In this document: positions 1 through 64,000 of the stretch, in pieces
How the letters are laid out: each line of letters begins with the position of its first letter
How positions within the stretch are numbered: position 1 is the stretch's first letter
Assembly (NCBI GenBank): GCA_028873815.1
Contig: JAPPNN010000087.1
Coordinates: 1-64,000, forward strand
Length of the DNA stretch: 64,000 nucleotides
Direction of reading: 5' to 3'
Source of the DNA: Gemmatimonadota bacterium
GTDB lineage: Bacteria; Gemmatimonadota; Gemmatimonadetes; Longimicrobiales; Gaopeijiaceae
The notes under the pieces: model-generated
Told to the model about the DNA's origin: nothing
Seen by the model: only the letters and a program-made list of their open reading frames with translations
The model's database searches: none
Position numbers and translations under genes: made by a program

Positions 1-246
1 TTCGTCAGCTACTCGCCTCTGACGATCCAGTGTGGGCGAACGGGGTAACTCTGCCGCCTCGAAGGAACGTTGAACCGCCTGGACACCAATTCGCTGACAG
101 ACGATCACGCAGAAGATGGCGTCCGGGAATCTTGCTCGGCACTCCATGAACTCTTTGAACCGCGCGGGCGAGTCGCCGAAATCCAGCGCGCATCTGTAGT
201 CCTCGGGATAGGCGAGCCCAATGGACGCGTGGGTGATCTTCCCCAT
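1..246 (-). CDS. partial unknown protein, runs off left edge
   Basis: A minus-strand reading frame opens at ATG 244-246 and continues without a stop to the window edge (82 codons visible). The translation begins MGKITHASIGLAYPEDY and contains three cysteines in the stretch ECRARFPDAIFCVIVC. Codon choice is G/C-ending in its first half and more mixed later. I do not recognise the family. The frame is also open upstream to a TAG at 325-327, so the start is uncertain, and no convincing ribosome binding site precedes the ATG. It lies downstream of the broken lipoprotein gene on the same strand. Whether it is a real gene cannot be settled without its 3' end. Confidence 0.4.
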   Translation of the reverse strand, partial: MGKITHASIGLAYPEDYRCALDFGDSPARFKEFMECRARFPDAIFCVIVCQRIGVQAVQRSFEAAELPRSPTLDRQRRVADE

Positions 247-334
247 CCCGGTCCGCGTCTCGCGGTGACCTACCGGCTGATTCCGGCCGCCAGCCGGGGT
301 CGGACATCGGCGGCGCCGAGGTCGCTATGGCGAG

Positions 335-453
335 TCACCAAAAGCCCCACCCGACGGGCGAGGGACTCGAACTCGAACAACGCCAGCCGTCGCGCTCCAA
401 GACCGCCCGCCGGAGGGTCTTCCAGCGGACGGTCCCGTAGAGGCGACGACGGG
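335..453 (-). pseudogene. possible HNH endonuclease remnant
   Basis: In one minus-strand frame, about 25 codons at 378-453 read YGTVRWKTLRRAVLERDGWRC. This resembles the run before the first zinc cysteine of small HNH nucleases (a Y-G-x3-W-x2-L-R pattern, then V-L-x-R-D-G-x-x-C). The expected following CxxCG and the HNH histidines are missing; the frame goes serine-rich and stops at 335. There is no start codon of its own: upstream the frame only overlaps the lipoprotein gene out of frame. It may be chance or debris of a lost gene. Confidence 0.2.
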
Positions 454-569
454 TCCTATTGGACGCAGTTGATATCGACCCCGATGATATTGAGGTCGCC
501 GTTCGCGCTCTCTTCGGTGACGATTTCCGATTGGGCATTGCAGGACGGATCGGCTTCCGCAGCCACGGC

Positions 570-887
570 TCAGGCGAGAAACGCTTGCGTCTTCTCGTGG
601 ATCGCAGGCTCCCTGATCGAACAGCGCGGACCGCCGTAGGCTGCGATTTCGCCGGAGTCATCCACCGAGTAGGTCAGGGAAAAAGATCCCAATGAGTACG
701 AGGCCAGTGTCACAACCTCAATCGGCATGGCTGGGAGTGCCAGCGACAGCCGGGATTCAGTCTTCCCGGCTTCGTAATTCGAGGCGAGGACATCCGCCAT
801 GATCGCGACAGGATCGACCTCCGCCTCCGGTTCCGTTCCGCAGGCCGCGAGACCGGCCAGCATGAGGGTGAGCATGAGAGCGCGCAT
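570..887 (-). CDS. small exported lipoprotein, cut short by in-frame TGA
   Basis: This 105-residue protein has a type II signal peptide, MRALMLTLMLAGLAAC, with a good lipobox (LAAC) placing the lipidated cysteine at residue 16. It is probably anchored in the outer or inner membrane. AAGGAAA lies about 9 bases before ATG 887. The mature part is a short alpha/beta-like sequence with no family I recognise. The stop is a TGA at 570-572. The same frame then stays open for 37 more codons, with a protein-like sequence containing two cysteines, to a TAG at 456-458. The intact gene was probably about 143 residues (456-887), with a CGA or TGG codon changed to TGA. Confidence 0.6.
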   Translation of the reverse strand: MRALMLTLMLAGLAACGTEPEAEVDPVAIMADVLASNYEAGKTESRLSLALPAMPIEVVTLASYSLGSFSLTYSVDDSGEIAAYGGPRCSIREPAIHEKTQAFLA

Positions 888-1523
888 TCTCTGCTTTCCT
901 TTCGGAGAAGGTGAACGGTTCTCGAATTATAGCGATCCGAGCGGACGGACCGACACGGGAAAACCCGCGAAATCTTGCGGGGATTTTCCCCTCACCGCGC
1001 CGACACCACGCGAAAGCCCGGACCGCGATAGCCATGCGTCTTCGCATTCGCCATGGTCCGGAAGCCGCACGCGATCACGGCCGCGCTTGCCGCATCGATG
1101 CGCCGCTTTGCCCTTACTCTTCTCCAGCTCCGGATTGTCGGGAAGATCGGGCCAGAGCACGGCGGAATCCAACGCTGGGGTCGCCCGTGCTCCGGAATGG
1201 CCCGATCCGCGACCGCTTTCTGGGATGCCCGAATGTCATAGGAGCCATCCGTCGGCGCCCCGGACCCGGTCCCGCCCCACGTCGCGCACCTCCGATTTCC
1301 GGTAGCGGTCCGCGCCCATGATGATCCGTGCAGCGGCTAGCGACTCGAAGACCCGACGCCGCCGGGCGCGCCGCGATCGAAATGTAGGATCCGGCCTGCA
1401 ACCGGCGGCGCACGCCCCACAGAGTATTCGGTTCAGGCCGGTACACAGCTATCTTGGTGGGAGAGCCGGGGCGTTCGGTCCTCCGGCTTCACACCACGTC
1501 AATCACACAAGGACATGCCTTCC
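888..1523. other. intergenic stretch without a convincing gene
   Basis: About 635 bases between the lipoprotein start and the barrel-protein start. Several open frames exist on both strands, but all are arginine-, proline- and serine-rich, lack ribosome binding sites and resemble no family. The only structured signal is the hairpin at 957-990. The right end must hold the promoter of the barrel gene at 1524, but I see no clear -35/-10 pair. Confidence 0.5.
957..990. terminator. hairpin, possible terminator or attenuator
   Basis: GGGAAAACCCGC (957-968) pairs with GCGGGGATTTTCCC (977-990) around an 8-base loop, with a 2-base bulge. The A-rich left arm and T-rich right arm give it terminator character on both strands, although no T run follows. 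It sits about 70 bases upstream of the lipoprotein start. Confidence 0.35.
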
Positions 1524-2144
1524 ATGCATAGATTCGTTTTGTTGTCAGGACTCATGCTGGTCGCCGCACCCGCAACCGCGCAGACCACCTTGGGCCTGAA
1601 GGGCGGGGTCGGCTTCGCCACCATCGCCATCGAGGAGGCTGCGGTCGAGGAGAAGTACGTTTCCGGCATCGTAGCGGGCGTGGAAATCGGTGTTCCCGTC
1701 TCCGGCGTGTTCAGCCTGAGGCTCGGCGGCTCGTACGCTCAAAAGGGCGGCGGGGGCTCTGTCGGCGGTGGCACCGTGACGCTCAATATCGATTATTTCC
1801 ACTTCTCGGCGTTGGCCCGGGTCGCTACGTCCGGCGACGGGCTTTCGGTCGGCCTTGCGGCCGGCCCGTGGGCCGCCTATCGGCGCTCATGCGAGTTGGA
1901 GGGGGTAACCCTCGAAGGGACCAGCATCGTCACGCCTTGCTACGATCCTCCCTTGTCGGACTTCGACATCAAGACCCTGGACTTCGGCCTGGCATTCGGC
2001 GGAGGCGTCGAGTTCCCCGTCTCGGGCAGGCTCCGGCTGGGACTCGACGCGCTCTACTCGCTCGGGCTCGCATCCGTGGACGACGACGATAGCAAGACCC
2101 GGCACCTGACCGTCCAGACCGGTTTGTCCTTCCCGGTCGGATGA
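1524..2144 (+). CDS. outer-membrane beta-barrel protein
   Basis: The protein has a Sec signal peptide (MHRFVLLSGLMLVAAPATAQ, cleavage after ATAQ) followed by alternating hydrophobic and polar strands and many glycines: TTLGLKGGVGFATI, then SLRLGGSYAQKGGGG, and a closing strand HLTVQTGLSFPVG ending near the C-terminus. This is typical of the small 8-stranded porin-like/OMP_b-brl families. Two ATGs compete: 1515 is only one base from AAGGA (1509-1513), whereas 1524 is 10 bases away, so 1524 is preferred. Two cysteines (near CELEG and TPCYD) may form a loop disulfide. It stands alone, with non-coding DNA on both sides. The ligand or function is unknown. Confidence 0.75.
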   Translation: MHRFVLLSGLMLVAAPATAQTTLGLKGGVGFATIAIEEAAVEEKYVSGIVAGVEIGVPVSGVFSLRLGGSYAQKGGGGSVGGGTVTLNIDYFHFSALARVATSGDGLSVGLAAGPWAAYRRSCELEGVTLEGTSIVTPCYDPPLSDFDIKTLDFGLAFGGGVEFPVSGRLRLGLDALYSLGLASVDDDDSKTRHLTVQTGLSFPVG

Positions 2145-2295
2145 TCCGAGACAATCGAAACCACCGGATCACGCTTCTGCGTGGAAGCTGCCCCCAAGTC
2201 GCATCGGAATGCCATCCGCCTGCCGCTTGGACTCCCGCCATTCTCGCGCGGTGTCCCGGTCATTTCAGCTCGGTAGACTCAGATTCTAACTCACA

Positions 2296-2347
2296 GGCAA
2301 GAAGGGCAGATCGTGCAGTCCCTATTGAACTTACGTGACTTCTTGCC
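2296..2347. repeat. 9-bp inverted repeat with long loop
   Basis: GGCAAGAAG (2296-2304) and CTTCTTGCC (2339-2347) are perfect inverted copies separated by 34 bases. They lie between the convergent ends of the barrel gene and the NFACT-like gene, so they may contribute to a transcript 3' end. No T run follows. Confidence 0.35.
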
Positions 2348-2378
2348 TTGATTCTCGATACCTCCGCCCTGCCGGCCC

Positions 2379-2428
2379 GGCGCCTCGCCGCTCTCGGTGC
2401 TCGGGCGGCTTTGTCCACGGACAGCTAG
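2379..2428 (-). repeat. 3'-end hairpin repeat, copy A
   Basis: This is the first of three copies of a 45-50 bp element. On the minus strand it starts at the TAG stop of the NFACT-like gene and reads CTGTCCGTGGACAAAGCCGC, then CCGAGC, ACCGAGA and GCGGCGAGGCGCC. The hairpin arms are GCCGCTC (2387-2393) and GGGCGGC (2403-2409) with a 9-base loop and one T-G wobble. Related copies lie at 19685-19731 and 33829-33879. Confidence 0.7.
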
Positions 2429-4029
2429 GCCTGTAGCCGCTCCGTCAGCGCTGGATCCGGCGACACGAATACGGTGCGGACGCGGTCCGGGACCACCGCG
2501 CCCGGCGCCGCCCCCCTGGGCTTGCGCACCCACTTGCGGCGGGTCCAGTCGACCGGCACCGTTGCCGCCGCCCGCGCGCTGCTGTGGTTGGCGGCCAGAA
2601 TCGCGGCTTCCTCGAGATCGGCGGCAGGGGGGCGCTCCGGGTTCGTCCAGCGCAGAATGACGTGTGCCCCCGTTCCGTGCCGCGCGTGCAGCCAGATGTC
2701 GGCGGGCCGCGAATGGCGGAACGTGAGGTCGTCGTTGCGGCGGGCACCGCGACCGACCCGGATCTCCAGACCGCCCGAGCTCCTGTAGGACCGATAGGGA
2801 AGGGGCACGGGACCAGGGCGGGCATGGGAGCGGTTGGCCGGCGCGGGTGTGAGAGCCGCAATCTCACGGGGCGTCAGTTCTGCCTGCCGGGCGCGCTGCT
2901 GCAGCTTCGTAATCCGGGCGAGCTCGGTCTCCGCTTCGCGTATCCTGTCGCGCAGCTTTGCGGCGCCCCTCTCAAGTCTGCTGGCTCGACGGAAGAGCGC
3001 ATTGGCGTGATCCTGAGGTTTGCTTGCAGGATCCAGCGATACCATATGTGGCTTATCATCGAAGCCGACGAGTTTCGCTTCGCTTGAGCCGATGTCGATC
3101 AGGTGAAGCGAGGACAGGATCAGGGCGGCATCCTCCCGCATCCGGTCGGCGCGGGCCGTGCGTTCCAACTCGTGGCGCAGCCGCTTCAGCTTTCGTTGCA
3201 GGCGGCGGCGTTCACGGGCCAGGGAGCGGGCAACCGCGGCGGGTGCGCGGCCAGCGTCGGGATGCGCGGCGGCGAGCACCTCGTCCATTGCCTGCAACAG
3301 GCTCTGGGTAGGACGGGCGGGTGTGCCGGCGAGGGGCCAGGGATACGGCTGGAGTCCGGATCGCATCTCCAACAGATGAGGCGAAGGGGCGACCTGCGTG
3401 TACATCCCGTGCCACCTGTGGAACCCCTCTTCCCTGGTCGGAGTCTCCAGCAGATACGGGGCGTTCAGGCTCGACGCGTAGGCGACCCCGGTCAGCAGCG
3501 CCCTGCGGGCATCCTCGGCGTCCAATCCCTCGAAATGCCGTTCCCAGGTCCCCACATCCAGTTTGCCCGTTCTCCGGTTGCCGGCCTGCGCGGAGGGGGA
3601 CGCCCAGGGTTGTCCGACCCGGTGTTTTCGGGAGCCCGTGGCCGTCAGCCGCTTTCGCACGCGGAACTCGGGCCCGTCGGTCCACAGCGCGTTCCAGCGG
3701 TTCGTCGCGAGTTCCACAATAAGCGACGGATGCGGCTTCCTGCCCCGCACGCGCCGGAATCCAAGCACTATCACCCGCTCGTCCCAAACCGCCTCCACGC
3801 GGCTCAGCGTGGCGGGAAGCGGCTCGGCTTCCGGACCCGGCTCCGATGCCTCCCGCAGTACGATCGCTCCGGCCCCGGGGGACAGGTCCACGATCAGCGA
3901 CGCGTCGCGGAAATAGACCGTGACCCGTCTGGTTTCCCTGTTGAATCGGATAGCGCGCGCACGCGCATCGGCAAGCCGATTACCGAGTTCGGCAGCCACG
4001 GCGCGGGCCAGGCAGGGGTCCCAGATCAC
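2425..4029 (-). CDS. NFACT/RqcH-like ribosome quality control protein
   Basis: Resembles the NFACT family (RqcH/Rqc2, FbpA-like), which binds obstructed 50S subunits and recruits alanyl-tRNA to tag stalled chains. The N-terminal NFACT-N region is followed by a charged coiled coil (RERRRLQRKLKRLRHELER, then a second helix near ERGAAKLRDRIREAETELA). The C-terminal NFACT-R (DUF814) domain carries the family signature DIWLHARHGTGAHVILR and the closing KPRGAAPGAVVP...VFVSPD pattern. With GTG 4029 (VIWDPCLARAVAAELG) the product is 534 residues, near the usual 550-590. The frame is open further upstream, but that would run into the divergent gene at 4136. No strong ribosome binding site was found. 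The stop codon abuts hairpin repeat copy A. Confidence 0.8.
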   Translation of the reverse strand: MIWDPCLARAVAAELGNRLADARARAIRFNRETRRVTVYFRDASLIVDLSPGAGAIVLREASEPGPEAEPLPATLSRVEAVWDERVIVLGFRRVRGRKPHPSLIVELATNRWNALWTDGPEFRVRKRLTATGSRKHRVGQPWASPSAQAGNRRTGKLDVGTWERHFEGLDAEDARRALLTGVAYASSLNAPYLLETPTREEGFHRWHGMYTQVAPSPHLLEMRSGLQPYPWPLAGTPARPTQSLLQAMDEVLAAAHPDAGRAPAAVARSLARERRRLQRKLKRLRHELERTARADRMREDAALILSSLHLIDIGSSEAKLVGFDDKPHMVSLDPASKPQDHANALFRRASRLERGAAKLRDRIREAETELARITKLQQRARQAELTPREIAALTPAPANRSHARPGPVPLPYRSYRSSGGLEIRVGRGARRNDDLTFRHSRPADIWLHARHGTGAHVILRWTNPERPPAADLEEAAILAANHSSARAAATVPVDWTRRKWVRKPRGAAPGAVVPDRVRTVFVSPDPALTERLQA

Positions 4030-4135
4030 GGGTCTTGGTATCGAGCCCGAGGCCCGGTTACCGTTACGGTGACGTCTGAACTGACCATGCTCCAAGATCA
4101 CATACCCTGCAGCCTGGTGACAAAATGGGGGGAAC

Positions 4136-4735
4136 ATGCCGGTAGGCGTGCGGATGCGGGCCCCGATACACCCGGTCGTCGCGGCCGCTGCGGAGGGGCG
4201 TCTGCCCGGGTGGGCTGTCGCCGGAACCCGCCGGCGGAGGCACACGGAGAGAGTTGCGGATCTGCTCGAAGGCTGGGCCCGCGAGATGGGACTCGGGGAG
4301 GAGACTGAAAGGTGGCGGGCCGCCGGCATCCTGCATGATGCACTGCGAGACGCGTCACCCGCCGAGTTGATCCGTATCCTGCCGCAACGTCTGCGGAAGC
4401 TGCCGCCGAAGGCCTATCACGGTCCCGCCGCGGCCATCCTGCTGCGCGCCGACGGAGTATCGGACCGTGGACTTCTGCGTGCGGTGCGGTGGCATACGCT
4501 GGGCTCGAAGAAGTTCGGCAGGCTGGGCAAGGCTCTTTTCGCCGCTGATTCGCTTGAGCCCGGCCGAGCCGGGAACAGGAAATGGCGAGAGCGACTGAGG
4601 GCGCGGGCATCCCGCGATCTCGACCGAGTAGCAACCGAAATCGTGAGAAACCGGATAGATTACCGTGTACGTGCCGAATTGCCGGTTCACCCGCGCACGA
4701 TCGGCTTCTGGAACTCCCTGGTAAGGGCTTCCTGA
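4136..4735 (+). CDS. YqeK-like HD-domain hydrolase
   Basis: A 199-residue HD phosphohydrolase. The metal-binding set is visible: RRRHTERV (first His), GILHDALRD (the HD pair), AYHGPAAA, AVRWHTLGSKKF and LFAADSLEPGR. The last two are characteristic of the YqeK family, which cleaves diadenosine tetraphosphate symmetrically to ADP. GGGGGGAAC lies just before the ATG. It diverges from the NFACT-like gene with about 106 bases between them. It is followed closely by a LytR_C protein and signal peptidase I, likely one transcript. The substrate assignment rests on family resemblance only. Confidence 0.8.
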   Translation: MPVGVRMRAPIHPVVAAAAEGRLPGWAVAGTRRRRHTERVADLLEGWAREMGLGEETERWRAAGILHDALRDASPAELIRILPQRLRKLPPKAYHGPAAAILLRADGVSDRGLLRAVRWHTLGSKKFGRLGKALFAADSLEPGRAGNRKWRERLRARASRDLDRVATEIVRNRIDYRVRAELPVHPRTIGFWNSLVRAS

Positions 4736-4744
4736 CGACAACCG

Positions 4745-5263
4745 ATGGGACGATTCCTGAGAGCGGCGATCCTCGGTCTTGTGGCCTTGGGGGTGATACT
4801 GCTTCTCGGATCGTCCGTCCTGCAGTGGATTCCTGAAGAGACCGCGCCGGAGGGACCCGTTTTTTCTCCCGCGCAGCCAGCACAGGGGGTGCGCATCACG
4901 GTGGACGTGCGGAACGCGGGCGGGATCGACGGCATGGCGCGCGCGGCGACCGACTACTTGCGCGGTGCGGGCTTCGACGTGGTCGGACTGGGTAATGCCG
5001 GCACCTTCGACCAGGAGACATCGTTAGTGATCGACCGCGTAGGGAACCGGGAAGCTGCGGCAAGGGTAGCGGAGGTGTTGGGGATCGACAGCGTCGCCAG
5101 CGACCCCGACCCGAATCTCTTCGTTGACGTTACCGTAAGACTTGGTGCAGCGTGGACGATTCCGAAGGCACCTGAGCCGGTCGCTGTCATGCCGGAACCG
5201 GAACCGGTGGGGCTCATGGAACGGTTGCGAGGATTCCTGGCCGGCAGGAGAGGCGAAGGCTGA
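4745..5263 (+). CDS. LytR_C-domain membrane-anchored protein
   Basis: 172 residues: one N-terminal membrane segment (LRAAILGLVALGVILLLGSSVLQW), a short proline-rich linker, then an alpha/beta domain beginning VRITVDVRNAGGIDGMARAA and including LRGAGFDVVGLGNA. That matches the LytR cell-envelope C-terminal domain (LytR_C). The catalytic LCP domain is absent, so it is not a wall-polymer ligase itself. A proline/glutamate-rich tail follows. It lies 9 bases after the YqeK-like gene and 2 bases before lepB. The role is probably at the cell envelope; the partner is unknown. Confidence 0.75.
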   Translation: MGRFLRAAILGLVALGVILLLGSSVLQWIPEETAPEGPVFSPAQPAQGVRITVDVRNAGGIDGMARAATDYLRGAGFDVVGLGNAGTFDQETSLVIDRVGNREAAARVAEVLGIDSVASDPDPNLFVDVTVRLGAAWTIPKAPEPVAVMPEPEPVGLMERLRGFLAGRRGEG

Positions 5264-5265
5264 GC

Positions 5266-6066
5266 ATGGCCGCAAAACGGAAGCGAAAGGCCCGCCGGCC
5301 GTCTGCGCCGCGGGGTCGCGGGAGAACAGCGAGCCGCGGGAAACCGGCGGGCGGTTCCGCAAGGGCCGGATCGCGTGCGGAGAGGGGCGAGAGGAGCGGG
5401 AGTGGGGCCGAATGGACCAAGTCCATCTTCTACGCCGCGATCCTCTTCTTTGTCATGAGGATCTTTCTGGTCCAGACCTTCGTGATCACCTCCGGGTCGA
5501 TGGAGAACACCCTCCTGGTCGGCGACTTCCTGGTGGTCAACAAGGCGGCGATCGGCTCCCGCGTGCCCTTCACCGACATCCGGATTCCGGGATACTCCGA
5601 GCCCAGGCGGGGCGACGTTCTCGTTTTCGACCCGCATCACGAGGATGACATGACGCTCGTCAAACGCCTGGTGGGCGTGCCGGGGGATACGCTGGAGATG
5701 CGGGACAGGGTGCTGTACCGGAACGGACAGCCGCAGGAAGAGCCCTATGTCGTGACGAGCGGCCGTCCCGACGAATTCGCTCCCTCGATGCTATGGCAGC
5801 TGAATCACCTCGTCGAGGCCTCGGGCGGAGACTATCATCCGACGCGTGACAACTGGGGCCCTCTGCTCGTGCCGGATGGCTACTACTTCATGCTGGGCGA
5901 CAATCGCGACTCGAGCCTGGATTCGCGCTACTGGGGGCTGCTGGAGGGATGGCGCTTCGAAGGGCGCGCGGCGCGCATCTACTTCTCCTATAACCGCGAT
6001 TCGAGCCGTCCCTTCCCCTGGATCCGGGAGATTCGGGGGAGCCGGATTGGAGACGGAATCCAATAG
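5266..6066 (+). CDS. lepB: signal peptidase I
   Basis: Membrane serine protease that removes signal peptides from exported proteins. A basic, Ser/Arg-rich N-terminal tail of about 50 residues precedes one membrane segment (SIFYAAILFFVMRIFLVQTF). The S26 boxes are complete: ITSGSMENTLL with nucleophile Ser78, DMTLVKRLVGVPGD with general-base Lys133, and GDNRDSSLDSRYWG. The length of 266 residues is normal for the type with one N-terminal anchor. It begins two bases after the LytR_C gene stop. The long cationic tail is unusual but seems real, because the frame is tightly placed after its neighbour. Confidence 0.93.
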   Translation: MAAKRKRKARRPSAPRGRGRTASRGKPAGGSARAGSRAERGERSGSGAEWTKSIFYAAILFFVMRIFLVQTFVITSGSMENTLLVGDFLVVNKAAIGSRVPFTDIRIPGYSEPRRGDVLVFDPHHEDDMTLVKRLVGVPGDTLEMRDRVLYRNGQPQEEPYVVTSGRPDEFAPSMLWQLNHLVEASGGDYHPTRDNWGPLLVPDGYYFMLGDNRDSSLDSRYWGLLEGWRFEGRAARIYFSYNRDSSRPFPWIREIRGSRIGDGIQ

Positions 6067-6118
6067 CGGTTGGCAGTCAGGACGTTCCCGCGGCGGGACG
6101 CTCCGATACCTGGCCGGG

Positions 6119-7189
6119 CTACGTACGCCTTCGATCGCGCCCGTGGCGGCTGGCCCGCAACTGGCCGCAGGCGGCGTCGATGTCCCGGCCCCGCGGTTCC
6201 CGGACCGCCGCCGGCACTCCGGCATCCTCCAGCGCGTCGCTGAAGGCACGCACCCGTTCCGAGCGGCTCGGCAGCCAGTCGACGTAGGGGATCGGATTGA
6301 AGGGAATCAGATTCACGAACGCCTGGACCTGCCTGGCCAGCTGCACCAATGGCGGCAGGAGGGCCGGATCGTCGTTGACGTCGCGGATCATCGTGTACTC
6401 GAAGGTAATCCTGCGTCCCCCCTTGCGGTTGAACGCCTCCAGCGCCTGCATGACCTGGTCGAGGGGGTAGCGCTTCTCGAGCGGTATGAGTTCGGCGCGG
6501 AGTTCCGACACGGGCGCGTGCAGCGAGAGCGCGAGGCGAAACTGCTCGGGCCTGTCCGCCAATTCGGCGATGCCCGGGATCACGCCGACGGTGGACACCG
6601 TGATCCGCCTGGCACCGATACCGTAACCCGCGTTGAGGATGGACAGGGCTGGAAAGAGGTTGCGCCGGTTCGCCAGGGGCTCGCCCATACCCATGAACAC
6701 GACGTTCGTGACGGCGCCGCGGCCGTTCTCGGCGGCCCATCGGAGCGAGGCCCGGTATTGGCCGACGATTTCCGCCGGGGTGAGCTGACGCCCGAATCCG
6801 GACCACCCGGTGGCGCAGAAACGGCACTTGAGTGCGCATCCCGCCTGTGACGACAGGCAAAGGGTCAGACGGTCGCCCGACGGGATGAGCACGCTCTCGA
6901 CGACCTCGCCGCCGCGCAGGCTCCACAGGTGCTTGACGGTTCCGTCCGCGGACTTCGAAACCGTATCCTGCGACGGCTCGTCCAGACGGAGGCTTTCCGC
7001 CAGCGCCCGGCGCTCGTCCACAGGCAGGTTGGTCATTTCCGCAAATGAGCGCGCGTGCCGCCCGAAAAGCCATTCCTCGACTTGGTTCGCCCGGTACGCA
7101 GGCTGCCCGCGAGGGCGAAAATGGCCTGTCAGCGCTTCGCGCAGGCGAGGGGGTGTCAGTCCCAGAAGATTCGGTTGCTCGGGGGTCAC
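6119..7189 (-). CDS. rlmN: 23S rRNA/tRNA adenine-C2 methyltransferase RlmN
   Basis: A radical-SAM enzyme that methylates C2 of A2503 in 23S rRNA and A37 in some tRNAs. The CxxxCxxC cluster motif is seen as AGCALKCRFCATG, followed by VVFMGMGEPLANRRN and the C-terminal GRDIDAACGQL, whose cysteine carries the transient methyl. From GTG 7189 (VTPEQPNLLGL) the product is 356 residues, the usual size. Upstream in-frame codons are open but do not look like RlmN, and AGGA lies close to the GTG. It converges with lepB and is divergent from aspS. Confidence 0.9.
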   Translation of the reverse strand: MTPEQPNLLGLTPPRLREALTGHFRPRGQPAYRANQVEEWLFGRHARSFAEMTNLPVDERRALAESLRLDEPSQDTVSKSADGTVKHLWSLRGGEVVESVLIPSGDRLTLCLSSQAGCALKCRFCATGWSGFGRQLTPAEIVGQYRASLRWAAENGRGAVTNVVFMGMGEPLANRRNLFPALSILNAGYGIGARRITVSTVGVIPGIAELADRPEQFRLALSLHAPVSELRAELIPLEKRYPLDQVMQALEAFNRKGGRRITFEYTMIRDVNDDPALLPPLVQLARQVQAFVNLIPFNPIPYVDWLPSRSERVRAFSDALEDAGVPAAVREPRGRDIDAACGQLRASRHGRDRRRT

Positions 7190-7338
7190 GATTCCTGTAG
7201 TCGTCTTTCTTGAAAGCTCCTTGAAGCGGGGATTAAGTTTACCGCGAGAACACGTCCGGCGCTCCTGCCGTCGGCCAGTAACCTCCCATGGCTCACCGGA
7301 GACGGTTGGTGTCGACAAACGCAAAGAGCAGCACAACG

Positions 7339-9089
7339 ATGCGCAGCGCGGGCGCTGGCCTCATAACGTCGAATATGATTGACAGGGAAGTGCGGATCGC
7401 AGGCTGGGTGCATCGCAGGCGGGATCTGGGCGGACTCGTCTTTCTCGATCTGCGCGACCGGTCGGGCATCCTCCAGGTGTCGGTCGGTCCGGGTTGGTCG
7501 TCCGAACAGGCGCTGAATGCCGTGCGGGGCCTGGGCGTCGAGGACGTCATCCTGGTACGGGGCGTCGTGGCGGCCAGACCCGAGGCCGCGCGCAATCCCG
7601 ATATGGCTACGGGCGACGTGGAGGTGCAGGCCTCCGGGCTGGAGGTCCTGAACAATGCGCGCACGCCGGCGATACCCGTGTACCTCCCTCCCGAGGAGGA
7701 GCTGCCGTCGGAGAAGCTGCGGCTGCGACACCGGGTGCTGGACCTGAGGAGGCGAGACCTGCAGGCCAAGCTGGAGCTGCGCCACCGGTTGGTGCTGGCT
7801 GTGCGCAACTACTTCGACAGCCAGGGCTTCTTCGAGATCGAGACGCCCATGCTGACCAAGCCCACCCCGGAGGGTGCAAGGGATTTTCTTGTACCGAGCC
7901 GCGTTCACCCCGGGGAGTTCTTCGCGCTCCCGCAGAGTCCTCAGATCTACAAGCAATTGTTGATGATCGCAGGCTTTGACCGCTATGTGCAGATCGCGCG
8001 CTGCTTCCGGGACGAGGATCTGCGCGCGGACCGGCAGCCCGAATTCACACAGATCGACGTCGAGGCGTCGTTCGTGCAGCCCGAGGACATCTACGGGTGG
8101 TGCGAGGGGCTGATGGCGAAGCTCGCCGAGGTGGCCGGCATCGACGCCGCGCCGCCCTTCCCGCGGCTGAGCTACCACGAAGCCATGGAGCGCTACGGCA
8201 GCGACCGTCCCGATCTGCGCTACGACCTCGAGATCCGCGACCTCACGGACGTGTTGGGCGTTTTGGAGTCGGGGATCCTGCGCGGCGCGGTTGCCGAGGG
8301 CGGGCGGATCCGGGGCCTCGCCCTGGAGGGTGGGGCCCGCCTCACGCGGAAGCAGATCGTCGCCCTCGAAGATGCGGCCAAGGCGGCGGGGGCACCGGGG
8401 CTCCTGTGGGCCAAGGTCACGGAAGGCGGCGCCACGGGCCCGCTTGGCCGGTTCTTCCGGGACGATACCGGCGCGAAGCTGGGCGTGGGCGCGGGCGACC
8501 TCCTGGCCGTGGGTGCGGGGCCCGACCGCGTCACCTCTCCGGCGCTGGACGCGGTGCGTGCGGCCGCCATCGGGGCGCTGCAACTGCCGAGGGTTACCGA
8601 GCACGCGTGGCTCTGGGTGACCGGCTTCCCCGTCTTTGAGGATGCGGGACACGGGGCGCTCGCGGCGAACCACCACCCGTTCGTCCTACCCGACCCCGCG
8701 GATGCGCACCTCCTCGACTCGGACCCGCTGGCGGTGCGGGGCCTCGCCTACGACCTGGTGTACAACGGCACCGAACTGGGCTCGGGCAGCATTCGCAACC
8801 ACGATGCCGATGTGCAGACGCGCATACTCGCTCTGCTGGGGCTCGACCGCGACGAGATTGCGCGCAAGTTCGGCTTCCTTCTCGAGGCGCTCCGGTCGGG
8901 AGCTCCGCCGCACGGAGGGATCGCCCTGGGCGTGGACCGGCTTGTGGCACGATTCTCCGGTGGAACGAGCCTGCGCGACGTGATCGCGTTTCCGAAGACG
9001 ACTGCGGCGCGGGCGAGCTTCGAGGGCGCGCCGTCTCGGGTGTCGGCCGGGGAGTTGGAAGCGCTCGGGATCTCGATCGGAGAGCACGA

Positions 9090-9093
<4 letters not shown>
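7339..9093 (+). CDS. aspS: aspartyl-tRNA synthetase
   Basis: Class II synthetase, bacterial type, 584 residues from ATG 7339. The N-terminal OB anticodon-binding domain shows GWVHRRRDLGGLVFLDLRD. Motif 1 is ETPMLTKPTPEGARDFLVP. The motif 2 region is FRDEDLRADRQPEFTQID. A GAD insertion (about residues 280-420) follows, then YNGTELGSGSIRNHD and motif 3 GGIALGVDRL. Residues upstream of ATG 7339 do not match the family. Whether it is discriminating or also makes Asp-tRNA(Asn) cannot be told here. Its stop overlaps the phoH start (ATGA), so the two are translationally coupled. Confidence 0.93.
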
Positions 9094-10074
<981 letters not shown>

Positions 10075-10088
<14 letters not shown>

Positions 10089-12255
10089 CGGCAAGCGCCG
10101 CCTGCTTTCGGGCGTCCCGGCGCGCAGATGGCCGGACGCAGCCGTCCACCACGGCGTGCGGTGGCTGCTTCTAGTGGTGCTGGCGGGTGGGCTCGTGATT
10201 CTGTATCCGTCGGATCCGGGCGTCGGCATCGGCCGATATCGTGCAGGCACCGTAGCCGAGCGTGACATCATCGCTCAGGTCAGCTTCCCGGTTCCGAAGG
10301 ACTCTGCGGTGCTCAGAAGCGAAAGGGACGCGGCGGCGGCCTCGGTCGTTCCGACGTTCACCTATCGCGCGGCCGCCGTCGACTCGACACTCGCCGGTCT
10401 GGCCTCCTTCTTTGCGCGCGTGGATTCGGCGTCGGCAGAGGACGGAGTCGCGGGAATCGCCGGCGTGCTGGCAACGTCCGGAATCGACGCGGACGCCGCC
10501 CAGGTCGAGCTGCTCGCCGAAGCGGAACGCCGTGGTGATCTGCACGCCCATGCGGCCTCGGCGGTCCGTACGCTGGCGCCGGATGGGCTGATGGCGCCCG
10601 GCGCGGCCTCTCGAATCACAACGGACTCCATCCGCGTGATCCGAAACGGCGGCAGTGCGGTGGTGGCCCGTGCCACGGTTCTCTCGGGCCGCGACTTCTA
10701 CGATCGAGCCCTCGCCGGCATGGAGTCGGGACCCGAAACCGACCTCCTGCGGGTCGTTCTCGCCCGGTACCTCGCGCCCAACCTGCTGCCCGACACGGCC
10801 AGGACCGAGACAGAGAGGGCCTTCTCGCGTGACACGATTCCGATCATGGCGGGACGCGTGCTGGAGGGCGAGGCGATCGTCCGGGCCAACGATCAGGTCG
10901 GGGAGGAGCAGCTGCGCAAGATCGAAGCCTACCGCGACCAGTTGCGCGCCGAGGGGATCAGCGTGGACAGCTCTAACCTGACGGGCAATCTGGGCGGGCT
11001 CCTGCTGAACACGATCCTGTTGACCGTGTTGGGCGTACTCGTCTTCTTCTTCCGGCCCGAGATCTATCGTTCGTTCCGGTTCGTACTGGCAATACTGAGC
11101 ATCTTCGCGCTGTATTTTGTCGCCGGATTCGTCATCACCGGACTGGGTCTTCCCCCCGCCGCGTTGCCGATAGTCTTTGTCGCCGTCTCGCTGTCGATCC
11201 TGTGGGACGGACGTCTCGCACTGCTCGCCGTTTTCGTCATGTGCGCGATGACGGCCGTGCAGGAGCCGTTTGGCGAGGTCCCGGTGCTGTTGACGCTACT
11301 GGCTGGTGGCTCCGCGGCCGCGCTCTCGGTCCGCACGTTCCAGCGACTGGCACAGACATGGGTGTTCATCGCGGTGACTGCGGGCGCGTACGCGCTGGTG
11401 CTCGCGGGACTCCAGATGCGGGGCGCGGATTTCGCGTTGGCGCAGTCTCTGATATGGGCGCTCCTCAGCACCGTTACAGGCGTGATCCTTGCCATCGGCT
11501 TCATACCGGTCTACGAGTGGGTCGCCGGAATCACGACCGACCAGACGCTGATTGGATGGGCGGACGCCAATCGGCCTCTCATGCGCCGGATGGCCGTCGA
11601 AGCGCCGGGCACGTTTGCGCATACGCTTCAGGCCGCGAGCATGGCCGAAGCCGGAGCGCGTGCGATCGGCGCCAACACCCTCCTTTGCCGGGCCGGCGTC
11701 TACTACCACGACATCGGGAAGATGCGCCGCCCCGAGTACTTCATCGAGAACCAGCACGGCGCCAATCCCCACGAGGCCCTCGATCCGCTCGAGTCCGCCA
11801 GGATCATTCGCGACCACGTGATCGACGGCGTCCGGATGGCTCGGTCCGAGAAGGTTCCCGAGGTGGTGGTGGACTTCATTCGCGAGCATCATGGCGACCA
11901 GACGATCGGGTTCTTCCTCCACACCGCGCGTCAATTGGCCGAGCGCGAGGGGAGCGATCCGCCGGATCCTTCGGTCTTTCGGTATCCGGGCCCCCGGCCG
12001 CAAACGCGCGAGACCGGCATTGCCATGCTTGCCGATTCGACGGAATCGGCCGCGCGGGCCCTGGACAGCCCAACGGAAGAGCGCCTGAGGGAACTCGTCG
12101 ACAACATCTTCGAGACCAAGGCCACAACCGGCCAGCTCGACGACTGCCCCCTGACCATTCGGGATCTGGCCCGGTTGAAGAAGCAGTTCACCACGTATCT
12201 GAGCGGGAGTCACCACACCCGAATCCAGTACCCGCAGCTCGGAGACGGGCGGTGA
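10075..12255 (+). CDS. 7TM-HD phosphodiesterase (PgpH/YqfF type)
   Basis: 726 residues from ATG 10075 (MSAGSGKRRLL). Order: an N-terminal membrane segment (WLLLVVLAGGLVILYP), an extracytoplasmic 7TMR-HDED domain of about 270 residues, a cluster of hydrophobic helices (about residues 305-490), and a C-terminal HD domain. HD motifs: GTFAHTLQAA, GVYYHDIGKMRRP, VIDGVRMARS and FIREHHGDQT. Relatives degrade cyclic di-AMP. The phoH-HD-ybeY order is the one seen in many bacteria. The start lies inside phoH, and the stop overlaps the ybeY GTG, so coupling is likely. Confidence 0.88.
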
Positions 12256-12683
12256 TCACCATTCATGTCAACGCCCCGGACGGGACCCGCGTGCCGCGCG
12301 ACCGCGTCCGCCGCGCATTGTGTGAGACGCTCCGGCGCGAGGGACACGAGCGTGCGGAGTTCTCGGTGACGTTCGTCGGCGACGCGGAGATCACGCGGCT
12401 GCACGAAGAGTATCTCGGCGGCGACGGTGTGACCGACGTTATGTCGTTCGCGCTCCACGAGGGTGGTGAAGCTCCTCTCGGCGATGTGTACATCGGCCAC
12501 GCGCAAGCGCACCGTCAGGCTAGGGACGCGGGCGCCGAACCCGACGAAGAGCTGGTTCGCCTCGCGGTACACGGGGCGCTGCACGTCCTCGGGTACGATC
12601 ATCCCGAGGGTCCGGAGCGGATGGGGTGCGAGATGTTCCGCGTGCAGGAGGAAGTCGTGTGCGGACTGAGGGCTGAGCCGTGA
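12252..12683 (+). CDS. ybeY: rRNA maturation factor YbeY
   Basis: A metal-dependent endoribonuclease family protein of 143 residues, needed for 16S rRNA 3'-end maturation and ribosome quality control. The zinc motif H-x3-H-x5-H is intact as HGALHVLGYDH, preceded by TDVMSFALHEG and LGDVYIGH. The start is GTG 12252, overlapping the TGA of the HD-phosphodiesterase gene. The stop overlaps the GTG of mgtE. It is short but complete. Confidence 0.92.
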   Translation: MITIHVNAPDGTRVPRDRVRRALCETLRREGHERAEFSVTFVGDAEITRLHEEYLGGDGVTDVMSFALHEGGEAPLGDVYIGHAQAHRQARDAGAEPDEELVRLAVHGALHVLGYDHPEGPERMGCEMFRVQEEVVCGLRAEP

Positions 12684-14050
12684 GCACGGACGCCCCCTCC
12701 GTCGTGGCGAGCCGGGCCACCCTGAACGAGTTGATGGAGCTCGCCGAGAGGGGCGAGTTCTCCAGGCTGCCCGGTCTGTTCGAGGGGATGCACCCCTCCG
12801 ATATCGCCGATCTCGTGGCCTCCATCCCCGTCGAGGAACACAGGATCGAGATACTGAAGGCCCTTCCCACGGAGGTGGCATCCGAGACCCTCGCCGAGAT
12901 GGAGGAGGACGAGGATCGCGCGGAACTCCTGACCGGGCTGGACGAGCAGAGAGGCGCCGAGCTGTTGCAGGGGCTGGCGGACGACGATGCGGCCGACCTG
13001 CTTGGCGAACTTGAGCCGCGGGACCGGGATCGGATGCTGGCCGCGTTGCCGACCGAGGAAGCGGGCGAGATCCGCGACCTGCTTCGCTACGGGGACGAGA
13101 CGGCGGGTGGCCTGATGACGACCTCGCTGGTGTCGGTCTCGACCGACGCGAGCGCCGGAGAGGCAATCTCCGAGATTCGAAAGCAGGGCCGCGAGGTGGA
13201 GGATTTCTACACCGTCTTCGTGGTCGACGAGCGGAACCGGCTGCGCGGTACGGTGCCGCTGGACGATCTGATCCTTGCCGAGCCGTCCGATGCCGTCGCG
13301 TCTCTGGTGGAGCCGCCGGTGGCCACCGTGCTGCCGGACACCGACCAGGAGGAGGTAGGCCAGCTCATCGGCCGCTACAACCTGGTCAGCGTGCCCGTTG
13401 TCAACCCGGACGGTTCCCTGCTAGGGCGAATCACCTTTGACGACGTGATCGATGTCATCGAAGCGGAGACCACCGAGGACATTCTCAGGCTGGCGGGCGT
13501 CTCGGACGAAGAGGAGCTGAAGGGCGGCTGGTTCGAGGCGGTCCGGGCCCGTCTGCCGTGGCTCGTTCTCAATCTGGCAACCGCAGCCCTTGCCGCGTCG
13601 GTTATTCTGGCTTTCGAGAGCACGATCGAGGAGGTGGCCTTCCTGGCCTTCCTCATGCCGGTGATCGCCGCCCTGGGCGGGAATACGGGAACCCAGGCGC
13701 TGGCGGTGACCATCCGGCGCATCGCCGTCGGCGGAGGCATCAACGCGAGCCAATTCCGGGTCGTGGGCAAGGAGGTGCTGGTGGGGCTCCTCAATGGCTT
13801 CGTTCTTGGCGTGCTTTTCGCGGTTTTTGCGTATGTGTGGCAGGATGGTGACCCGCGCCTGGGGCTGGTGGTGCTCCTTGCCATGTGGACGAACATCATC
13901 GTGGCCGGATTCGCGGGCGCGATGGTGCCCACAGTGCTGCACCGGCTCGGGGTCGACCCTGCCGTGGCCTCGTCGGTCTTTGTCCACACATTTACGGATC
14001 TGATCGGTTTTGTGATGGTGCTCAACCTTGCCGCAGCCCTTCTCTTCTAG
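12680..14050 (+). CDS. mgtE: magnesium transporter MgtE
   Basis: 456 residues, the usual MgtE size. The N-terminal superhelical Mg-sensing domain is acidic (LAEMEEDEDRAELL, ADDDAADLLGELEPRDRDRML). Two CBS domains follow (about 135-255), the second seen in YNLVSVPVVNPDGSLLGRIT. Five hydrophobic helices from about residue 290 contain PVIAALGGNTGTQAL, the conserved pore-forming signature. It imports Mg2+ across the inner membrane and is gated by cytosolic Mg2+. It starts at GTG 12680 within the ybeY stop. Mg supply next to ribosome and B12 genes is probably just operon packing. Confidence 0.92.
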   Translation: MSTDAPSVVASRATLNELMELAERGEFSRLPGLFEGMHPSDIADLVASIPVEEHRIEILKALPTEVASETLAEMEEDEDRAELLTGLDEQRGAELLQGLADDDAADLLGELEPRDRDRMLAALPTEEAGEIRDLLRYGDETAGGLMTTSLVSVSTDASAGEAISEIRKQGREVEDFYTVFVVDERNRLRGTVPLDDLILAEPSDAVASLVEPPVATVLPDTDQEEVGQLIGRYNLVSVPVVNPDGSLLGRITFDDVIDVIEAETTEDILRLAGVSDEEELKGGWFEAVRARLPWLVLNLATAALAASVILAFESTIEEVAFLAFLMPVIAALGGNTGTQALAVTIRRIAVGGGINASQFRVVGKEVLVGLLNGFVLGVLFAVFAYVWQDGDPRLGLVVLLAMWTNIIVAGFAGAMVPTVLHRLGVDPAVASSVFVHTFTDLIGFVMVLNLAAALLF

Positions 14051-14064
14051 CTCGCGCGGCTGAG

Positions 14065-15141
14065 ATGCCAGCCCCGACCCGAGCCGACAGGAACCGGCGT
14101 CTCGCCGCCGATTTCCGGCTTGGCAAGCGTCCCGCGCTGGCCCGTGCGATTTCGATGGTGGAAGGGCGGCGCCCCGGTGTAGCGGATCTGCTACAGGACC
14201 TGCTTCTCGCACGGCCGCAGGCCCGGCGGTTCGGGATCACCGGTCCCCCGGGCGCGGGAAAGTCCAGCCTCGTAGCCGGCCTGGCGACCCTCCTTCGCGG
14301 GCGTGGCGAAAAGGTCGCTGTTGTCGCGGTCGACCCCACGTCACCCTACTCCGGCGGCGCGTTGCTGGGTGACCGAATCCGGATGAACGACCTCGCCACC
14401 GATCCGGGGATCTTCATCCGCTCGATGGCCACGCGGGGGTCCCTCGGAGGACTTGCCGCCACGACCCGCGAGGTGGTCGACCTGCTCGACGCTTTCGGCT
14501 TTCCGAATGTTCTCGTGGAGACCGTGGGCGTCGGACAGACGGAGCTGGAGATCGCGTCGGCGGCCGATTCGGTCGCGGTCGTGCTGGTGCCCGAGTCTGG
14601 CGACGGGATCCAGGCCATGAAGGCCGGGCTCATGGAGATCGCGGACCTGTTTGTGGTCAACAAGGCGGACAGGGTCGGCGCGGATCGCATGGTGAGGGAG
14701 ATTCGACAGGCGCTGGCACTTCGGGCTGGACGCGGAATGCAGGGGATGCCGGCGCACCACGGTGTGGACCTGACCCGCCTGGGCGCGGCGGAAGAGGAGC
14801 CCGGCGCGGCGGACGTCCCGGCCTGGGACATCCCCGTCCTGAAGACATCGGCAGGCAGGGGCGAAGGGATCGAGGGATTCCTGGACGGGCTCCTCGCTCA
14901 CAACCGCTATCTCAACGAGTCGGGAGTGATGGCGGCTCGCCGCGAACGGCGGGCCAGGAGCCGGCTGCGCGACGTGATCGTGGGCCGTTTGAGGGGCCAG
15001 GCGGAGGGGTTTCTGGCGTCCAATGCGGATCTGCCGAGCCGGATCGCGGACATCGCTGCCGGACGCGCCACGACGTACGGTGTGGCAGACGAGATGATTC
15101 CCGCCATATTGAAGGGGGCGGAGAAGTCGGATCAGGGCTAG
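14065..15141 (+). CDS. MeaB/ArgK-like GTPase, mutase chaperone
   Basis: A G3E-family P-loop GTPase of 358 residues from ATG 14065. G1 is GPPGAGKS (60-67), a middle motif is VDPTSPYSGGALLGDRIRM, then ETVGVGQTE, and G4 is NKADR. Members load adenosylcobalamin onto, and protect, methylmalonyl-CoA mutase-type enzymes. The gene directly downstream (10 bases) is such a mutase, which supports that role. It lies 14 bases after mgtE. The helical C-terminal dimerisation region (RRERRARSRLRD) is present. Confidence 0.9.
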   Translation: MPAPTRADRNRRLAADFRLGKRPALARAISMVEGRRPGVADLLQDLLLARPQARRFGITGPPGAGKSSLVAGLATLLRGRGEKVAVVAVDPTSPYSGGALLGDRIRMNDLATDPGIFIRSMATRGSLGGLAATTREVVDLLDAFGFPNVLVETVGVGQTELEIASAADSVAVVLVPESGDGIQAMKAGLMEIADLFVVNKADRVGADRMVREIRQALALRAGRGMQGMPAHHGVDLTRLGAAEEEPGAADVPAWDIPVLKTSAGRGEGIEGFLDGLLAHNRYLNESGVMAARRERRARSRLRDVIVGRLRGQAEGFLASNADLPSRIADIAAGRATTYGVADEMIPAILKGAEKSDQG

Positions 15142-15151
15142 GAGGGGCCAC

Positions 15152-16870
<1,719 letters not shown>

Positions 16871-16884
16871 CCGTCCGGGGCATC

Positions 16885-18252
16885 GTGGCATCGCGCATTC
16901 TGATTGCCGACGACCAGCCCGATGTCGTCGAGGCCCTGCGTCTGCTTCTGGTTTCGGCGGGCTTCGAGCTGGAGGCCGCAGGGGGTCCCGAGGAAGCGTT
17001 GGACAGGGTGGAGAATGGTGTGTTCGACGCAGCGCTGATCGATCTGAACTACACGCGCGACACGACCTCCGGGCGCGAGGGCCTGGACCTGCTCAGGAGG
17101 CTCCATGACTTCGACAGCACCCTGCCCGTCGTCGTCATGACCGCGTGGGGCAGCGTCGAGAGCGCGGTCGAGGCGATGCGTCGCGGAGCACGGGACTACA
17201 TCGAGAAACCGTGGGACAACGATCGCCTGCTGGCGACCTTGAAGACCCAGATCCAGCTCGGGCGCGCGCTCCGCAGGTCGCAGAAGCCCAGGAATGGGGA
17301 TGCGGCCTCTGCGCGCCCGCCCGCTCGCCCCCGCCTCATCGCCTCGTCGAAGGCGATGAAACCCGTTCTGAAGGCGATGCGACGTGTCGCCCCTTCCGAT
17401 GCCAACATCCTCATCACCGGGGAGCACGGCACCGGGAAAGAGGTCGTGGCGGGGTGGCTGCACGCCTCTTCCGCTCGGCGGCTCGCCCCGCTTGTCACCG
17501 TGAACATGGGGGGAATCTCGGAGGGCGTGTTCGAGAGCGAGCTGTTCGGGCACGTGAAGGGGGCCTTTACCGACGCCAAGACCGACCGCGCGGGATTCTT
17601 CGAGTTGGCGCACGGCGGGACCCTCTTCCTCGACGAGATCGCGAACACCTCGCTGCCGGCGCAGGCCAGGCTGCTCCGCGTTCTCGAGACCGGAGAGTTG
17701 CAGCGCGTCGGGTCTTCCGATGTCATCCGGGTCGATGTCCGCCTCCTGTCGGCGACGAACGCCTCGCTCGACCAGGCGGTCGTCGAGGGACGGTTCCGCG
17801 AGGACCTGCTCTACCGCATCAACACCGTCGAGATTCCGATCCCGCCCCTCAGGGACCGCCACGAGGACCTCCCGCTTCTTGCCGAGCACTTCCTGGAACG
17901 CGAGTCGAAGCGTTACGGTCGTCCCGGCCTGCGTTTCACGGCCGGCGCGTCCCGCGCGCTGCTGGACCATCCGTGGCCGGGCAACGTACGCGAACTGAAA
18001 CACGCCGTGGAGCGGGCGGTGCTGATGTCCGACGATCTTGCCATCGAGGTGGAAGACCTCGCGTTGCGCACGCTGTCGGGCGGTACGCTCCCGCTGGAGG
18101 AACTCAAGCTCGGCGAAGTGGAGCGGCTCCTCATCGAAAGGGCGATGGATCGGCATGACGGCAACGTCAGCCGGGCGGCCGAGAGGCTGGGCCTCAGCCG
18201 CAGCGCGCTGTACCGCCGCCTGGCCCGTTACAGGATCGGCGACGTCGGGTGA
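16885..18252 (+). CDS. NtrC-family sigma-54 response regulator
   Basis: 455 residues from GTG 16885. Receiver domain 1-125: acidic pair in LIADDQPD, phospho-acceptor Asp53 (ALIDLNY), Thr in VVVMTAWGS and Lys in YIEKPWDND. Sigma-54 AAA+ domain about 150-385: Walker A TGEHGTGKE, ESELFGHVKGAFTDA, GGTLFLDEIANTS, and the R-finger region FREDLLYRIN. A Fis-type HTH is at the C-terminus (AAERLGLSRSALYRRLARY). The loop that normally reads GAFTGA is GAFTDA here, and the usual ES in Walker A is EH. Its TGA overlaps the start of the paired kinase gene. Confidence 0.9.
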   Translation: MASRILIADDQPDVVEALRLLLVSAGFELEAAGGPEEALDRVENGVFDAALIDLNYTRDTTSGREGLDLLRRLHDFDSTLPVVVMTAWGSVESAVEAMRRGARDYIEKPWDNDRLLATLKTQIQLGRALRRSQKPRNGDAASARPPARPRLIASSKAMKPVLKAMRRVAPSDANILITGEHGTGKEVVAGWLHASSARRLAPLVTVNMGGISEGVFESELFGHVKGAFTDAKTDRAGFFELAHGGTLFLDEIANTSLPAQARLLRVLETGELQRVGSSDVIRVDVRLLSATNASLDQAVVEGRFREDLLYRINTVEIPIPPLRDRHEDLPLLAEHFLERESKRYGRPGLRFTAGASRALLDHPWPGNVRELKHAVERAVLMSDDLAIEVEDLALRTLSGGTLPLEELKLGEVERLLIERAMDRHDGNVSRAAERLGLSRSALYRRLARYRIGDVG

Positions 18253-19688
18253 CAGCGGACGGCAGCACGCAAGAGCCGAGCGCCAGTTCTTCCGGCAAGG
18301 TATGCAGAGCGCCGCTTGTAGGCCGGTGGGCGAGCCTCGAGTTCGACCTCCAGATCATTCTGTTGTCCAACCTGGCCGGACTGCCGGCTTTTGCGCTCGC
18401 AATGTACCTCCTGTGGACGGGAGATATCGCGACATGGACCCGCTGGCTCGCCACCGGGGGGATCCTGCTCCTGTGGGGAGGGTTGACCGCGGTCTTGCGA
18501 GCGAGGCTTGTGCGCCCGATCCGCACACTGTCCAGTGTCCTGCTGGCGTTGAGGGAAGGTGACTTCTCGATCCGCACGCGTGTTCCGAAGACACTGAAGG
18601 GACCGCTCGCGCTGGCCTTCCAGGAGGCCAACAAACTGGAAGCCATCCTGAGGGAGCAGCGGCTGGGTGCCGTCGAGGCCACGGTGCTCCTGCGGAGGAT
18701 TCTGGAGGAGATCGACGTGGCGGTGTTTGCGTTCGACGAGGACGAGAAGCTCCGCATTCTCAACCGGGCCGGCGAGCGGTTGCTGAGCCAGCCCTCGGAG
18801 GACGTTCTGGGCAGGTCCGCCACCGACCTGCGACTGCAGGAAGGCCTGGTCGGTGAGGCGCCACGGACGATGGAGGTGAATCTGCCGGGTGGGCAGGGGA
18901 GGTGGGAGCTGAAGCGCACCGTCATCCGCCAGGAGGGCGCACCCTTGAAGCTTCTGGTGCTTTCGGATCTATCCCGGGCCCTGCGGGAGGAGGAGCGTCT
19001 GGCATGGAAGCGCATTATCCGTGTGCTCAGCCACGAGATCAACAACAGCCTGGCGCCGATCAAGTCGATCGCGAGCAGTCTGCGCAAGCTTCTGGGCGGC
19101 GATTCGGTTCGGGGCAGGCTCCGCGATGATCTGTCGCGCGGACTCGGCGTGATCGTGGGCCGCGCCGAGTCCCTTGGCCGCTTCATGGCAGCGTACGCGC
19201 GCCTTGCCCGCCTGCCGGCACCGACGCTGGTGTCGACGCCGGTCGGGCCGCTGATCAGACGAAGCGCCGATCTGGAGACGCGGTTGAAGGTGGAGGTGGC
19301 GGATGGTCCCGAGGTGAGCGTCATGGCGGATCCGGATCAGCTGGACCAGTTGCTCATCAACCTTGTGCGCAACGCGGCCGACGCGGCGCTGGCCTGTGGT
19401 GGCGGGGTCAGGGTACGGTGGCGGGTGCGCGGCGAGGAGTCGCTCGAAGTGGTGGTGGAGGATGAAGGGCAGGGCCTGCAGGAAACGGGCAACCTCTTCG
19501 TTCCGTTCTATTCCACGAAGCCCGGTGGTTCGGGGATCGGCCTGGTGCTTTGCCAGCAGATCGCCGAGGGACACGGAGGCCGTCTGGCGCTACGGAATCG
19601 CAATCCCCGGGGCGCGGTAGCCATCCTGTCGCTGCCCCTGGAAACGCGGCTCCGGGACAGTCGGTCCCGGAGCCGCGTTTCCGGCTAG
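18249..19688 (+). CDS. NtrY-like sensor histidine kinase
   Basis: 479 residues. Two membrane helices (IILLSNLAGLPAFALAMYLLW; LATGGILLLWGGLTAVL) with almost no periplasmic loop suggest it senses an internal or membrane signal. A HAMP segment (VRPIRTLSSVLLALREGDF), a PAS domain (about 150-225), the H box LSHEINNSLAPIKSIASSL and an ATPase domain (N box NLVRNAADAAL, G box GGSGIGLVLCQQIAEGHGG) follow. It starts at GTG 18249, overlapping the regulator's stop, so they form a cognate pair. The last 16 codons are encoded by a perfect inverted repeat. Confidence 0.9.
   Translation: MTADGSTQEPSASSSGKVCRAPLVGRWASLEFDLQIILLSNLAGLPAFALAMYLLWTGDIATWTRWLATGGILLLWGGLTAVLRARLVRPIRTLSSVLLALREGDFSIRTRVPKTLKGPLALAFQEANKLEAILREQRLGAVEATVLLRRILEEIDVAVFAFDEDEKLRILNRAGERLLSQPSEDVLGRSATDLRLQEGLVGEAPRTMEVNLPGGQGRWELKRTVIRQEGAPLKLLVLSDLSRALREEERLAWKRIIRVLSHEINNSLAPIKSIASSLRKLLGGDSVRGRLRDDLSRGLGVIVGRAESLGRFMAAYARLARLPAPTLVSTPVGPLIRRSADLETRLKVEVADGPEVSVMADPDQLDQLLINLVRNAADAALACGGGVRVRWRVRGEESLEVVVEDEGQGLQETGNLFVPFYSTKPGGSGIGLVLCQQIAEGHGGRLALRNRNPRGAVAILSLPLETRLRDSRSRSRVSG
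19640..19682. terminator. 19-bp perfect hairpin inside kinase 3' end
   Basis: GGAAACGCGGCTCCGGGAC (19640-19658) and its exact reverse complement (19664-19682) flank the 5-base loop AGTCG. The A-rich/T-rich outer ends give terminator character on both strands. It ends 4 bases before the kinase TAG and lies between two convergent genes. Confidence 0.75.
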
Positions 19689-19731
19689 CAGGCGCCTCGC
19701 CGCTCGGGCGGCTCTATCCACGGACTCCTAG
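19685..19731 (-). repeat. 3'-end hairpin repeat, copy B
   Basis: Second copy of the dispersed element. On the minus strand it follows the TAG of the OmpA-family gene as GAGTCCGTGGATAGAGCCGC, then CCGAGCGGCGAGGCGCC. Compared with copies A and C it lacks 9 bases in the loop, leaving GCCGC (19699-19703), TCGG, GCGGC (19708-19712). CTAG occurs at both ends and supplies the stop codons of the two convergent genes. Confidence 0.7.
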
Positions 19732-21188
19732 CGCCCGATGTCGTTGCCTCCGGCGGTAATGACGAACTCGACCCTGCGATTCTGCGCCCAGGTCTGCTCG
19801 TCCGAGCCCGGTACGCGCGGCCGGGTCTCGCCGAAGTACTCCACGGTGAAGCGGGCCACATCGAGCCCTAGCCCGCCCAGGAATTCGAGCACCGCCTCGG
19901 CGCGTAGTCTGGACAGCTCCATGTTGTACACGGGGTCGCCGCGTTCATCCGCGTGGCCTTCGATCCGGATTTCGACGCCCGGATTGTCGCGCAGGATCGC
20001 GGCCTTGGCGCTCAGCCTCTGCCGGGCTTCGTCGTCGACGGTCGCGTCATCGTACTCGAAGTAGACCATCTCCTGCAGGGTGCGGCGGGCGGCCATTGCA
20101 CGGCGCTCCCGCTCCCGCTCGGCCGCCTCTCTCTCGGCCGCGAGGCGACGCTCCTCTTCCGCCTGTGCCCGACGGATCGAGTCCTGACGCATCCGTTCCA
20201 GCTCCTCCGCCGAAGGGCCGGGATCCTCCGGCGGGGGCGGCGGGGGAGGGGGAGGCGGCGGCTCGTCGCCACAGAGCCCCAACCGGCCGGGACACAGGGC
20301 AAACGAGGCAAGCACGCCGAGCTTCCTCGTGCGGAACGTGGTGTGGCCATCACCCGCCAGACTCAGCGAAAAGGCCCCGACCCGGACCCCGCTGAAGTCC
20401 ATCTGCACGCCGGCATTGAGGTCGAAGCCGTTGAACTCGGCCATCAGGTTGAGACCCCGTCCTCCGTCCATGCCGACGTGTATCGTCGATCCGGCGAAGA
20501 GCCCTCCGGAGCCCCGCTGCGTGTAGAAGTCGAGGTCGCCGCCCGCAGAGAAGAGGCCGGCTCCCCAGCCCAGGGTAAGGCTTATGAAGCTCGCGTCGGA
20601 AGTGGGCAGTATGGCGGTGCCGACAGCGTAGGGACTCAGGTTGCTGTTGAACTCGTCCCCCTGCCCCTGGGCCTGACGAGTGCGGTAGTCCGGGTGGCCG
20701 AACCGGGGTGGCTGCAAGTCATCTACCCAGCGGGCGCCGAATGACGGTGAAGAAAGGTAGCGGGCCCCGACCGCGAGCTTCAGGTTTTCGGAGGTCGCGG
20801 GCAGAAGCGAAATACGGCCGAACCCGCCGAGGATGTTGCCGCCGTTCGTTTCGTCGTCGAAGTGCTGAACGGTCGCACCCACCTCCACGCGGTCGAAAAG
20901 CCCGAGCGTGAAGGACAGGTCGGACAGCCATTTCTGGTAGGCATCCCCCCTGCGCCTTACCTCTCCGTTCTGCCTCAGCAACAGTGTCTGATCAATGGAA
21001 ATGCCGAATCCCGAGTACGTTGTGACGAACGTCGAGTGTGGCAGAACGGTCGCGACCGGGACGTCCAGTATGCCGGAACCGTACCGGAGAGTGCTGGGCA
21101 TCTTCGTGGTCTGGGCCGCGCCGTCAGGAACCACGAGGAAGAGTGCGAGAAAAGCGAAAGCGCCGAACCGGAATCTCAACGGATTCAT
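19728..21188 (-). CDS. OmpA-family outer-membrane protein
   Basis: 486 residues. A signal peptide (FGAFAFLALFLVVPDGAAQ) is followed by a beta-barrel-like region of about 290 residues, a proline tract of 11 residues, a charged helix rich in Glu, Arg and Ala (EEERRLAAEREAAERERERR), and a C-terminal OmpA peptidoglycan-binding domain. The last shows FEYDDATVDD, IRIEGHADERGDPVYNMELS and RRVEFVI, including the Asp and Arg that bind diaminopimelate. It probably tethers the outer membrane to the wall. The stop codon is inside repeat copy B. It converges with the kinase gene and diverges from the DUF5916 gene. Confidence 0.88.
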   Translation of the reverse strand: MNPLRFRFGAFAFLALFLVVPDGAAQTTKMPSTLRYGSGILDVPVATVLPHSTFVTTYSGFGISIDQTLLLRQNGEVRRRGDAYQKWLSDLSFTLGLFDRVEVGATVQHFDDETNGGNILGGFGRISLLPATSENLKLAVGARYLSSPSFGARWVDDLQPPRFGHPDYRTRQAQGQGDEFNSNLSPYAVGTAILPTSDASFISLTLGWGAGLFSAGGDLDFYTQRGSGGLFAGSTIHVGMDGGRGLNLMAEFNGFDLNAGVQMDFSGVRVGAFSLSLAGDGHTTFRTRKLGVLASFALCPGRLGLCGDEPPPPPPPPPPPEDPGPSAEELERMRQDSIRRAQAEEERRLAAEREAAERERERRAMAARRTLQEMVYFEYDDATVDDEARQRLSAKAAILRDNPGVEIRIEGHADERGDPVYNMELSRLRAEAVLEFLGGLGLDVARFTVEYFGETRPRVPGSDEQTWAQNRRVEFVITAGGNDIGR

Positions 21189-21475
21189 AGCAGCTTACCC
21201 CTTGGCTTGGGAGGGGGAGGGGTGGTTTAAAGCTACCGCGTGCGCCAGCCCGAACGCAATGGCTCAATCGTGCCCAGGGGGCGCGAACGACTTCTGCCAG
21301 CCGATGGTCGGAAGCAGGTCGGTTTCGAGTTGCGCACCGTTCAGGTCTTGATTCACGCGGACGTGCCATTCCGCCGCGATACGATGGCCCTTGACCAGAG
21401 CGGCAGGCGCGCATTCGGGCAACGTCGCGTATATTTCATGTCTCGGACGTCACGCAATAGCGAGGGCCCCCTACT
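21189..21475. other. divergent intergenic region
   Basis: 287 bases between the OmpA-family and DUF5916 genes, which must hold both promoters. I found no convincing -35/-10 pair and no inverted repeat of note. Confidence 0.35.
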
Positions 21476-23884
21476 TTGCTCCACGAGTTGGCCATCCTTG
21501 CCGCGCTGGTCGCGGCACCCGACCAGGAGGCGGGCGTCGCACGCCCTGCGCGGACCGCCGCCCGTCCCGGTCGACCGGTCGCGGCCACCTACAACGGTTT
21601 CGAGGGCCAGACCAATGTGGTCGCCCCCCGCCTGGCCGACCCCGAAATCAACCTCGACGGGCGGCTGGACGAGACGGCGTGGGACAACGCGGCGCTCCTG
21701 ACCGGATTCTCCCAGTACGACCCCTCCGAGGGCATTCCGGCCACGCAGAACACCGAGGTGCTGCTCCTGATTTCCGAGGACGCCATCTACTTCGGCGTGC
21801 ACGCCTTCGACGACGATCCCGGGCGCGTCCGGGCCACGCTGGGCGAACGCGACACCTTCTACCGCACCGACGACTACATCCAGTTCATCCTCGACACCTT
21901 CAACGACCAGCGGCAGGCGTACTCGATCGTGGTGAACCCGCTTGGGGTGCAGCAGGACGGCCTCTGGATCGAGGGCAGGGTGGGGCGCTTCGGGCGCAAC
22001 TTCGGTCCCCCGATCGACTGGAACCCCGACTTCGTCTGGGACTCCGAGGGCCGCGTCGAGGACTGGGGATACGCGATCGAGGTCAGGATCCCGTTCAAGA
22101 GCATCCGCTTCCCCGAGGCCGCCGAACAGGCATGGGGGCTTCAGGTCTTCCGCAAGATCCAGCGCCTGGGATTCGACGAGTCGTGGGCCCCGGTCACCAA
22201 GGACGTCGCCAACCGCCTCACCCTTTCGGGCTCGCTCAGCGGGCTGCGCGACCTTGAACGCGGCCTCTTCCTGGAGTTGAATCCGGTGCTCACCGGGACG
22301 CGCCAGGGGACCTATGACGCAGGCGCAAAGGCATTCACACGGGAGCCGGTGAGCGGCGAATTCGGCTTCAACGCCAAATACGGCCTCACATCGAACCTTA
22401 CCCTCGACGGGACGTACAACCCCGACTTCAGCCAGGTCGAGGCCGACGCCGGGCAGATCGCGGTCAACGAGCGCTTCGCGCTGTTCTACGAGGAGAAGCG
22501 GCCGTTCTTCCTGGAGGGGACCGAGATCTTCACGATGCCCAAGAACCTCGTGTACACCCGCAGCATCATCAATCCGGTTGCGGGGGCGAAGTTGTCGGGG
22601 AAGGCGGGCAGTTTCCAGCTGGGATACCTCGGCGCGGTCGACGAGGTAGCGGGTTCCGGTGAGCCTGCCCGGAGGCCCGTGGTCAATTTGCTGCGGGTCC
22701 GGCGGGATCTTGGCAACGCCTCGACGCTGGGCATGGTGTACACGGACCGCACCACCAACAGTGACGAGTACAATCGCGTGTTCGGCATCGACGGCCGCTT
22801 CGTAGTGGCGCGCCGCTACACGCTGACGATGATCGGCGCGGGAAGCCGCACCGCGGCCGCCGGTTCCGGTCCCGAGACGGGCAGCTATCTGTCGCTGCAA
22901 CTGGAGCGGGCGAGTCCGACGCTCACCTTCAACATCGACTTCGAGGACGTAGCCCACGGTTTTGACGCGGGCAGCGGGCTGATTCCGCGTGTCGGCGACA
23001 CGCGGCTGCAGTCGCGGCTCGAGTACAACTTCCGGGGCGAGCCGGGCGCGCTCGTGGAGCAGTTCCGGCCGGGGTTCGACGCCAGCGCGTTCTGGCACCA
23101 CGAGTCGTTCTGGCGGCGCGAGACGTTCGAGGAGGCCGAGATCCGCTACGGGGTGACGACCTCGTTCCGCAACAACATCACCGTGCTGCTGGCCGCTACT
23201 GCCCGGCGCTACGATTTCCGCGCCGCCGACTACGACGGGCTGTTCGTCGACGACGGCCGGGGCGGTGAGGAGTCCTTTGTGGCCGACCAGGACCCGTTCG
23301 GACTGTTGCACGGCGTCGGCGGGTTCTTCTGGGTGAACAGCTGGGACGTGCTGCGGGGCCGGGTGCGCTGGGGCTATAGCCAGGACGCGGTGTTCGATCT
23401 GCGCTACGGGGTGCCGATCGAGGTCGGCAGCGGCTGGGACGCGGACGTCGCCGTGTACGCCTACCCCACGCGCCATCTGTCGGCCGAACTCGGGTTCCGC
23501 TATCAGAACCTGGTCCGCGAGAGCGACGGCACCCTTGCGCTGGAGGCCGTGATCCCGCGGGTCAAGACCCAGTACCAGTTCAACCGGGCGCTCTTCCTGC
23601 GCGCGATCGTGGAGTACGGCGCCCAGATGCGCCGCGACCTGGTCGACCCGGCGACCGGACGCCCGCTGCTGGGTTGCGGCTCCAGCGGCTGCTCGGCGCG
23701 CAGCGGTTCGGACGCCAACGACTTCGGAATAGAGACGCTGCTCAGCTACGAGCCCACGCCCGGCACCGTGTTCTTCCTCGGCTACTCGCGGCAGATGGAG
23801 GACACCGGGCGGCTGCGTTTCCGCGACGTGCGGCCCACCGCGGACGGGCTGTTCGCGAAGGTCAGCTATCGGTTCAGGCGGTAG
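21476..23884 (+). CDS. DUF5916 / CBM9-like exported protein
   Basis: 802 residues. A short signal-like N-terminus starts at TTG 21476, with GAGGG 9 bases before. A CBM9-like domain follows (INLDGRLDETAWDNAALLTGF, then DAIYFGVHAFDDDP and TDDYIQFILDTFNDQRQAY). The remaining 560 residues match the DUF5916 layout: a long series of beta strands with aromatic ends (FLEGTEIFTM, FGIDGRFVVARRY, closing FAKVSYRFRR), suggesting an outer-membrane barrel with a carbohydrate-binding-like lid. In relatives these proteins are often linked to polysaccharide or peptide uptake; the substrate is unknown. Two adjacent Cys pairs lie near GCGSSGCSARSG. Confidence 0.8.
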   Translation: MLHELAILAALVAAPDQEAGVARPARTAARPGRPVAATYNGFEGQTNVVAPRLADPEINLDGRLDETAWDNAALLTGFSQYDPSEGIPATQNTEVLLLISEDAIYFGVHAFDDDPGRVRATLGERDTFYRTDDYIQFILDTFNDQRQAYSIVVNPLGVQQDGLWIEGRVGRFGRNFGPPIDWNPDFVWDSEGRVEDWGYAIEVRIPFKSIRFPEAAEQAWGLQVFRKIQRLGFDESWAPVTKDVANRLTLSGSLSGLRDLERGLFLELNPVLTGTRQGTYDAGAKAFTREPVSGEFGFNAKYGLTSNLTLDGTYNPDFSQVEADAGQIAVNERFALFYEEKRPFFLEGTEIFTMPKNLVYTRSIINPVAGAKLSGKAGSFQLGYLGAVDEVAGSGEPARRPVVNLLRVRRDLGNASTLGMVYTDRTTNSDEYNRVFGIDGRFVVARRYTLTMIGAGSRTAAAGSGPETGSYLSLQLERASPTLTFNIDFEDVAHGFDAGSGLIPRVGDTRLQSRLEYNFRGEPGALVEQFRPGFDASAFWHHESFWRRETFEEAEIRYGVTTSFRNNITVLLAATARRYDFRAADYDGLFVDDGRGGEESFVADQDPFGLLHGVGGFFWVNSWDVLRGRVRWGYSQDAVFDLRYGVPIEVGSGWDADVAVYAYPTRHLSAELGFRYQNLVRESDGTLALEAVIPRVKTQYQFNRALFLRAIVEYGAQMRRDLVDPATGRPLLGCGSSGCSARSGSDANDFGIETLLSYEPTPGTVFFLGYSRQMEDTGRLRFRDVRPTADGLFAKVSYRFRR

Positions 23885-23933
23885 CGCGCGATCGTCTCGC
23901 CATGCAAGTCCACCCATGTGTTTCGTGTAGCCA

Positions 23934-24506
23934 ATGACGCTGGACATCCTCGGCAATCTCGGCGAGTTCGTCGGTGCCATCGGGGTCGTGCTGTCGCTGC
24001 TGCTGGTGGCGCGCCAGATGAAGCGTGGCGTCGAACAGACCAGGCGCAACACGAGAAGCGTGCGCGCCGCCGCCTTCAACTCGATGGTCGAGAACAGCAT
24101 CCGCCTCCTCGAACACGTCTTCCGTGACAGCGAGCTGGCCGATTTCCTCGCGAAAGCCGCCGCCGACCCCGACCGGCTGACGCCCGGAGAGCGCTTGCGC
24201 TGGGACGCCTACATGACCGCGATCTTCCGCCACTTCGGCAACCTGATGTACCAGTGGGAGACCGGGGCGATGGAGGAGAAGATGTGGCAGTCCTACCGTC
24301 GCTCCTTCAAGGATCATCTGGAGGAGGAAGCCTGGATGACCTGGTACCTCGACCACCCTCACCTCTTCGACCAGCGTCTTGCGGACGAGGTGCGCGGTAT
24401 TCTGGAGGATCTGGCGAGAGAGGGGGTGCCGCACGCTGTGGCGTGGAAGGACGGCGGGGGTCGCATCGGATTCAAGGCGTCTCTGGGGAGCGGAACGGAA
24501 GGCTGA
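23934..24506 (+). CDS. unrecognised single-pass membrane protein
   Basis: 190 residues. One N-terminal membrane helix (EFVGAIGVVLSLLLVARQM) is followed by a basic stretch and a helical cytoplasmic domain rich in Trp, Tyr, Asp and Arg (RHFGNLMYQWETGAMEEKMWQ, then WMTWYLDHPHLFD). No catalytic motif is obvious. Similar small helical membrane proteins occur as unnamed proteins in marine bacteria; I cannot name the family. It lies 49 bases after the DUF5916 gene on the same strand. Its TGA is the base of the hairpin at 24505-24531. Confidence 0.65.
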   Translation: MTLDILGNLGEFVGAIGVVLSLLLVARQMKRGVEQTRRNTRSVRAAAFNSMVENSIRLLEHVFRDSELADFLAKAAADPDRLTPGERLRWDAYMTAIFRHFGNLMYQWETGAMEEKMWQSYRRSFKDHLEEEAWMTWYLDHPHLFDQRLADEVRGILEDLAREGVPHAVAWKDGGGRIGFKASLGSGTEG

Positions 24507-24531
24507 GCGGGCGGACGTCAGCCGCCCGTTC
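24505..24531. terminator. hairpin between convergent genes
   Basis: CGGGCGG (24508-24514) pairs with CCGCCCG (24522-24528) around a 7-base loop; three more pairs (one G-T) extend the stem to 24505-24531 over the TGA of the upstream gene. No T run follows. Probably a shared 3' end for the genes meeting here. Confidence 0.5.
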
Positions 24532-24538
24532 CGGACTC

Positions 24539-24578
24539 CAGCTGCCCGCGCCGGCCTTCAGCTGCCTGCGCCGGCCTT
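24539..24578. repeat. 20-bp tandem repeat at VOC gene 3' end
   Basis: Two tandem copies of CAGCTGCCYGCGCCGGCCTT (24539-24558 and 24559-24578), differing at one base, followed by the start of a third. The first TCA of the junction supplies the stop codon of the VOC gene, so the repeat number sets the protein's C-terminus. Confidence 0.6.
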
Positions 24579-25019
24579 CAGCAGTCCGCCGATGTCGATC
24601 TTGCCCATGGTGAGCAGCGCTTCCATGACCCGTTTCGGGTCGGCGCTCATCAGTTCGCCCATGTTCGCGGGGACCACCTGCCACGAAACCCCGAAGCGGT
24701 CGTCGAGCCAGCCGCAATAGCCCTCGTGGCCTCCCGCCGACAGCGCGTTCCAGTAGTAGTCGATCTCTTCCTGGGATTCGCAGTTCACGACGAACGAGAT
24801 CGCCGGCGTGAACTTGAACATGGGACCCCCGTCGATGCCCTGGAACGTGCGCCCGGATAGCTCGAAGACCACGAACGAGTTCCCCTTGGCCGGCCCGGCG
24901 CTGACCGTCGAGACTTCGACGATCCGGGAGTCGGGGAAGAGCGAGACGTAGAACTCGGCCGCCTCGACGGAGCCGTTCTCGAACCAGAGGCAGGTTCCGA
25001 TGCGATCGACCTCTGCCAT
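24558..25019 (-). CDS. VOC family protein (PhnB-like)
   Basis: 153 residues of the glyoxalase-fold (VOC) superfamily, in the group once named 3-demethylubiquinone methyltransferase-like or PhnB. Seen: IGTCLWFENGSVEAAEFYVS, FPDSRIVEV, GRTFQGIDGGP, FKFTPAISFVVNC, YYWNALSAGG, YCGWLDDRFGVSWQVVP. The last is the group's hallmark. The enzymatic activity of this group is mostly unknown. The C-terminus LLKAGAGS is encoded by a 20-bp tandem repeat. A palindrome in the upstream region (25075-25100) may control it together with the divergent oxygenase-like gene. Confidence 0.85.
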   Translation of the reverse strand: MAEVDRIGTCLWFENGSVEAAEFYVSLFPDSRIVEVSTVSAGPAKGNSFVVFELSGRTFQGIDGGPMFKFTPAISFVVNCESQEEIDYYWNALSAGGHEGYCGWLDDRFGVSWQVVPANMGELMSADPKRVMEALLTMGKIDIGGLLKAGAGS

Positions 25020-25074
25020 CGTTTTCTCCTTCCGCCGTCATCCGGCTTGCGTATCAGGTGAAGATCTGCCAGAT

Positions 25075-25100
25075 GTGTCACACCATTCCCGATGTGACAC
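25075..25100. promoter_or_regulatory. perfect 8-bp palindrome, likely operator
   Basis: GTGTCACA (25075-25082) and TGTGACAC (25093-25100) are perfect inverted copies with a 10-bp spacer, so the half-site centres are 18 bp apart, fitting a dimeric regulator. It lies midway between divergent genes starting at 25019 and 25190. The half-sites resemble CRP's TGTGA but point inward, so I do not call it a CRP site. Confidence 0.5.
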
Positions 25101-25189
25101 GCTCCATTCATTTTAGCTTTAGAGCAGGCTTGACCTCCAGCGATTAGATTCCTTCCGGTTTGCGGAACATCTGGCAACTGGGTAACGCG

Positions 25190-26386
25190 ATGCCATTGGG
25201 AGCGACAGAGGAGAAAGCCATCCGTATCCCTGACGCCTACCGGTCGGGATACATGGCTGCACGAGAGCTGCATCCCGAACTCGCGGACGCGTACATCCGT
25301 TACACGACCGAAGGCGATCCGCTGGGAGATGCCGTAGTCGAGGATTTGTCGGATCTCCCTCCGAACGAAGTCCACGCGGTCCTCTCGAGGGCGCTGGACG
25401 ACCCCGCGCAGCTCGCCGGCGCTCCCGATTCGCTCAAGGCGTTCATCGGCGAGGCCAACGACATACCGGACTGGTATGACAGCCGACTCGCCAGGGTCGC
25501 ATCGCGGGCCTTTCTGCGCAATTCGGACATCGTGCTCGCTGCCTTGGTGGGCGGGAGCATCGTGGAGGGCTTTGCGACGCTGATCAGCAAGTCCTTCCGG
25601 ATTCGGGGCCGGGTCACGCAGTCCGGTGTCCGCCGCCTCAAGCAGAACGGCATGCAGCTCGTCGAGCAGTACCTTCCCGGAGGCATGGATCCCGGGGGCG
25701 ACGGATGGAGGCTCACGCTCAGGGTGCGGCTGGTGCACGCCCAGTCCCGACGCCTGCTGGCCCAATCGGATGAGTGGAATTACGAGAAGTACGGCACGCC
25801 GCTAAGCGCCGCCCACATATTCCTTGCCGGCGCCGCCTTCTCCGGCCGGCTCATGCAGCACACCGCGTCGCTCGGAGGTGACTTTACCCAGGAGGAACGC
25901 GACGCGTACGTCCATGTCTGGAAGTACACGGGGCTGCTGATCGGCATTCCCGAACCGCTTCTCTTCGAGGACGAGGCCTCGGCCGTGCGCGCTTTCAAGG
26001 TAGGCTTGATGTGCGAACCTCCCGCAGACTACGACGCGATCATCATGGCCAACAGCATCGTGAACAGCGCGCCCGTCATCGTCGGCATCACCGATCCGAC
26101 CGAGCGACGGAAGACGGCTCGGGTCATAACCCAGGCTTGCCGGGAACTCATCGGCGATGAACTCGCCGACACGTTCCTGTTCCCCAGGCGCCGCCGGAAG
26201 GTGCTGCCGTGGATGCGGTTCAAGAACCGGAGCCGCCGGGTCGTCCGGAAGACGCTGCCCCGGCTGGCGAAGAAGCAGGATCTGGCCCGCTTCGAATACC
26301 TCATGAACTTCGCGAGCCTGGACAAGTGGGCGTACTCGTACAAGCTGCCGACCACCCTCTACGACGAGGACTCCCAGGACTGGTAG
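25190..26386 (+). CDS. MpaB/Lcp-like oxygenase family protein
   Basis: About 398 residues related to the DUF2236 group, which includes the fungal oxygenase MpaB and the heme-containing latex-clearing protein Lcp. Visible family features: a helical N-terminal region (DIPDWYDSRLARVASRAFLRN), VGGSIVEGFATLISKSF, RLRVRLVHAQSRRLL (the region with the expected heme-ligand His and Arg), SAAHIFLAGAAFSGRL and YVHVWKYTGLLIGIPEPLL. No signal peptide is seen. A TTG at 25160 could extend it by 10 residues; ATG 25190 (MPLGATEEKA) is chosen on N-terminal sequence. The substrate is unknown. It ends in a hairpin shared with the convergent M56 gene. Confidence 0.75.
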   Translation: MPLGATEEKAIRIPDAYRSGYMAARELHPELADAYIRYTTEGDPLGDAVVEDLSDLPPNEVHAVLSRALDDPAQLAGAPDSLKAFIGEANDIPDWYDSRLARVASRAFLRNSDIVLAALVGGSIVEGFATLISKSFRIRGRVTQSGVRRLKQNGMQLVEQYLPGGMDPGGDGWRLTLRVRLVHAQSRRLLAQSDEWNYEKYGTPLSAAHIFLAGAAFSGRLMQHTASLGGDFTQEERDAYVHVWKYTGLLIGIPEPLLFEDEASAVRAFKVGLMCEPPADYDAIIMANSIVNSAPVIVGITDPTERRKTARVITQACRELIGDELADTFLFPRRRRKVLPWMRFKNRSRRVVRKTLPRLAKKQDLARFEYLMNFASLDKWAYSYKLPTTLYDEDSQDW

Positions 26387-26397
26387 GCCTACAGTCC
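26377..26397. terminator. palindrome spanning two convergent stop codons
   Basis: GGACTG-G-TAGG (26377-26387) and CCTACAGTCC (26388-26397) are inverted copies with one unpaired G. The palindrome contains both the TAG of the oxygenase-like gene and the TAG of the M56 gene, which are two bases apart. Confidence 0.45.
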
Positions 26398-27561
26398 CAA
26401 CCAGTCGCGCGCGTCGGCGCGCTCGCTCATCTCGCCGTGCTCCTGCCCCATGTGCTCGTACGCGCGTCCGTCTCCGTGCGAGGCCGTGCCCGCGGGAGCG
26501 ATGGCCGGAGCGGCCAGCGGGGCGAGCGCCAGCAGGGCGATGGAACTCGCACGCCGCCACGCACGCGAAGGCGCATGCCGTGTATGTTCCTCCGCCATCA
26601 GCCGCCGCACGCGGAGTTCCAGCTGCCGACGGTGCCGGCCGATGCACGGCACCGGGGCGCGCCTGTCCCGCGGCACAACCCAACCGGCCACTTCCGCCAG
26701 GCAGCTCGCCACGGAGAGCGGGTCTTCCAGCTGGCTGGCCGCCCAGTCGTCGCATTGTTCCTCGGTGGCCAGCTGTACCTCGCGCGCGGCGAGCCGGAAG
26801 AGCGGCTGGAAGAAGAACACGGCCTGGAGGACGTTCAGAAAGGCCAGCCGGACGGTGTCTCGGCGCAGATGGTGCGCGACCTCGTGGCCCAGGAGGGCCG
26901 AGAGCTCTCCGTCGTCCAGTTCGTGGAAAGCGCGAACCGGCACACAGATCTCACGACTCGCGCCCACGCCGATCGCAATCGGCGAGCCGAGCTGGTGGCT
27001 CTCCGTCAAGCGCGGAGCGGGATCGAGGGCGGCCCTGCGGCTGAGCACCGCGAGCGCATCGGAGGCCCGACGGTCCGCCACCGGCTCGCGGTGGACAATG
27101 CGGCGGCGGATCGTCCGCAGCCGGAGGAGATAGACGGCCAGCAAGCCACCGGCGACCGTGAGCCACAGGATCCCGATCGCGTTCCGCCCGCCAGGCAGGG
27201 CGATTCCAGTCCCCTCACCGTGAGCTTCCGCGGCTTCACCTCGGGCTTCTACGGCCGCACCATGAGCCTCCGGTGCCGCGGCCGCGGAGACGGAAGCCGT
27301 CCCGTCTCCGCGGCCGCGCTCGCTGTCGCCGTGCAGGCGCTCCGCGCCGGTTGCGAACGAGGGCACGCGAAGTTGCCATATCGCTGACTGCGATGAGCTC
27401 ACCGTGTGCGCCACCGGAGTGATCAGGCTGGCGGCGAGCGCCGTGCACCAGATCGTCTCCCTCAGACGCGCATGGGTCCGCGGAAAAAGCCGCAGGATGA
27501 GCCACGCCGTGCCGCACCACAGGGTGCTGTGCACAAGGAACGTGAAGAGCCACGCGGTCAT
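26389..27561 (-). CDS. BlaR1-type M56 metallopeptidase sensor
   Basis: 390 residues. N-terminal membrane helices (LFTFLVHSTLWCGTAWLILRL; TIWCTALAASLITPVAHT; GILWLTVAGGLLAVYLLRL), a cytosolic zinc-protease domain with HEVAHH in LSALLGHEVAHHLRRD and the distal Glu in ATEEQCDDWAA, and a final hydrophobic segment. BlaR1-like proteins respond to an outside signal by inactivating the BlaI repressor. Unlike BlaR1, there is no penicillin-binding domain at the C-terminus, so a beta-lactam ligand is not implied. The start overlaps the blaI-like stop (ATGA). Confidence 0.85.
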   Translation of the reverse strand: MTAWLFTFLVHSTLWCGTAWLILRLFPRTHARLRETIWCTALAASLITPVAHTVSSSQSAIWQLRVPSFATGAERLHGDSERGRGDGTASVSAAAAPEAHGAAVEARGEAAEAHGEGTGIALPGGRNAIGILWLTVAGGLLAVYLLRLRTIRRRIVHREPVADRRASDALAVLSRRAALDPAPRLTESHQLGSPIAIGVGASREICVPVRAFHELDDGELSALLGHEVAHHLRRDTVRLAFLNVLQAVFFFQPLFRLAAREVQLATEEQCDDWAASQLEDPLSVASCLAEVAGWVVPRDRRAPVPCIGRHRRQLELRVRRLMAEEHTRHAPSRAWRRASSIALLALAPLAAPAIAPAGTASHGDGRAYEHMGQEHGEMSERADARDWLGL

Positions 27562-27944
27562 TTCGTTCCCCTCTTGCGCTTCGCGGACACGGCCGCCCTC
27601 AGGTCATCGAGTTCGCCGCCGTCGATCTCGCCCGCCTGGACCAGGTGGTTGACCAGCGCCGCGCTGTCGCCGGCGAACAGGCGCTGGACGAGGTCGGCCA
27701 CCATCCCCTGCCGCACATCCGCTTCGGCGATCGCGGGCCGGTAGATGAACTGCCGGCCGTTCGCCCTGTGCTCCACGCACCCGTACTCCTCAAGCTTGCG
27801 AAGCATCGTCTTGATGGTCGTGACGGCCAGGCCGCGCTCGTCGTAGAGCGCCTTGTGGACTTCGATCGCCGGAGCTTCGCCGCGCTCCCAGAGGACGCGC
27901 ATGATCGCAAGCTGCAAGTCTCCGAGTTGACGCTTACGCTTCAT
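27558..27944 (-). CDS. BlaI/MecI/CopY-family repressor
   Basis: 128 residues with an N-terminal winged helix (LGDLQLAIMRVLWERGEAPAIEVHKAL, then LAVTTIKTMLRKLEEYG) and a C-terminal dimerisation helix region, the usual BlaI length. It should repress its own operon until cleaved or released through the M56 protein encoded directly downstream. The palindrome at 28828-28859 fits its binding site. The basic tail AKRKRGTK is extra. Confidence 0.9.
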   Translation of the reverse strand: MKRKRQLGDLQLAIMRVLWERGEAPAIEVHKALYDERGLAVTTIKTMLRKLEEYGCVEHRANGRQFIYRPAIAEADVRQGMVADLVQRLFAGDSAALVNHLVQAGEIDGGELDDLRAAVSAKRKRGTK

Positions 27945-27975
27945 CGTTCCCCCCGGGAATGGTGGCCCGCGGCCA

Positions 27976-28767
27976 CTACCTGGACCTTGCCGTCAACTCG
28001 GCCTCGAACGCCTGCATCTCTCCGCGCAGGATCTGCAGTTGATTATACAATGGCCGGTACATCAGGTTCCCGGGGCGCGCCCCCGCCATGCCCTCACTGG
28101 CCGCTCCTTGCTGAGCGGCCTCGGCGCCCGCGCCATGGCCCTCGCCGCCACGCTCACCGCGGCCCTCGCGGCCCTCGCCGCGACCTTCGCCGCCCTCCTC
28201 ACCACCGCTCCCATGGCCCTGCTCGACACCGGCCTCGGGGTGGCTGACCCACGAACTGAACGCGTTTCCGAACGCGCCGAGCTCGACCGGAATCGTCTGG
28301 CCGGGGCGAAGGTCGATGCGCTTTGCGGGACCGAGCTCCGTACCGTTGTCCAGGTGGATCTCGACTCGCACCTGTGACAGGGTGCTCCCGGTGGTGTTCG
28401 TCACCGAGCCCGCAAAGACCTGCGTGGCGGGGTTGAACTGAAGGACCAGGCGCGCCCCGTTGTCGAACAGCCTGTTCTGCCTGGTCATCTTCGAGATGTA
28501 GTCCCCGCCTTCATTCCCCTCCCGGCTTTCGCGCCGGCTGACCTGCGGCTGGGCCGGCCGGGCACCGAGTCCCGCGCTGACGCGGGCCTCGCGCAGGTCG
28601 GCACGCGCCTGCTTCACGAGTTCGAAAAGCAAATTGGCGTCGGTAACGCTCTGGGTGGCCTGCTGCTGTTCCACGGGGGGCGGGACGGCCTCCCCATCGC
28701 TCGTGAGTGCCACGGCGCCGGTAACCGCGCCGCCGAATGCAAGCAGGGATACGATTGCGATCTTCAT
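27976..28767 (-). CDS. exported protein with FxLYD-like domain, BlaI-controlled
   Basis: 263 residues. A signal peptide (MKIAIVSLLAFGGAVTGAVALTS) precedes a coiled helical segment, then an FxLYD-like beta domain (ARLVLQFNPATQVFAGSV, TNTTGSTLSQVRVEIHLDNG, LRPGQTIPVELG), a Gly/Glu/Arg/His-rich low-complexity stretch of about 45 residues, and a C-terminal helix. AAGGAG lies 8 bases upstream of the ATG. It is the first gene of the blaI-M56 operon, 31 bases before blaI, and so is the likely main target of that regulator. Function unknown; it may sense or bind metal or envelope damage through the His/Glu-rich part, but this is a guess. Confidence 0.75.
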   Translation of the reverse strand: MKIAIVSLLAFGGAVTGAVALTSDGEAVPPPVEQQQATQSVTDANLLFELVKQARADLREARVSAGLGARPAQPQVSRRESREGNEGGDYISKMTRQNRLFDNGARLVLQFNPATQVFAGSVTNTTGSTLSQVRVEIHLDNGTELGPAKRIDLRPGQTIPVELGAFGNAFSSWVSHPEAGVEQGHGSGGEEGGEGRGEGREGRGERGGEGHGAGAEAAQQGAASEGMAGARPGNLMYRPLYNQLQILRGEMQAFEAELTARSR

Positions 28768-28827
28768 CGTTTGACTCCTTTCCGGAGTTGGGTAGTCGCC
28801 GTGTCGCCCGCAACGGGCCGCAGAGAT

Positions 28828-28859
28828 GACTACTATGATAGTTGACTATAACAGTAGTC
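28828..28859. promoter_or_regulatory. BlaI-type operator palindrome
   Basis: A 32-bp palindrome: GACTACT (28828-28834), centre ATAGT-TG-ACTAT, AGTAGTC (28853-28859). The 15-bp arms match except at two positions. It lies 61 bases upstream of the first gene of the minus-strand operon. The GACTACT/ATAGT pattern fits sites of BlaI-type winged-helix repressors, and such a gene is in the operon. TATCAT or TATAGT inside it could be the -10 box. Confidence 0.75.
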
Positions 28860-28962
28860 TATGCGGAATGGAAGTCAAGTGCAAGGGCAGGGGGGCAGGC
28901 GGAGGGCGTCCAGCGCGCGTTCACGCCGCTGGCGCGGGACACTGATCAACAGCCGCTGGGTG

Positions 28963-29976
28963 TCAGCTCACATACTCCCTGAGCGTCGCGACCTGGTCGT
29001 GGTCGCCCAGTACGATCAGGTCGTCGCCGGCGCTGAGCCGCATTTCGGCCTTGGGGTTGAACAGGATGTCCTTGCCGGTGTCGCCCTGCTTGCTGACCGC
29101 GATCACCACGAGCCCCGTCCGTTCCGGAATCCGCGCCTCCTGCAGCGTCTGTCCCAGGATCTTCGACCGCCCGCCCACGGTGGCTTGGTCGATGTGGCGC
29201 GAAAGGTGAACCCCGGTGGAGGTCACGTCGAGGAATGAGGCGACGGACGGACGGGTGAGCAGCGAGGCGACCCACACCGCGCCGGTCACGTTCGGGCTCA
29301 CCACGTGGTCGGCGCCGGCCTGGTACATCTTCGCCGTGGCCGACTGCCCTTCGGCCCGCGCGATGACCACCAGCTTCGAATTCAGGTGACGGGCCGACAG
29401 ACAGACGAAGAGGTTGTCCGCGTCGGCCGAAAGGCAGGTGACCAGCCCCATGGCCGTATCGATGCCCGCCCGCCGCAGCACCCGGTCCTCGGCTGCGTCG
29501 TCGTCGATGATCAACACGTCGGGATCGACGTTGCGCAGGGCCTCGCCCGCCTCGGGGTCCCTCTCGATCACGACGTACTCCTTGTTCGCGCCGATCAGCT
29601 CCACGATGACCTGAGTCCCCATCCTCCCGCCGCCACACACGATCACATGGTCCTTCATGCGACGAATCCTCTTCATGGTTGCACGCTTCCTGTAGGTGTT
29701 GCGGAGGTCCATCCTTACCATCGACGTCGTGATCAGCGCGAACCACGCCGCCAGGCCCGTGAGGCCGCCGACCAGCATGAACACCGTCCAGTAGCGCCCC
29801 GTCTGGGTCAGCGGATGCACCTCGTGGTAGCCGACGGCGGTGATCGTGATGATCGTCATGTAGAAGGAATCGGCCCAGCTCCACCCCTCGATCCAGGCGT
29901 AGCCGACGGTCCCGACCACGACCAGCGCCAGGAAGAAGGCCACGACCATCGCGACCTGGGAACCGCGAAAGATCAC
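28963..29976 (-). CDS. two-TM potassium channel with RCK domains
   Basis: 337 residues: TM1 (MVVAFFLALVVVGTVGYAWI), pore loop, TM2 (WTVFMLVGGLTGLAAWFALITT), then a TrkA-N/RCK nucleotide-binding domain (HVIVCGGGRMGTQVIVEL, VVIERDPE, VLIIDDDAAED) and a TrkA-C domain (about 250-337). This is the MthK-like plan. The selectivity filter reads TITAVGYHEV instead of TVGYGD, keeping VGY but not the following GD. The GTG start overlaps the TGA of the upstream serine hydrolase gene. Confidence 0.88.
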   Translation of the reverse strand: MIFRGSQVAMVVAFFLALVVVGTVGYAWIEGWSWADSFYMTIITITAVGYHEVHPLTQTGRYWTVFMLVGGLTGLAAWFALITTSMVRMDLRNTYRKRATMKRIRRMKDHVIVCGGGRMGTQVIVELIGANKEYVVIERDPEAGEALRNVDPDVLIIDDDAAEDRVLRRAGIDTAMGLVTCLSADADNLFVCLSARHLNSKLVVIARAEGQSATAKMYQAGADHVVSPNVTGAVWVASLLTRPSVASFLDVTSTGVHLSRHIDQATVGGRSKILGQTLQEARIPERTGLVVIAVSKQGDTGKDILFNPKAEMRLSAGDDLIVLGDHDQVATLREYVS

Positions 29977-31433
29977 GGCTGGCGCTCGAAGATCAGATCG
30001 CGCACCCGCACGCCCGTCACAGTGAAGCCGCTTACCTGTCCCGCCGCGTCACGCTCGAAGCGCACCTCGGGCAGGAACCACTGGTCGCCCGTGAATTCGT
30101 CCTCACCGGTGGGCATGAGCACGCTCGGGTCGTTGCGCCAGTGGCTGGCGACGAGACGTCCTTCTGCGTCGACCTCCAGGTCGTAGGTGCTGTCCAGCTC
30201 CGGACTGCGGTAGCTGCCTTCGTACTCCCGCAGCTGTTCGGCCGTCAGGGTGGGGCCCTCGGCGTCGGGCTCGGGCGCTGGGGCTTCCGGCGCCTCCGCC
30301 ATGAGGTCGCCGATGTAGACCTCCGCCACCCTGCGCGCGCGCCCGGCGGGATCACAGTCCGAGACGTTGCAGAAGACGGCGATCGAGAGATTCTGCTCCG
30401 GGAAGCGCACGAAGTTGGTGCGGTAGCCCACCCACGAGCCCCCGTGGCCGAAGGTCGGCAGCCCGCGGTAGTCCCCGACCGACAGCCCGTGCGCATAGTC
30501 GAGCGTGTCGCCGCCGGTCAGCACGCCCGGCTGCACCATCGTGCGCAGCATCTCCTCGCCGCCCACCTGTGCCGTTTCGTAGTTGCGCATCCAGCGGATG
30601 AAGTCGTCGATCGAGGTGTGCAGCGACGAGGAGGCGAGCGCCGTGAGCTGGTTCGGCATCCGCTGAAAGCCCTCGCCCGCGGCTTCGCCCTCGCCCAGGC
30701 CCTCGGCCAGGCCCATCGGCGCGTACGACTCCGCCCGTCCGGGCACGATCTCCAGGTAGTCGTCCGAGAAATGCGTCCGCGTCATTCCCAGCGGCCCGAA
30801 GATGCGCGACTCGGTGTACTCGCGAAACGTCATCCCCGACTGCACCTCGATCACGCGCGCCAGCAGGTTGTACGCGGTGTTCGAATACGCGTACTCGGAG
30901 TTCGGCGCAAAGTTGATCGCCTGCTGGTGATAAAGCATGCGCAGGATCTTCTCGAACGAGATCACGTCCGTGAAGCCGATCCCCCCGAGCGCCATCGTGT
31001 GCGGCCAGTCCCGGATCCCGCTCGTGTGATGGATCAGCTGCCGCGCCGTGATGGGCACACCGAAGTCGGGCAGCTCGGGCACGTATCCGCGCACATCGGC
31101 GTCCAGGTCAAGGTTGCCTTCGGATTCGAGGAGGAGAGCGGCGATGGCCCCGAATTGCTTGGATATCGACGCGATGTCGAAAACCGTTCCCGGGGTGATG
31201 GGAATGCCGTGATCCATATGCGCGGTGCCGTAACCCGCGCGGTGCACCACTTCGCCGCCCATCACGACCCCCACGGCCGCGCCGGGACGGTCGCCTTCCA
31301 GGTCCGCGAAGATGGCGTCGATTCTGGGATCGGTGGGACCGTCCGAGGGGCTCGGTTGTGGCGCGCAGCCGGCGAGCAAGGCGGCCGGGAACGCGGCCAG
31401 GGCGGCCGTCGTCACGAGTGGGTTCCGGTTCAT
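29973..31433 (-). CDS. lipoprotein serine hydrolase (AmpC/CubicO type)
   Basis: 486 residues, ATG 31433. Lipobox ALLAGC puts the lipidated Cys at 23, so it is membrane-anchored and periplasmic. Class C beta-lactamase-like catalytic motifs: SxxK as SISK (89-92), YxN as YSN in YAYSNTAYN, and HxG as GHGGSWVG. A C-terminal lipocalin-like domain of about 100 residues (LTAEQLREYEGSYRSPELDSTY) is typical of the DUF3471-containing subgroup. Likely acts on D-amino acid peptides or esters; beta-lactam hydrolysis is not implied. It is coupled to the K+ channel gene by a 4-base overlap. Confidence 0.87.
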   Translation of the reverse strand: MNRNPLVTTAALAAFPAALLAGCAPQPSPSDGPTDPRIDAIFADLEGDRPGAAVGVVMGGEVVHRAGYGTAHMDHGIPITPGTVFDIASISKQFGAIAALLLESEGNLDLDADVRGYVPELPDFGVPITARQLIHHTSGIRDWPHTMALGGIGFTDVISFEKILRMLYHQQAINFAPNSEYAYSNTAYNLLARVIEVQSGMTFREYTESRIFGPLGMTRTHFSDDYLEIVPGRAESYAPMGLAEGLGEGEAAGEGFQRMPNQLTALASSSLHTSIDDFIRWMRNYETAQVGGEEMLRTMVQPGVLTGGDTLDYAHGLSVGDYRGLPTFGHGGSWVGYRTNFVRFPEQNLSIAVFCNVSDCDPAGRARRVAEVYIGDLMAEAPEAPAPEPDAEGPTLTAEQLREYEGSYRSPELDSTYDLEVDAEGRLVASHWRNDPSVLMPTGEDEFTGDQWFLPEVRFERDAAGQVSGFTVTGVRVRDLIFERQP

Positions 31434-31540
31434 GATTCGGACTCCTGCAGGTCGAGGGATGTGGACACAGTTGCCACGGTGGCGCGAGCCTGCGACGATT
31501 GCAATAGGACTCGCGTTCCCCCGGAGGCCCGAAAGCGCCC

Positions 31541-33832
31541 ATGCCCGGTTTGGCCACCAAGCTGATGAAGCGCCGTGTGCCGCATGTATTGGCAATCTAC
31601 GCGGGCGCGTCGTGGGGCCTGGTCGAGTTCATGGCCTTCGCCGTGGACGAGTTCCTGCTGTCACCCCACTGGACCAGGGTGGTGATGGTCGGCGTGCTTC
31701 TGATCCTCCCGAGCGTGCTCATGCTCGCCTGGTTTCACGGGGCCCCCGGCCGCGACGAGATGGCGAGGGTCGAGAAGGTCGGGATCCCCGCCAACCTGGC
31801 GTTGGCCGCAGTCGTGCTGTGGGCGCTCTTCGGCGGCGAGGATCTGGGTGCCGCCACGACGTCCGTATCGGTGGAGACCGAGGACGGCGAGACCGTGGAG
31901 CGCGTCATCCCCAAGGCGGAGTTCCGGAAACGCACCGCGATCTTCCCGCTCGACCTGGGTCCCGGGCTCGGAGATGACGATGCCTGGCTCGCTTACGCGG
32001 TGCCGGTGGCGCTGCTCTACGACCTCATGCCGGACGACTTCTTCGAACCGGTCACGTTCCAGTCGTTCGGGTACCGGCTTTCGGGCCTCGGATTCCCAAG
32101 TTTGCTGGGCGTGCCGCTGGCGTTGAAGCGCGAGATCTCCGAGGAGCTTCATGTCGAATTCATGTCGACGGGTCTCATCAACAGGACCGGCGACCAGTAC
32201 CGCGTGGAGCTGGCGGTGTACGAGGTCGGCACCGGCGCGTTGGCCGGCGAGACTGCCCGTGAGGGACCCGACGTCCTTGCGCTCGTCGACCAGTTGTCGG
32301 TGGACGCCAAGGGAGTATTGGAGATCCCGGCCCGCGGCGGTATCGAAGACCTGCCCGCCCGCGAACGGCTGACCGCGAACGCGGCCGCAATGGAGGAGTT
32401 CGGACGCGGGTTTGCGAAGATCGTCGTGGAGGGGGATCTCCCCGCGTCGCTGCAACATGTCGACGCGGCCACGACCCTGGACCCCACGTTTGCCGTCGCA
32501 CAGCACCTGCACTCGAGTTTGCTCCTGAACGACAACCGGCCGCGCGAGGCCGTGGCCCCGTTGCAGGCGGCGCTGGACCACCTGTACCGGTTTCCGGAAC
32601 GCGTGCGCTTCCAGGTGAAGTCCGACTACTACTTCGCGACGCAACAGACCGACAAGGCCTGGGGCGTCCTGGGAATGTGGGTCGAACTCTACCCCGAGGA
32701 CCTGCTGGCCCTGCGCAACTATGTGTTTGTGCAGCGCATGCGCGGTGACTGGACCGGGCTGCTCGAGACGCTGGGCACGATGTACCGCCTTAGTCCCGAG
32801 GATGCGGATCTCCTCAAGGAGATGGCCGAAGCACACCTCGAACTCGGAGGCACCGATCAGGCGCTTGCGCTGCTTGCAGAGTATATCGAGCAGTTTCCCG
32901 AGGACCACTCGGGGCTATTGGAGCTCGCACAGGTCCACCGGCGGCGGGGAGAGCACGACGTGGCGCGCGACTACGTGGAACGCGCGACCATCCTTCGGCC
33001 CCGGCTTTCCGCCACCGCCGCCGCACTCGCGTCGCTGGATGTGGACGCCGGACGGTTCGAGGATGCGCGCGAGGGCTACGAGCGGGCGATGGAGCTTGCA
33101 CGCACGCCGGTCCAGCGGGCAGCCGTCCTGACGGGCCTCAAGCGCTACCACGGCATGCGCGGCGAGGCCGGGAACACCGTTGTGGCCGTGAACCGATGGG
33201 TGGAAGAGGCTTCGAGGTACACGACGCCGATCAGCATCGTGCAGAGCCGCTTCTACGACATTCCCCTTCTCTTCGGCGTTGGCCGCCACGAGGAGGCGGT
33301 CGCCCTCTTCGAGGAGCTCAGGACCCAGGTGGAACCCCCGCTCAGCGACTACTTCGTCCCTCATCTGGCGATTCATGTGCTGCTGGAGACGGAAGGCGCC
33401 GAGGCCGCCCGGGAAGCGCACGGCCGGGCGGTCGAAGTGGCGAACGCCCGCCAATTCGGCGCTCTACTGCCGCTCCTCGAGGGAGACCTGGGCAGAATCC
33501 ACGAGCGCGCCGGCGACTACGATGCGGCCTTCGAAAGCTACGCGAAGGCGATGAAGCTCAACCCCGGACGCACCCACCACCGCGACGCCGGACGCGTGCT
33601 CAGGAAGGCCGGCAGACTGGATGAGGCCGAGTCCGAACTGCGTGCGTCCCTCCGCCTCGTGCCCGGACATCCGCGCACGCACTTCGAGATGGCGCTTCTT
33701 CTGGAGGCACAGGTCAACATCCCGGGCGCCCTGGAGCACCTGCGGCGCGCGCTCGAGGGCTGGGCGACCGCCGACGATGCCTTCGAACCCGCGCAGCGGG
33801 CCCGCGCGAAGCTGGCCGAACTGGAGGGCTAG
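31541..33832 (+). CDS. membrane-anchored TPR protein
   Basis: 763 residues. Two N-terminal membrane helices (VLAIYAGASWGLVEFMAFAV region and WTRVVMVGVLLILPSVLMLAW), a third hydrophobic segment near residue 90, a roughly 200-residue periplasmic region (RTAIFPLDLGPGLGDDDAWL), then about 12 TPR-like repeats to the end (e.g. YAKAMKLNPGRTHHRDAGRV, LRASLRLVPGHPRTHFEMAL). Similar N-termini occur in Gemmatimonadota proteins fused to kinase or cyclase domains, but no such domain is present. It probably scaffolds a complex. Divergent from the serine hydrolase gene. Repeat copy C begins at its TAG. Confidence 0.75.
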   Translation: MPGLATKLMKRRVPHVLAIYAGASWGLVEFMAFAVDEFLLSPHWTRVVMVGVLLILPSVLMLAWFHGAPGRDEMARVEKVGIPANLALAAVVLWALFGGEDLGAATTSVSVETEDGETVERVIPKAEFRKRTAIFPLDLGPGLGDDDAWLAYAVPVALLYDLMPDDFFEPVTFQSFGYRLSGLGFPSLLGVPLALKREISEELHVEFMSTGLINRTGDQYRVELAVYEVGTGALAGETAREGPDVLALVDQLSVDAKGVLEIPARGGIEDLPARERLTANAAAMEEFGRGFAKIVVEGDLPASLQHVDAATTLDPTFAVAQHLHSSLLLNDNRPREAVAPLQAALDHLYRFPERVRFQVKSDYYFATQQTDKAWGVLGMWVELYPEDLLALRNYVFVQRMRGDWTGLLETLGTMYRLSPEDADLLKEMAEAHLELGGTDQALALLAEYIEQFPEDHSGLLELAQVHRRRGEHDVARDYVERATILRPRLSATAAALASLDVDAGRFEDAREGYERAMELARTPVQRAAVLTGLKRYHGMRGEAGNTVVAVNRWVEEASRYTTPISIVQSRFYDIPLLFGVGRHEEAVALFEELRTQVEPPLSDYFVPHLAIHVLLETEGAEAAREAHGRAVEVANARQFGALLPLLEGDLGRIHERAGDYDAAFESYAKAMKLNPGRTHHRDAGRVLRKAGRLDEAESELRASLRLVPGHPRTHFEMALLLEAQVNIPGALEHLRRALEGWATADDAFEPAQRARAKLAELEG

Positions 33833-33879
33833 CGGTCTGCGGATAAAGCCGCTCGAGCACCGAGAGCGGCGATGCGCCG
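33829..33879 (+). repeat. 3'-end hairpin repeat, copy C
   Basis: Third copy, plus strand, starting at the TPR gene's TAG: CGGTCTGCGGATAAAGCCGC, then TCGAGC, ACCGAGA, GCGGCGATGCGCC. Hairpin arms GCCGCTC (33848-33854) and GAGCGGC (33864-33870) pair perfectly around a 9-base loop. Where copy A has a T-G pair, this copy has T-A. Confidence 0.7.
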
Positions 33880-33969
33880 GACGGGCGCTCGCGCCTGCGA
33901 ACCCTTCACCAGCCGGAAACGGACGATATAGTCGACCTCGAATTCGTCCTGCTCGGTGGCCTGCTGGTT

Positions 33970-34016
33970 TTGTCGTCTTACGACAATTTCGGACAAAGAT
34001 GCGACAAAAACGGACA
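33970..34016 (+). promoter_or_regulatory. helically phased GACAA repeat array
   Basis: GACAA/GACA occurs at 33982, 33992, 34003 and 34013, that is every 10-11 bp on one face of the helix, plus an inverted TTGTCGT (33970-33976) forming a palindrome with ACGACAA (33980-33986). It lies 42-88 bases upstream of the TonB receptor start. Direct repeats with an 11-bp period are typical of OmpR/PhoB-type regulator sites; the regulator here is unknown. Confidence 0.55.
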
Positions 34017-34057
34017 TTTGCGATATTGGAAACGCAACAAAGCGGAAGACTGACCCT

Positions 34058-36880
34058 ATGACGGACTTTGCCGGGAACGCGAACAGAGCCCACATGTCCC
34101 AACACACCCTTGCCACCGGATTGAGCCTCGTGCTCGCTCTGTTTTTCCTCACCCCAAACTCCGCCGTGGCACAGGCCGGCCTGGAGGGCACGGTTCGTCA
34201 CGCGGCCACCAGCGCGCCGCTCGCGGGTGTACAGGTCAGTCTCCCGGCGCTGAGCCTGGGTGGCCTGACCGATCCGGGCGGCCGCTACGAAGTGCGGGAT
34301 ATCCCGCCAGGCACGCACACCGTCCAGTTCAGCAGAATCGGCTTCGGCACCGAGGTCAGGGAGCTCACGCTGGCCGACGGCCAAATCCTGCAACTGGACC
34401 TGGCGCTTCGCGAAGCTGCAGTCGCACTGGAGGGACTGGTCGCGGTGGGTAGCCGGGCGCGGCCGCGCACCGTCACCCAGTCGGCGGTGCCGATCGACGC
34501 CATTGCCTCACAGGACTTCATCGATCAGGGCGACACGGACCTGAACGACCTGCTGCGGACCGTCATTCCGTCCTTCAACGTCAACCCGCAGGCCGTGGGG
34601 GACGCGGCCCGGATCATCCGGCCCGCCAGTCTGCGCGGACTGGCACCCGACCACACCCTGGTGCTGGTCAACGGCAAGCGCCGCCACCGCGCGGCGGTGA
34701 TCACCTGGATCGGCGGCGGGTTCGCCGATGGCGCGCAGGGGCCGGACATCTCGTCGATACCCGCGATTGCCGTGCGCCAGGCGGAAGTGCTCCGTGACGG
34801 GGCGTCGGCGCAGTACGGCTCCGACGCGATCGCCGGAGTGATGAACTTCACGCTCAAGGACGCGTCTTCCGGCGGAAGCATCGAGTTCCGCACGGGCACG
34901 TTCATGGAGGGCGACGGCGAGTCCTACACGCTGGCGGGCAACATCGGGCTCCCGCTCGGCGAAAACGGCTTCGCCAACCTCAGCGCCGAGTTCGGCGCGT
35001 CCAACCCGACCAGCCGCAGCGTGCAGCGCGACGACGCGGCGGCGCTGATCGCGGCGGGGAACACGCACGTCCGCGACCCGGCGCAGATCTGGGGCGCGCT
35101 CGACGTCGACAACGACCTCAAGCTGTGGGGCAATTTCGGGCACTTCGCCCGCGACGGACTGCAACTCTACGGGCACGCCAACTACTCCACCGAGACGATC
35201 ACCGGCGGCTTCTTCTTCCGCAACCCGAACACGCGTGCCGGCGTGTACAGCCTGGATGGCGGCAAGACGCTGCTGGTGGGCGACGTGCTCGACGCCCGCG
35301 ACGGCGTGCTCGACGGCTCGGCCGGGTGTCCGGTGGTCAACATCACCGACTGGGTCCCGGACCCGGTCGCGCTGGCCCGCGTGTTCGAAGACCCCAACTG
35401 CTTCACCTTCCAGGAACTCTTCCCCGGAGGGTTCACGCCCCAGTTCGGGGGCGACGCAATGGACGCATCGGTCGTGGCGGGGGTCAAGGGACAGACCCGG
35501 GGTGGGCTGCTGTGGGACGCCAGCGTCAGCGCGGGCCGCAACGCGATCGACTTCTTCATCGACAACACGGTGAACGCGTCGCTGGGTCCGGAGTCCCCCT
35601 CGTCCTTCGATCCCGGCATCTACCAGCAATCGGAACTCAACCTCAACGTCGACCTCAACTACGCGTTGAACGACGTGGTCAACGTCGCCGGTGGCGCGGA
35701 GTTCCGCGACGAGCACTTCGAGATCGGACTCGGCGAGGACGCATCGTGGGTGATCGGCCCCTTCGCCGCGCAGGGCTTCAGCTCCGGCTCGAACGGTTTT
35801 CCCGGCTTTAGCGACATCGCGGCGGGGGCATGGCACCGGGTGAACTTCGCCGTGTACGGGGACCTGGAGATGCGTAGCGCCGACGACCGCTGGACTCTCG
35901 GCGCCGCGCTCCGCACCGAGCGCTTCGCGGACTTCGGCACCACGGCGAACGGGAAGCTCGCCGGGCGGCTCGCTCTGGGCGAAGCGCTGGCGGTCCGCGG
36001 CAGCATCAGCAGCGGGTTCAGGGCGCCGACGCCGGGGCAGCAGAACGCCTTCAACGTCACCACCGGGTTCGACCGGACGCTGCGGGAGCTGGTCAACAAC
36101 GGCACGATTCCCTCGACGTCGCGGGTGGCGGAACTGGCGGGTGGCAAGCCGCTCGACTCCGAGAAGTCGGTGAATGCCAGCTTCGGCTTCGTGGTCGACG
36201 CGGGTGCGTTCAGCGTGTCGGCGGATTACTTCCGGATCGCGCTCTCGGACCGCATCGCGCTGAGCCAGGTCTTTTCGCTCGATCCGGCGGACGCCGAGCG
36301 CCTCATCGCGGAGGGGATCACGAGCGCGCGCAACCTGGCCAACTTCCGCTTCTTCACCAACGAGTTCGATACGCGCACGCAGGGCGTGGACGTGGTGGCG
36401 TCGTTCGTGCCCGGCGGCGCGGGGGCTGCGGGCGGGCCGGGCGGGCCGGGCGGCGCACGCGGCACCGAGTTCAGCCTTGCCTTCAACCACACGAATACAA
36501 GGGTGACCCGCTACAATCCACAGGTGCTCGACGACGTGCGCATCCGGCAACTTGAGGACGCGCTGCCCGGCACGCGCTGGATGGCGTCGGCACGGAGGAC
36601 CCTGGCCGGTGTCTCGGCACTCGCGCGGCTGAGCTACTACGCCGGCTGGTTCGATGCGCGCGACGACCGCGCCTATCCCGGCGAGTACCTGGTCGACCTG
36701 GAGGCGTCCTACCCGGTGACCGAGGCGGCGAGCGTCACCATCGGCGCGCAGAATGCGCTCAACCGGTACCCCCAGGAGAACCCCGACGCGGCCACGGTGG
36801 CGGGGAACCGCTACAGCTCACAGACGCCCTTCGGGGCGAGCGGCGGATTCGTGTATGTGAAGGCGGGGTACCGCTGGTAG
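34058..36880 (+). CDS. TonB-dependent receptor with CarboxypepD-like domain
   Basis: 940 residues from ATG 34058. Signal peptide ending NSAVAQ, then an N-terminal carboxypeptidase-regulatory-like fold (LEGTVRHAATSAPLAGVQVS, GRYEVRDIPPGTHTVQFSRIG), a plug domain (SLRGLAPDHTLVLVNGKRRH, VRQAEVLRDGASAQYGSDAIAGVMNF) and a 22-strand barrel ending in FVYVKAGYRW with the aromatic terminal residue. It imports a ligand across the outer membrane with TonB energy; the ligand is unknown. No SusD-like partner lies beside it. ATG 34094 (MSQHTLATGL) is an alternative start. The phased GACAA array is upstream. Confidence 0.88.
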   Translation: MTDFAGNANRAHMSQHTLATGLSLVLALFFLTPNSAVAQAGLEGTVRHAATSAPLAGVQVSLPALSLGGLTDPGGRYEVRDIPPGTHTVQFSRIGFGTEVRELTLADGQILQLDLALREAAVALEGLVAVGSRARPRTVTQSAVPIDAIASQDFIDQGDTDLNDLLRTVIPSFNVNPQAVGDAARIIRPASLRGLAPDHTLVLVNGKRRHRAAVITWIGGGFADGAQGPDISSIPAIAVRQAEVLRDGASAQYGSDAIAGVMNFTLKDASSGGSIEFRTGTFMEGDGESYTLAGNIGLPLGENGFANLSAEFGASNPTSRSVQRDDAAALIAAGNTHVRDPAQIWGALDVDNDLKLWGNFGHFARDGLQLYGHANYSTETITGGFFFRNPNTRAGVYSLDGGKTLLVGDVLDARDGVLDGSAGCPVVNITDWVPDPVALARVFEDPNCFTFQELFPGGFTPQFGGDAMDASVVAGVKGQTRGGLLWDASVSAGRNAIDFFIDNTVNASLGPESPSSFDPGIYQQSELNLNVDLNYALNDVVNVAGGAEFRDEHFEIGLGEDASWVIGPFAAQGFSSGSNGFPGFSDIAAGAWHRVNFAVYGDLEMRSADDRWTLGAALRTERFADFGTTANGKLAGRLALGEALAVRGSISSGFRAPTPGQQNAFNVTTGFDRTLRELVNNGTIPSTSRVAELAGGKPLDSEKSVNASFGFVVDAGAFSVSADYFRIALSDRIALSQVFSLDPADAERLIAEGITSARNLANFRFFTNEFDTRTQGVDVVASFVPGGAGAAGGPGGPGGARGTEFSLAFNHTNTRVTRYNPQVLDDVRIRQLEDALPGTRWMASARRTLAGVSALARLSYYAGWFDARDDRAYPGEYLVDLEASYPVTEAASVTIGAQNALNRYPQENPDAATVAGNRYSSQTPFGASGGFVYVKAGYRW

Positions 36881-36895
36881 GGAGAGCCGCTGGCG

Positions 36896-37972
36896 TCAGG
36901 CGCGGTCGGCGTCCGGCGGGCTGGCGCGGCCGGCGTCCGCGTGGTGGGCCTCCGGCGGGCTGCCTTCGTCCTGCATCCGCTGCTCCCGGTGCTCGCGTAT
37001 GAAGTCCCCCGTACCTTCGGGCAGGAACAGGTTGTCGGAGATCTCCGCGATCTCCTCGGCCTCCCGCCAGGCCTGCTCCAGCAGCCAGAGTTCGCCCTCC
37101 AGCGCGCGTCGCTCCTGTTCCTCGTGGAGCGCCATCTCGAGCGCCAGCTTGGTGGGCTTGGGCATCTTGTTGATGTAGCCGGGCACGCCCTTCTTGTCCT
37201 GGAAGCGGTCCCCGGCGGCCACGTCGAGAAGGAAGCGCTCCGGGTGGCCGAGCGATTCGATCTCGTCCACCGCGTTCTGGACGGTCTCCTTCGTGCCGCC
37301 CATCGAGTTCATCCTGGGCAGGATCGATCCGGCGAAGCGGCGGGCCTCGGGGCCCTCGTGCCACGTCTTCTTCTTCCCCTTGCGGACCTGGAGCTTGAAT
37401 CCGAGGTCGTCGTCGGCCGGGCGCACGCGCGTGCCCAACAGGTCCTGGTGCTTGAGCTTGATCGTGCCGCCGCCCTCGGGGTGCAGCTTGACGAGCGTGC
37501 GGGCGTTCATCCACGCGTTGACGAAGGTGCCGGACTGGCTGAGCATGAAGCCGCTGAAGATGCCTGCGGCGGCTCCGCCGATCATGATTCCGCCGAAGAC
37601 GGCGACACCGGCGGCGCCATACAGGATCGTCTTGCGCCGCCGCCGTCCGAACTGGTCCCCGTAGCGCCACGCCGCGAACTCGGGCCGCATCGGCTGGCCG
37701 ATCCGGACCAGCGTCAGCCCCTCGGGATGCCGGGCGAGGCCGATGTTGTCGGTGGAGACCCGGACGCGGGTGTCGCGGAAGATGCGTTCGCAGTCCTCAA
37801 CCGCCTCCCAGCGCTCCTCGAGTGGAGTGAGATTCCAGCGCTCGCACTTCCTGCACACCACCCAGAGGCGCCCGCGCGCGGCGTCGAATGCCAGCCTGCG
37901 GCCCACCGGGAACGATTCGATGACCTCGTTCGCGCCCAGGGGCTTGCGGCAGAACATGCAGGACTTGTACAA
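36896..37972 (-). CDS. zinc-ribbon membrane protein of unknown function
   Basis: 358 residues from TTG 37972. The TTG is preferred over ATG 37957 because GGAGG lies just upstream and it keeps the first cysteine pair, SCMFC (residues 5 and 8), which with CRKC near residue 43 would form a zinc ribbon. A Gly/Ala-rich membrane segment follows (TILYGAAGVAVFGGIMIGGA), then a mixed domain and a charged helix (ALEMALHEEQERRALEGELW) and a low-complexity tail. I do not recognise the family. A broken copy of the charged-helix region is found at 39292-39414 on the other strand. Confidence 0.7.
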   Translation of the reverse strand: MYKSCMFCRKPLGANEVIESFPVGRRLAFDAARGRLWVVCRKCERWNLTPLEERWEAVEDCERIFRDTRVRVSTDNIGLARHPEGLTLVRIGQPMRPEFAAWRYGDQFGRRRRKTILYGAAGVAVFGGIMIGGAAAGIFSGFMLSQSGTFVNAWMNARTLVKLHPEGGGTIKLKHQDLLGTRVRPADDDLGFKLQVRKGKKKTWHEGPEARRFAGSILPRMNSMGGTKETVQNAVDEIESLGHPERFLLDVAAGDRFQDKKGVPGYINKMPKPTKLALEMALHEEQERRALEGELWLLEQAWREAEEIAEISDNLFLPEGTGDFIREHREQRMQDEGSPPEAHHADAGRASPPDADRA

Positions 37973-37983
37973 GGCCCCTCCTG

Positions 37984-38012
37984 TTGACGTGGCGGCACAC
38001 GCGCCGTAACCA
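37984..38012 (+). promoter_or_regulatory. possible sigma-70 promoter for DUF819 gene
   Basis: TTGACG (37984-37989) and TAACCA (38007-38012) are separated by 17 bp, about 55 bases before ATG 38067. The -35 is good, the -10 weak. Confidence 0.3.
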
Positions 38013-38066
38013 AGGTAGGATACGAGGTTGGCAGGCGCGTTGTTCACCCCCACGAGGGAGAAGCCG

Positions 38067-39260
38067 ATGGAACCGCAGGCGACCGCACTGATCAACGACC
38101 CCATGGGCGTCTTCGCCTTCCTTGCCGGAATCGTCGCGCTGGTCTTCTGGGTTTCGGAGTTGCCGCGCTGCCGGAAGCTCTTCGAGGTCGTGCCGCCGGT
38201 CATCTACGTGTATTTCCTGCCGATGCTGGCGACGACCGCCGGCATCACCCCGTCGGCCTCTCCGCTCTACGACTGGACGGTTCCGTACCTTCTCCTCTTC
38301 GCGCTGCTCATGCTGATGGTGTCCGTCGACCTCGGCAGCGTTGCCAGGCTGGGCCCCGTCGCCCTGTTCATGGTGGCGGCCGGGACGGTGGGCATCGTCA
38401 TCGGTGGGCCGATTTCGCTCATGCTCTTCGGCGGCATGTTGCCGGAAGACGCCTGGACGGGGTTCGCGGCGTTGTCGGGGAGCTGGATCGGCGGGACCGC
38501 GAACATGGTGGCGATCGCCGAGAGCGTGGGGACTTCACCCGACGCGATGGGGCCGGTGATCGTGGTGGATACGGTGGTCGGGTACGGGTGGATGGGGGTG
38601 CTGATCGCGATGGTGGGGTTGCAGGGCCGCTTCGACCGGCGGACGAAGGCGCGCACGGACGCCATAGAGCAGACCAACCGTCGGCTGGAGGAAATGAAGA
38701 GCGAGAGACGCCCCCTGACCCTTCGCTACGCGGTAGTGATGATCGGATTCGGGATGGCGTGCGCGGTGTTGGCGCAGCGATTGGGACAGAGGTTCCCCGC
38801 GGTCGGTGACCCCACCATCATCAGCAGCACCACCTGGGCGATCCTCATCGTCGTGACCGCCGGACTGGTGCTCTCTTTCACCCCGCTCAGGAAACTGGAG
38901 ACCGTGGGCGCTTCCCACCTGGGCTACACGGCCCTGTACCTGCTGCTCGCCGGGATCGGGGCTCAAGCGGATCTCCGAGCGGTGCTGGACGCGCCGGTGT
39001 ACTTGCTCGCGGGCGCCGTCTGGATCGCGATCCATCTGGCCATCCTCCTGATCGCCGCCAGAATCGTGCGCGCGCCTTTCTTCTTCGTCGCTACCGGCAG
39101 TATGGCGAACATCGGCGGAGCGGCATCGGCGCCGGTCGTCGCCGGGGTCTACCACCGTGCGATGGCCCCGATCGGGCTGCTGATGGCGGTCGCGGGCTAC
39201 ATCCTGGGGATCTATGCAGCGATCCTGTGCGCATGGCTGCTGGGGCAGGTAGGGGGCTGA
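38067..39260 (+). CDS. DUF819 family membrane protein
   Basis: 397 residues, ATG 38067 preceded by GAGGGAGAAG. About ten hydrophobic helices in two halves: VPPVIYVYFLPMLATTAGI, then GSWIGGTANMVAIAESVG, a polar middle loop of about 50 residues, and FFFVATGSMANIGGAASAPVV near the end. These GGTAN and ANIGGAASAP motifs are the mark of DUF819 (YjcL-like), a putative transporter family in the wider cation/carboxylate antiporter fold. The substrate is unknown. It diverges from the zinc-ribbon gene. Confidence 0.85.
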   Translation: MEPQATALINDPMGVFAFLAGIVALVFWVSELPRCRKLFEVVPPVIYVYFLPMLATTAGITPSASPLYDWTVPYLLLFALLMLMVSVDLGSVARLGPVALFMVAAGTVGIVIGGPISLMLFGGMLPEDAWTGFAALSGSWIGGTANMVAIAESVGTSPDAMGPVIVVDTVVGYGWMGVLIAMVGLQGRFDRRTKARTDAIEQTNRRLEEMKSERRPLTLRYAVVMIGFGMACAVLAQRLGQRFPAVGDPTIISSTTWAILIVVTAGLVLSFTPLRKLETVGASHLGYTALYLLLAGIGAQADLRAVLDAPVYLLAGAVWIAIHLAILLIAARIVRAPFFFVATGSMANIGGAASAPVVAGVYHRAMAPIGLLMAVAGYILGIYAAILCAWLLGQVGG

Positions 39261-39291
39261 GGGCGGCGGGAGCTGCGGCCGGCTGCCATGG

Positions 39292-39414
39292 GCGCTCGAG
39301 ATGGCACTCCACGAGGAACAGGAGCGTAGGGCGTTGGAGGGCGAGCTGTGGATGCTCGAGCGCGGGTGGCGGGAGGGCGAGGCTGGTTCCCCGAAAGCCG
39401 AGGGACGCGGATGA
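39292..39414 (+). pseudogene. duplicated fragment of the zinc-ribbon protein gene
   Basis: In one plus frame the DNA reads ALEMALHEEQERRALEGELW followed by MLERGWREGEAG, nearly identical to ALEMALHEEQERRALEGELW followed by LLEQAWREAEE in the gene at 36896-37972 (minus strand). Over about 64 bases I count about 8 mismatches. No start codon or zinc ribbon precedes it and the frame ends at TGA 39412-39414. It is a relic of a partial inverted duplication either side of the DUF819 gene. Confidence 0.65.
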
Positions 39415-40142
39415 GCACACTTAGAGTCGAATACCACGGGCCGCAGCGGTCGGAAGGCACCGCGGCGAAAAACCAGCGTCGGCGAGGCTCGGGTGGCCGC
39501 CGCCGGCTGCGGAGACTGCCCCTGCGTCTGCTCCGATGGGCCGTCCTCGCCGTGATCCTGGCGATCGTCCCGTTCTTCCTCCTGATTCGGGGCGGCGTGT
39601 TCGCCTACCAGCAGTGGGCGCTGGGTCCGTGGCCGGCGCTGGCGGTGTCGGCCGCGGCGACGGCGCTGCTCCTGGTGCTCTACGCGTGGGCCCTGGGCCG
39701 CCGTCTCGGAGCGGGGAAGGGGCTCAAATGGCTCATGACGCGTGGCGCGGCGGCCCTGGCGGTGGCCTATGTCGCCTACTCGGTCGTGTACGTGGGGAGC
39801 GCCAACGTGAAGTCGGAAGAGGTGCGTGCCGAGTATGCGGCCCTCCACCCGCTGCTGCGCCTGGCTGCGAGCGCCGTCATCCTCGCGGACCAGAGCGCCG
39901 TCATCACGGATGCAGGCCGCACCCCCGACTTCTACCGCCGGATGGGACTCTCACCGAACGAGTCGTCGCTGCATTTCAGGCAGGAGGACGGCTTTGTGCA
40001 CGCGCTGGACCTGCGCACGGTCGGCCGTGCCGAGTGGCGGAACCGCGCCGTCGAACTGACGTTCCGGGCGCTTGGGTTCAATACGCTGCGTCACGTGGGG
40101 ACGGCGGACCATCTGCATGTGTCGGTCAGGTCGCCGGAATAG
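39411..40142 (+). CDS. membrane protein with M15-like C-terminal domain
   Basis: 243 residues, ATG 39411 with GAGGGA 6 bases before it. A basic N-terminus, three hydrophobic segments (LRWAVLAVILAIVPFFLLI; WPALAVSAAATALLLVLYAWAL; AAALAVAYVAYSVVYVG), then a domain of about 110 residues ending GFVHALDLRTVG, AVELTFRALGFNTLRHVG, TADHLHVSV. The HxxD plus HLHV spacing resembles M15-type D,D-peptidases (zinc ligands His, Asp, His), suggesting a wall-active enzyme outside the membrane. This is inferred from motif spacing only. Confidence 0.65.
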   Translation: MSTLRVEYHGPQRSEGTAAKNQRRRGSGGRRRLRRLPLRLLRWAVLAVILAIVPFFLLIRGGVFAYQQWALGPWPALAVSAAATALLLVLYAWALGRRLGAGKGLKWLMTRGAAALAVAYVAYSVVYVGSANVKSEEVRAEYAALHPLLRLAASAVILADQSAVITDAGRTPDFYRRMGLSPNESSLHFRQEDGFVHALDLRTVGRAEWRNRAVELTFRALGFNTLRHVGTADHLHVSVRSPE

Positions 40143-40169
40143 CTGGCAGGCCGCTTCCCATACTGCCCA

Positions 40170-41234
<1,065 letters not shown>

Positions 41235-41241
41235 TTTCTTC

Positions 41242-42591
41242 CTACCCTTCTTCTGCCTGGATCATTGCCGCCACGGCCTGCACCTCGTCGAGCACCCTCA
41301 GCAGGTTGCCGCTCCAGAGCATGCCGATCTCTTCTTCCGTGTATCCGCGCCGAACCAGCTCCAGCGTGACGTTGAACGTCTCCGACGCGTCGTCCCAGCC
41401 TGCCACGCCGCCGCCGCCGTCGAAGTCGGAGCTGATGCCGACGTGCTCGAGGCCGATCAGGTTGACCATGTAGTCGATCTGGTCGACGAAATCGGCCACG
41501 CTGACGTCGGGGGGGATGTCCATCTCGGCGGCCCGCTCCGCCGCCGCAGCCCGCACCCGGGCCATCCGCCTCTGGTAGGCGTCGCGTGCGTCGGGCGGAA
41601 GCGCGAACATTCCGCCCCGGCCGAGTATTTCGAAGCCGAGCTCGGCCGCGACCTCCGCCTCGATCGCGTCCATGGCCTCGCGGTGGGCCGCGTTCCGGGT
41701 CGTATTGACGAACCGGCGCAGCGCGACGGTCTGCACCACGCCGCCGTTCTCGGCCACCGCGTGCAACTGCTCGTCGTCGAGGTTGCGGCTCACGTCGCTC
41801 AGTCCGCGGGCCGACGAGTGCGACGCCATCACGGGCGCCCGCGTCATTTCCAGCGTCTGCATGATCGACGGCTTCGACGGGTGCGAGATGTCGATCATGA
41901 TCCCGAGCCGGTTCATCTCGGCTACCGCCTCGCGGCCCATCTCGCTCAGGCCGCCGTGCAGGAAGTCGCCGTCGTTCTCGCCGGAATGCGCATCGGACAG
42001 CTGGTTCGGGCCGGTGTGCGCGAGCGACATGTAGCGCGCGCCCCGCTCGTGGAACTCTTCGACGCGCGAGATGTCGGTGCCCAGCGGATACGCGTTCTCG
42101 ACTCCGATCATCGCGACCAGCTTGCCCGAGGCCGCGATCCGGCGGACGTCTTCGGAGGTCAGCGCGAGCTCGATCCGGTCGGGCGCGTACTGGTTCACCA
42201 TGCGGTGGATGGCGTCGAACTTGTCGACCGCGTTCTCATACGCCGTCGCATAGCCCTCGTCGTTGAGCAGGCCCTGGGACGTGTAGACGACGAACCAGCC
42301 GACATCGAGCCCGCCCGCTTCCATCTTCGGCAGGGTGACCTGGGTGGGCAGGTCCGTGGTGTAGTTGCGCTCTGCGGTAAAGTTCGCCGTGCTGATGTCG
42401 ATGTGCGTGTCCAGCGTGACGACCCGGTCGTGGATCTCGCGGGCGCGCTGGATCGTCGCTTCTTCCGACTCCCCGGCAGCGCCGTCGCCCGCGTCGCCGG
42501 CAGGCTCGCAGGCGGTGGCGGCGGTCGCGAGCGCGAGGGCCAGGGCGAGGGCGAGGGGCATTGCGGGGTGTGTGGCTCGGCGAATGGTCAT
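41242..42591 (-). CDS. membrane dipeptidase, M19 family
   Basis: 449 residues, ATG 42591 with GGAGAG upstream. The signal region has an Ala-Leu repeat (LALALALALA) ending TAATAC, a plausible lipobox-like Cys. The renal-dipeptidase TIM barrel follows: LDTHIDI (first zinc ligands), MIGVENAYPLG, YMSLAHTGPNQLSD, GIMIDISHPSKPS, ASHSSARGLSDVSRNLDDEQL, and GISSDFDGGGGV. It should hydrolyse dipeptides, possibly with D-residues, in the periplasm. The GC-rich repeat in the signal region may be prone to slippage. Confidence 0.88.
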   Translation of the reverse strand: MTIRRATHPAMPLALALALALATAATACEPAGDAGDGAAGESEEATIQRAREIHDRVVTLDTHIDISTANFTAERNYTTDLPTQVTLPKMEAGGLDVGWFVVYTSQGLLNDEGYATAYENAVDKFDAIHRMVNQYAPDRIELALTSEDVRRIAASGKLVAMIGVENAYPLGTDISRVEEFHERGARYMSLAHTGPNQLSDAHSGENDGDFLHGGLSEMGREAVAEMNRLGIMIDISHPSKPSIMQTLEMTRAPVMASHSSARGLSDVSRNLDDEQLHAVAENGGVVQTVALRRFVNTTRNAAHREAMDAIEAEVAAELGFEILGRGGMFALPPDARDAYQRRMARVRAAAAERAAEMDIPPDVSVADFVDQIDYMVNLIGLEHVGISSDFDGGGGVAGWDDASETFNVTLELVRRGYTEEEIGMLWSGNLLRVLDEVQAVAAMIQAEEG

Positions 42592-42737
42592 GGCGGACTC
42601 TCCGATGCTCCGGTGGGACACTCTCAGCCACTCAAGATAGGGACCCGGGCGGCGCGCGGCATCTGCGGGGGCTTCCGTCGGTATCTTTGTGGACGAGACC
42701 CATTCACATCCTCCAGCCACTCCACCGGGACCTCGCC

Positions 42738-43061
42738 ATGGGAATCACCGACTCCACCCGCCAGCGCCGCTTCTCCGCCGAGAAGATGCAGAAGCTCAAT
42801 CTCTTCGAGACCGACCAGATGTTTTGCGACGTCTACTGCCTCCGGCCCGGCCAGGCCCAGCACGTACACACCCATGCGGGCGCGACGAAGTTCTACTATG
42901 TGATCGAGGGCGAAGGCCTCTTCACGGTGGGCGAGCGGCGCGAGCGTCTGGGTCCCGGTGCGGTGGCGTGGTCAGAGCCGGACGAACCGCACGGCGTGGC
43001 GAACGAGTCCGCGGGCGACCTGGTCTTGCTGGTGGCGATGGCGCCGAATCCGAACCGGTAG
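42738..43061 (+). CDS. small cupin protein
   Basis: 107 residues, single cupin_2 domain. Motif 1 is seen as HVHTHAGATKFYYVIEGEG (two His, and Glu replaced by a Lys/Tyr pattern) and motif 2 as GAVAWSEPDEPHGVAN (final His). Likely binds a metal. No catalytic partner is certain. It is followed without gap by the methyltransferase-like gene, whose GTG comes directly after its TAG. Confidence 0.82.
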   Translation: MGITDSTRQRRFSAEKMQKLNLFETDQMFCDVYCLRPGQAQHVHTHAGATKFYYVIEGEGLFTVGERRERLGPGAVAWSEPDEPHGVANESAGDLVLLVAMAPNPNR

Positions 43062-43622
43062 GTGGGCAAGCCAGTGTCCACCATGCTGTTCGGTGTCGCG
43101 GTCGCGATCCTTGTGGCCGCATTGGTGGGTGCAGTCTGGTCGGTCGCTGTCCCGGACAGGCGGTTGTGGCCGCCCCCGAGCCGCCGTTCCTGGCCGTACC
43201 GGCTGAACTGGGCGGGCTTCTGGGTGGTGAGCGGGATCAACGTCCTTCTGCTCCTCATGTACTGGAACTCCTGGCTCATCCAGAGCCCCCTGCGGTTCCT
43301 CGTCGGGGTCCCGCTGGTGGTCCTCGGCGGGCTGCTGGCGCTGTGGGGAACGGTTGCCGCGGGCTGGAGGAACACGAGCGGGTTGCAGGACGGGTTCGTG
43401 TCGTCAGGCCCCTACCGGTTCACGCGGAATCCGCAGTACGTGGGGGATATCGCGTTCTTCCTGGGCGTGAGTGTGATCGCGAATTCGCTGCTCCTGTGGA
43501 TCACGCACCTGTTGCTGGTCATGGTCTTCGTGGCTGCCCCGTTTGCCGAGGAGCCCTGGCTGGAGGAGCAGTACGGGGACGCGTATCGGGAGTACCGGAA
43601 GAGGGTGCGGCGGTTTCTGTGA
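43062..43622 (+). CDS. ICMT/PEMT-like membrane methyltransferase
   Basis: 186 residues with four hydrophobic segments and the isoprenylcysteine carboxyl methyltransferase/phospholipid N-methyltransferase signature near the C-terminus: SGPYRFTRNPQYVGDIAFF, then EEPWLEEQYGDAYREYRKRV. In this group the RxPxY and EE motifs bind S-adenosylmethionine at the membrane surface. The substrate is unknown (lipid or small molecule). It starts with GTG right after the cupin stop, so the two are probably cotranslated. Confidence 0.82.
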   Translation: MGKPVSTMLFGVAVAILVAALVGAVWSVAVPDRRLWPPPSRRSWPYRLNWAGFWVVSGINVLLLLMYWNSWLIQSPLRFLVGVPLVVLGGLLALWGTVAAGWRNTSGLQDGFVSSGPYRFTRNPQYVGDIAFFLGVSVIANSLLLWITHLLLVMVFVAAPFAEEPWLEEQYGDAYREYRKRVRRFL

Positions 43623-43636
43623 GCGGGTGGGGCGTA

Positions 43637-45412
43637 TTAATCCCAACCAACCTGCCCTTGTCCCCCCACCGACTCCACGCGGATCATCAGGATGTCGATG
43701 TCGTGGTACTGCTGGTGGCGGATCGATGACGCGTAGTGCCGCAACAGCCGCAACGGTATCTCGGCCTCCGCGGGGATGCTCATCGCCGCTTCGCTGAGCA
43801 TCGCGAGCTGATCCTCGATGTTGGTTTCGTCCGTGGTCGCGATGAATTCCAGGTCGGCGGCCTTTCCGTCGGCGCGGGCGATCAGCAGCAGCCGTCGCTG
43901 CTGGTCCGGTGCCTCCGCCTCGTCGCCTGTCAGGATATGCATCGTTTCCTCGCCCACCGCGCGCAGCCGCGTTTCCATCTCGTCCCCCCAGCCTCTCTGT
44001 CGGGCGGCGAAGCCGGCGAGGAAGGCATCGACTTGCGGCCATGTTTCGGTGGTCAGGCGGGTCTTGAGGCGCGACTGGCCGCGGCCGGTGATCTCCCCGA
44101 CCATCGTGAGCAGAATCACGGTCAGACCGCCGACGGTCATGCCGTTGCCGAGCAGTTCGCCCCAGGCCCCCTGCAGGTACTCGGGGTAGACCCAGTCGAA
44201 CTGGAAGGCGATGCCGAGCCAGAAGGCGACGCCGACCACGAGGCCTTTGCGATGGTCCAGTCCTTCCGAGAGCAGGATCTTCATCCCGAAGACGAAGATC
44301 ACCGCCACGATGATCACGTAGTAGGCCGCGACCACCGGCCCGGGTATCGCGACGAGCAGCGAGACGAACTTGGGGAGAAACGCGAACACGACGAACACGG
44401 CGCCGACGCAGACGCCGATGCGGCGCGCGGCGACTCCCGTCAGTTCGGCAACGGCGATGCTCATGCCGTAAGTCGTGTTCGGAACGGTGCCGGCCAGGCC
44501 CGACAGGAGATTGCCCACCCCGTCGGCACCGATCGCACCCTGAATCGAGCGGAAGTCGATCGCCCGGGGCTTGCGCCACGAGACCCGCTGAATCGCGATG
44601 CTGTCTCCGAGCGTGTCCATTGCCCCCACGAGCGTCACCATGATGAAGGAGGGCAGCAGGGCCCAGAACTCCGGCCGGAAGCTTAGGTCGACCCCGGGAT
44701 AGGCCAGGTCCGGGAGTCCGATCCAGGCGGCTTCGGTCACGGTGGTCATGTCGTAGATACCGAAGCCCAGGCCTGCGGTAAGTCCCCCGGCCGCGATGCC
44801 GATCGCGGGAGCCCACAAACGCAGCACACCCGAGAAACGCAGCGGGATGAGCAGCGTGACGAGGAGCGTGACGCCCGCTGTCACCGGCCCGGCGGCCGGA
44901 TGCGCGCCCGCGGGTACCTCGGCCAGCTTCTGGATGATGAGTGGGGTAAGCGTAATCGGTATGAGAATCAGCACGGTGCCCGCGACCGTCGGCGTGAAGA
45001 TCTTCCGCAGCAGGGCCATCCGTGCCGCCAGGACGAACTGAATGAGCGACGAGGCGATGATGAGTGTCGCGAGCATCCCCGGCCCGCCCTGCTCGATGGC
45101 GGACACGCTCACGGCGAGAAACGCGCCGGTACTGCCCATGACGAGGATGTAGCCGGCCCCGATGCGCCCCACCTTGCGGGCCTGGATGGCCGTGGTGATG
45201 CCGCTGATGACCAGCGCCGCAAACACCGCCCAGGACAGGTACTCTTCGCTGCCCCCGGCTACCGTGATCATGATCATGGGGGTCAGCACGATGCTGGCAA
45301 GGCAAATCATCGCGTACTGAACGCCCAGCCCGATGGTGATGGGCAGTGGGGGCCGTTCGTCCGGCTCGTAACGGACGTCCTGGCGGGCGTGGCCGGAGGT
45401 GGAACTGCTCAT
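43637..45412 (-). CDS. NCS2 permease with extra C-terminal domain
   Basis: 591 residues. The first about 440 form an NCS2 (uracil/xanthine/ascorbate-type) transporter: SEEYLSWAVFAALVISGI, GYILVMGSTGAFLAVS, DTLGDSIAIQRVS, SGLAGTVPNTTYGMSIAV. The last about 150 residues are cytosolic (AARQRGWGDEMETRLRAVGEE, RRLLLIARADGKAADLEFI, LRLLRHYASSIRHQQYHDID) and look like a GHKL-type ATPase fold without clear catalytic boxes, found fused to some NCS2 proteins. Its ATG overlaps the TGA of the decarboxylase gene, so it belongs to the four-gene operon. Confidence 0.85.
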   Translation of the reverse strand: MSSSTSGHARQDVRYEPDERPPLPITIGLGVQYAMICLASIVLTPMIMITVAGGSEEYLSWAVFAALVISGITTAIQARKVGRIGAGYILVMGSTGAFLAVSVSAIEQGGPGMLATLIIASSLIQFVLAARMALLRKIFTPTVAGTVLILIPITLTPLIIQKLAEVPAGAHPAAGPVTAGVTLLVTLLIPLRFSGVLRLWAPAIGIAAGGLTAGLGFGIYDMTTVTEAAWIGLPDLAYPGVDLSFRPEFWALLPSFIMVTLVGAMDTLGDSIAIQRVSWRKPRAIDFRSIQGAIGADGVGNLLSGLAGTVPNTTYGMSIAVAELTGVAARRIGVCVGAVFVVFAFLPKFVSLLVAIPGPVVAAYYVIIVAVIFVFGMKILLSEGLDHRKGLVVGVAFWLGIAFQFDWVYPEYLQGAWGELLGNGMTVGGLTVILLTMVGEITGRGQSRLKTRLTTETWPQVDAFLAGFAARQRGWGDEMETRLRAVGEETMHILTGDEAEAPDQQRRLLLIARADGKAADLEFIATTDETNIEDQLAMLSEAAMSIPAEAEIPLRLLRHYASSIRHQQYHDIDILMIRVESVGGQGQVGWD

Positions 45413-46980
45413 CCGCGCCCCGCGTGGTCGCTGGCCGCTGCGGGGTCGGTGGGCGCTGCAGGGTGCCAGGACTCGGGGTGCGCCTCCAGTCTCTCCACCG
45501 CCTTCCGCAACATGTCAAGCGCCAGTTCGATGGTGTCGAGGTGGGTGCGAAACGCGAGAGCCGCCATCCGCAGCATGAAGTCGCCGCCGACCGTCGTGGA
45601 GGACATGAAGACCCGGCCGTCGCGGTGGGTTTCCTCCACGAGTGCCCGGTTGAACGCGTTCGCGCTGCCCGACTCCGGCAACCACCGGAACGTCACCACT
45701 GTGAGATCGGGATCCGGCCCCACCTCGAAACCGAGTGACGCGATCTCACGTTGGAAGTACTTCGCCAGTTCGAGCTTTTCGCGCAGGCACGCCCGGAAGG
45801 GCTCCTCGCCGTGAAGGAGCAGCGGCAGCCACACGCGGAGCGCCCGGAAGTGCTTGGTCAGCTCCGGGGACACGGCGGCCGGCGAGCGGCCTCCCCCCTC
45901 CGACTCGACCGTGTCCTGCAGGTAGCTGGCGTAGTAGGCGTGTGCGTCCTGAAGCGCGTCGCGGTTCTGGACCAGGACCGCACCCGTGCCGTAGGGCAGG
46001 AACATCCCCTTGTGGGGGTCGAGGACCACCGAATCCGAGCGTTCCATTCCCGCGAGGGCGGGCCGGAACTCCGGGAGCAGCGCGAAGAAGCCACCGTACG
46101 CCGCATCGACATGGAACCACAGGTCCTCCCGCTGCGAGATATCTGCGATCCGGTCCAGCGGATCTATCGCGCCAGTGTCGGCGGTGCCCGCCGAGCCGAG
46201 GACGAGCCAGGGCCGAAGTCCCAGGGCGCGGTCTTCCGCGACGAGTTCGGCGAGCGAATCGGGACAGAGGCGGAAGCCGTCGTCCACCGCGACATCGCGC
46301 CGCACCGTCTCGCCCATTCCGGCAACGCGAATCGCCTTGTGCACGCACTGGTGGATGTGGGGCGTCGCGTACACCACGGCCCGCTCGAAGTCGCGGGCTC
46401 GGAGCCCGGCCGCCTCGCGTGCCGCGACGATCGCGGTGAGGCTCGCGATGGATCCGCCCGAAGCGAGGTTCCCGTCTGCGGTCTCGGGATAGCCGACGAC
46501 CCGCCCCATCCACTCGAGCACGATGTCCTCCATCTCGACGGACCCCGGTCCCACGAAGCGGACGCCCGCGTACTCGTTTGTCACGGCAGCGAGGTAGTCC
46601 GCCAGCGACGAGGCGTAGATCCCGCCGCCGGGGATGTAGCCCAGATGTCCCTGGTGGGAAGGCAGGAGCCCGGGCCGCACGACGGAACGGTCGATCCGGT
46701 CGATGAGTTGCTCGATGGTGTGGGGCTCGCGTCCCGGGTCAAGGGTCCGGAGCTCCGCGACGGCCGATTTGTCGTGGTTGTACGCCGGTATCTCCGGCAG
46801 TGCGTTCAGGAGTTGCTGGGCGTAACCGTGGGCCGCGCGCATGAGCCGGTCGCGCCCGGCCGCATCGGGGTCCAGCGACCGCGCTGCCTCCTCGAGTTGG
46901 AGAATCCGCTCGCGCTGCCGCCTCGAAGGCGAGTCTGCGGGAGCTGTTGACGGTGCCGGCCGGGCCACGCGCGGTGTCAC
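45409..46980 (-). CDS. PLP-dependent group II decarboxylase
   Basis: 523 residues from GTG 46980. Fold-type I PLP enzyme: GHLGYIPGGG, NLASGGSIASLTAI (phosphate-binding region), TPHIHQCVHKA (His stacking on PLP), HVDAAYGGFF (Asp292) and DPHKGMFLPYG (Schiff-base Lys324). This is the aromatic/acidic amino-acid decarboxylase group. The substrate is not predictable from motifs. Its start overlaps the stop of the LanC-like gene and its stop overlaps the NCS2 start, so expression of all three is coupled. Confidence 0.88.
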   Translation of the reverse strand: MTPRVARPAPSTAPADSPSRRQRERILQLEEAARSLDPDAAGRDRLMRAAHGYAQQLLNALPEIPAYNHDKSAVAELRTLDPGREPHTIEQLIDRIDRSVVRPGLLPSHQGHLGYIPGGGIYASSLADYLAAVTNEYAGVRFVGPGSVEMEDIVLEWMGRVVGYPETADGNLASGGSIASLTAIVAAREAAGLRARDFERAVVYATPHIHQCVHKAIRVAGMGETVRRDVAVDDGFRLCPDSLAELVAEDRALGLRPWLVLGSAGTADTGAIDPLDRIADISQREDLWFHVDAAYGGFFALLPEFRPALAGMERSDSVVLDPHKGMFLPYGTGAVLVQNRDALQDAHAYYASYLQDTVESEGGGRSPAAVSPELTKHFRALRVWLPLLLHGEEPFRACLREKLELAKYFQREIASLGFEVGPDPDLTVVTFRWLPESGSANAFNRALVEETHRDGRVFMSSTTVGGDFMLRMAALAFRTHLDTIELALDMLRKAVERLEAHPESWHPAAPTDPAAASDHAGRG

Positions 46981-48377
46981 CACGGATCGTCCGGGAGCAC
47001 CACGCGCGGCCCCTCGCCCCGCTCCTCCATGGCGTCCATGTGCAGGAAGTACTTCCCGACGCCGGCCGCGCCCTGCATGTGCCCGGTCTGCGCGATCAGC
47101 AGTTCGGGCTGCACGCGGTGCTCGGCTTGCGTCCACTTGCGGCCCGCGCCGGAAGGAGTGTCGACGCTCGCGGCACGGCCCATCAGGTCGGCGTTGAGCC
47201 GGTCCACGAAGGCCTTGTATTCGGCGTTGCCTGTAGTGCGATACAGGGTCAGGAAGTGTTCGGCCGCGCCGGCCGTCCCGCAGCACTGGCTGATGTTCTC
47301 CCAGAACCCGGGAATGCGGCGCTCCGGGATGCCGGTGGCGATGACCCCGCGGGCGCCGCGGGCGACCCATGCGTGCCACTCGGCGCCACCGGTGATCTCG
47401 CCCAGCTGGTGGAAGAGCCGGTTGGTGCCGACCGGGCCATGGCACCACGAGAGGTAGTAGAGATCGTCGCCGCCGGGGCGGGAGTGGAAGATGCGGTAGC
47501 CGTCGTCCAGCGTGGCCTGCGAGGTGAGGTAGCGGGCGCCGGCCAGCGCGGCGTCCAGGAACGCGCGCTCTCCGGTGGCGTGGTACAGGGTGGCCAGGAA
47601 GTACGCGATGCCGGCGGTGCCGTGTGAGAAGTTGGGCATCTCGCGCGCGTAGCCGGGCCACATGTCCCAGCGCAGGCCGGTCGGGGTCTCGATGGCGCGT
47701 TCGAGGAGCCTCCTGCCCGCCCCCTCCGCAACCCCCAGCGCGTCGTCGTAGCGGAGTGTGCGGCCGAGTTGGAGGAGTGCGAGACCGGTTCCGGCCGTGC
47801 CGCTGATGATGTCGTTGGATTCGATGGCGTCGCTGCCGGAGCCGCGAGGCCAGGCGACACCCGCGCCCACGCGGCGGGCCCCGTCGATCAGCCGGGAGGT
47901 CGCGCCGGCGGCGGTGATGCGATCGGACTCCCGGCCGGTTGCGCGCCACGTCTCGGCCAGGACGAAGGCGATGCCCGCGAGCCCCGTGTAGAGGCCGGCG
48001 TCCTGAACGTCGTCCAGCGTGGCGGCCAGGTGCGCCGCGCCCTGCACCGCGGCGTCCAGGTACCGCTCGTCGCCGGTCGCGTAGTGGAGTTCCAGGGCGA
48101 ACATCAGGACGCCGGGCGAGTGTGTATACAGTGTGTAACCGACGGACTCCGGGTCCGTGGGGTCAGCGGGCCAGGTAGCGCCGTCAGGAGTGCCGATGCG
48201 GGCGGCGTCGATCCACCGCCACGCCTCCAGCGCGAACTCCAGCCAGGGGCGCTCGGCGGTGGAGCTGTGGCGGAGAGCGCGGAGCAGGCTCGGTGAAAGG
48301 GCAAAGGCCACGGCCGTCCCCGCAGCCGCGGAGATGATGGTGCGTCGCGACGGCGCGCGGGCACACAGTTCGCACAT
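46977..48377 (-). CDS. Tat-exported LanC-like protein
   Basis: 466 residues, ATG 48377 with GGAGG upstream. A twin-arginine-like signal (SRRTIISAAAG, Arg11-Arg12, then AFALSPSLLRAL) precedes an alpha/alpha toroid of the LanC-like family. Toroid repeats: HSPGVLMFALELHYATGD, GLAGIAFVLAETWRATG, SHGTAGIAYFLATLYHATGE, GHMQGAAGVG. Zinc-site region: SWCHGPVG (Cys312) and SQCCGTAG (Cys365-Cys366), where lanthionine cyclases have Cys-His-Gly. An exported LanC-like protein with no lanthipeptide precursor or LanB/LanM nearby is unlikely to be a classic cyclase. N-terminal CELC could bind metal. Role unknown. Confidence 0.8.
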   Translation of the reverse strand: MCELCARAPSRRTIISAAAGTAVAFALSPSLLRALRHSSTAERPWLEFALEAWRWIDAARIGTPDGATWPADPTDPESVGYTLYTHSPGVLMFALELHYATGDERYLDAAVQGAAHLAATLDDVQDAGLYTGLAGIAFVLAETWRATGRESDRITAAGATSRLIDGARRVGAGVAWPRGSGSDAIESNDIISGTAGTGLALLQLGRTLRYDDALGVAEGAGRRLLERAIETPTGLRWDMWPGYAREMPNFSHGTAGIAYFLATLYHATGERAFLDAALAGARYLTSQATLDDGYRIFHSRPGGDDLYYLSWCHGPVGTNRLFHQLGEITGGAEWHAWVARGARGVIATGIPERRIPGFWENISQCCGTAGAAEHFLTLYRTTGNAEYKAFVDRLNADLMGRAASVDTPSGAGRKWTQAEHRVQPELLIAQTGHMQGAAGVGKYFLHMDAMEERGEGPRVVLPDDPW

Positions 48378-48402
48378 GCCGATTTCCTCCTGGGTTCCGG
48401 GC

Positions 48403-51400
48403 TCAGTTTCCGGTTGTGTTCGCCACGCCGGGCAGCTCGCCCGGCTCGTCGTCCCACCACCACAGCGGCGCGATCTCGCGGTCACCCGGATAAACCTCGG
48501 CGAGTGTGTCGGCGTCGAACAGGCGCCCGTTCATCATCACCATGTGAATGCGGTTCGTGTTGCGGAGGTCGTCCAGCGGGTTCGCGTCAAGGATAACCAG
48601 ATCGGCCAGCTTGCCGGCCTCAATCGTGCCGAGATCCTCGTCGAGCCCGATCGCCTCCGCGCCCAGGATCGTGGCCATGCGGAGCGCGTCGAGTTCGCCG
48701 ATGCCGCCGGCCGCCATCGCCCACAGCTCCCAGTGAAACCCGAGTCCCTGCAGCTGTCCATGGCTGCCTACCCCGGCGCGGCCGCCCGCCTCGACGAGGT
48801 CCTTCACGAAGAGGGCGTGGTCGGCGAAGACGTGCTCCTCGTCGCGGAACCACTGGCCGCGTCGCCGCGTTGCACCGTCGACCACCGAGTGGGGCACGAA
48901 CCGGCGAAGCTTGGCGTCGTCGTGCGGGTTCTCACGGCTGTAGAAGTAGTTCTCGGCCCACGGACCGCCGTAGGAGACGAGCAGGGTGGGCGAGTAGGCG
49001 CGGCCCTGCGCCTTGAAGAGCTGCACGTAGTCGTCGTACACGGGGTAGATGGGGATCGAGTGCTCCAGCCCGGGGTAGCCGTCGATCGTCTCATTGAGAT
49101 TCTGGCGAATGTTGAGCGACCCCTCGGTGGTGGGCATGAGGCCCAGTTCACGCGCGGCCATGATGATCCACTGACGCTGCTGGCGATTGCCCGCGACGTA
49201 CATCTTGATCGTCTTGGTGTCGAAGTAGTTCGCGTACTTGGACATGATGTCGCGCGCCTGGTCCCTGGAATCGATCATGTGCTGCCAGAAGACGCCGGGG
49301 CCGGTGGAGTAAACGCGCGGGCCGACGAGGTCGCCGGTGCGTACGAGGTCAGCGTAGCTGAGCACGTCGGTGGTGCCGGTCTGGGGGTCGCGCGTGGTGG
49401 TGACGCCATAGGCGAGGTTGGCGAGGTAGGGCCAGACGTCGGAGCGGTGCAGGTTGCGTGCCGGCCTCATGTGCGCGTGCGTGTCGACGAAGCCCGGCAC
49501 GACGGTCTTGCCCGCGAGGTCGATCACCCGGGCGTCGGCGGGCGCGTCGAGCGACCCGGACGGCCCCACCGCGGCGATGCGGTTGTCGCGCACCAGGATG
49601 TCGGCCCGCTCGATCACTCCCGCGCCGGCGACGGTGACGACGCGCGCACCGGTGAGCAGCGCGGTGCCGCTGGGTATATCCCGCGCCGCTTCGATCCCGA
49701 TCCAGACCTCGGCGGGTTCGTAGCCGGGTTCGTCCTCGTCGCCCTCACCCTCACCCTCCTCCTCCTCGCCCTCCTCTGCGGCCTCCTCGGCCTCGCGCGC
49801 CTCCTCGAAGGCCTCCGCCTCGTCCAGATCGTACGTGAAGAACGCTCGGCCCAGCGACCAGTGCACGGCGCGGCCGCTTGCCGCCCAGGCCGGGAATTCG
49901 CCTCCCATGTCCGTGAGGCGGCGGGCCGGCACGGCGGCGTTGTCCGGGTTGCCGACGTTGATCAGGGGTGCCTCGCCGCCCACCAGCGGGACGGTCGTGG
50001 TGTAGATCTGCCCTTCGATGAGGGCCATGACCTGGTCGCCGCGCGGCGCCATCCGCAGCACCGAGGGCGTGAGCGCGTTCTGGGACCCGGGCGGGGTGGG
50101 ACCGCGCACGCGCACATGCCGGCGCTCGTCGGTGCCGTCCCAGCGAATGGAGACGAGGACGTCGGGGCCGCGCTGCAGGTAGATGCGATCGGCGGAGGGG
50201 CCATCCATGCCGCCTGCGCCACGGTCGCCACCCACCCCCTCGGCGAAGTGGGGTCCGCCGCGGCCGTCGACCGGGGCGATGACGGTGGCGGAGCCGGGCC
50301 CGTCGCCGTCCGCAACCCACACGATCTCGGCGGGGGCCGGACCGCCCGATCCGAAGCCGCCGGCCGATTCCTGGAAGTCGCGCGCGTAGCCTCTCAGCGC
50401 CACGATCCGGTCGCCGTCCGGGGACCACGCGGGCGTCACGTACACGGCTGCCATGGTGGTCAGCTGGACCGGCGTCCCGCTTCCGTCCGCGAGCGTCTTG
50501 AACAGGTGGCCGCCCTCACCGTCCCAGGTCGCGTACACGACCTGTCCGCCGTCGGGGGACCACGCCGGGTAGTGCTCCGACATGTCCGAATCGGTCAGTC
50601 GGCGGGGGTCGGATCCGTCCGCGCTCGCCACCCAGAGGCGGTCCAGCGCGGTGAACGCGATGCGGGAGCCGTCGGGCGAGGGGACCGCGTCGCGGATCTG
50701 GCGGACAGTGAAGGTGGGGGTGTCCTCGATCGGGTAGTCGAAGTCGACGACGGGGCCGAGTGCCAGGTCGTACTGCACCCGGAACGGGATCTCCACCGCG
50801 CCGCCCTGCTCGACGTCCAGCTTCCAGATCCTGCCGCCGTAGCTGGCCACGAGATGGCGCGAATCGGGGGTGAAAGACATCCCGGGAAGCACATCGAGGG
50901 TCGCGCGCGACTCCTGGTCGTCGTGCTGAACGGGGTGGGCCAGCCAGCGTTCGTCGCCGGACGCGAGGTTGCGGATCCGCAGCCCCGTGAGCGCATCGTG
51001 GCGCGTGCCGTAGACGAGCCAGCGCCCGTCCGGTGACAGGGTGGGGCGAACCCCGGAGCCGAAGCGCGAGGTGCGGGTGTAGGTTGCGCCGGTTTCCCGG
51101 TCGTAGACGGCGAGCTGATACTGCGGCAGTTGCGCGTTGTACGTCCAGTCGCCGGTGCGCCGCGCGTGCCAGATGTAGCGGCCCGTTGGGTCGAAGGCGG
51201 CCCCGAGGGTCTTCAGGTTTTCGGGCTCGTCGATCAGCTGCACGCCGGAACCCCCGTCCACGTGGTACAGCCAGAGCTTCGGCAGGCCGCCGCCGCGGAA
51301 GCCTCCCTTCGACGCCACGATGTAGTCGCCGTCGGGGGACCAGTCGGGCGACTCGGTCCGGTTGGACCCGCCCCTGGTGACCTGGATGGTGTCTGATCCG

Positions 51401-51747
51401 TCCATTGACATGACCCACACGTTCTGGCCGCCGCTGCGGTCCGACGTGAAGACGATGCGCGAGCCGTCGGGCGAGAACCGCGGCTGCGCGTCGAAGGCCA
51501 TGCCGGAGGTGAGCTGGGTGGCGTCGCCGCCGGTGATCGGCACGCTGAAGAGGTTCCCGAGATGGTCGAAGACGATGGTCGTGCCGTCGGGGCTCACGTC
51601 CAGCGAGATCCACGAGCCGACGGTCATGTCGATCGCGAGGGTGCGGTCGACGGAGAGGGGGAGGTCGGTGTCCTCGTCACCGTCGGATTCCTGTGCGACG
51701 ATGCCGGTGGGGATGAGGAGTGCGGTAGCGAGGAGAAGGGTCCGCAT
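48403..51747 (-). CDS. TolB-propeller amidohydrolase
   Basis: 1114 residues. Signal peptide (LLLATALLIPTGIVAQ), then a long series of PD40/TolB-like beta-propeller repeats (FSPDGSRIVFTSDRSGGQNVW, WSPDGDYIVASKG) to about residue 610, an acidic Glu/Gly linker (EEAAEEGEEEEGEG), and a C-terminal metal-dependent amidohydrolase: TVVPGFVDTHAHMRP (HxH), later His and Asp in GVGSHGQLQG and MATILGAEAIGLDEDLGTIEAGKLADLVILD. Exported enzyme, substrate probably a peptide or cyclic amide. It is the first gene of the operon that continues with the LanC-like protein 25 bases downstream. Confidence 0.88.
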   Translation of the reverse strand: MRTLLLATALLIPTGIVAQESDGDEDTDLPLSVDRTLAIDMTVGSWISLDVSPDGTTIVFDHLGNLFSVPITGGDATQLTSGMAFDAQPRFSPDGSRIVFTSDRSGGQNVWVMSMDGSDTIQVTRGGSNRTESPDWSPDGDYIVASKGGFRGGGLPKLWLYHVDGGSGVQLIDEPENLKTLGAAFDPTGRYIWHARRTGDWTYNAQLPQYQLAVYDRETGATYTRTSRFGSGVRPTLSPDGRWLVYGTRHDALTGLRIRNLASGDERWLAHPVQHDDQESRATLDVLPGMSFTPDSRHLVASYGGRIWKLDVEQGGAVEIPFRVQYDLALGPVVDFDYPIEDTPTFTVRQIRDAVPSPDGSRIAFTALDRLWVASADGSDPRRLTDSDMSEHYPAWSPDGGQVVYATWDGEGGHLFKTLADGSGTPVQLTTMAAVYVTPAWSPDGDRIVALRGYARDFQESAGGFGSGGPAPAEIVWVADGDGPGSATVIAPVDGRGGPHFAEGVGGDRGAGGMDGPSADRIYLQRGPDVLVSIRWDGTDERRHVRVRGPTPPGSQNALTPSVLRMAPRGDQVMALIEGQIYTTTVPLVGGEAPLINVGNPDNAAVPARRLTDMGGEFPAWAASGRAVHWSLGRAFFTYDLDEAEAFEEAREAEEAAEEGEEEEGEGEGDEDEPGYEPAEVWIGIEAARDIPSGTALLTGARVVTVAGAGVIERADILVRDNRIAAVGPSGSLDAPADARVIDLAGKTVVPGFVDTHAHMRPARNLHRSDVWPYLANLAYGVTTTRDPQTGTTDVLSYADLVRTGDLVGPRVYSTGPGVFWQHMIDSRDQARDIMSKYANYFDTKTIKMYVAGNRQQRQWIIMAARELGLMPTTEGSLNIRQNLNETIDGYPGLEHSIPIYPVYDDYVQLFKAQGRAYSPTLLVSYGGPWAENYFYSRENPHDDAKLRRFVPHSVVDGATRRRGQWFRDEEHVFADHALFVKDLVEAGGRAGVGSHGQLQGLGFHWELWAMAAGGIGELDALRMATILGAEAIGLDEDLGTIEAGKLADLVILDANPLDDLRNTNRIHMVMMNGRLFDADTLAEVYPGDREIAPLWWWDDEPGELPGVANTTGN

Positions 51748-51784
51748 GATCGTACAGCTCCCTTGGTGGCACGTGGGTGCGGTG

Positions 51785-51830
51785 GACTCGCGAGCTTGGT
51801 GGTTCGCGGCCTAATATGCGGTCGCGAGTC
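51785..51830. promoter_or_regulatory. inverted repeat flanking a TAATAT box
   Basis: GACTCGCGA (51785-51793) and TCGCGAGTC (51822-51830) are perfect inverted copies with TAATAT (51812-51817) between them. The site lies between the divergent starts at 51747 and 51880, so it may regulate the amidohydrolase operon. No good -35 box is seen. Confidence 0.4.
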
Positions 51831-51879
51831 GCTCGGCGGCTACCATGGGGCGTGACCCCTTCATCCATGCGAGACCCCG

Positions 51880-52263
51880 ATGACGGACCTTGGGCTCTAC
51901 CGGCTCTACGACCTCCTGTTCGTCGCATTCCACACCGCGCTCATCGTGTTTAACATGCTCGGGTGGGCATGGCGAAGGACCCGGCGGTTTCACCTGCTCA
52001 CCATCTCCGCCACCCTGTTCTCCTGGTTCGGGCTCGGGGTCGCGTACGGGTGGGGATACTGCCCGCTGACCGACTGGCACTGGCAGGTCAAGCGGGCGCT
52101 GGGGGAAACCGGCCTGCCGGCGTCGTGGGTGAAGTACTACCTGGACCAGCTCACGGGGCTGGCCTGGAACGCGACGCTGGTCGACGTTCTGGTCATTGGC
52201 GTGGCCCTGGCGGCACTGGTGCTGTCGATTGGGCTGAATCTTCGGGATCGGCGGCGGGGATGA
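51880..52263 (+). CDS. DUF2784 membrane protein
   Basis: 127 residues with three to four membrane helices (LLFVAFHTALIVFNMLGWAW; LLTISATLFSWFGLGVAYGWG; LVDVLVIGVALAALVLSIGL). The signature GWGYCPLTDWHWQVK matches DUF2784. Function unknown; no enzymatic motif. It diverges from the amidohydrolase operon. Confidence 0.8.
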   Translation: MTDLGLYRLYDLLFVAFHTALIVFNMLGWAWRRTRRFHLLTISATLFSWFGLGVAYGWGYCPLTDWHWQVKRALGETGLPASWVKYYLDQLTGLAWNATLVDVLVIGVALAALVLSIGLNLRDRRRG

Positions 52264-52408
52264 GGAGGGCCGAGTCGGCGAGCACGGCGGTGTCGAGAAG
52301 ACCGTTCATGGGCCCGCGCACCGACTTGCGCCCGGGTCCGCATAGGGCAGATTAGCCGTCGTCTCCTGAAGAGAAAGCACCCAGACCTTATCCGGGGAGA
52401 ATTCGATC

Positions 52409-53962
52409 TTGAACGCAATCAGACATGTGCCGGTCCGCTCCGGTCCGCCGTTCGCCGCCTTCCTGTGCGGCGTGGCCCTGTTGGCCGCCTCGCCCGTTCT
52501 TGCCCAGGAATCCGACGCTGCCCCCTCCCGCTGGGAGTCGAGCCACTCGATCATGGTCGGCGGAGAGACCGTCGAGTACGACGCGGTCGTGGCCTCCACC
52601 ACCCTGACCAACGACGACGGCGAACCGGCCGCCGAGCTCTTCTACACCGCCTACTTCCGCACCAATGGCGCGCCTTCGCGGGAGCGTCCTCTCGTCTTCT
52701 CCTACAACGGCGGTCCGGGCTCGGCGTCCTTCTGGCTCCACATGGGGATCATGGGGCCGCGCCGGGTGGTCACGCCCGAGGTGGGCCCGCAGGGGGCGCC
52801 ACCCTATCCGCTCGAGGACAACGACTACACGATCCTGGATGTCGCGGACATCGTCATGGTCGACCCCATCGGGACCGGCTTCAGTCACTTGCTCGGCGAC
52901 ACTCCCGGGTCCGACTACTGGGGCATCGACGAGGACGCGCGCTCGCTGACGCAGTTCATCAGGCGCTTCCTGAGCGAGCACGAGCGGTGGAACTCGCCGC
53001 GCTACCTCCTCGGCGAGAGCTACGGCACGACGCGCTCGGCCGTCCTGGCCCGCCACCTGCAGGGCGCGAACATCGACCTGAACGGGATCGTGCTGGTCTC
53101 GGCGGTACTTCAGTTCAACACGATCCAGTTTGCGCCCGGTGACGACCTGCCCTACATCGTGAACCTGCCTTCCTACGCGATCACCGCGCGGTACCTCGAT
53201 GCGCTGCCGGGCCCCAACCCGCCCGATCTGGAGGCGTTCATGGCCGAGGTGGAGGCGTGGTCCCTCACCGAGTACGCGACCGCCCTGCTGGCCGGCGGCA
53301 CCATCGATGCGGACACCCGGGCCCGCGTGATCGACCAGATGCATCGCTACACGGGGCTCAGCCACGACTTCATCGACAAGTCGGATCTGCGCGTGACCGC
53401 GCCCGCCTTCGAGGCGGAACTGTTGCGCGACGAGGGGCGGATCGTCGGACGCCTGGATGCGCGTTTTACGGGTCCGGCCGGCGACGTACTCGGCGGACGG
53501 CCGTCGCACGATCCGCAGTCGACGGCGATCAGTTCGGCGTACACCTCCGCCTTCAACAGCTACGTGCGCAACGAGCTCGGCTACGACGGAGAACGTGAAT
53601 ACGTGCCCAGCGGCGGCACCCGCAACTGGAACTGGGGACGCCTTGGCGGCGGCGGGGCCTTCGTGCGCGGCGGGGGCACGCCCAATGTTTCGCCCGACCT
53701 CGCGACCGCCATGAAACGCAATCCCAGCCTGGAAGTCCTGCTGATCAACGGCATCTACGACCTTGCGACGCCGTATTTCGCGGCGGTCTGGGCCATGGAT
53801 CACATGGGTCTTCCGCCGGACCTCCGGGACAACATCGAGCGCGCCGACTTCGCCGCGGGTCACATGATGTACGTCGAGCAATCGTTGCTGCCGCAGTGGA
53901 AGGAGACGCTGGACGCGTTCATCCTCCGGACCTCCGGGCGGTCGGTGCCGGTGTCGCAGTAG
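52409..53962 (+). CDS. S10 serine carboxypeptidase-like protein
   Basis: 517 residues from TTG 52409 (GGGGAG about 8 bases upstream). Signal peptide ending ASPVLAQ. Alpha/beta hydrolase with the S10 motifs FSYNGGPGSASFWLHMG (oxyanion hole), VDPIGTGFSH, LLGESYGTTRS (nucleophile Ser204), INGIYDLATP (Asp) and FAAGHMMYVE (His). It should remove C-terminal residues from peptides in the periplasm. It adds to the window's set of exported peptidases (M19, S9, M15-like). Confidence 0.88.
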   Translation: MNAIRHVPVRSGPPFAAFLCGVALLAASPVLAQESDAAPSRWESSHSIMVGGETVEYDAVVASTTLTNDDGEPAAELFYTAYFRTNGAPSRERPLVFSYNGGPGSASFWLHMGIMGPRRVVTPEVGPQGAPPYPLEDNDYTILDVADIVMVDPIGTGFSHLLGDTPGSDYWGIDEDARSLTQFIRRFLSEHERWNSPRYLLGESYGTTRSAVLARHLQGANIDLNGIVLVSAVLQFNTIQFAPGDDLPYIVNLPSYAITARYLDALPGPNPPDLEAFMAEVEAWSLTEYATALLAGGTIDADTRARVIDQMHRYTGLSHDFIDKSDLRVTAPAFEAELLRDEGRIVGRLDARFTGPAGDVLGGRPSHDPQSTAISSAYTSAFNSYVRNELGYDGEREYVPSGGTRNWNWGRLGGGGAFVRGGGTPNVSPDLATAMKRNPSLEVLLINGIYDLATPYFAAVWAMDHMGLPPDLRDNIERADFAAGHMMYVEQSLLPQWKETLDAFILRTSGRSVPVSQ

Positions 53963-54016
53963 CCTGGCCCGGTCCGTCCCGAATCACGGCGCTCGAACCG
54001 CCGCCGTCCGCCCCCG

Positions 54017-54886
54017 ATGTCGCTGACCGCGCTCGCCCTGGTGCTGGGGGCCGGATTCCTGCACGCGTCATGGAACCTCATCCTCAAGCGCACGAGCGAG
54101 CGGCTGCTTGTCACGTCCTGGGGACTCCTGCTCGGTGCGGTGATCTTTCTGCCCGCGCTCATTCAGGCCGGGCCGCCCCCCGCACGGGTATGGCCCTACG
54201 CGGCCGCAAGCGCCGCCGTACTGCTGGGGTACTACACGTGCCTCGCACGGGCCTATGATCGCGGCGCGTTCTCGCTGGTCTATCCGGTCGCGCGCGGCAC
54301 GGCGCCGGCCATGCTGACGATCTGGGCGATCGTCTTCCTGGGCGAACGGCCCAGCGCGGTGGGCATCGCGGGGATCGCGTTGATCCTCGGCGGGCTCGTG
54401 GTGCTCGGCGGCGCGCCCATGTTGGTCGGGCGGGACGGAGAGCGCGGTTGGGAGGCGGTTCGCACGCACGCGCGCGGCACCGGCACCGCCTTCCTCGTGG
54501 CGCTGCTCGTGTCGGTCTACACGGCCATCGACGGTGCGGCGATACGACACTGGACGCCGATTCCGTACCTTGTCGTGGTGTTCGCGCTGGCGGGGGCCGC
54601 CCTGATCCCTCTCCTCGCACTGCGCCGTGGTAGACATGTGTTTGCAGTGCTGCGAACCCACTGGCTCCCGGCTGCGGTGATCGCGATCATGACCCTGGCC
54701 GCGTATTCGCTTGTTTTGAGCGCGTTCCGCATCGCCCCGGTCGCCTATGCCGGCGCCGCCCGCGAGATCGGCATCGTGTTCGCAGCCCTGGCGGGGTGGC
54801 TTTTCCTCGGCGAGCGCTTCGGCGGTGTGCGCACGCTCGGCGCGGTCACGGTCTTCCTCGGGATCGGCCTGCTGGCAGCGGCATGA
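54017..54886 (+). CDS. EamA-family transporter
   Basis: 289 residues, ten hydrophobic helices in two EamA halves. First half: ALALVLGAGFLHASWNLILKR and YPVARGTAPAMLTIWAIVFLGE with GIALILGGLVVLGG; second: ASAFRIAPVAYAGAAREIGI-type end with GWLFLGERFG and GAVTVFLGIGLLA. Drug/metabolite transporter superfamily, substrate unknown. Its stop overlaps the ATG of the acetyltransferase gene. Confidence 0.85.
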   Translation: MSLTALALVLGAGFLHASWNLILKRTSERLLVTSWGLLLGAVIFLPALIQAGPPPARVWPYAAASAAVLLGYYTCLARAYDRGAFSLVYPVARGTAPAMLTIWAIVFLGERPSAVGIAGIALILGGLVVLGGAPMLVGRDGERGWEAVRTHARGTGTAFLVALLVSVYTAIDGAAIRHWTPIPYLVVVFALAGAALIPLLALRRGRHVFAVLRTHWLPAAVIAIMTLAAYSLVLSAFRIAPVAYAGAAREIGIVFAALAGWLFLGERFGGVRTLGAVTVFLGIGLLAAA

Positions 54887-55425
54887 TCTACCGGCCGGTG
54901 ACCCCGGAGCGCTGGACGGACTTCGAGCGCCTGTTCGAGGCGCGGGGAGGACCGAAATACTGCTGGTGCATGGCGTTCCGCCGGGACGACGCCGGCCGGG
55001 TTCCGCGCACCAACGCCGAGCGCAAACAGGCGATGGGGTCGAAAGTCCGGTGCGGAACGCCGGTGGGGATTCTCGCCTACGACGAGGGAGAGCCGGTCGC
55101 GTGGTGCTCGGTCGCGCCCCGGGAGACGCTTGCTGTGTATCGGGGGCTCGAGTGGCCGGAGGGCGACAGATCCACGGTGTGGTCGATCACCTGCTTCTAC
55201 GTGAAGCGCGGGATCAGGCGCGTTGGCGTCATGTCCCGCCTGATCGACGAGGCGGTAGCCCACGCCGGGCGCAGCGGGGCCACGGTCGTCGAGGCCTACC
55301 CGGTGGCGCCCGATTCGCCCAGCTACCGGTTCTGCGGCTTCGTCCCCGTGTTCGCCGAGCACGGCTTCGTCGAAGTGGGCCGCGCCGGGCGGCGGCGCCA
55401 CGTGATGAGACGGGAGTTGCCCTAG
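54883..55425 (+). CDS. GNAT-family acetyltransferase
   Basis: 180 residues, ATG 54883 overlapping the EamA gene stop. GNAT features: PVAWCSVAPRETLAVYRG, VWSITCFYVKRGIRRVGVMSRLIDEA (acetyl-CoA loop, with R-x-x-G-V altered from the usual Q/R-x-x-G-x-G/A) and VEAYPVAPDSPSYRFCGFVPVFAEHGF. The N-terminal PKYCWCMAFRRD with two close cysteines is common in a subgroup annotated only as GNAT. Substrate unknown; cotranslation with an exporter suggests a small molecule that is modified and moved. Confidence 0.8.
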   Translation: MIYRPVTPERWTDFERLFEARGGPKYCWCMAFRRDDAGRVPRTNAERKQAMGSKVRCGTPVGILAYDEGEPVAWCSVAPRETLAVYRGLEWPEGDRSTVWSITCFYVKRGIRRVGVMSRLIDEAVAHAGRSGATVVEAYPVAPDSPSYRFCGFVPVFAEHGFVEVGRAGRRRHVMRRELP

Positions 55426-55506
55426 CAGCTTGCGCCGGAGGGGCATCGGCTGAGATTGTGGGACTGGTTCATTGTCACGGTGGGGAGGGGGAAGGGGAGG
55501 TGTGTG

Positions 55507-57180
55507 GTGTCACGGCAGCGCGTGAAGTCGTTCGACGAATTGCAGCCGCAGCGGACTGGCAGCCGGTGGGAGGGTGGAGGTCACGAACTGCGCGTCCGCG
55601 CATCGGTCGCTCCGCAAGCGGGCCCCGCGCCGTTGAAGGTCTGCCGCGACCTCGTGCTGGAGTGGCTGCGGAACAGTCTGCAGGAGGACCTTCCCCGCAA
55701 GGCGTTGCGGCACCGCGCGTTTTCGCTCCGCACCGGTACGACGATGTGCAAGGGCGTCAGGGTCCGCGACGGCGACGGTGACCAATGGGCGGTGATGATC
55801 GAGCGAAACCCCGCCCCGGATCGGGAGATCGCGTCCGAAGTCGTGGTTTCGGGTACGGCCGCGCGACCCGGCGCAGTCGGCATCCGGGTCGTGGACCGGT
55901 CGATTGCTCCAGGTGACGTGGAGAGGGAGTACCCCGCGGACCTGCTCGCCGCGCTGGCGGCCCGGATACCCCTTCGGCAGGGTGGGCGCAGGCTCGCCTA
56001 CGAGCCCGTGACCGTGGCGTCGGAGCAGACGATGAGGGGCTTTCTGGCGCTGCTGCTGGACCCGGCTCGCCAGGCACCCTTCGCCGTCCTGACGTTGCCC
56101 TCCGATGCGGCCGACCGCTCTGCCGTGGAGACGCACGCGCATTCCCTGGCGCGAGCGGTCACGGGTCTGGCAGTGGTATGGGTGCTGCCGCCCGCGATGA
56201 CCTTTCGCCTGACGGAGCGCGTCACCAGGCACCTGTCGGTGTTCAACGGGGCGTGGCGACTCTACATGCCGGGCTTCGAGACGGACTCGTCGAAGACCGA
56301 CCATCCCCTGATCCTGTGGGACCGCGTGAGTGAGGAAGGCGGGATCGCACGTGCGACCGAGCGCTTCCTGCGCGCGTCGGCCGAGGCGGTCCGGCAAGCT
56401 GGAGGCGGCGACCACGCCCCCACCTACGCGGAACTGGAGCGCGAGGCCGCCCGCACGACCGCGCACCGGGGAGGGCTGGTGTCGTTCCTGCGCAGGTCGA
56501 TCTGGGGTGGGGCGGACCGGGTCGCGGTCGTTCGCGAGCCGCCTCCTGCGCCCACGCCCGCTCCCGCTCCCGAGTCACCGGGGCCGTCACGCCGTCTCAG
56601 GGCGGCCAGGGAGACCGCGACGGCCCGCGCAAGGCGCTATGAACGGGTGAAGAAGCGGGTTGTCGCGGTCGAGCAGGAGCGCGACGAAGCGCTGAAGCGG
56701 GCCGAACAACTCGCCGGCCTGGTCCGGGTCCTCGGGGGAGATCCGGACACCAGGATTCCGTTTCCCACAACCTGGGCGGAATTCCCCGCCTGGTGCGACG
56801 AGAGCCTGCGCGGCCGCCTCGTTCTCACGGGCGCGGCGCGGCGCGAGCTGGCCGGTGCCCGCTTCGCCGATGTGGGTCTGGCGGCCCGCTGTCTCAACTG
56901 GCTCGCGGAAGAGTACCGGACCGGCAGGCTCAACGGTGGCAACGCCAGCCTGCACGGACGGATCGACGGCATCGACGGTGCGTTCAACGTGCCGTGCGGG
57001 CGTGACAGCTTCGAGCACTTCTGGGACGGCCGCCGCCACACCGTGAACTGGCACATCAAGCGGGGCGCCAACACGCGCGATCCCCGCCGCTGCCTCCGCA
57101 TCTACTACTTCTGGGACGACCACGCGCGTCAGGTAATCGTCGCCGCGATGCCCGGCCACAGGAGGAACGCGCTGTCATAG
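55507..57180 (+). CDS. large unrecognised multidomain protein
   Basis: 557 residues from GTG 55507, with GGGGAGG 6 bases upstream (the frame opens at TTG 55456). Three parts: an N-terminal region of about 290 residues including LARAVTGLAVVWVLPPAM and RHLSVFNGAWRLYMPGF; a proline-rich hinge and coiled coil (RRYERVKKRVVAVEQERDEA); and a C-terminal domain of about 150 residues ending HIKRGANTRDPRRCLRIYYF, VIVAAMPGHRRNALS. No ATPase, nuclease or membrane motif is obvious. The C-terminal domain resembles small RelE-like toxin folds in style. I suspect a defence or stress role, but cannot name a family. It ends 6 bases inside the convergent S9 gene. Confidence 0.65.
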   Translation: MSRQRVKSFDELQPQRTGSRWEGGGHELRVRASVAPQAGPAPLKVCRDLVLEWLRNSLQEDLPRKALRHRAFSLRTGTTMCKGVRVRDGDGDQWAVMIERNPAPDREIASEVVVSGTAARPGAVGIRVVDRSIAPGDVEREYPADLLAALAARIPLRQGGRRLAYEPVTVASEQTMRGFLALLLDPARQAPFAVLTLPSDAADRSAVETHAHSLARAVTGLAVVWVLPPAMTFRLTERVTRHLSVFNGAWRLYMPGFETDSSKTDHPLILWDRVSEEGGIARATERFLRASAEAVRQAGGGDHAPTYAELEREAARTTAHRGGLVSFLRRSIWGGADRVAVVREPPPAPTPAPAPESPGPSRRLRAARETATARARRYERVKKRVVAVEQERDEALKRAEQLAGLVRVLGGDPDTRIPFPTTWAEFPAWCDESLRGRLVLTGAARRELAGARFADVGLAARCLNWLAEEYRTGRLNGGNASLHGRIDGIDGAFNVPCGRDSFEHFWDGRRHTVNWHIKRGANTRDPRRCLRIYYFWDDHARQVIVAAMPGHRRNALS

Positions 57181-60048
57181 TGCGGAGGGCCTGCCTCCCG
57201 CCACCCGCTTCTTCTCGTCCCCCAGTGCCTCCAGCAGCACCCCGTCCGTAATCCACGACGGCGCCGGCTCACCCTTCAGGTAGTGCCCGAACCACTCCAG
57301 GATGCGGCGGTGGTAGTCCTTCTGGTTGGCCTCCTGCCGGAAACCGTGATCCTCGCCCTCGTACACCAGCAGCACCATCTGCCTCTCGGCCCGCCGCGCG
57401 AAGTTGAAGAACTCGGTCCCCTGATCCCAGTCCACGACCCCGTCCTCGTTCCCGAACGCCATCAGCAGCGGCGTCTCCATGTTGTGAACCTCGTGGATGG
57501 GCGAGTTCCGCCGGTGCGCCTCCGGATCCTCCCAGAACGGCACCTCCATCCGCGCCTGGCCGGTCTCCCAGTGGCTCAGCTCCGCGATCCCCGGGCTCCA
57601 GTGCAGCTGGCCCATGAAGCTGACGAAATCCGTAAGCGGCGCCCCCGCCACCGAGGCCGCGAAGATGTCCGTCCGCGTGGGCAGGAACGTCGCCTGGTAG
57701 CCACCCCACGAGTGCCCGATCAGCCCGACCGCATCCGGGTCCGTCACGCCCATCTCGACCGCCTTCGCCACCGCCGCGCGCACCGATTCCAGCGCGCTCA
57801 CTCCCGGGTCCCGCGCGCGGTACACGATGTCGGGCAGCAACACCGCGTACCCGTGCTGCGTCCAGGCGGTGTAGTTGTAGTAGTCGCGCTCGCTGGGAAC
57901 GCGGAAGAAGTGCATTTGAGGAGAAAGCATCTCGTAGGTGTACACGATCGTGGGCACCGCGCGTCCCTCCTCGTGGTTCGCGGGACGAAGGAGTACGAAC
58001 TGGAGGTCGCGGCCCGATTCGCTTACGAAGTCGACGAGTTCCGCCCGGCCCCACGCCACCTCGTCGATGAAGGGGTTGATGGCCGTCGCCTGGGTGGCGT
58101 TCGCAAGGTCGGGGCCCGCGACGAAGAGGTCGGGCGGGTCGCCAAAGGACTGGGACGCGTACATCATGACCTCGGTGCTGTCCGCGCGGACGAGGCCGGC
58201 GAGGAATGCGTCTTCAAGAACCAGGGTCTCGGCCGCGCCGGAGTCCGACCGTGCCAACCGCCCCCGTGTGCCCGTCCCGCCGCCCGCGTCCCCCCAGCCG
58301 TCCGTGAGGCGCGCGTAGCCACGCTGTTCCGTCTTCTCGTTGTAGAGGGACAGATACGGGCGCGAATCGGGATCGATCCCGGGCTCGCCGTCATCGTCGG
58401 CGACCCGTGCCACGCGGTGCGCGGTCCCGGTCTCGGCGCCCCGGGTCAACCGCTCGCCGCCCGAGCCGTCGGGCGCAACCCGCCAGATGTCGTGCTTGCC
58501 GTAGAGCAGGACCGCGTCGTCGTCCTCCAGCCAGGGGCCCGGACCAAAGCCGTGCGGCGGGATCACGTCGGTGGGCGTGTCGTAGTCGGTGTTGGCGAAG
58601 TTTTCCGTTAACCCTGACGTTACGTCATGCTGGGCGCCCGTGCGGATGTTGAGCGTATGGTACGCCGAGCCGTCCCACGAGAGCAGCCACTCGCCCCCCG
58701 CGCTGGGCCACTCGTACCGAACCCGGGTGAGGAGCGGCCGCCGCTCGCCGCTGTCCGTGTCGATGGCCCGGACGTCGTGGTAGGGGCGGCCGAACATCGC
58801 GCCCCACGGGTAGGGTTCGTCGATGTCTTCGAGCGCGGTGTCCCAGCCGTGCAGCAGCTGCGTGTTCGCCATGAGGTCCGAGCCGAGCACCACCACGCGG
58901 TCGTCTTCGATGTGCCAGACGGCCAGCAGCGTGCGGTTGCCGTCCCGGACCTCGTTGACCTTCTGCTCCGGGAAGAGGCGAACGTCCTTGGTGTGCCAGA
59001 TCTGCAGGTCGGGCAGGTCGGGCTCCGCTTCCTCCTCCGCCGGGCCCTGTGGCGCGGCCTCCTCGGGATCGTCCGCGTCGCCGTCGCCGGGGTCGCCGCC
59101 CTCTGCCTCCTCATCCGCCTCATCCTCCACCGGCCTCAGCCCCACCGAGATCATGCGGCCGTCGTCGGACCAGGAGGGTGCGCGGTGGCGCACGACCTCG
59201 AGGGCGTCGGGGATGCCGGCGGTGTTCGAGCCGAGGACCGTCATCTCGATGCCCCGATCCAGTTCGCGCCAGGCCAGCACGTCGTGGGCGGTGCCGTCGG
59301 CCGAGGCGGCGTCGCGGGAGCGGAGCGCGGCGAGGTCGTGGGAGTCGTCGCGCCAGCGGAGGCTGCGGTAGGCGGACCCGGAGGCGTCGGCGGAGCGGAT
59401 GGTGCCGGCGGCTGCGTCGTAGACCTGCACGCCGTTGCCCACGTCGGTGCCGGTGGCGACCGCGAGCGCCAGCAGGGATTCCGTGGGGCTCCAGGCCATC
59501 TCGCCCACGTTGCCCAGAGTGGTTTCGGCACCCGTGGCCAGGGTGACGATGCGCACGTCCGCGCCCTTGCCGGCCGGCTCTTCGGGCGCGTAGCCGCGGA
59601 GTGCGATGAAGCGGCCCGACGCGTCGAAGCGGCGCTCGGACACGGCGTCGAACTCCTGGACTTCGCCGGTCTGCAGGTCCATCACCGACGCCTTGTCGCG
59701 CACGGGTTCGTCCTGCTGCTCAAGCCTCTCGCGTTCCTCCGGGGGCAGGCCGACCGTCCATCCCAGCCAGCGGCCGTCGGCGGAGAAGGCGGGGGCGCTG
59801 CCCCACGGGAAGACGCGGGTGGAATCGTCGGCCAGCCGGCGGACGCGGAGTTCCGAGGTCTCGTCCACACGGGTGACGACGTACGCGACCCAGTCGCCGA
59901 ATGGGGAGAGGGCGTCCGCACCGAGGCGCTCCCAGCGTCCGTAGTCGTCGGGGGTGACCGGGGGGAGGTCCTGGGGGAAGGCGGGGGCGGGCATGGCGAG
60001 CAGGGTGGCGACCCTCAGCAGGGCTGTGAGGTGCGGGCGAGCGTACAT
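57175..60048 (-). CDS. S9 prolyl-oligopeptidase family peptidase
   Basis: 957 residues from ATG 60048 (GGGAG 7 bases upstream; ATG 60069 is possible). Signal peptide ending PAPAFPQ, a seven-bladed propeller region with a very acidic insert (EDEADEEAEGGDPGDGDADD), then an alpha/beta hydrolase: TYEMLSPQMHFF, GLIGHSWGGYQATFL (Ser), FGNEDGVVDWDQG (Asp) and YEGEDHGFRQ (His). Exported oligopeptidase of the S9 family. The acidic insert recalls the linker in the amidohydrolase at 48403-51747. Divergent from the BtuF-like gene. Confidence 0.88.
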   Translation of the reverse strand: MYARPHLTALLRVATLLAMPAPAFPQDLPPVTPDDYGRWERLGADALSPFGDWVAYVVTRVDETSELRVRRLADDSTRVFPWGSAPAFSADGRWLGWTVGLPPEERERLEQQDEPVRDKASVMDLQTGEVQEFDAVSERRFDASGRFIALRGYAPEEPAGKGADVRIVTLATGAETTLGNVGEMAWSPTESLLALAVATGTDVGNGVQVYDAAAGTIRSADASGSAYRSLRWRDDSHDLAALRSRDAASADGTAHDVLAWRELDRGIEMTVLGSNTAGIPDALEVVRHRAPSWSDDGRMISVGLRPVEDEADEEAEGGDPGDGDADDPEEAAPQGPAEEEAEPDLPDLQIWHTKDVRLFPEQKVNEVRDGNRTLLAVWHIEDDRVVVLGSDLMANTQLLHGWDTALEDIDEPYPWGAMFGRPYHDVRAIDTDSGERRPLLTRVRYEWPSAGGEWLLSWDGSAYHTLNIRTGAQHDVTSGLTENFANTDYDTPTDVIPPHGFGPGPWLEDDDAVLLYGKHDIWRVAPDGSGGERLTRGAETGTAHRVARVADDDGEPGIDPDSRPYLSLYNEKTEQRGYARLTDGWGDAGGGTGTRGRLARSDSGAAETLVLEDAFLAGLVRADSTEVMMYASQSFGDPPDLFVAGPDLANATQATAINPFIDEVAWGRAELVDFVSESGRDLQFVLLRPANHEEGRAVPTIVYTYEMLSPQMHFFRVPSERDYYNYTAWTQHGYAVLLPDIVYRARDPGVSALESVRAAVAKAVEMGVTDPDAVGLIGHSWGGYQATFLPTRTDIFAASVAGAPLTDFVSFMGQLHWSPGIAELSHWETGQARMEVPFWEDPEAHRRNSPIHEVHNMETPLLMAFGNEDGVVDWDQGTEFFNFARRAERQMVLLVYEGEDHGFRQEANQKDYHRRILEWFGHYLKGEPAPSWITDGVLLEALGDEKKRVAGGRPSAL

Positions 60049-60156
60049 GGGGACTCCCGGGAAGTGCATCGTGATTCATCGTGTGCGTGCCCAAGCATCA
60101 CTGCGCGGCCGGCGCTGCGCAAACGGCGATTCATGCGCGCACTGGGGGTTGCGCGG

Positions 60157-60170
60157 CGCTCGCGCGAGCG
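60157..60170. repeat. 14-bp perfect palindrome upstream of btuF-like gene
   Basis: CGCTCGCGCGAGCG reads the same on both strands and lies 19 bases before ATG 60189. It could occlude translation or serve as an operator; nothing else supports either. Confidence 0.35.
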
Positions 60171-60188
60171 GCGTTACTTTTCCGCACC

Positions 60189-60983
60189 ATGTACGAGCGC
60201 ATCGTATGTCTCACCGAGGAGCCGACCGAGATCCTTTACCGCCTGGGAGAGGACCGGCGCATTGTGGGCATCTCCGGGTTCACCGTGCGGCCCGCCCGCG
60301 CGCGCAAGGAGAAGCCGAAGGTGTCGGCGTTCACCTCGGCGAAGATCGATCGCATCCTCGCGCTCAAGCCGGATCTGGTCTTCGGCTTCTCGGACATCCA
60401 GGCGGACATCGCGGCCGAACTGATCCGGAGCGGGGTCGAGGTCCACATCTTCAATCACCGGTCGGTGGCCGAGATCCTGCGGACGGTCCGGGCGATCGCG
60501 GGACTGGTGGGTTGTCCGGAGAAGGGCGAGCGGCTGGTGCGCGAGTTGCAGGCGGGCCTGGGCCGGGTGGCCGAGCGGGCGGCCGGGAGGGCGGCGGCGT
60601 CGTCCCGGCGGCCGCGCGTCTACTTCGAGGAGTGGTACGACCCGCTGATTTCGGGGATCCGCTGGGTGTCGGAGTTGATCGAACTGGCGGGCGGCGAGGA
60701 CTGCTTTCCGGAGTTCCGCGAGTGCGGTCTGGCGAAGGACCGGATCATCGCGGACCCCGACGAGGTGGTACGCCGTGCCCCCGACGTGATCATCGGCTCG
60801 TGGTGCGGACGCAAGTTCCGGCCCGAGCGGGTTGTGGCGAGGGAGGGGTGGGACGCGATTCCGGCCGTGGCGGGCGGACACATCCATGAAATCAAGTCCG
60901 CGCTGATCCTGCAGCCGGGCCCGGCCGCGCTCACGGACGGGCTCGACGCGTTGGCTGAGATCATCGGGGGGTGGCGGGGGTAG
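60189..60983 (+). CDS. BtuF-like cobalamin-binding protein without signal peptide
   Basis: 264 residues. Periplasmic-binding-protein fold of the BtuF/FhuD type: RIVCLTEEPTEILYRLGEDRRIVGIS, KIDRILALKPDLVFGFSDIQA, RVYFEEWYDPLISGIRWVSELIELAGG, ADPDEVVRRAPDVIIGSW. No signal peptide or lipobox precedes ATG 60189, and the in-frame upstream extension has none either. Such cytosolic forms are common and may bind B12 derivatives. A link to the B12-dependent mutase at 15 kb is possible but distant. Confidence 0.78.
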   Translation: MYERIVCLTEEPTEILYRLGEDRRIVGISGFTVRPARARKEKPKVSAFTSAKIDRILALKPDLVFGFSDIQADIAAELIRSGVEVHIFNHRSVAEILRTVRAIAGLVGCPEKGERLVRELQAGLGRVAERAAGRAAASSRRPRVYFEEWYDPLISGIRWVSELIELAGGEDCFPEFRECGLAKDRIIADPDEVVRRAPDVIIGSWCGRKFRPERVVAREGWDAIPAVAGGHIHEIKSALILQPGPAALTDGLDALAEIIGGWRG

Positions 60984-61332
60984 CGACTGCTCCGGTTAAC
61001 CGGGGCCGGATCCAGCGCGCCTGGTGTCCGCTGCCTGTTTGCGCCACGACTACCGCCTCCGTACCGTATACAAATCAGTACGCCAGTTCCGGTTGCATTG
61101 GGGAGGTCCGCCTGCATCCGACCGGGTGACTGATGCCGACGTGACAGGTCGTGTCAGTCGGTTCGCGGCATTGGAAGGACGCAGGATGGCAGTGCAGGAG
61201 TGCTCGCGGTTGCTTGACTCCATGCCCGACGTGCGTCCGGGGGCCCGCGACTCGCCCTTCTCTCCGCCTCTTGCGGCCAGGATCCGGATCAGCCGGATCC
61301 GCTGTCTGCCCACTCTCTTTCCGGAGGTGCAC
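60984..61332. other. intergenic region upstream of SusC-like gene
   Basis: 349 bases. Open frames here on both strands are Arg/Pro/Ser-rich and unconvincing. It holds a hairpin at 61280-61300 and an AT-richer patch CCGTATACAAATCAGTACG near 61064-61082 that may include the promoter, though the nearest -35-like TTGCGC is 22 bp away. Confidence 0.4.
61280..61300. promoter_or_regulatory. 8-bp hairpin in probable 5' leader
   Basis: GGATCCGG (61280-61287) and CCGGATCC (61293-61300) pair perfectly around the loop ATCAG, 32 bases before the SusC-like start. It may influence transcript stability or translation. Confidence 0.35.
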
Positions 61333-64000
61333 ATGGGCAAGCCACGTATGAACCGCAGTTTCACCATCCTTCTCACATTCACCCTGCTCCCGATCGTCGC
61401 CCTCGCCGCCGCACCGACAGATGCGCGAGCCCAGGGCGGTACCATCACGGGGCAGGTGACCGACGCCGGAACCGGGGCGCCGATCGAGCTGGCTCAGGTG
61501 ACGGTGGAGGGCACCAGGATCTCGGTAACGACCACCGCCCAGGGGCGCTACCTGGTGACCGGCGTGTCGGCCGGTGTTCGCACGGTGACCGTGCAGCGCC
61601 TCGGGTACTCCGACGCTTCCCAGGAGGTCACGGTCCCCGAGGGCGGAGCCGTCAACCTGGACTTCGCCCTGGCCACCGCGCCCGTGAACCTCAGCGGGAT
61701 CGTGGTGACCACCACCGGTGAGCAGCAGAAGATGAGCATTGCGAACGTGATCGCGACGATCGGGGCAGATTCCATCGTCACGAGTGCGCCGATCACGAAC
61801 GTGACCGATCTCCTGCAGGGCCGCGTCCCCGGCGTAATGACCTTCAGCAACGCCGGGATGACAGGCTCATCGGCCCGTGTCCGCATCCGGGGCTTCAACA
61901 GTCTGTCCCAGGACAACACACCCCTCATGATCATCGACGGGGTGCGCGTGGAGAACACCACCGGCGGCGGCAGCCAGATTGGCCCCAGACAGTACAGTTC
62001 CGGCTGGACCGCCGGGGCGGTAACCGACCTGAACCCGGAAGAGATCGAGTCCATCGACATCGTCAAGGGACCGTCGGCCGCGACGCTGTACGGGACGGAC
62101 GGGGCCAACGGCGTGATCCTCATCCGCACCAAGCGAGGCCAGCCCGGCGAAGCCAGGTGGAGCGTGTACACCGAGGGAGGCCTGATCCAGCAGGCCGCCG
62201 ATGTGCACGAGGGCTGGTACGCATGGGGACGGAACGCCGACGGCGCGACCATACGCTGTGAGAACCGCGTGCGTGTGGTGGGCGGCTGCACGTTGGACAG
62301 CCTCACGACCTGGAGCGCGTTCCGTGACTCCCCCTCGGCTCCTCTGGGGCTCGGGCACCGCGAGCAGCTGGGGGTCCAGGTATCGGGTGGGGTCGAGCGA
62401 TTCCGGTATTTCTTCGCCACCGAACTCGAGAACGAGACGGGATACCTCGAGCTTTCGGAATCGGAGATCGAGCGCAAACAGGCGGAGCGTGGAGGCGTCG
62501 AGATTCCCGGTTGGCAGAGACGCCCGAACTACCTGAAGCGATTGACCATGCGCGGAAACGTCACGGCGCGTCTCAACGAGACCGCGGACATCAATGTCTC
62601 GACCGGGGTGACCCTGCAGGAAAGCCAGATCCCGAGCAACGGCGTTTTCTGGAGAGGCAGCTGGGGACCCGGCTACAATGACAACAACGAGGGGTGGTGG
62701 CTTGGCGACCGTCCCGGGGATCTGTTTGCGACCAGGGCCGGGTCCAACATTACCCGCTTCACGACCGGGATCAACGGGAACTGGATTCCGCGGCCATGGC
62801 TGACGTTCCGCGGCACGGTCGGCCTCGACCACTCGGCCCAGTTCTCGGACAACCTCCTTCGGCGGGGGGAGGACACCTCGGGGGCTCTCAACACGGGGTT
62901 CCGCAATCATATTCGCTCCGACATCGCACTCTATACCGTCGACCTGGGATCCACCGCCGAATTCGACATCAATCCCACGGTCAAATCGAGGACGTCATTC
63001 GGGGTCCAGTACAACCGCCGTCACCAGGGGGTGGCACAGGCACGCGGTACCGATCTGCCCCCGGGGGCCCAGACGGTGAACGGCGCCGCCAACTACACCG
63101 CGTCGGAATCCAACGTTCAGTCGGTGGTGGCGGGTACGTACGTGGAACAGACCTTCGACCTGGACGGCCGTTTCTTCCTCACCGCCGCGCTGCGGGCTGA
63201 CGGGGCCAGCAACTTCGGCAAGGACTTCAAGACGGCCTGGTACCCCAAGGGAGGGTTCTCCTGGCTCCTATCGGAGGAGGGTTTCTTCCCTCGGGGCTCG
63301 TTCATCAACAGCCTGAGGTATCGGTTCGCATACGGGGCCTCCGGCGTCCAGCCGCAGGCGACCGACGCTCTGGCGGATGTCCGCTTCGCCAGCGTCTTCG
63401 TGAATGGCCAGTCGCGGACCGGAGCAAGACTGTTCGCGCTCGGAAACCCCGATCTCGGGCCGGAGCGGGTGACCGAATACGAGACCGGGGTCGACATGGA
63501 GCTTCTCGACAGCCGGGTTCAGCTGGAGGCCACCGCCTATTATCGGAAGAGCGTGGATGCGCTGGTTCGGCGGGCGATGCCGCGGTCCATCGGGATTACC
63601 GGTACCGGGCAGCTGGACAATGTGGGTTCAGTCCGCAACATGGGCATCGAGGCCGACGTGCAGGCCGAGGTCTTCAACCTGGCCGGTGCCACGTTCAGCG
63701 TGAACGTCAATGGTTCCGTGAACTCCAACGTGCTCCTCGAACTCGCCGAAGGACTCCGTCCGCCGGAGGATCGCTTCATCAAGTTCGTGGAGGGCTGGCC
63801 GCTCTACGGGCAGTGGGATCGTCCGGTGCTGGGCTGGAATGATGACAACGGCGACGGCGTCCTGCAGGCCGACGAAGTCCAGGTGGGCGATTCGATCATT
63901 TTCATCGGCAACACGAACCCCACCAGAATGCTCAACTTCACGCCGACGATCTCGCTGCTGGGCGGGAGACTGTACCTGAGTTCGCTCTTCGTGTACCGAG
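61333..64000 (+). CDS. SusC/RagA-family TonB-linked receptor, partial
   Basis: 889 codons visible and open to the right edge. GGAGG lies 5 bases before ATG 61333. Signal peptide (ILLTFTLLPIVALAAAP, ending ARAQ), a CarboxypepD-reg-like domain (GTITGQVTDAGTGAPIELAQV), a plug with the SusC marks (VTDLLQGRVPGVMTFSNAG, SSARVRIRGFNSLSQDNTP, GPSAATLYGTDGANGVILI) and barrel strands. Imports a bound ligand with TonB. Usually a SusD lipoprotein gene follows, but that lies beyond the window. Ligand unknown. Confidence 0.9.
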   Translation, partial: MGKPRMNRSFTILLTFTLLPIVALAAAPTDARAQGGTITGQVTDAGTGAPIELAQVTVEGTRISVTTTAQGRYLVTGVSAGVRTVTVQRLGYSDASQEVTVPEGGAVNLDFALATAPVNLSGIVVTTTGEQQKMSIANVIATIGADSIVTSAPITNVTDLLQGRVPGVMTFSNAGMTGSSARVRIRGFNSLSQDNTPLMIIDGVRVENTTGGGSQIGPRQYSSGWTAGAVTDLNPEEIESIDIVKGPSAATLYGTDGANGVILIRTKRGQPGEARWSVYTEGGLIQQAADVHEGWYAWGRNADGATIRCENRVRVVGGCTLDSLTTWSAFRDSPSAPLGLGHREQLGVQVSGGVERFRYFFATELENETGYLELSESEIERKQAERGGVEIPGWQRRPNYLKRLTMRGNVTARLNETADINVSTGVTLQESQIPSNGVFWRGSWGPGYNDNNEGWWLGDRPGDLFATRAGSNITRFTTGINGNWIPRPWLTFRGTVGLDHSAQFSDNLLRRGEDTSGALNTGFRNHIRSDIALYTVDLGSTAEFDINPTVKSRTSFGVQYNRRHQGVAQARGTDLPPGAQTVNGAANYTASESNVQSVVAGTYVEQTFDLDGRFFLTAALRADGASNFGKDFKTAWYPKGGFSWLLSEEGFFPRGSFINSLRYRFAYGASGVQPQATDALADVRFASVFVNGQSRTGARLFALGNPDLGPERVTEYETGVDMELLDSRVQLEATAYYRKSVDALVRRAMPRSIGITGTGQLDNVGSVRNMGIEADVQAEVFNLAGATFSVNVNGSVNSNVLLELAEGLRPPEDRFIKFVEGWPLYGQWDRPVLGWNDDNGDGVLQADEVQVGDSIIFIGNTNPTRMLNFTPTISLLGGRLYLSSLFVYR

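Follow-up and report, generated by a model that had tools for sequence, protein, structure and literature searches.

In the current study, we followed up three short repeats, each placed directly after a stop codon, in a 64,000-nucleotide stretch of DNA from a Gemmatimonadota bacterium (here called the window). Through this analysis, we identified a palindromic element that is non-coding and, in most copies, 168 or 243 bp long. It is very probably a MITE with CTAG as its target that an IS1182-like DDE transposase mobilizes in trans, its position at stop codons arising through the choice of target and through survival. The transposase would cut at CTAG or close variants of it (CCAG, CTGG, TTAA) and duplicate the tetranucleotide. 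CTAG is rare and is often a stop, which would account for the stop-codon position, and duplication of the word would restore the stop after insertion; because CTAG often contains a stop, the element can land after a gene without breaking it. Insertions within genes would be lost, leaving survivors at gene ends or between genes.

The window copies and the complete element

Re-read directly, the three repeat stretches in the window (copies A, B, and C) have the sequence that the original prediction described. Each indeed starts at the TAG of an unrelated gene (NFACT, OmpA, and TPR), as seen from the sequence, the open reading frames (ORFs), and Pfam domains. CTAG lies at the left edge of each copy, and the TAG within it is the stop of the adjoining ORF. 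The features are as follows.

2425-4329, minus strand: ORF ending at copy A, with an NFACT domain (Pfam)
2425-2428, minus strand: CTAG target word whose TAG ends the NFACT gene; relatives G019 and G001, which are without the element here, have the same CTAG stop
2365-2424, minus strand: copy A, the left (5') ca. 60 bp of the mini-transposon; 95% identity to query positions 1-64
2296-2353, minus strand: second repeat fused to copy A; identical junction in several other loci
19728-21188, minus strand: ORF ending at copy B, with an OmpA domain (Pfam)
19728-19731, minus strand: CTAG whose TAG ends the OmpA-family gene; G019 and G001, in which the element is absent here, also have a CTAG stop
19690-19727, minus strand: copy B, a left end with a 9-bp internal deletion and the right part gone (from sequence reading and comparison of relatives)
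19685-19688, minus strand: second CTAG at the border of copy B
31541-33832, plus strand: ORF ending at copy C, with a TPR domain (Pfam)
33829-33832, plus strand: CTAG whose TAG ends the TPR gene; in G007, TAG at the same place and element absent
33833-33884, plus strand: copy C, the left ca. 52 bp of the mini-transposon; 88% identity to query positions 1-58, with the same truncated copy in G004

Read from their sequence, copies A, B, and C are decayed left-end fragments of the mini-transposon; the 50 bp originally described are real and make up only the left end of a 168- or 243-bp element. Copy B had been said to lose exactly a 9-base loop. The 9-base loss stands, and since the lost bases sit between two GAGC direct repeats, slippage accounts for it as well as loop loss does. 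The second CTAG of copy B may be native rather than a target duplication, given that G019 has CTAG in the same area. Directly after copy B, at 19640-19682, there is an extended inverted repeat that is nearly perfect (GGAAACGCGGCTCCGGGAC...GTCCCGGAGCCGCGTTTCC) and mostly conserved in G004 and G019; as a native hairpin of the gene end, it is a stronger candidate than the element itself. The second repeat that adjoins copy A is about 120 bp long (GGCAAGAA...TTCTTGCC, then GAATGGCGGGA) and was also seen in L058, L097, L143, L063, L233, and L132; among 12 aligned loci it stands alone in 5 and is fused to the left end of the mini-transposon, at the same junction, in 7, and its comparison with Rfam gave a chance-level match only.

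A degenerate 18-mer had three exact matches in the window and five at up to three mismatches (an average of 1.55 in shuffles, with five reached in 2 of 100), and it had 21 exact places in the 4.29-Mb assembly to which the window belongs. At up to three mismatches, the whole genome gave 125 matches, which hardly exceeds the 106 of the reversed-pattern control; the signal therefore resides in near-exact matches. A blastn search of this genome with the full element returned 56 pieces, merged by hand into at least 40 loci, a lower bound given that 40 of 119 candidates were scored (copy B of the window was not among them). In the 240 bp after each of 30 matches in this genome, complete copies run for 168 or ca. 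243 bp and end in the inverted start. A first set of loci held 80 complete copies in sharp size classes; a larger set held 110 complete non-tandem copies (38 of 168 bp and 27 of 243 bp), a few near-symmetric ones among which (e.g., L172) may be counted in both orientations. The terminal inverted repeats are C/G-AGTCCGTGGAYAAA, the outermost base being C..G in 81 and G..C in 15 of the 110 copies, and the outermost bases are concordant (complementary) at both ends in 97 of 110 (shuffled mean, 72.5; maximum, 85). The element is thus short, non-coding, and multi-copy and has terminal inverted repeats, as MITEs do. In members of the 243-bp class (e.g., L017, L019, and L022), the GC-rich sequence is interrupted by an AT-rich insert that contains TGTAAA/TTTACA palindromes. 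Several tandem arrays have a common 6-nt junction, shorter in the period-171 array of G021, and this junction may reflect insertion into the duplication of a neighboring copy.

At an E value of ≤0.001, the element matched in at least 35 of 59 genomes, namely, its own, all 22 other members of the genus, and 12 of 36 outside it; 14 candidates per genome were scored, and absence outside the genus is accordingly not firm. Copies that are 98 to 99% identical are carried by G004, G014, and G019, and no match to the element was found in a plasmid collection. The proposal of a dispersed mobile repeat family, and with it the search of the whole genome and related genomes for further copies, was in this way borne out.

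The majority-rule forms of the element fold as a single rod (178 nt, -122.8 kcal/mol; 253 nt, -138.2 kcal/mol). For the short form, a left-arm filter retained 46 of the 56 copies found, and the alignment comprised 44 of these, two tandem copies from a single array being omitted. In this alignment, 17 of 56 pairs vary at both positions and pairing holds in 97.9% of cells, counts of covariation that are inflated by the relatedness of the copies; none of 500 shuffles reaches any of five measures, and slid versions drop to 29 to 42% paired. The strongest covarying pairs lie in the central stem (columns 73-89, C-G in 26 and G-C in 17; columns 75-87, G-C in 24 and A-U in 20). The covariation denotes a maintained hairpin and not an RNA function, because relatedness inflates the counts and the palindrome may be kept for transposition. 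Rfam gave no match over the gathering score in the window, and in four loci with long copies it gave only a CRISPR-repeat match below the cut-off (E, 0.29). Folded alone, fragments A, B, and C (z of 0.84, 0.95, and -1.20, respectively) are not more stable than shuffles. The hairpin is a property of the complete element and not of the window fragments, and the earlier statement that the stem is kept holds for the former, whose arms covary, but not for the latter.

Target word and position at stop codons

Among the flanks of 309 distinct element ends, CTAGC was the commonest (79). Empty sites were sought by joining the flanks of a copy without the element and searching relatives with the result; 16 loci were examined in this manner. 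The target duplication that they reveal is 4 bp, with the consensus CTAG, and is clean or nearly clean at six of them.

L006: duplication CCAG; one copy in empty G004, G019, and G001, not in G016
L304: duplication CCAG; empty in G019 and G000, CGAG in G001
L302: duplication TTAA; empty site TTAG in G000
L306: flanks CCGG/CCTG; empty site CCGG in G004
L311: duplication CTAG, plus one extra shared base
L294: duplication CTAG; relative to the empty site, which has CTAG in G000 and G019, one side lacks 4 bases

The other 10 loci are not clean: at L298 and L305 the flanks do not agree with the empty site, at L015 relatives carry the element as well, and the rest are too diverged or rearranged for reading. 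A 6-bp target duplication was discarded on the evidence of the empty sites. The flanking 4-mers are identical in 20 of the 110 complete copies (shuffled mean, 7.8; 0 of 2,000 shuffles reach 20), and exact duplication is absent in 90. Flanks matching at three of four bases (49 of 110, versus 41.1 in shuffles; P of 0.019) stand weakly above the shuffles, and exact inverted flank matches number nine.

Genes around elements and CTAG sites were called with a crude codon model of our own. Among 152 genes approaching an element, 56 stop at -4 from it (55 of these with TAG), compared with a stop within -6 to -2 at 2 of 1,200 random positions. CTAG itself is depleted to a third (84 seen versus 258 expected in 400 kb of G021). 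In ten contiguous pieces of two genomes, the 167 CTAG sites outside elements comprise 44 at stops, 54 that are intergenic, and 69 within genes. None of the 44 element loci in these pieces is inside a called gene, and 22 (50%) are flush with a stop, so the enrichment directly after stop codons claimed at the outset is upheld. From extragenic CTAG sites alone, 45% (44 of 98) would be expected at stops, close to what is seen, and the suggestion that gene ends as such are targeted gives way to CTAG as the target. A stricter stop test (28 of 136 CTAG sites versus 29 of 74 complete copies at a stop, with six short-flank copies omitted) pointed in the same direction.

The alternative that survives best, although we think it improbable, is a 3'-UTR or bidirectional terminator family whose hairpin is selected at gene ends to end transcription or protect mRNA. 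Its strongest assets are the hairpin, with its covariation and -122.8 kcal/mol for the 178-nt form, and the arrangement of neighboring genes, which are convergent at 14 of 44 element loci versus 97 of 673 gene pairs. Such an excess would be expected of terminators, but it is also expected if promoters are avoided. However, no terminator-like site (a GC stem followed by a T run) occurs at copy A, B, or C, close relatives have empty sites, and CTAG targeting predicts the share at stops without selection for termination, half of the loci not being flush with a stop at all. The original prediction had offered a terminator or 3'-UTR family as one reading of the repeats, and these data do not favor it.

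It is more doubtful still that the terminal repeat brings the stop with it, such that insertion into gene ends truncates genes, delivers a TAG, and is retained. TAG does lie within the conserved edge block at 126 of 309 ends, and the transposase frame of the intact IS also terminates within the flanking CTAG. At locus A, the gene ends differently in three of seven element-free relatives (G003, G015, and G021), but the other four have TAG at the same codon (CTAG in G019, G001, and G013; GTAG in G018). The same codon is TAG at locus B in three of four element-free relatives (G019, G001, and G021), with the stop two codons later in G018, and at locus C in G007, the one element-free relative aligned (G004 has copy C). 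Each window locus, then, has element-free relatives with TAG at the same codon, and for this reason the stop came before the element at most of these; the empty L294 site of G000 and G019 has CTAG, which likewise argues against a stop brought by the repeat. The stop is not always kept, however, since at locus B of G004 (L463) the element is a tip-to-tip stub from which the first TAG is lost, and the frame of the OmpA-family gene continues across this stub as far as a later TAG.

REP/BIME and ERIC sequences are intergenic palindromes as well. A REP/RAYT element mobilized by a tyrosine transposase of the Y1 type that recognizes a tetranucleotide and a hairpin, which the original prediction had raised as a REP-like repeat, would explain dispersed extragenic palindromes with a tetranucleotide at the hairpin foot, but, barring a very divergent Y1 gene, it can practically be dismissed: Y1_Tnp (PF01797) of the RAYT type was found in 0 of 23 genus genomes versus 5 of 14 control genomes, and 4-bp duplications are present here, which Y1 elements are not known to make.

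An IS1182-like insertion sequence as candidate driver

Transposition in trans as a CTAG-targeting MITE calls for a partner, and a candidate came from a search with DDE_Tnp_1 (PF01609), which matched in 15 of 23 genus genomes and included loci with a transposase between CTAG-CAGBCYGTGGAHRA ends. Among ten such insertion sequence stretches, both ends are present in eight, 1,496 to 1,527 bp apart, with CTAG at 15 of 16 ends, and the best of these ends (from G016) equals the element end at 17 of 18 bases when compared by eye. The transposase (P0001) matches DUF772 and DDE_Tnp_1 of Pfam, both over the cut-off, and its best NCBIfam match is IS1182 (NF033551) at 192.6 bits, below the cut-off of 270. 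Because it scores under this curated cut-off, we call the putative partner IS1182-like only. In L399 and L402, the transposase frame crosses its own terminal repeat and stops at the TAG of the flanking CTAG; there, the target word supplies the stop of the transposase.

IS1182-like transposases occur in 17 of 59 relatives and are full length without stops in G001, G016, and G005. In the assembly of the window, the sole trace found of the likely driver is a broken copy that retains both of its recognizable ends (L417, G000:C7:2605-3525). No intact transposase was found in this assembly (broken pieces) or in G014, and G004 and G019 held pieces only. That G004, G014, and G019, the genomes with the youngest copies, are without an intact transposase is the weakest point of the explanation; draft assemblies and loss could be the cause.

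A search for a DDE_5 (PF13546) partner gave weak matches in 6 of 23 genomes, one of them over the cut-off only together with its frame neighbors. We rejected this candidate, as its G016 locus (L367) is the same insertion sequence that PF01609 had found and its other loci are without matching ends. An initial scan of loci for a partner yielded 38 end pairs, and visual inspection revealed no convincing one among them.

MITEs with IS1182 partners are already known, and ours, with its IS1182-like candidate partner, is a new family of that kind. In Methanosarcina acetivorans, ISMac2 of the IS1182 family has MITEs of 160 and 169 bp, in 14 and 7 copies, with inverted repeats of 26 and 25 bp and, in one case, a 4-bp duplication (PMC3852290, Table 4). 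These resemble the present element in size, inverted ends, 4-bp duplication, and IS1182 partner; they differ in their archaeal host, and the sections of PMC3852290 consulted make no mention of a position at stops (its main text has 0 occurrences of the term “stop codon”) or of a common hairpin core. MITEPsy1 of Pseudomonas syringae, as presented in the consulted portion of PMC3189936, is likewise short (ca. 100 bp), with inverted ends, and duplicates CTAG or YTAA; its ends resemble ISPsy2 and differ in sequence from those of our element, and its site is not tied there to stops. ISPse1, an IS1182-family member, has 16-bp inverted ends and a 4-bp duplication according to the part of PMC3281130 consulted; our candidate partner has IS1182 as its best NCBIfam match, yet its transposase falls under the curated cut-off. 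A literature search by titles and the openings of abstracts, covering few subscription journals, returned no apparent description of this element.

A hairpin core shared with a distant genome

A less ordinary aspect of this family is that a distant genome has the same hairpin core, there joined to unrelated terminal repeats and once more located at CTAG. The core consists of GGCGCGACGA, a stem-loop, and GAGGAGCAACGC and is flanked by GCACCGAG and CGAATGCCG. The central core pattern was found in 31 of 298 Gemmatimonadota genomes, 18 of this genus and 13 outside it, and the reversed pattern was found 0 times among the matches listed. In G282, which belongs to another family of the same class, elements have the same core and subterminal words with unrelated ends (TGTCCCGAGTCAGAA). 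Nine flanks of these elements read CTAG (5), TTAG (2), CTGG (1), and AGAG (1), that is, CTAG, TTAG, or CTGG at 8 of 9, and no transposase adjoining them was seen by eye. The second of the two core matches outside the genus that we inspected (L469, in G079) has no clear relationship, and two viral-contig matches of the core pattern seemed, on visual inspection, to be unrelated.

One speculative possibility, which we hold to be somewhat unlikely, is that of a modular hairpin parasite, in which the covarying core keeps its fold and the terminal repeats are swapped to suit different CTAG-cutting transposases. If so, the core, and not the ends, would be the persisting lineage, and the core hairpin would have its own role in copying.

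Repeats that hug stop codons would, on the explanation favored here, have a plain and testable reason, in that a CTAG-targeting transposase finds tolerated sites mostly at gene ends and between genes. This is also a caution: the position of a repeat next to stops need not mean a terminator or the targeting of gene ends. Finally, these results record a mobile element family and a candidate driver for it in an uncultured bacterial group that is known here from metagenome-assembled genomes only.
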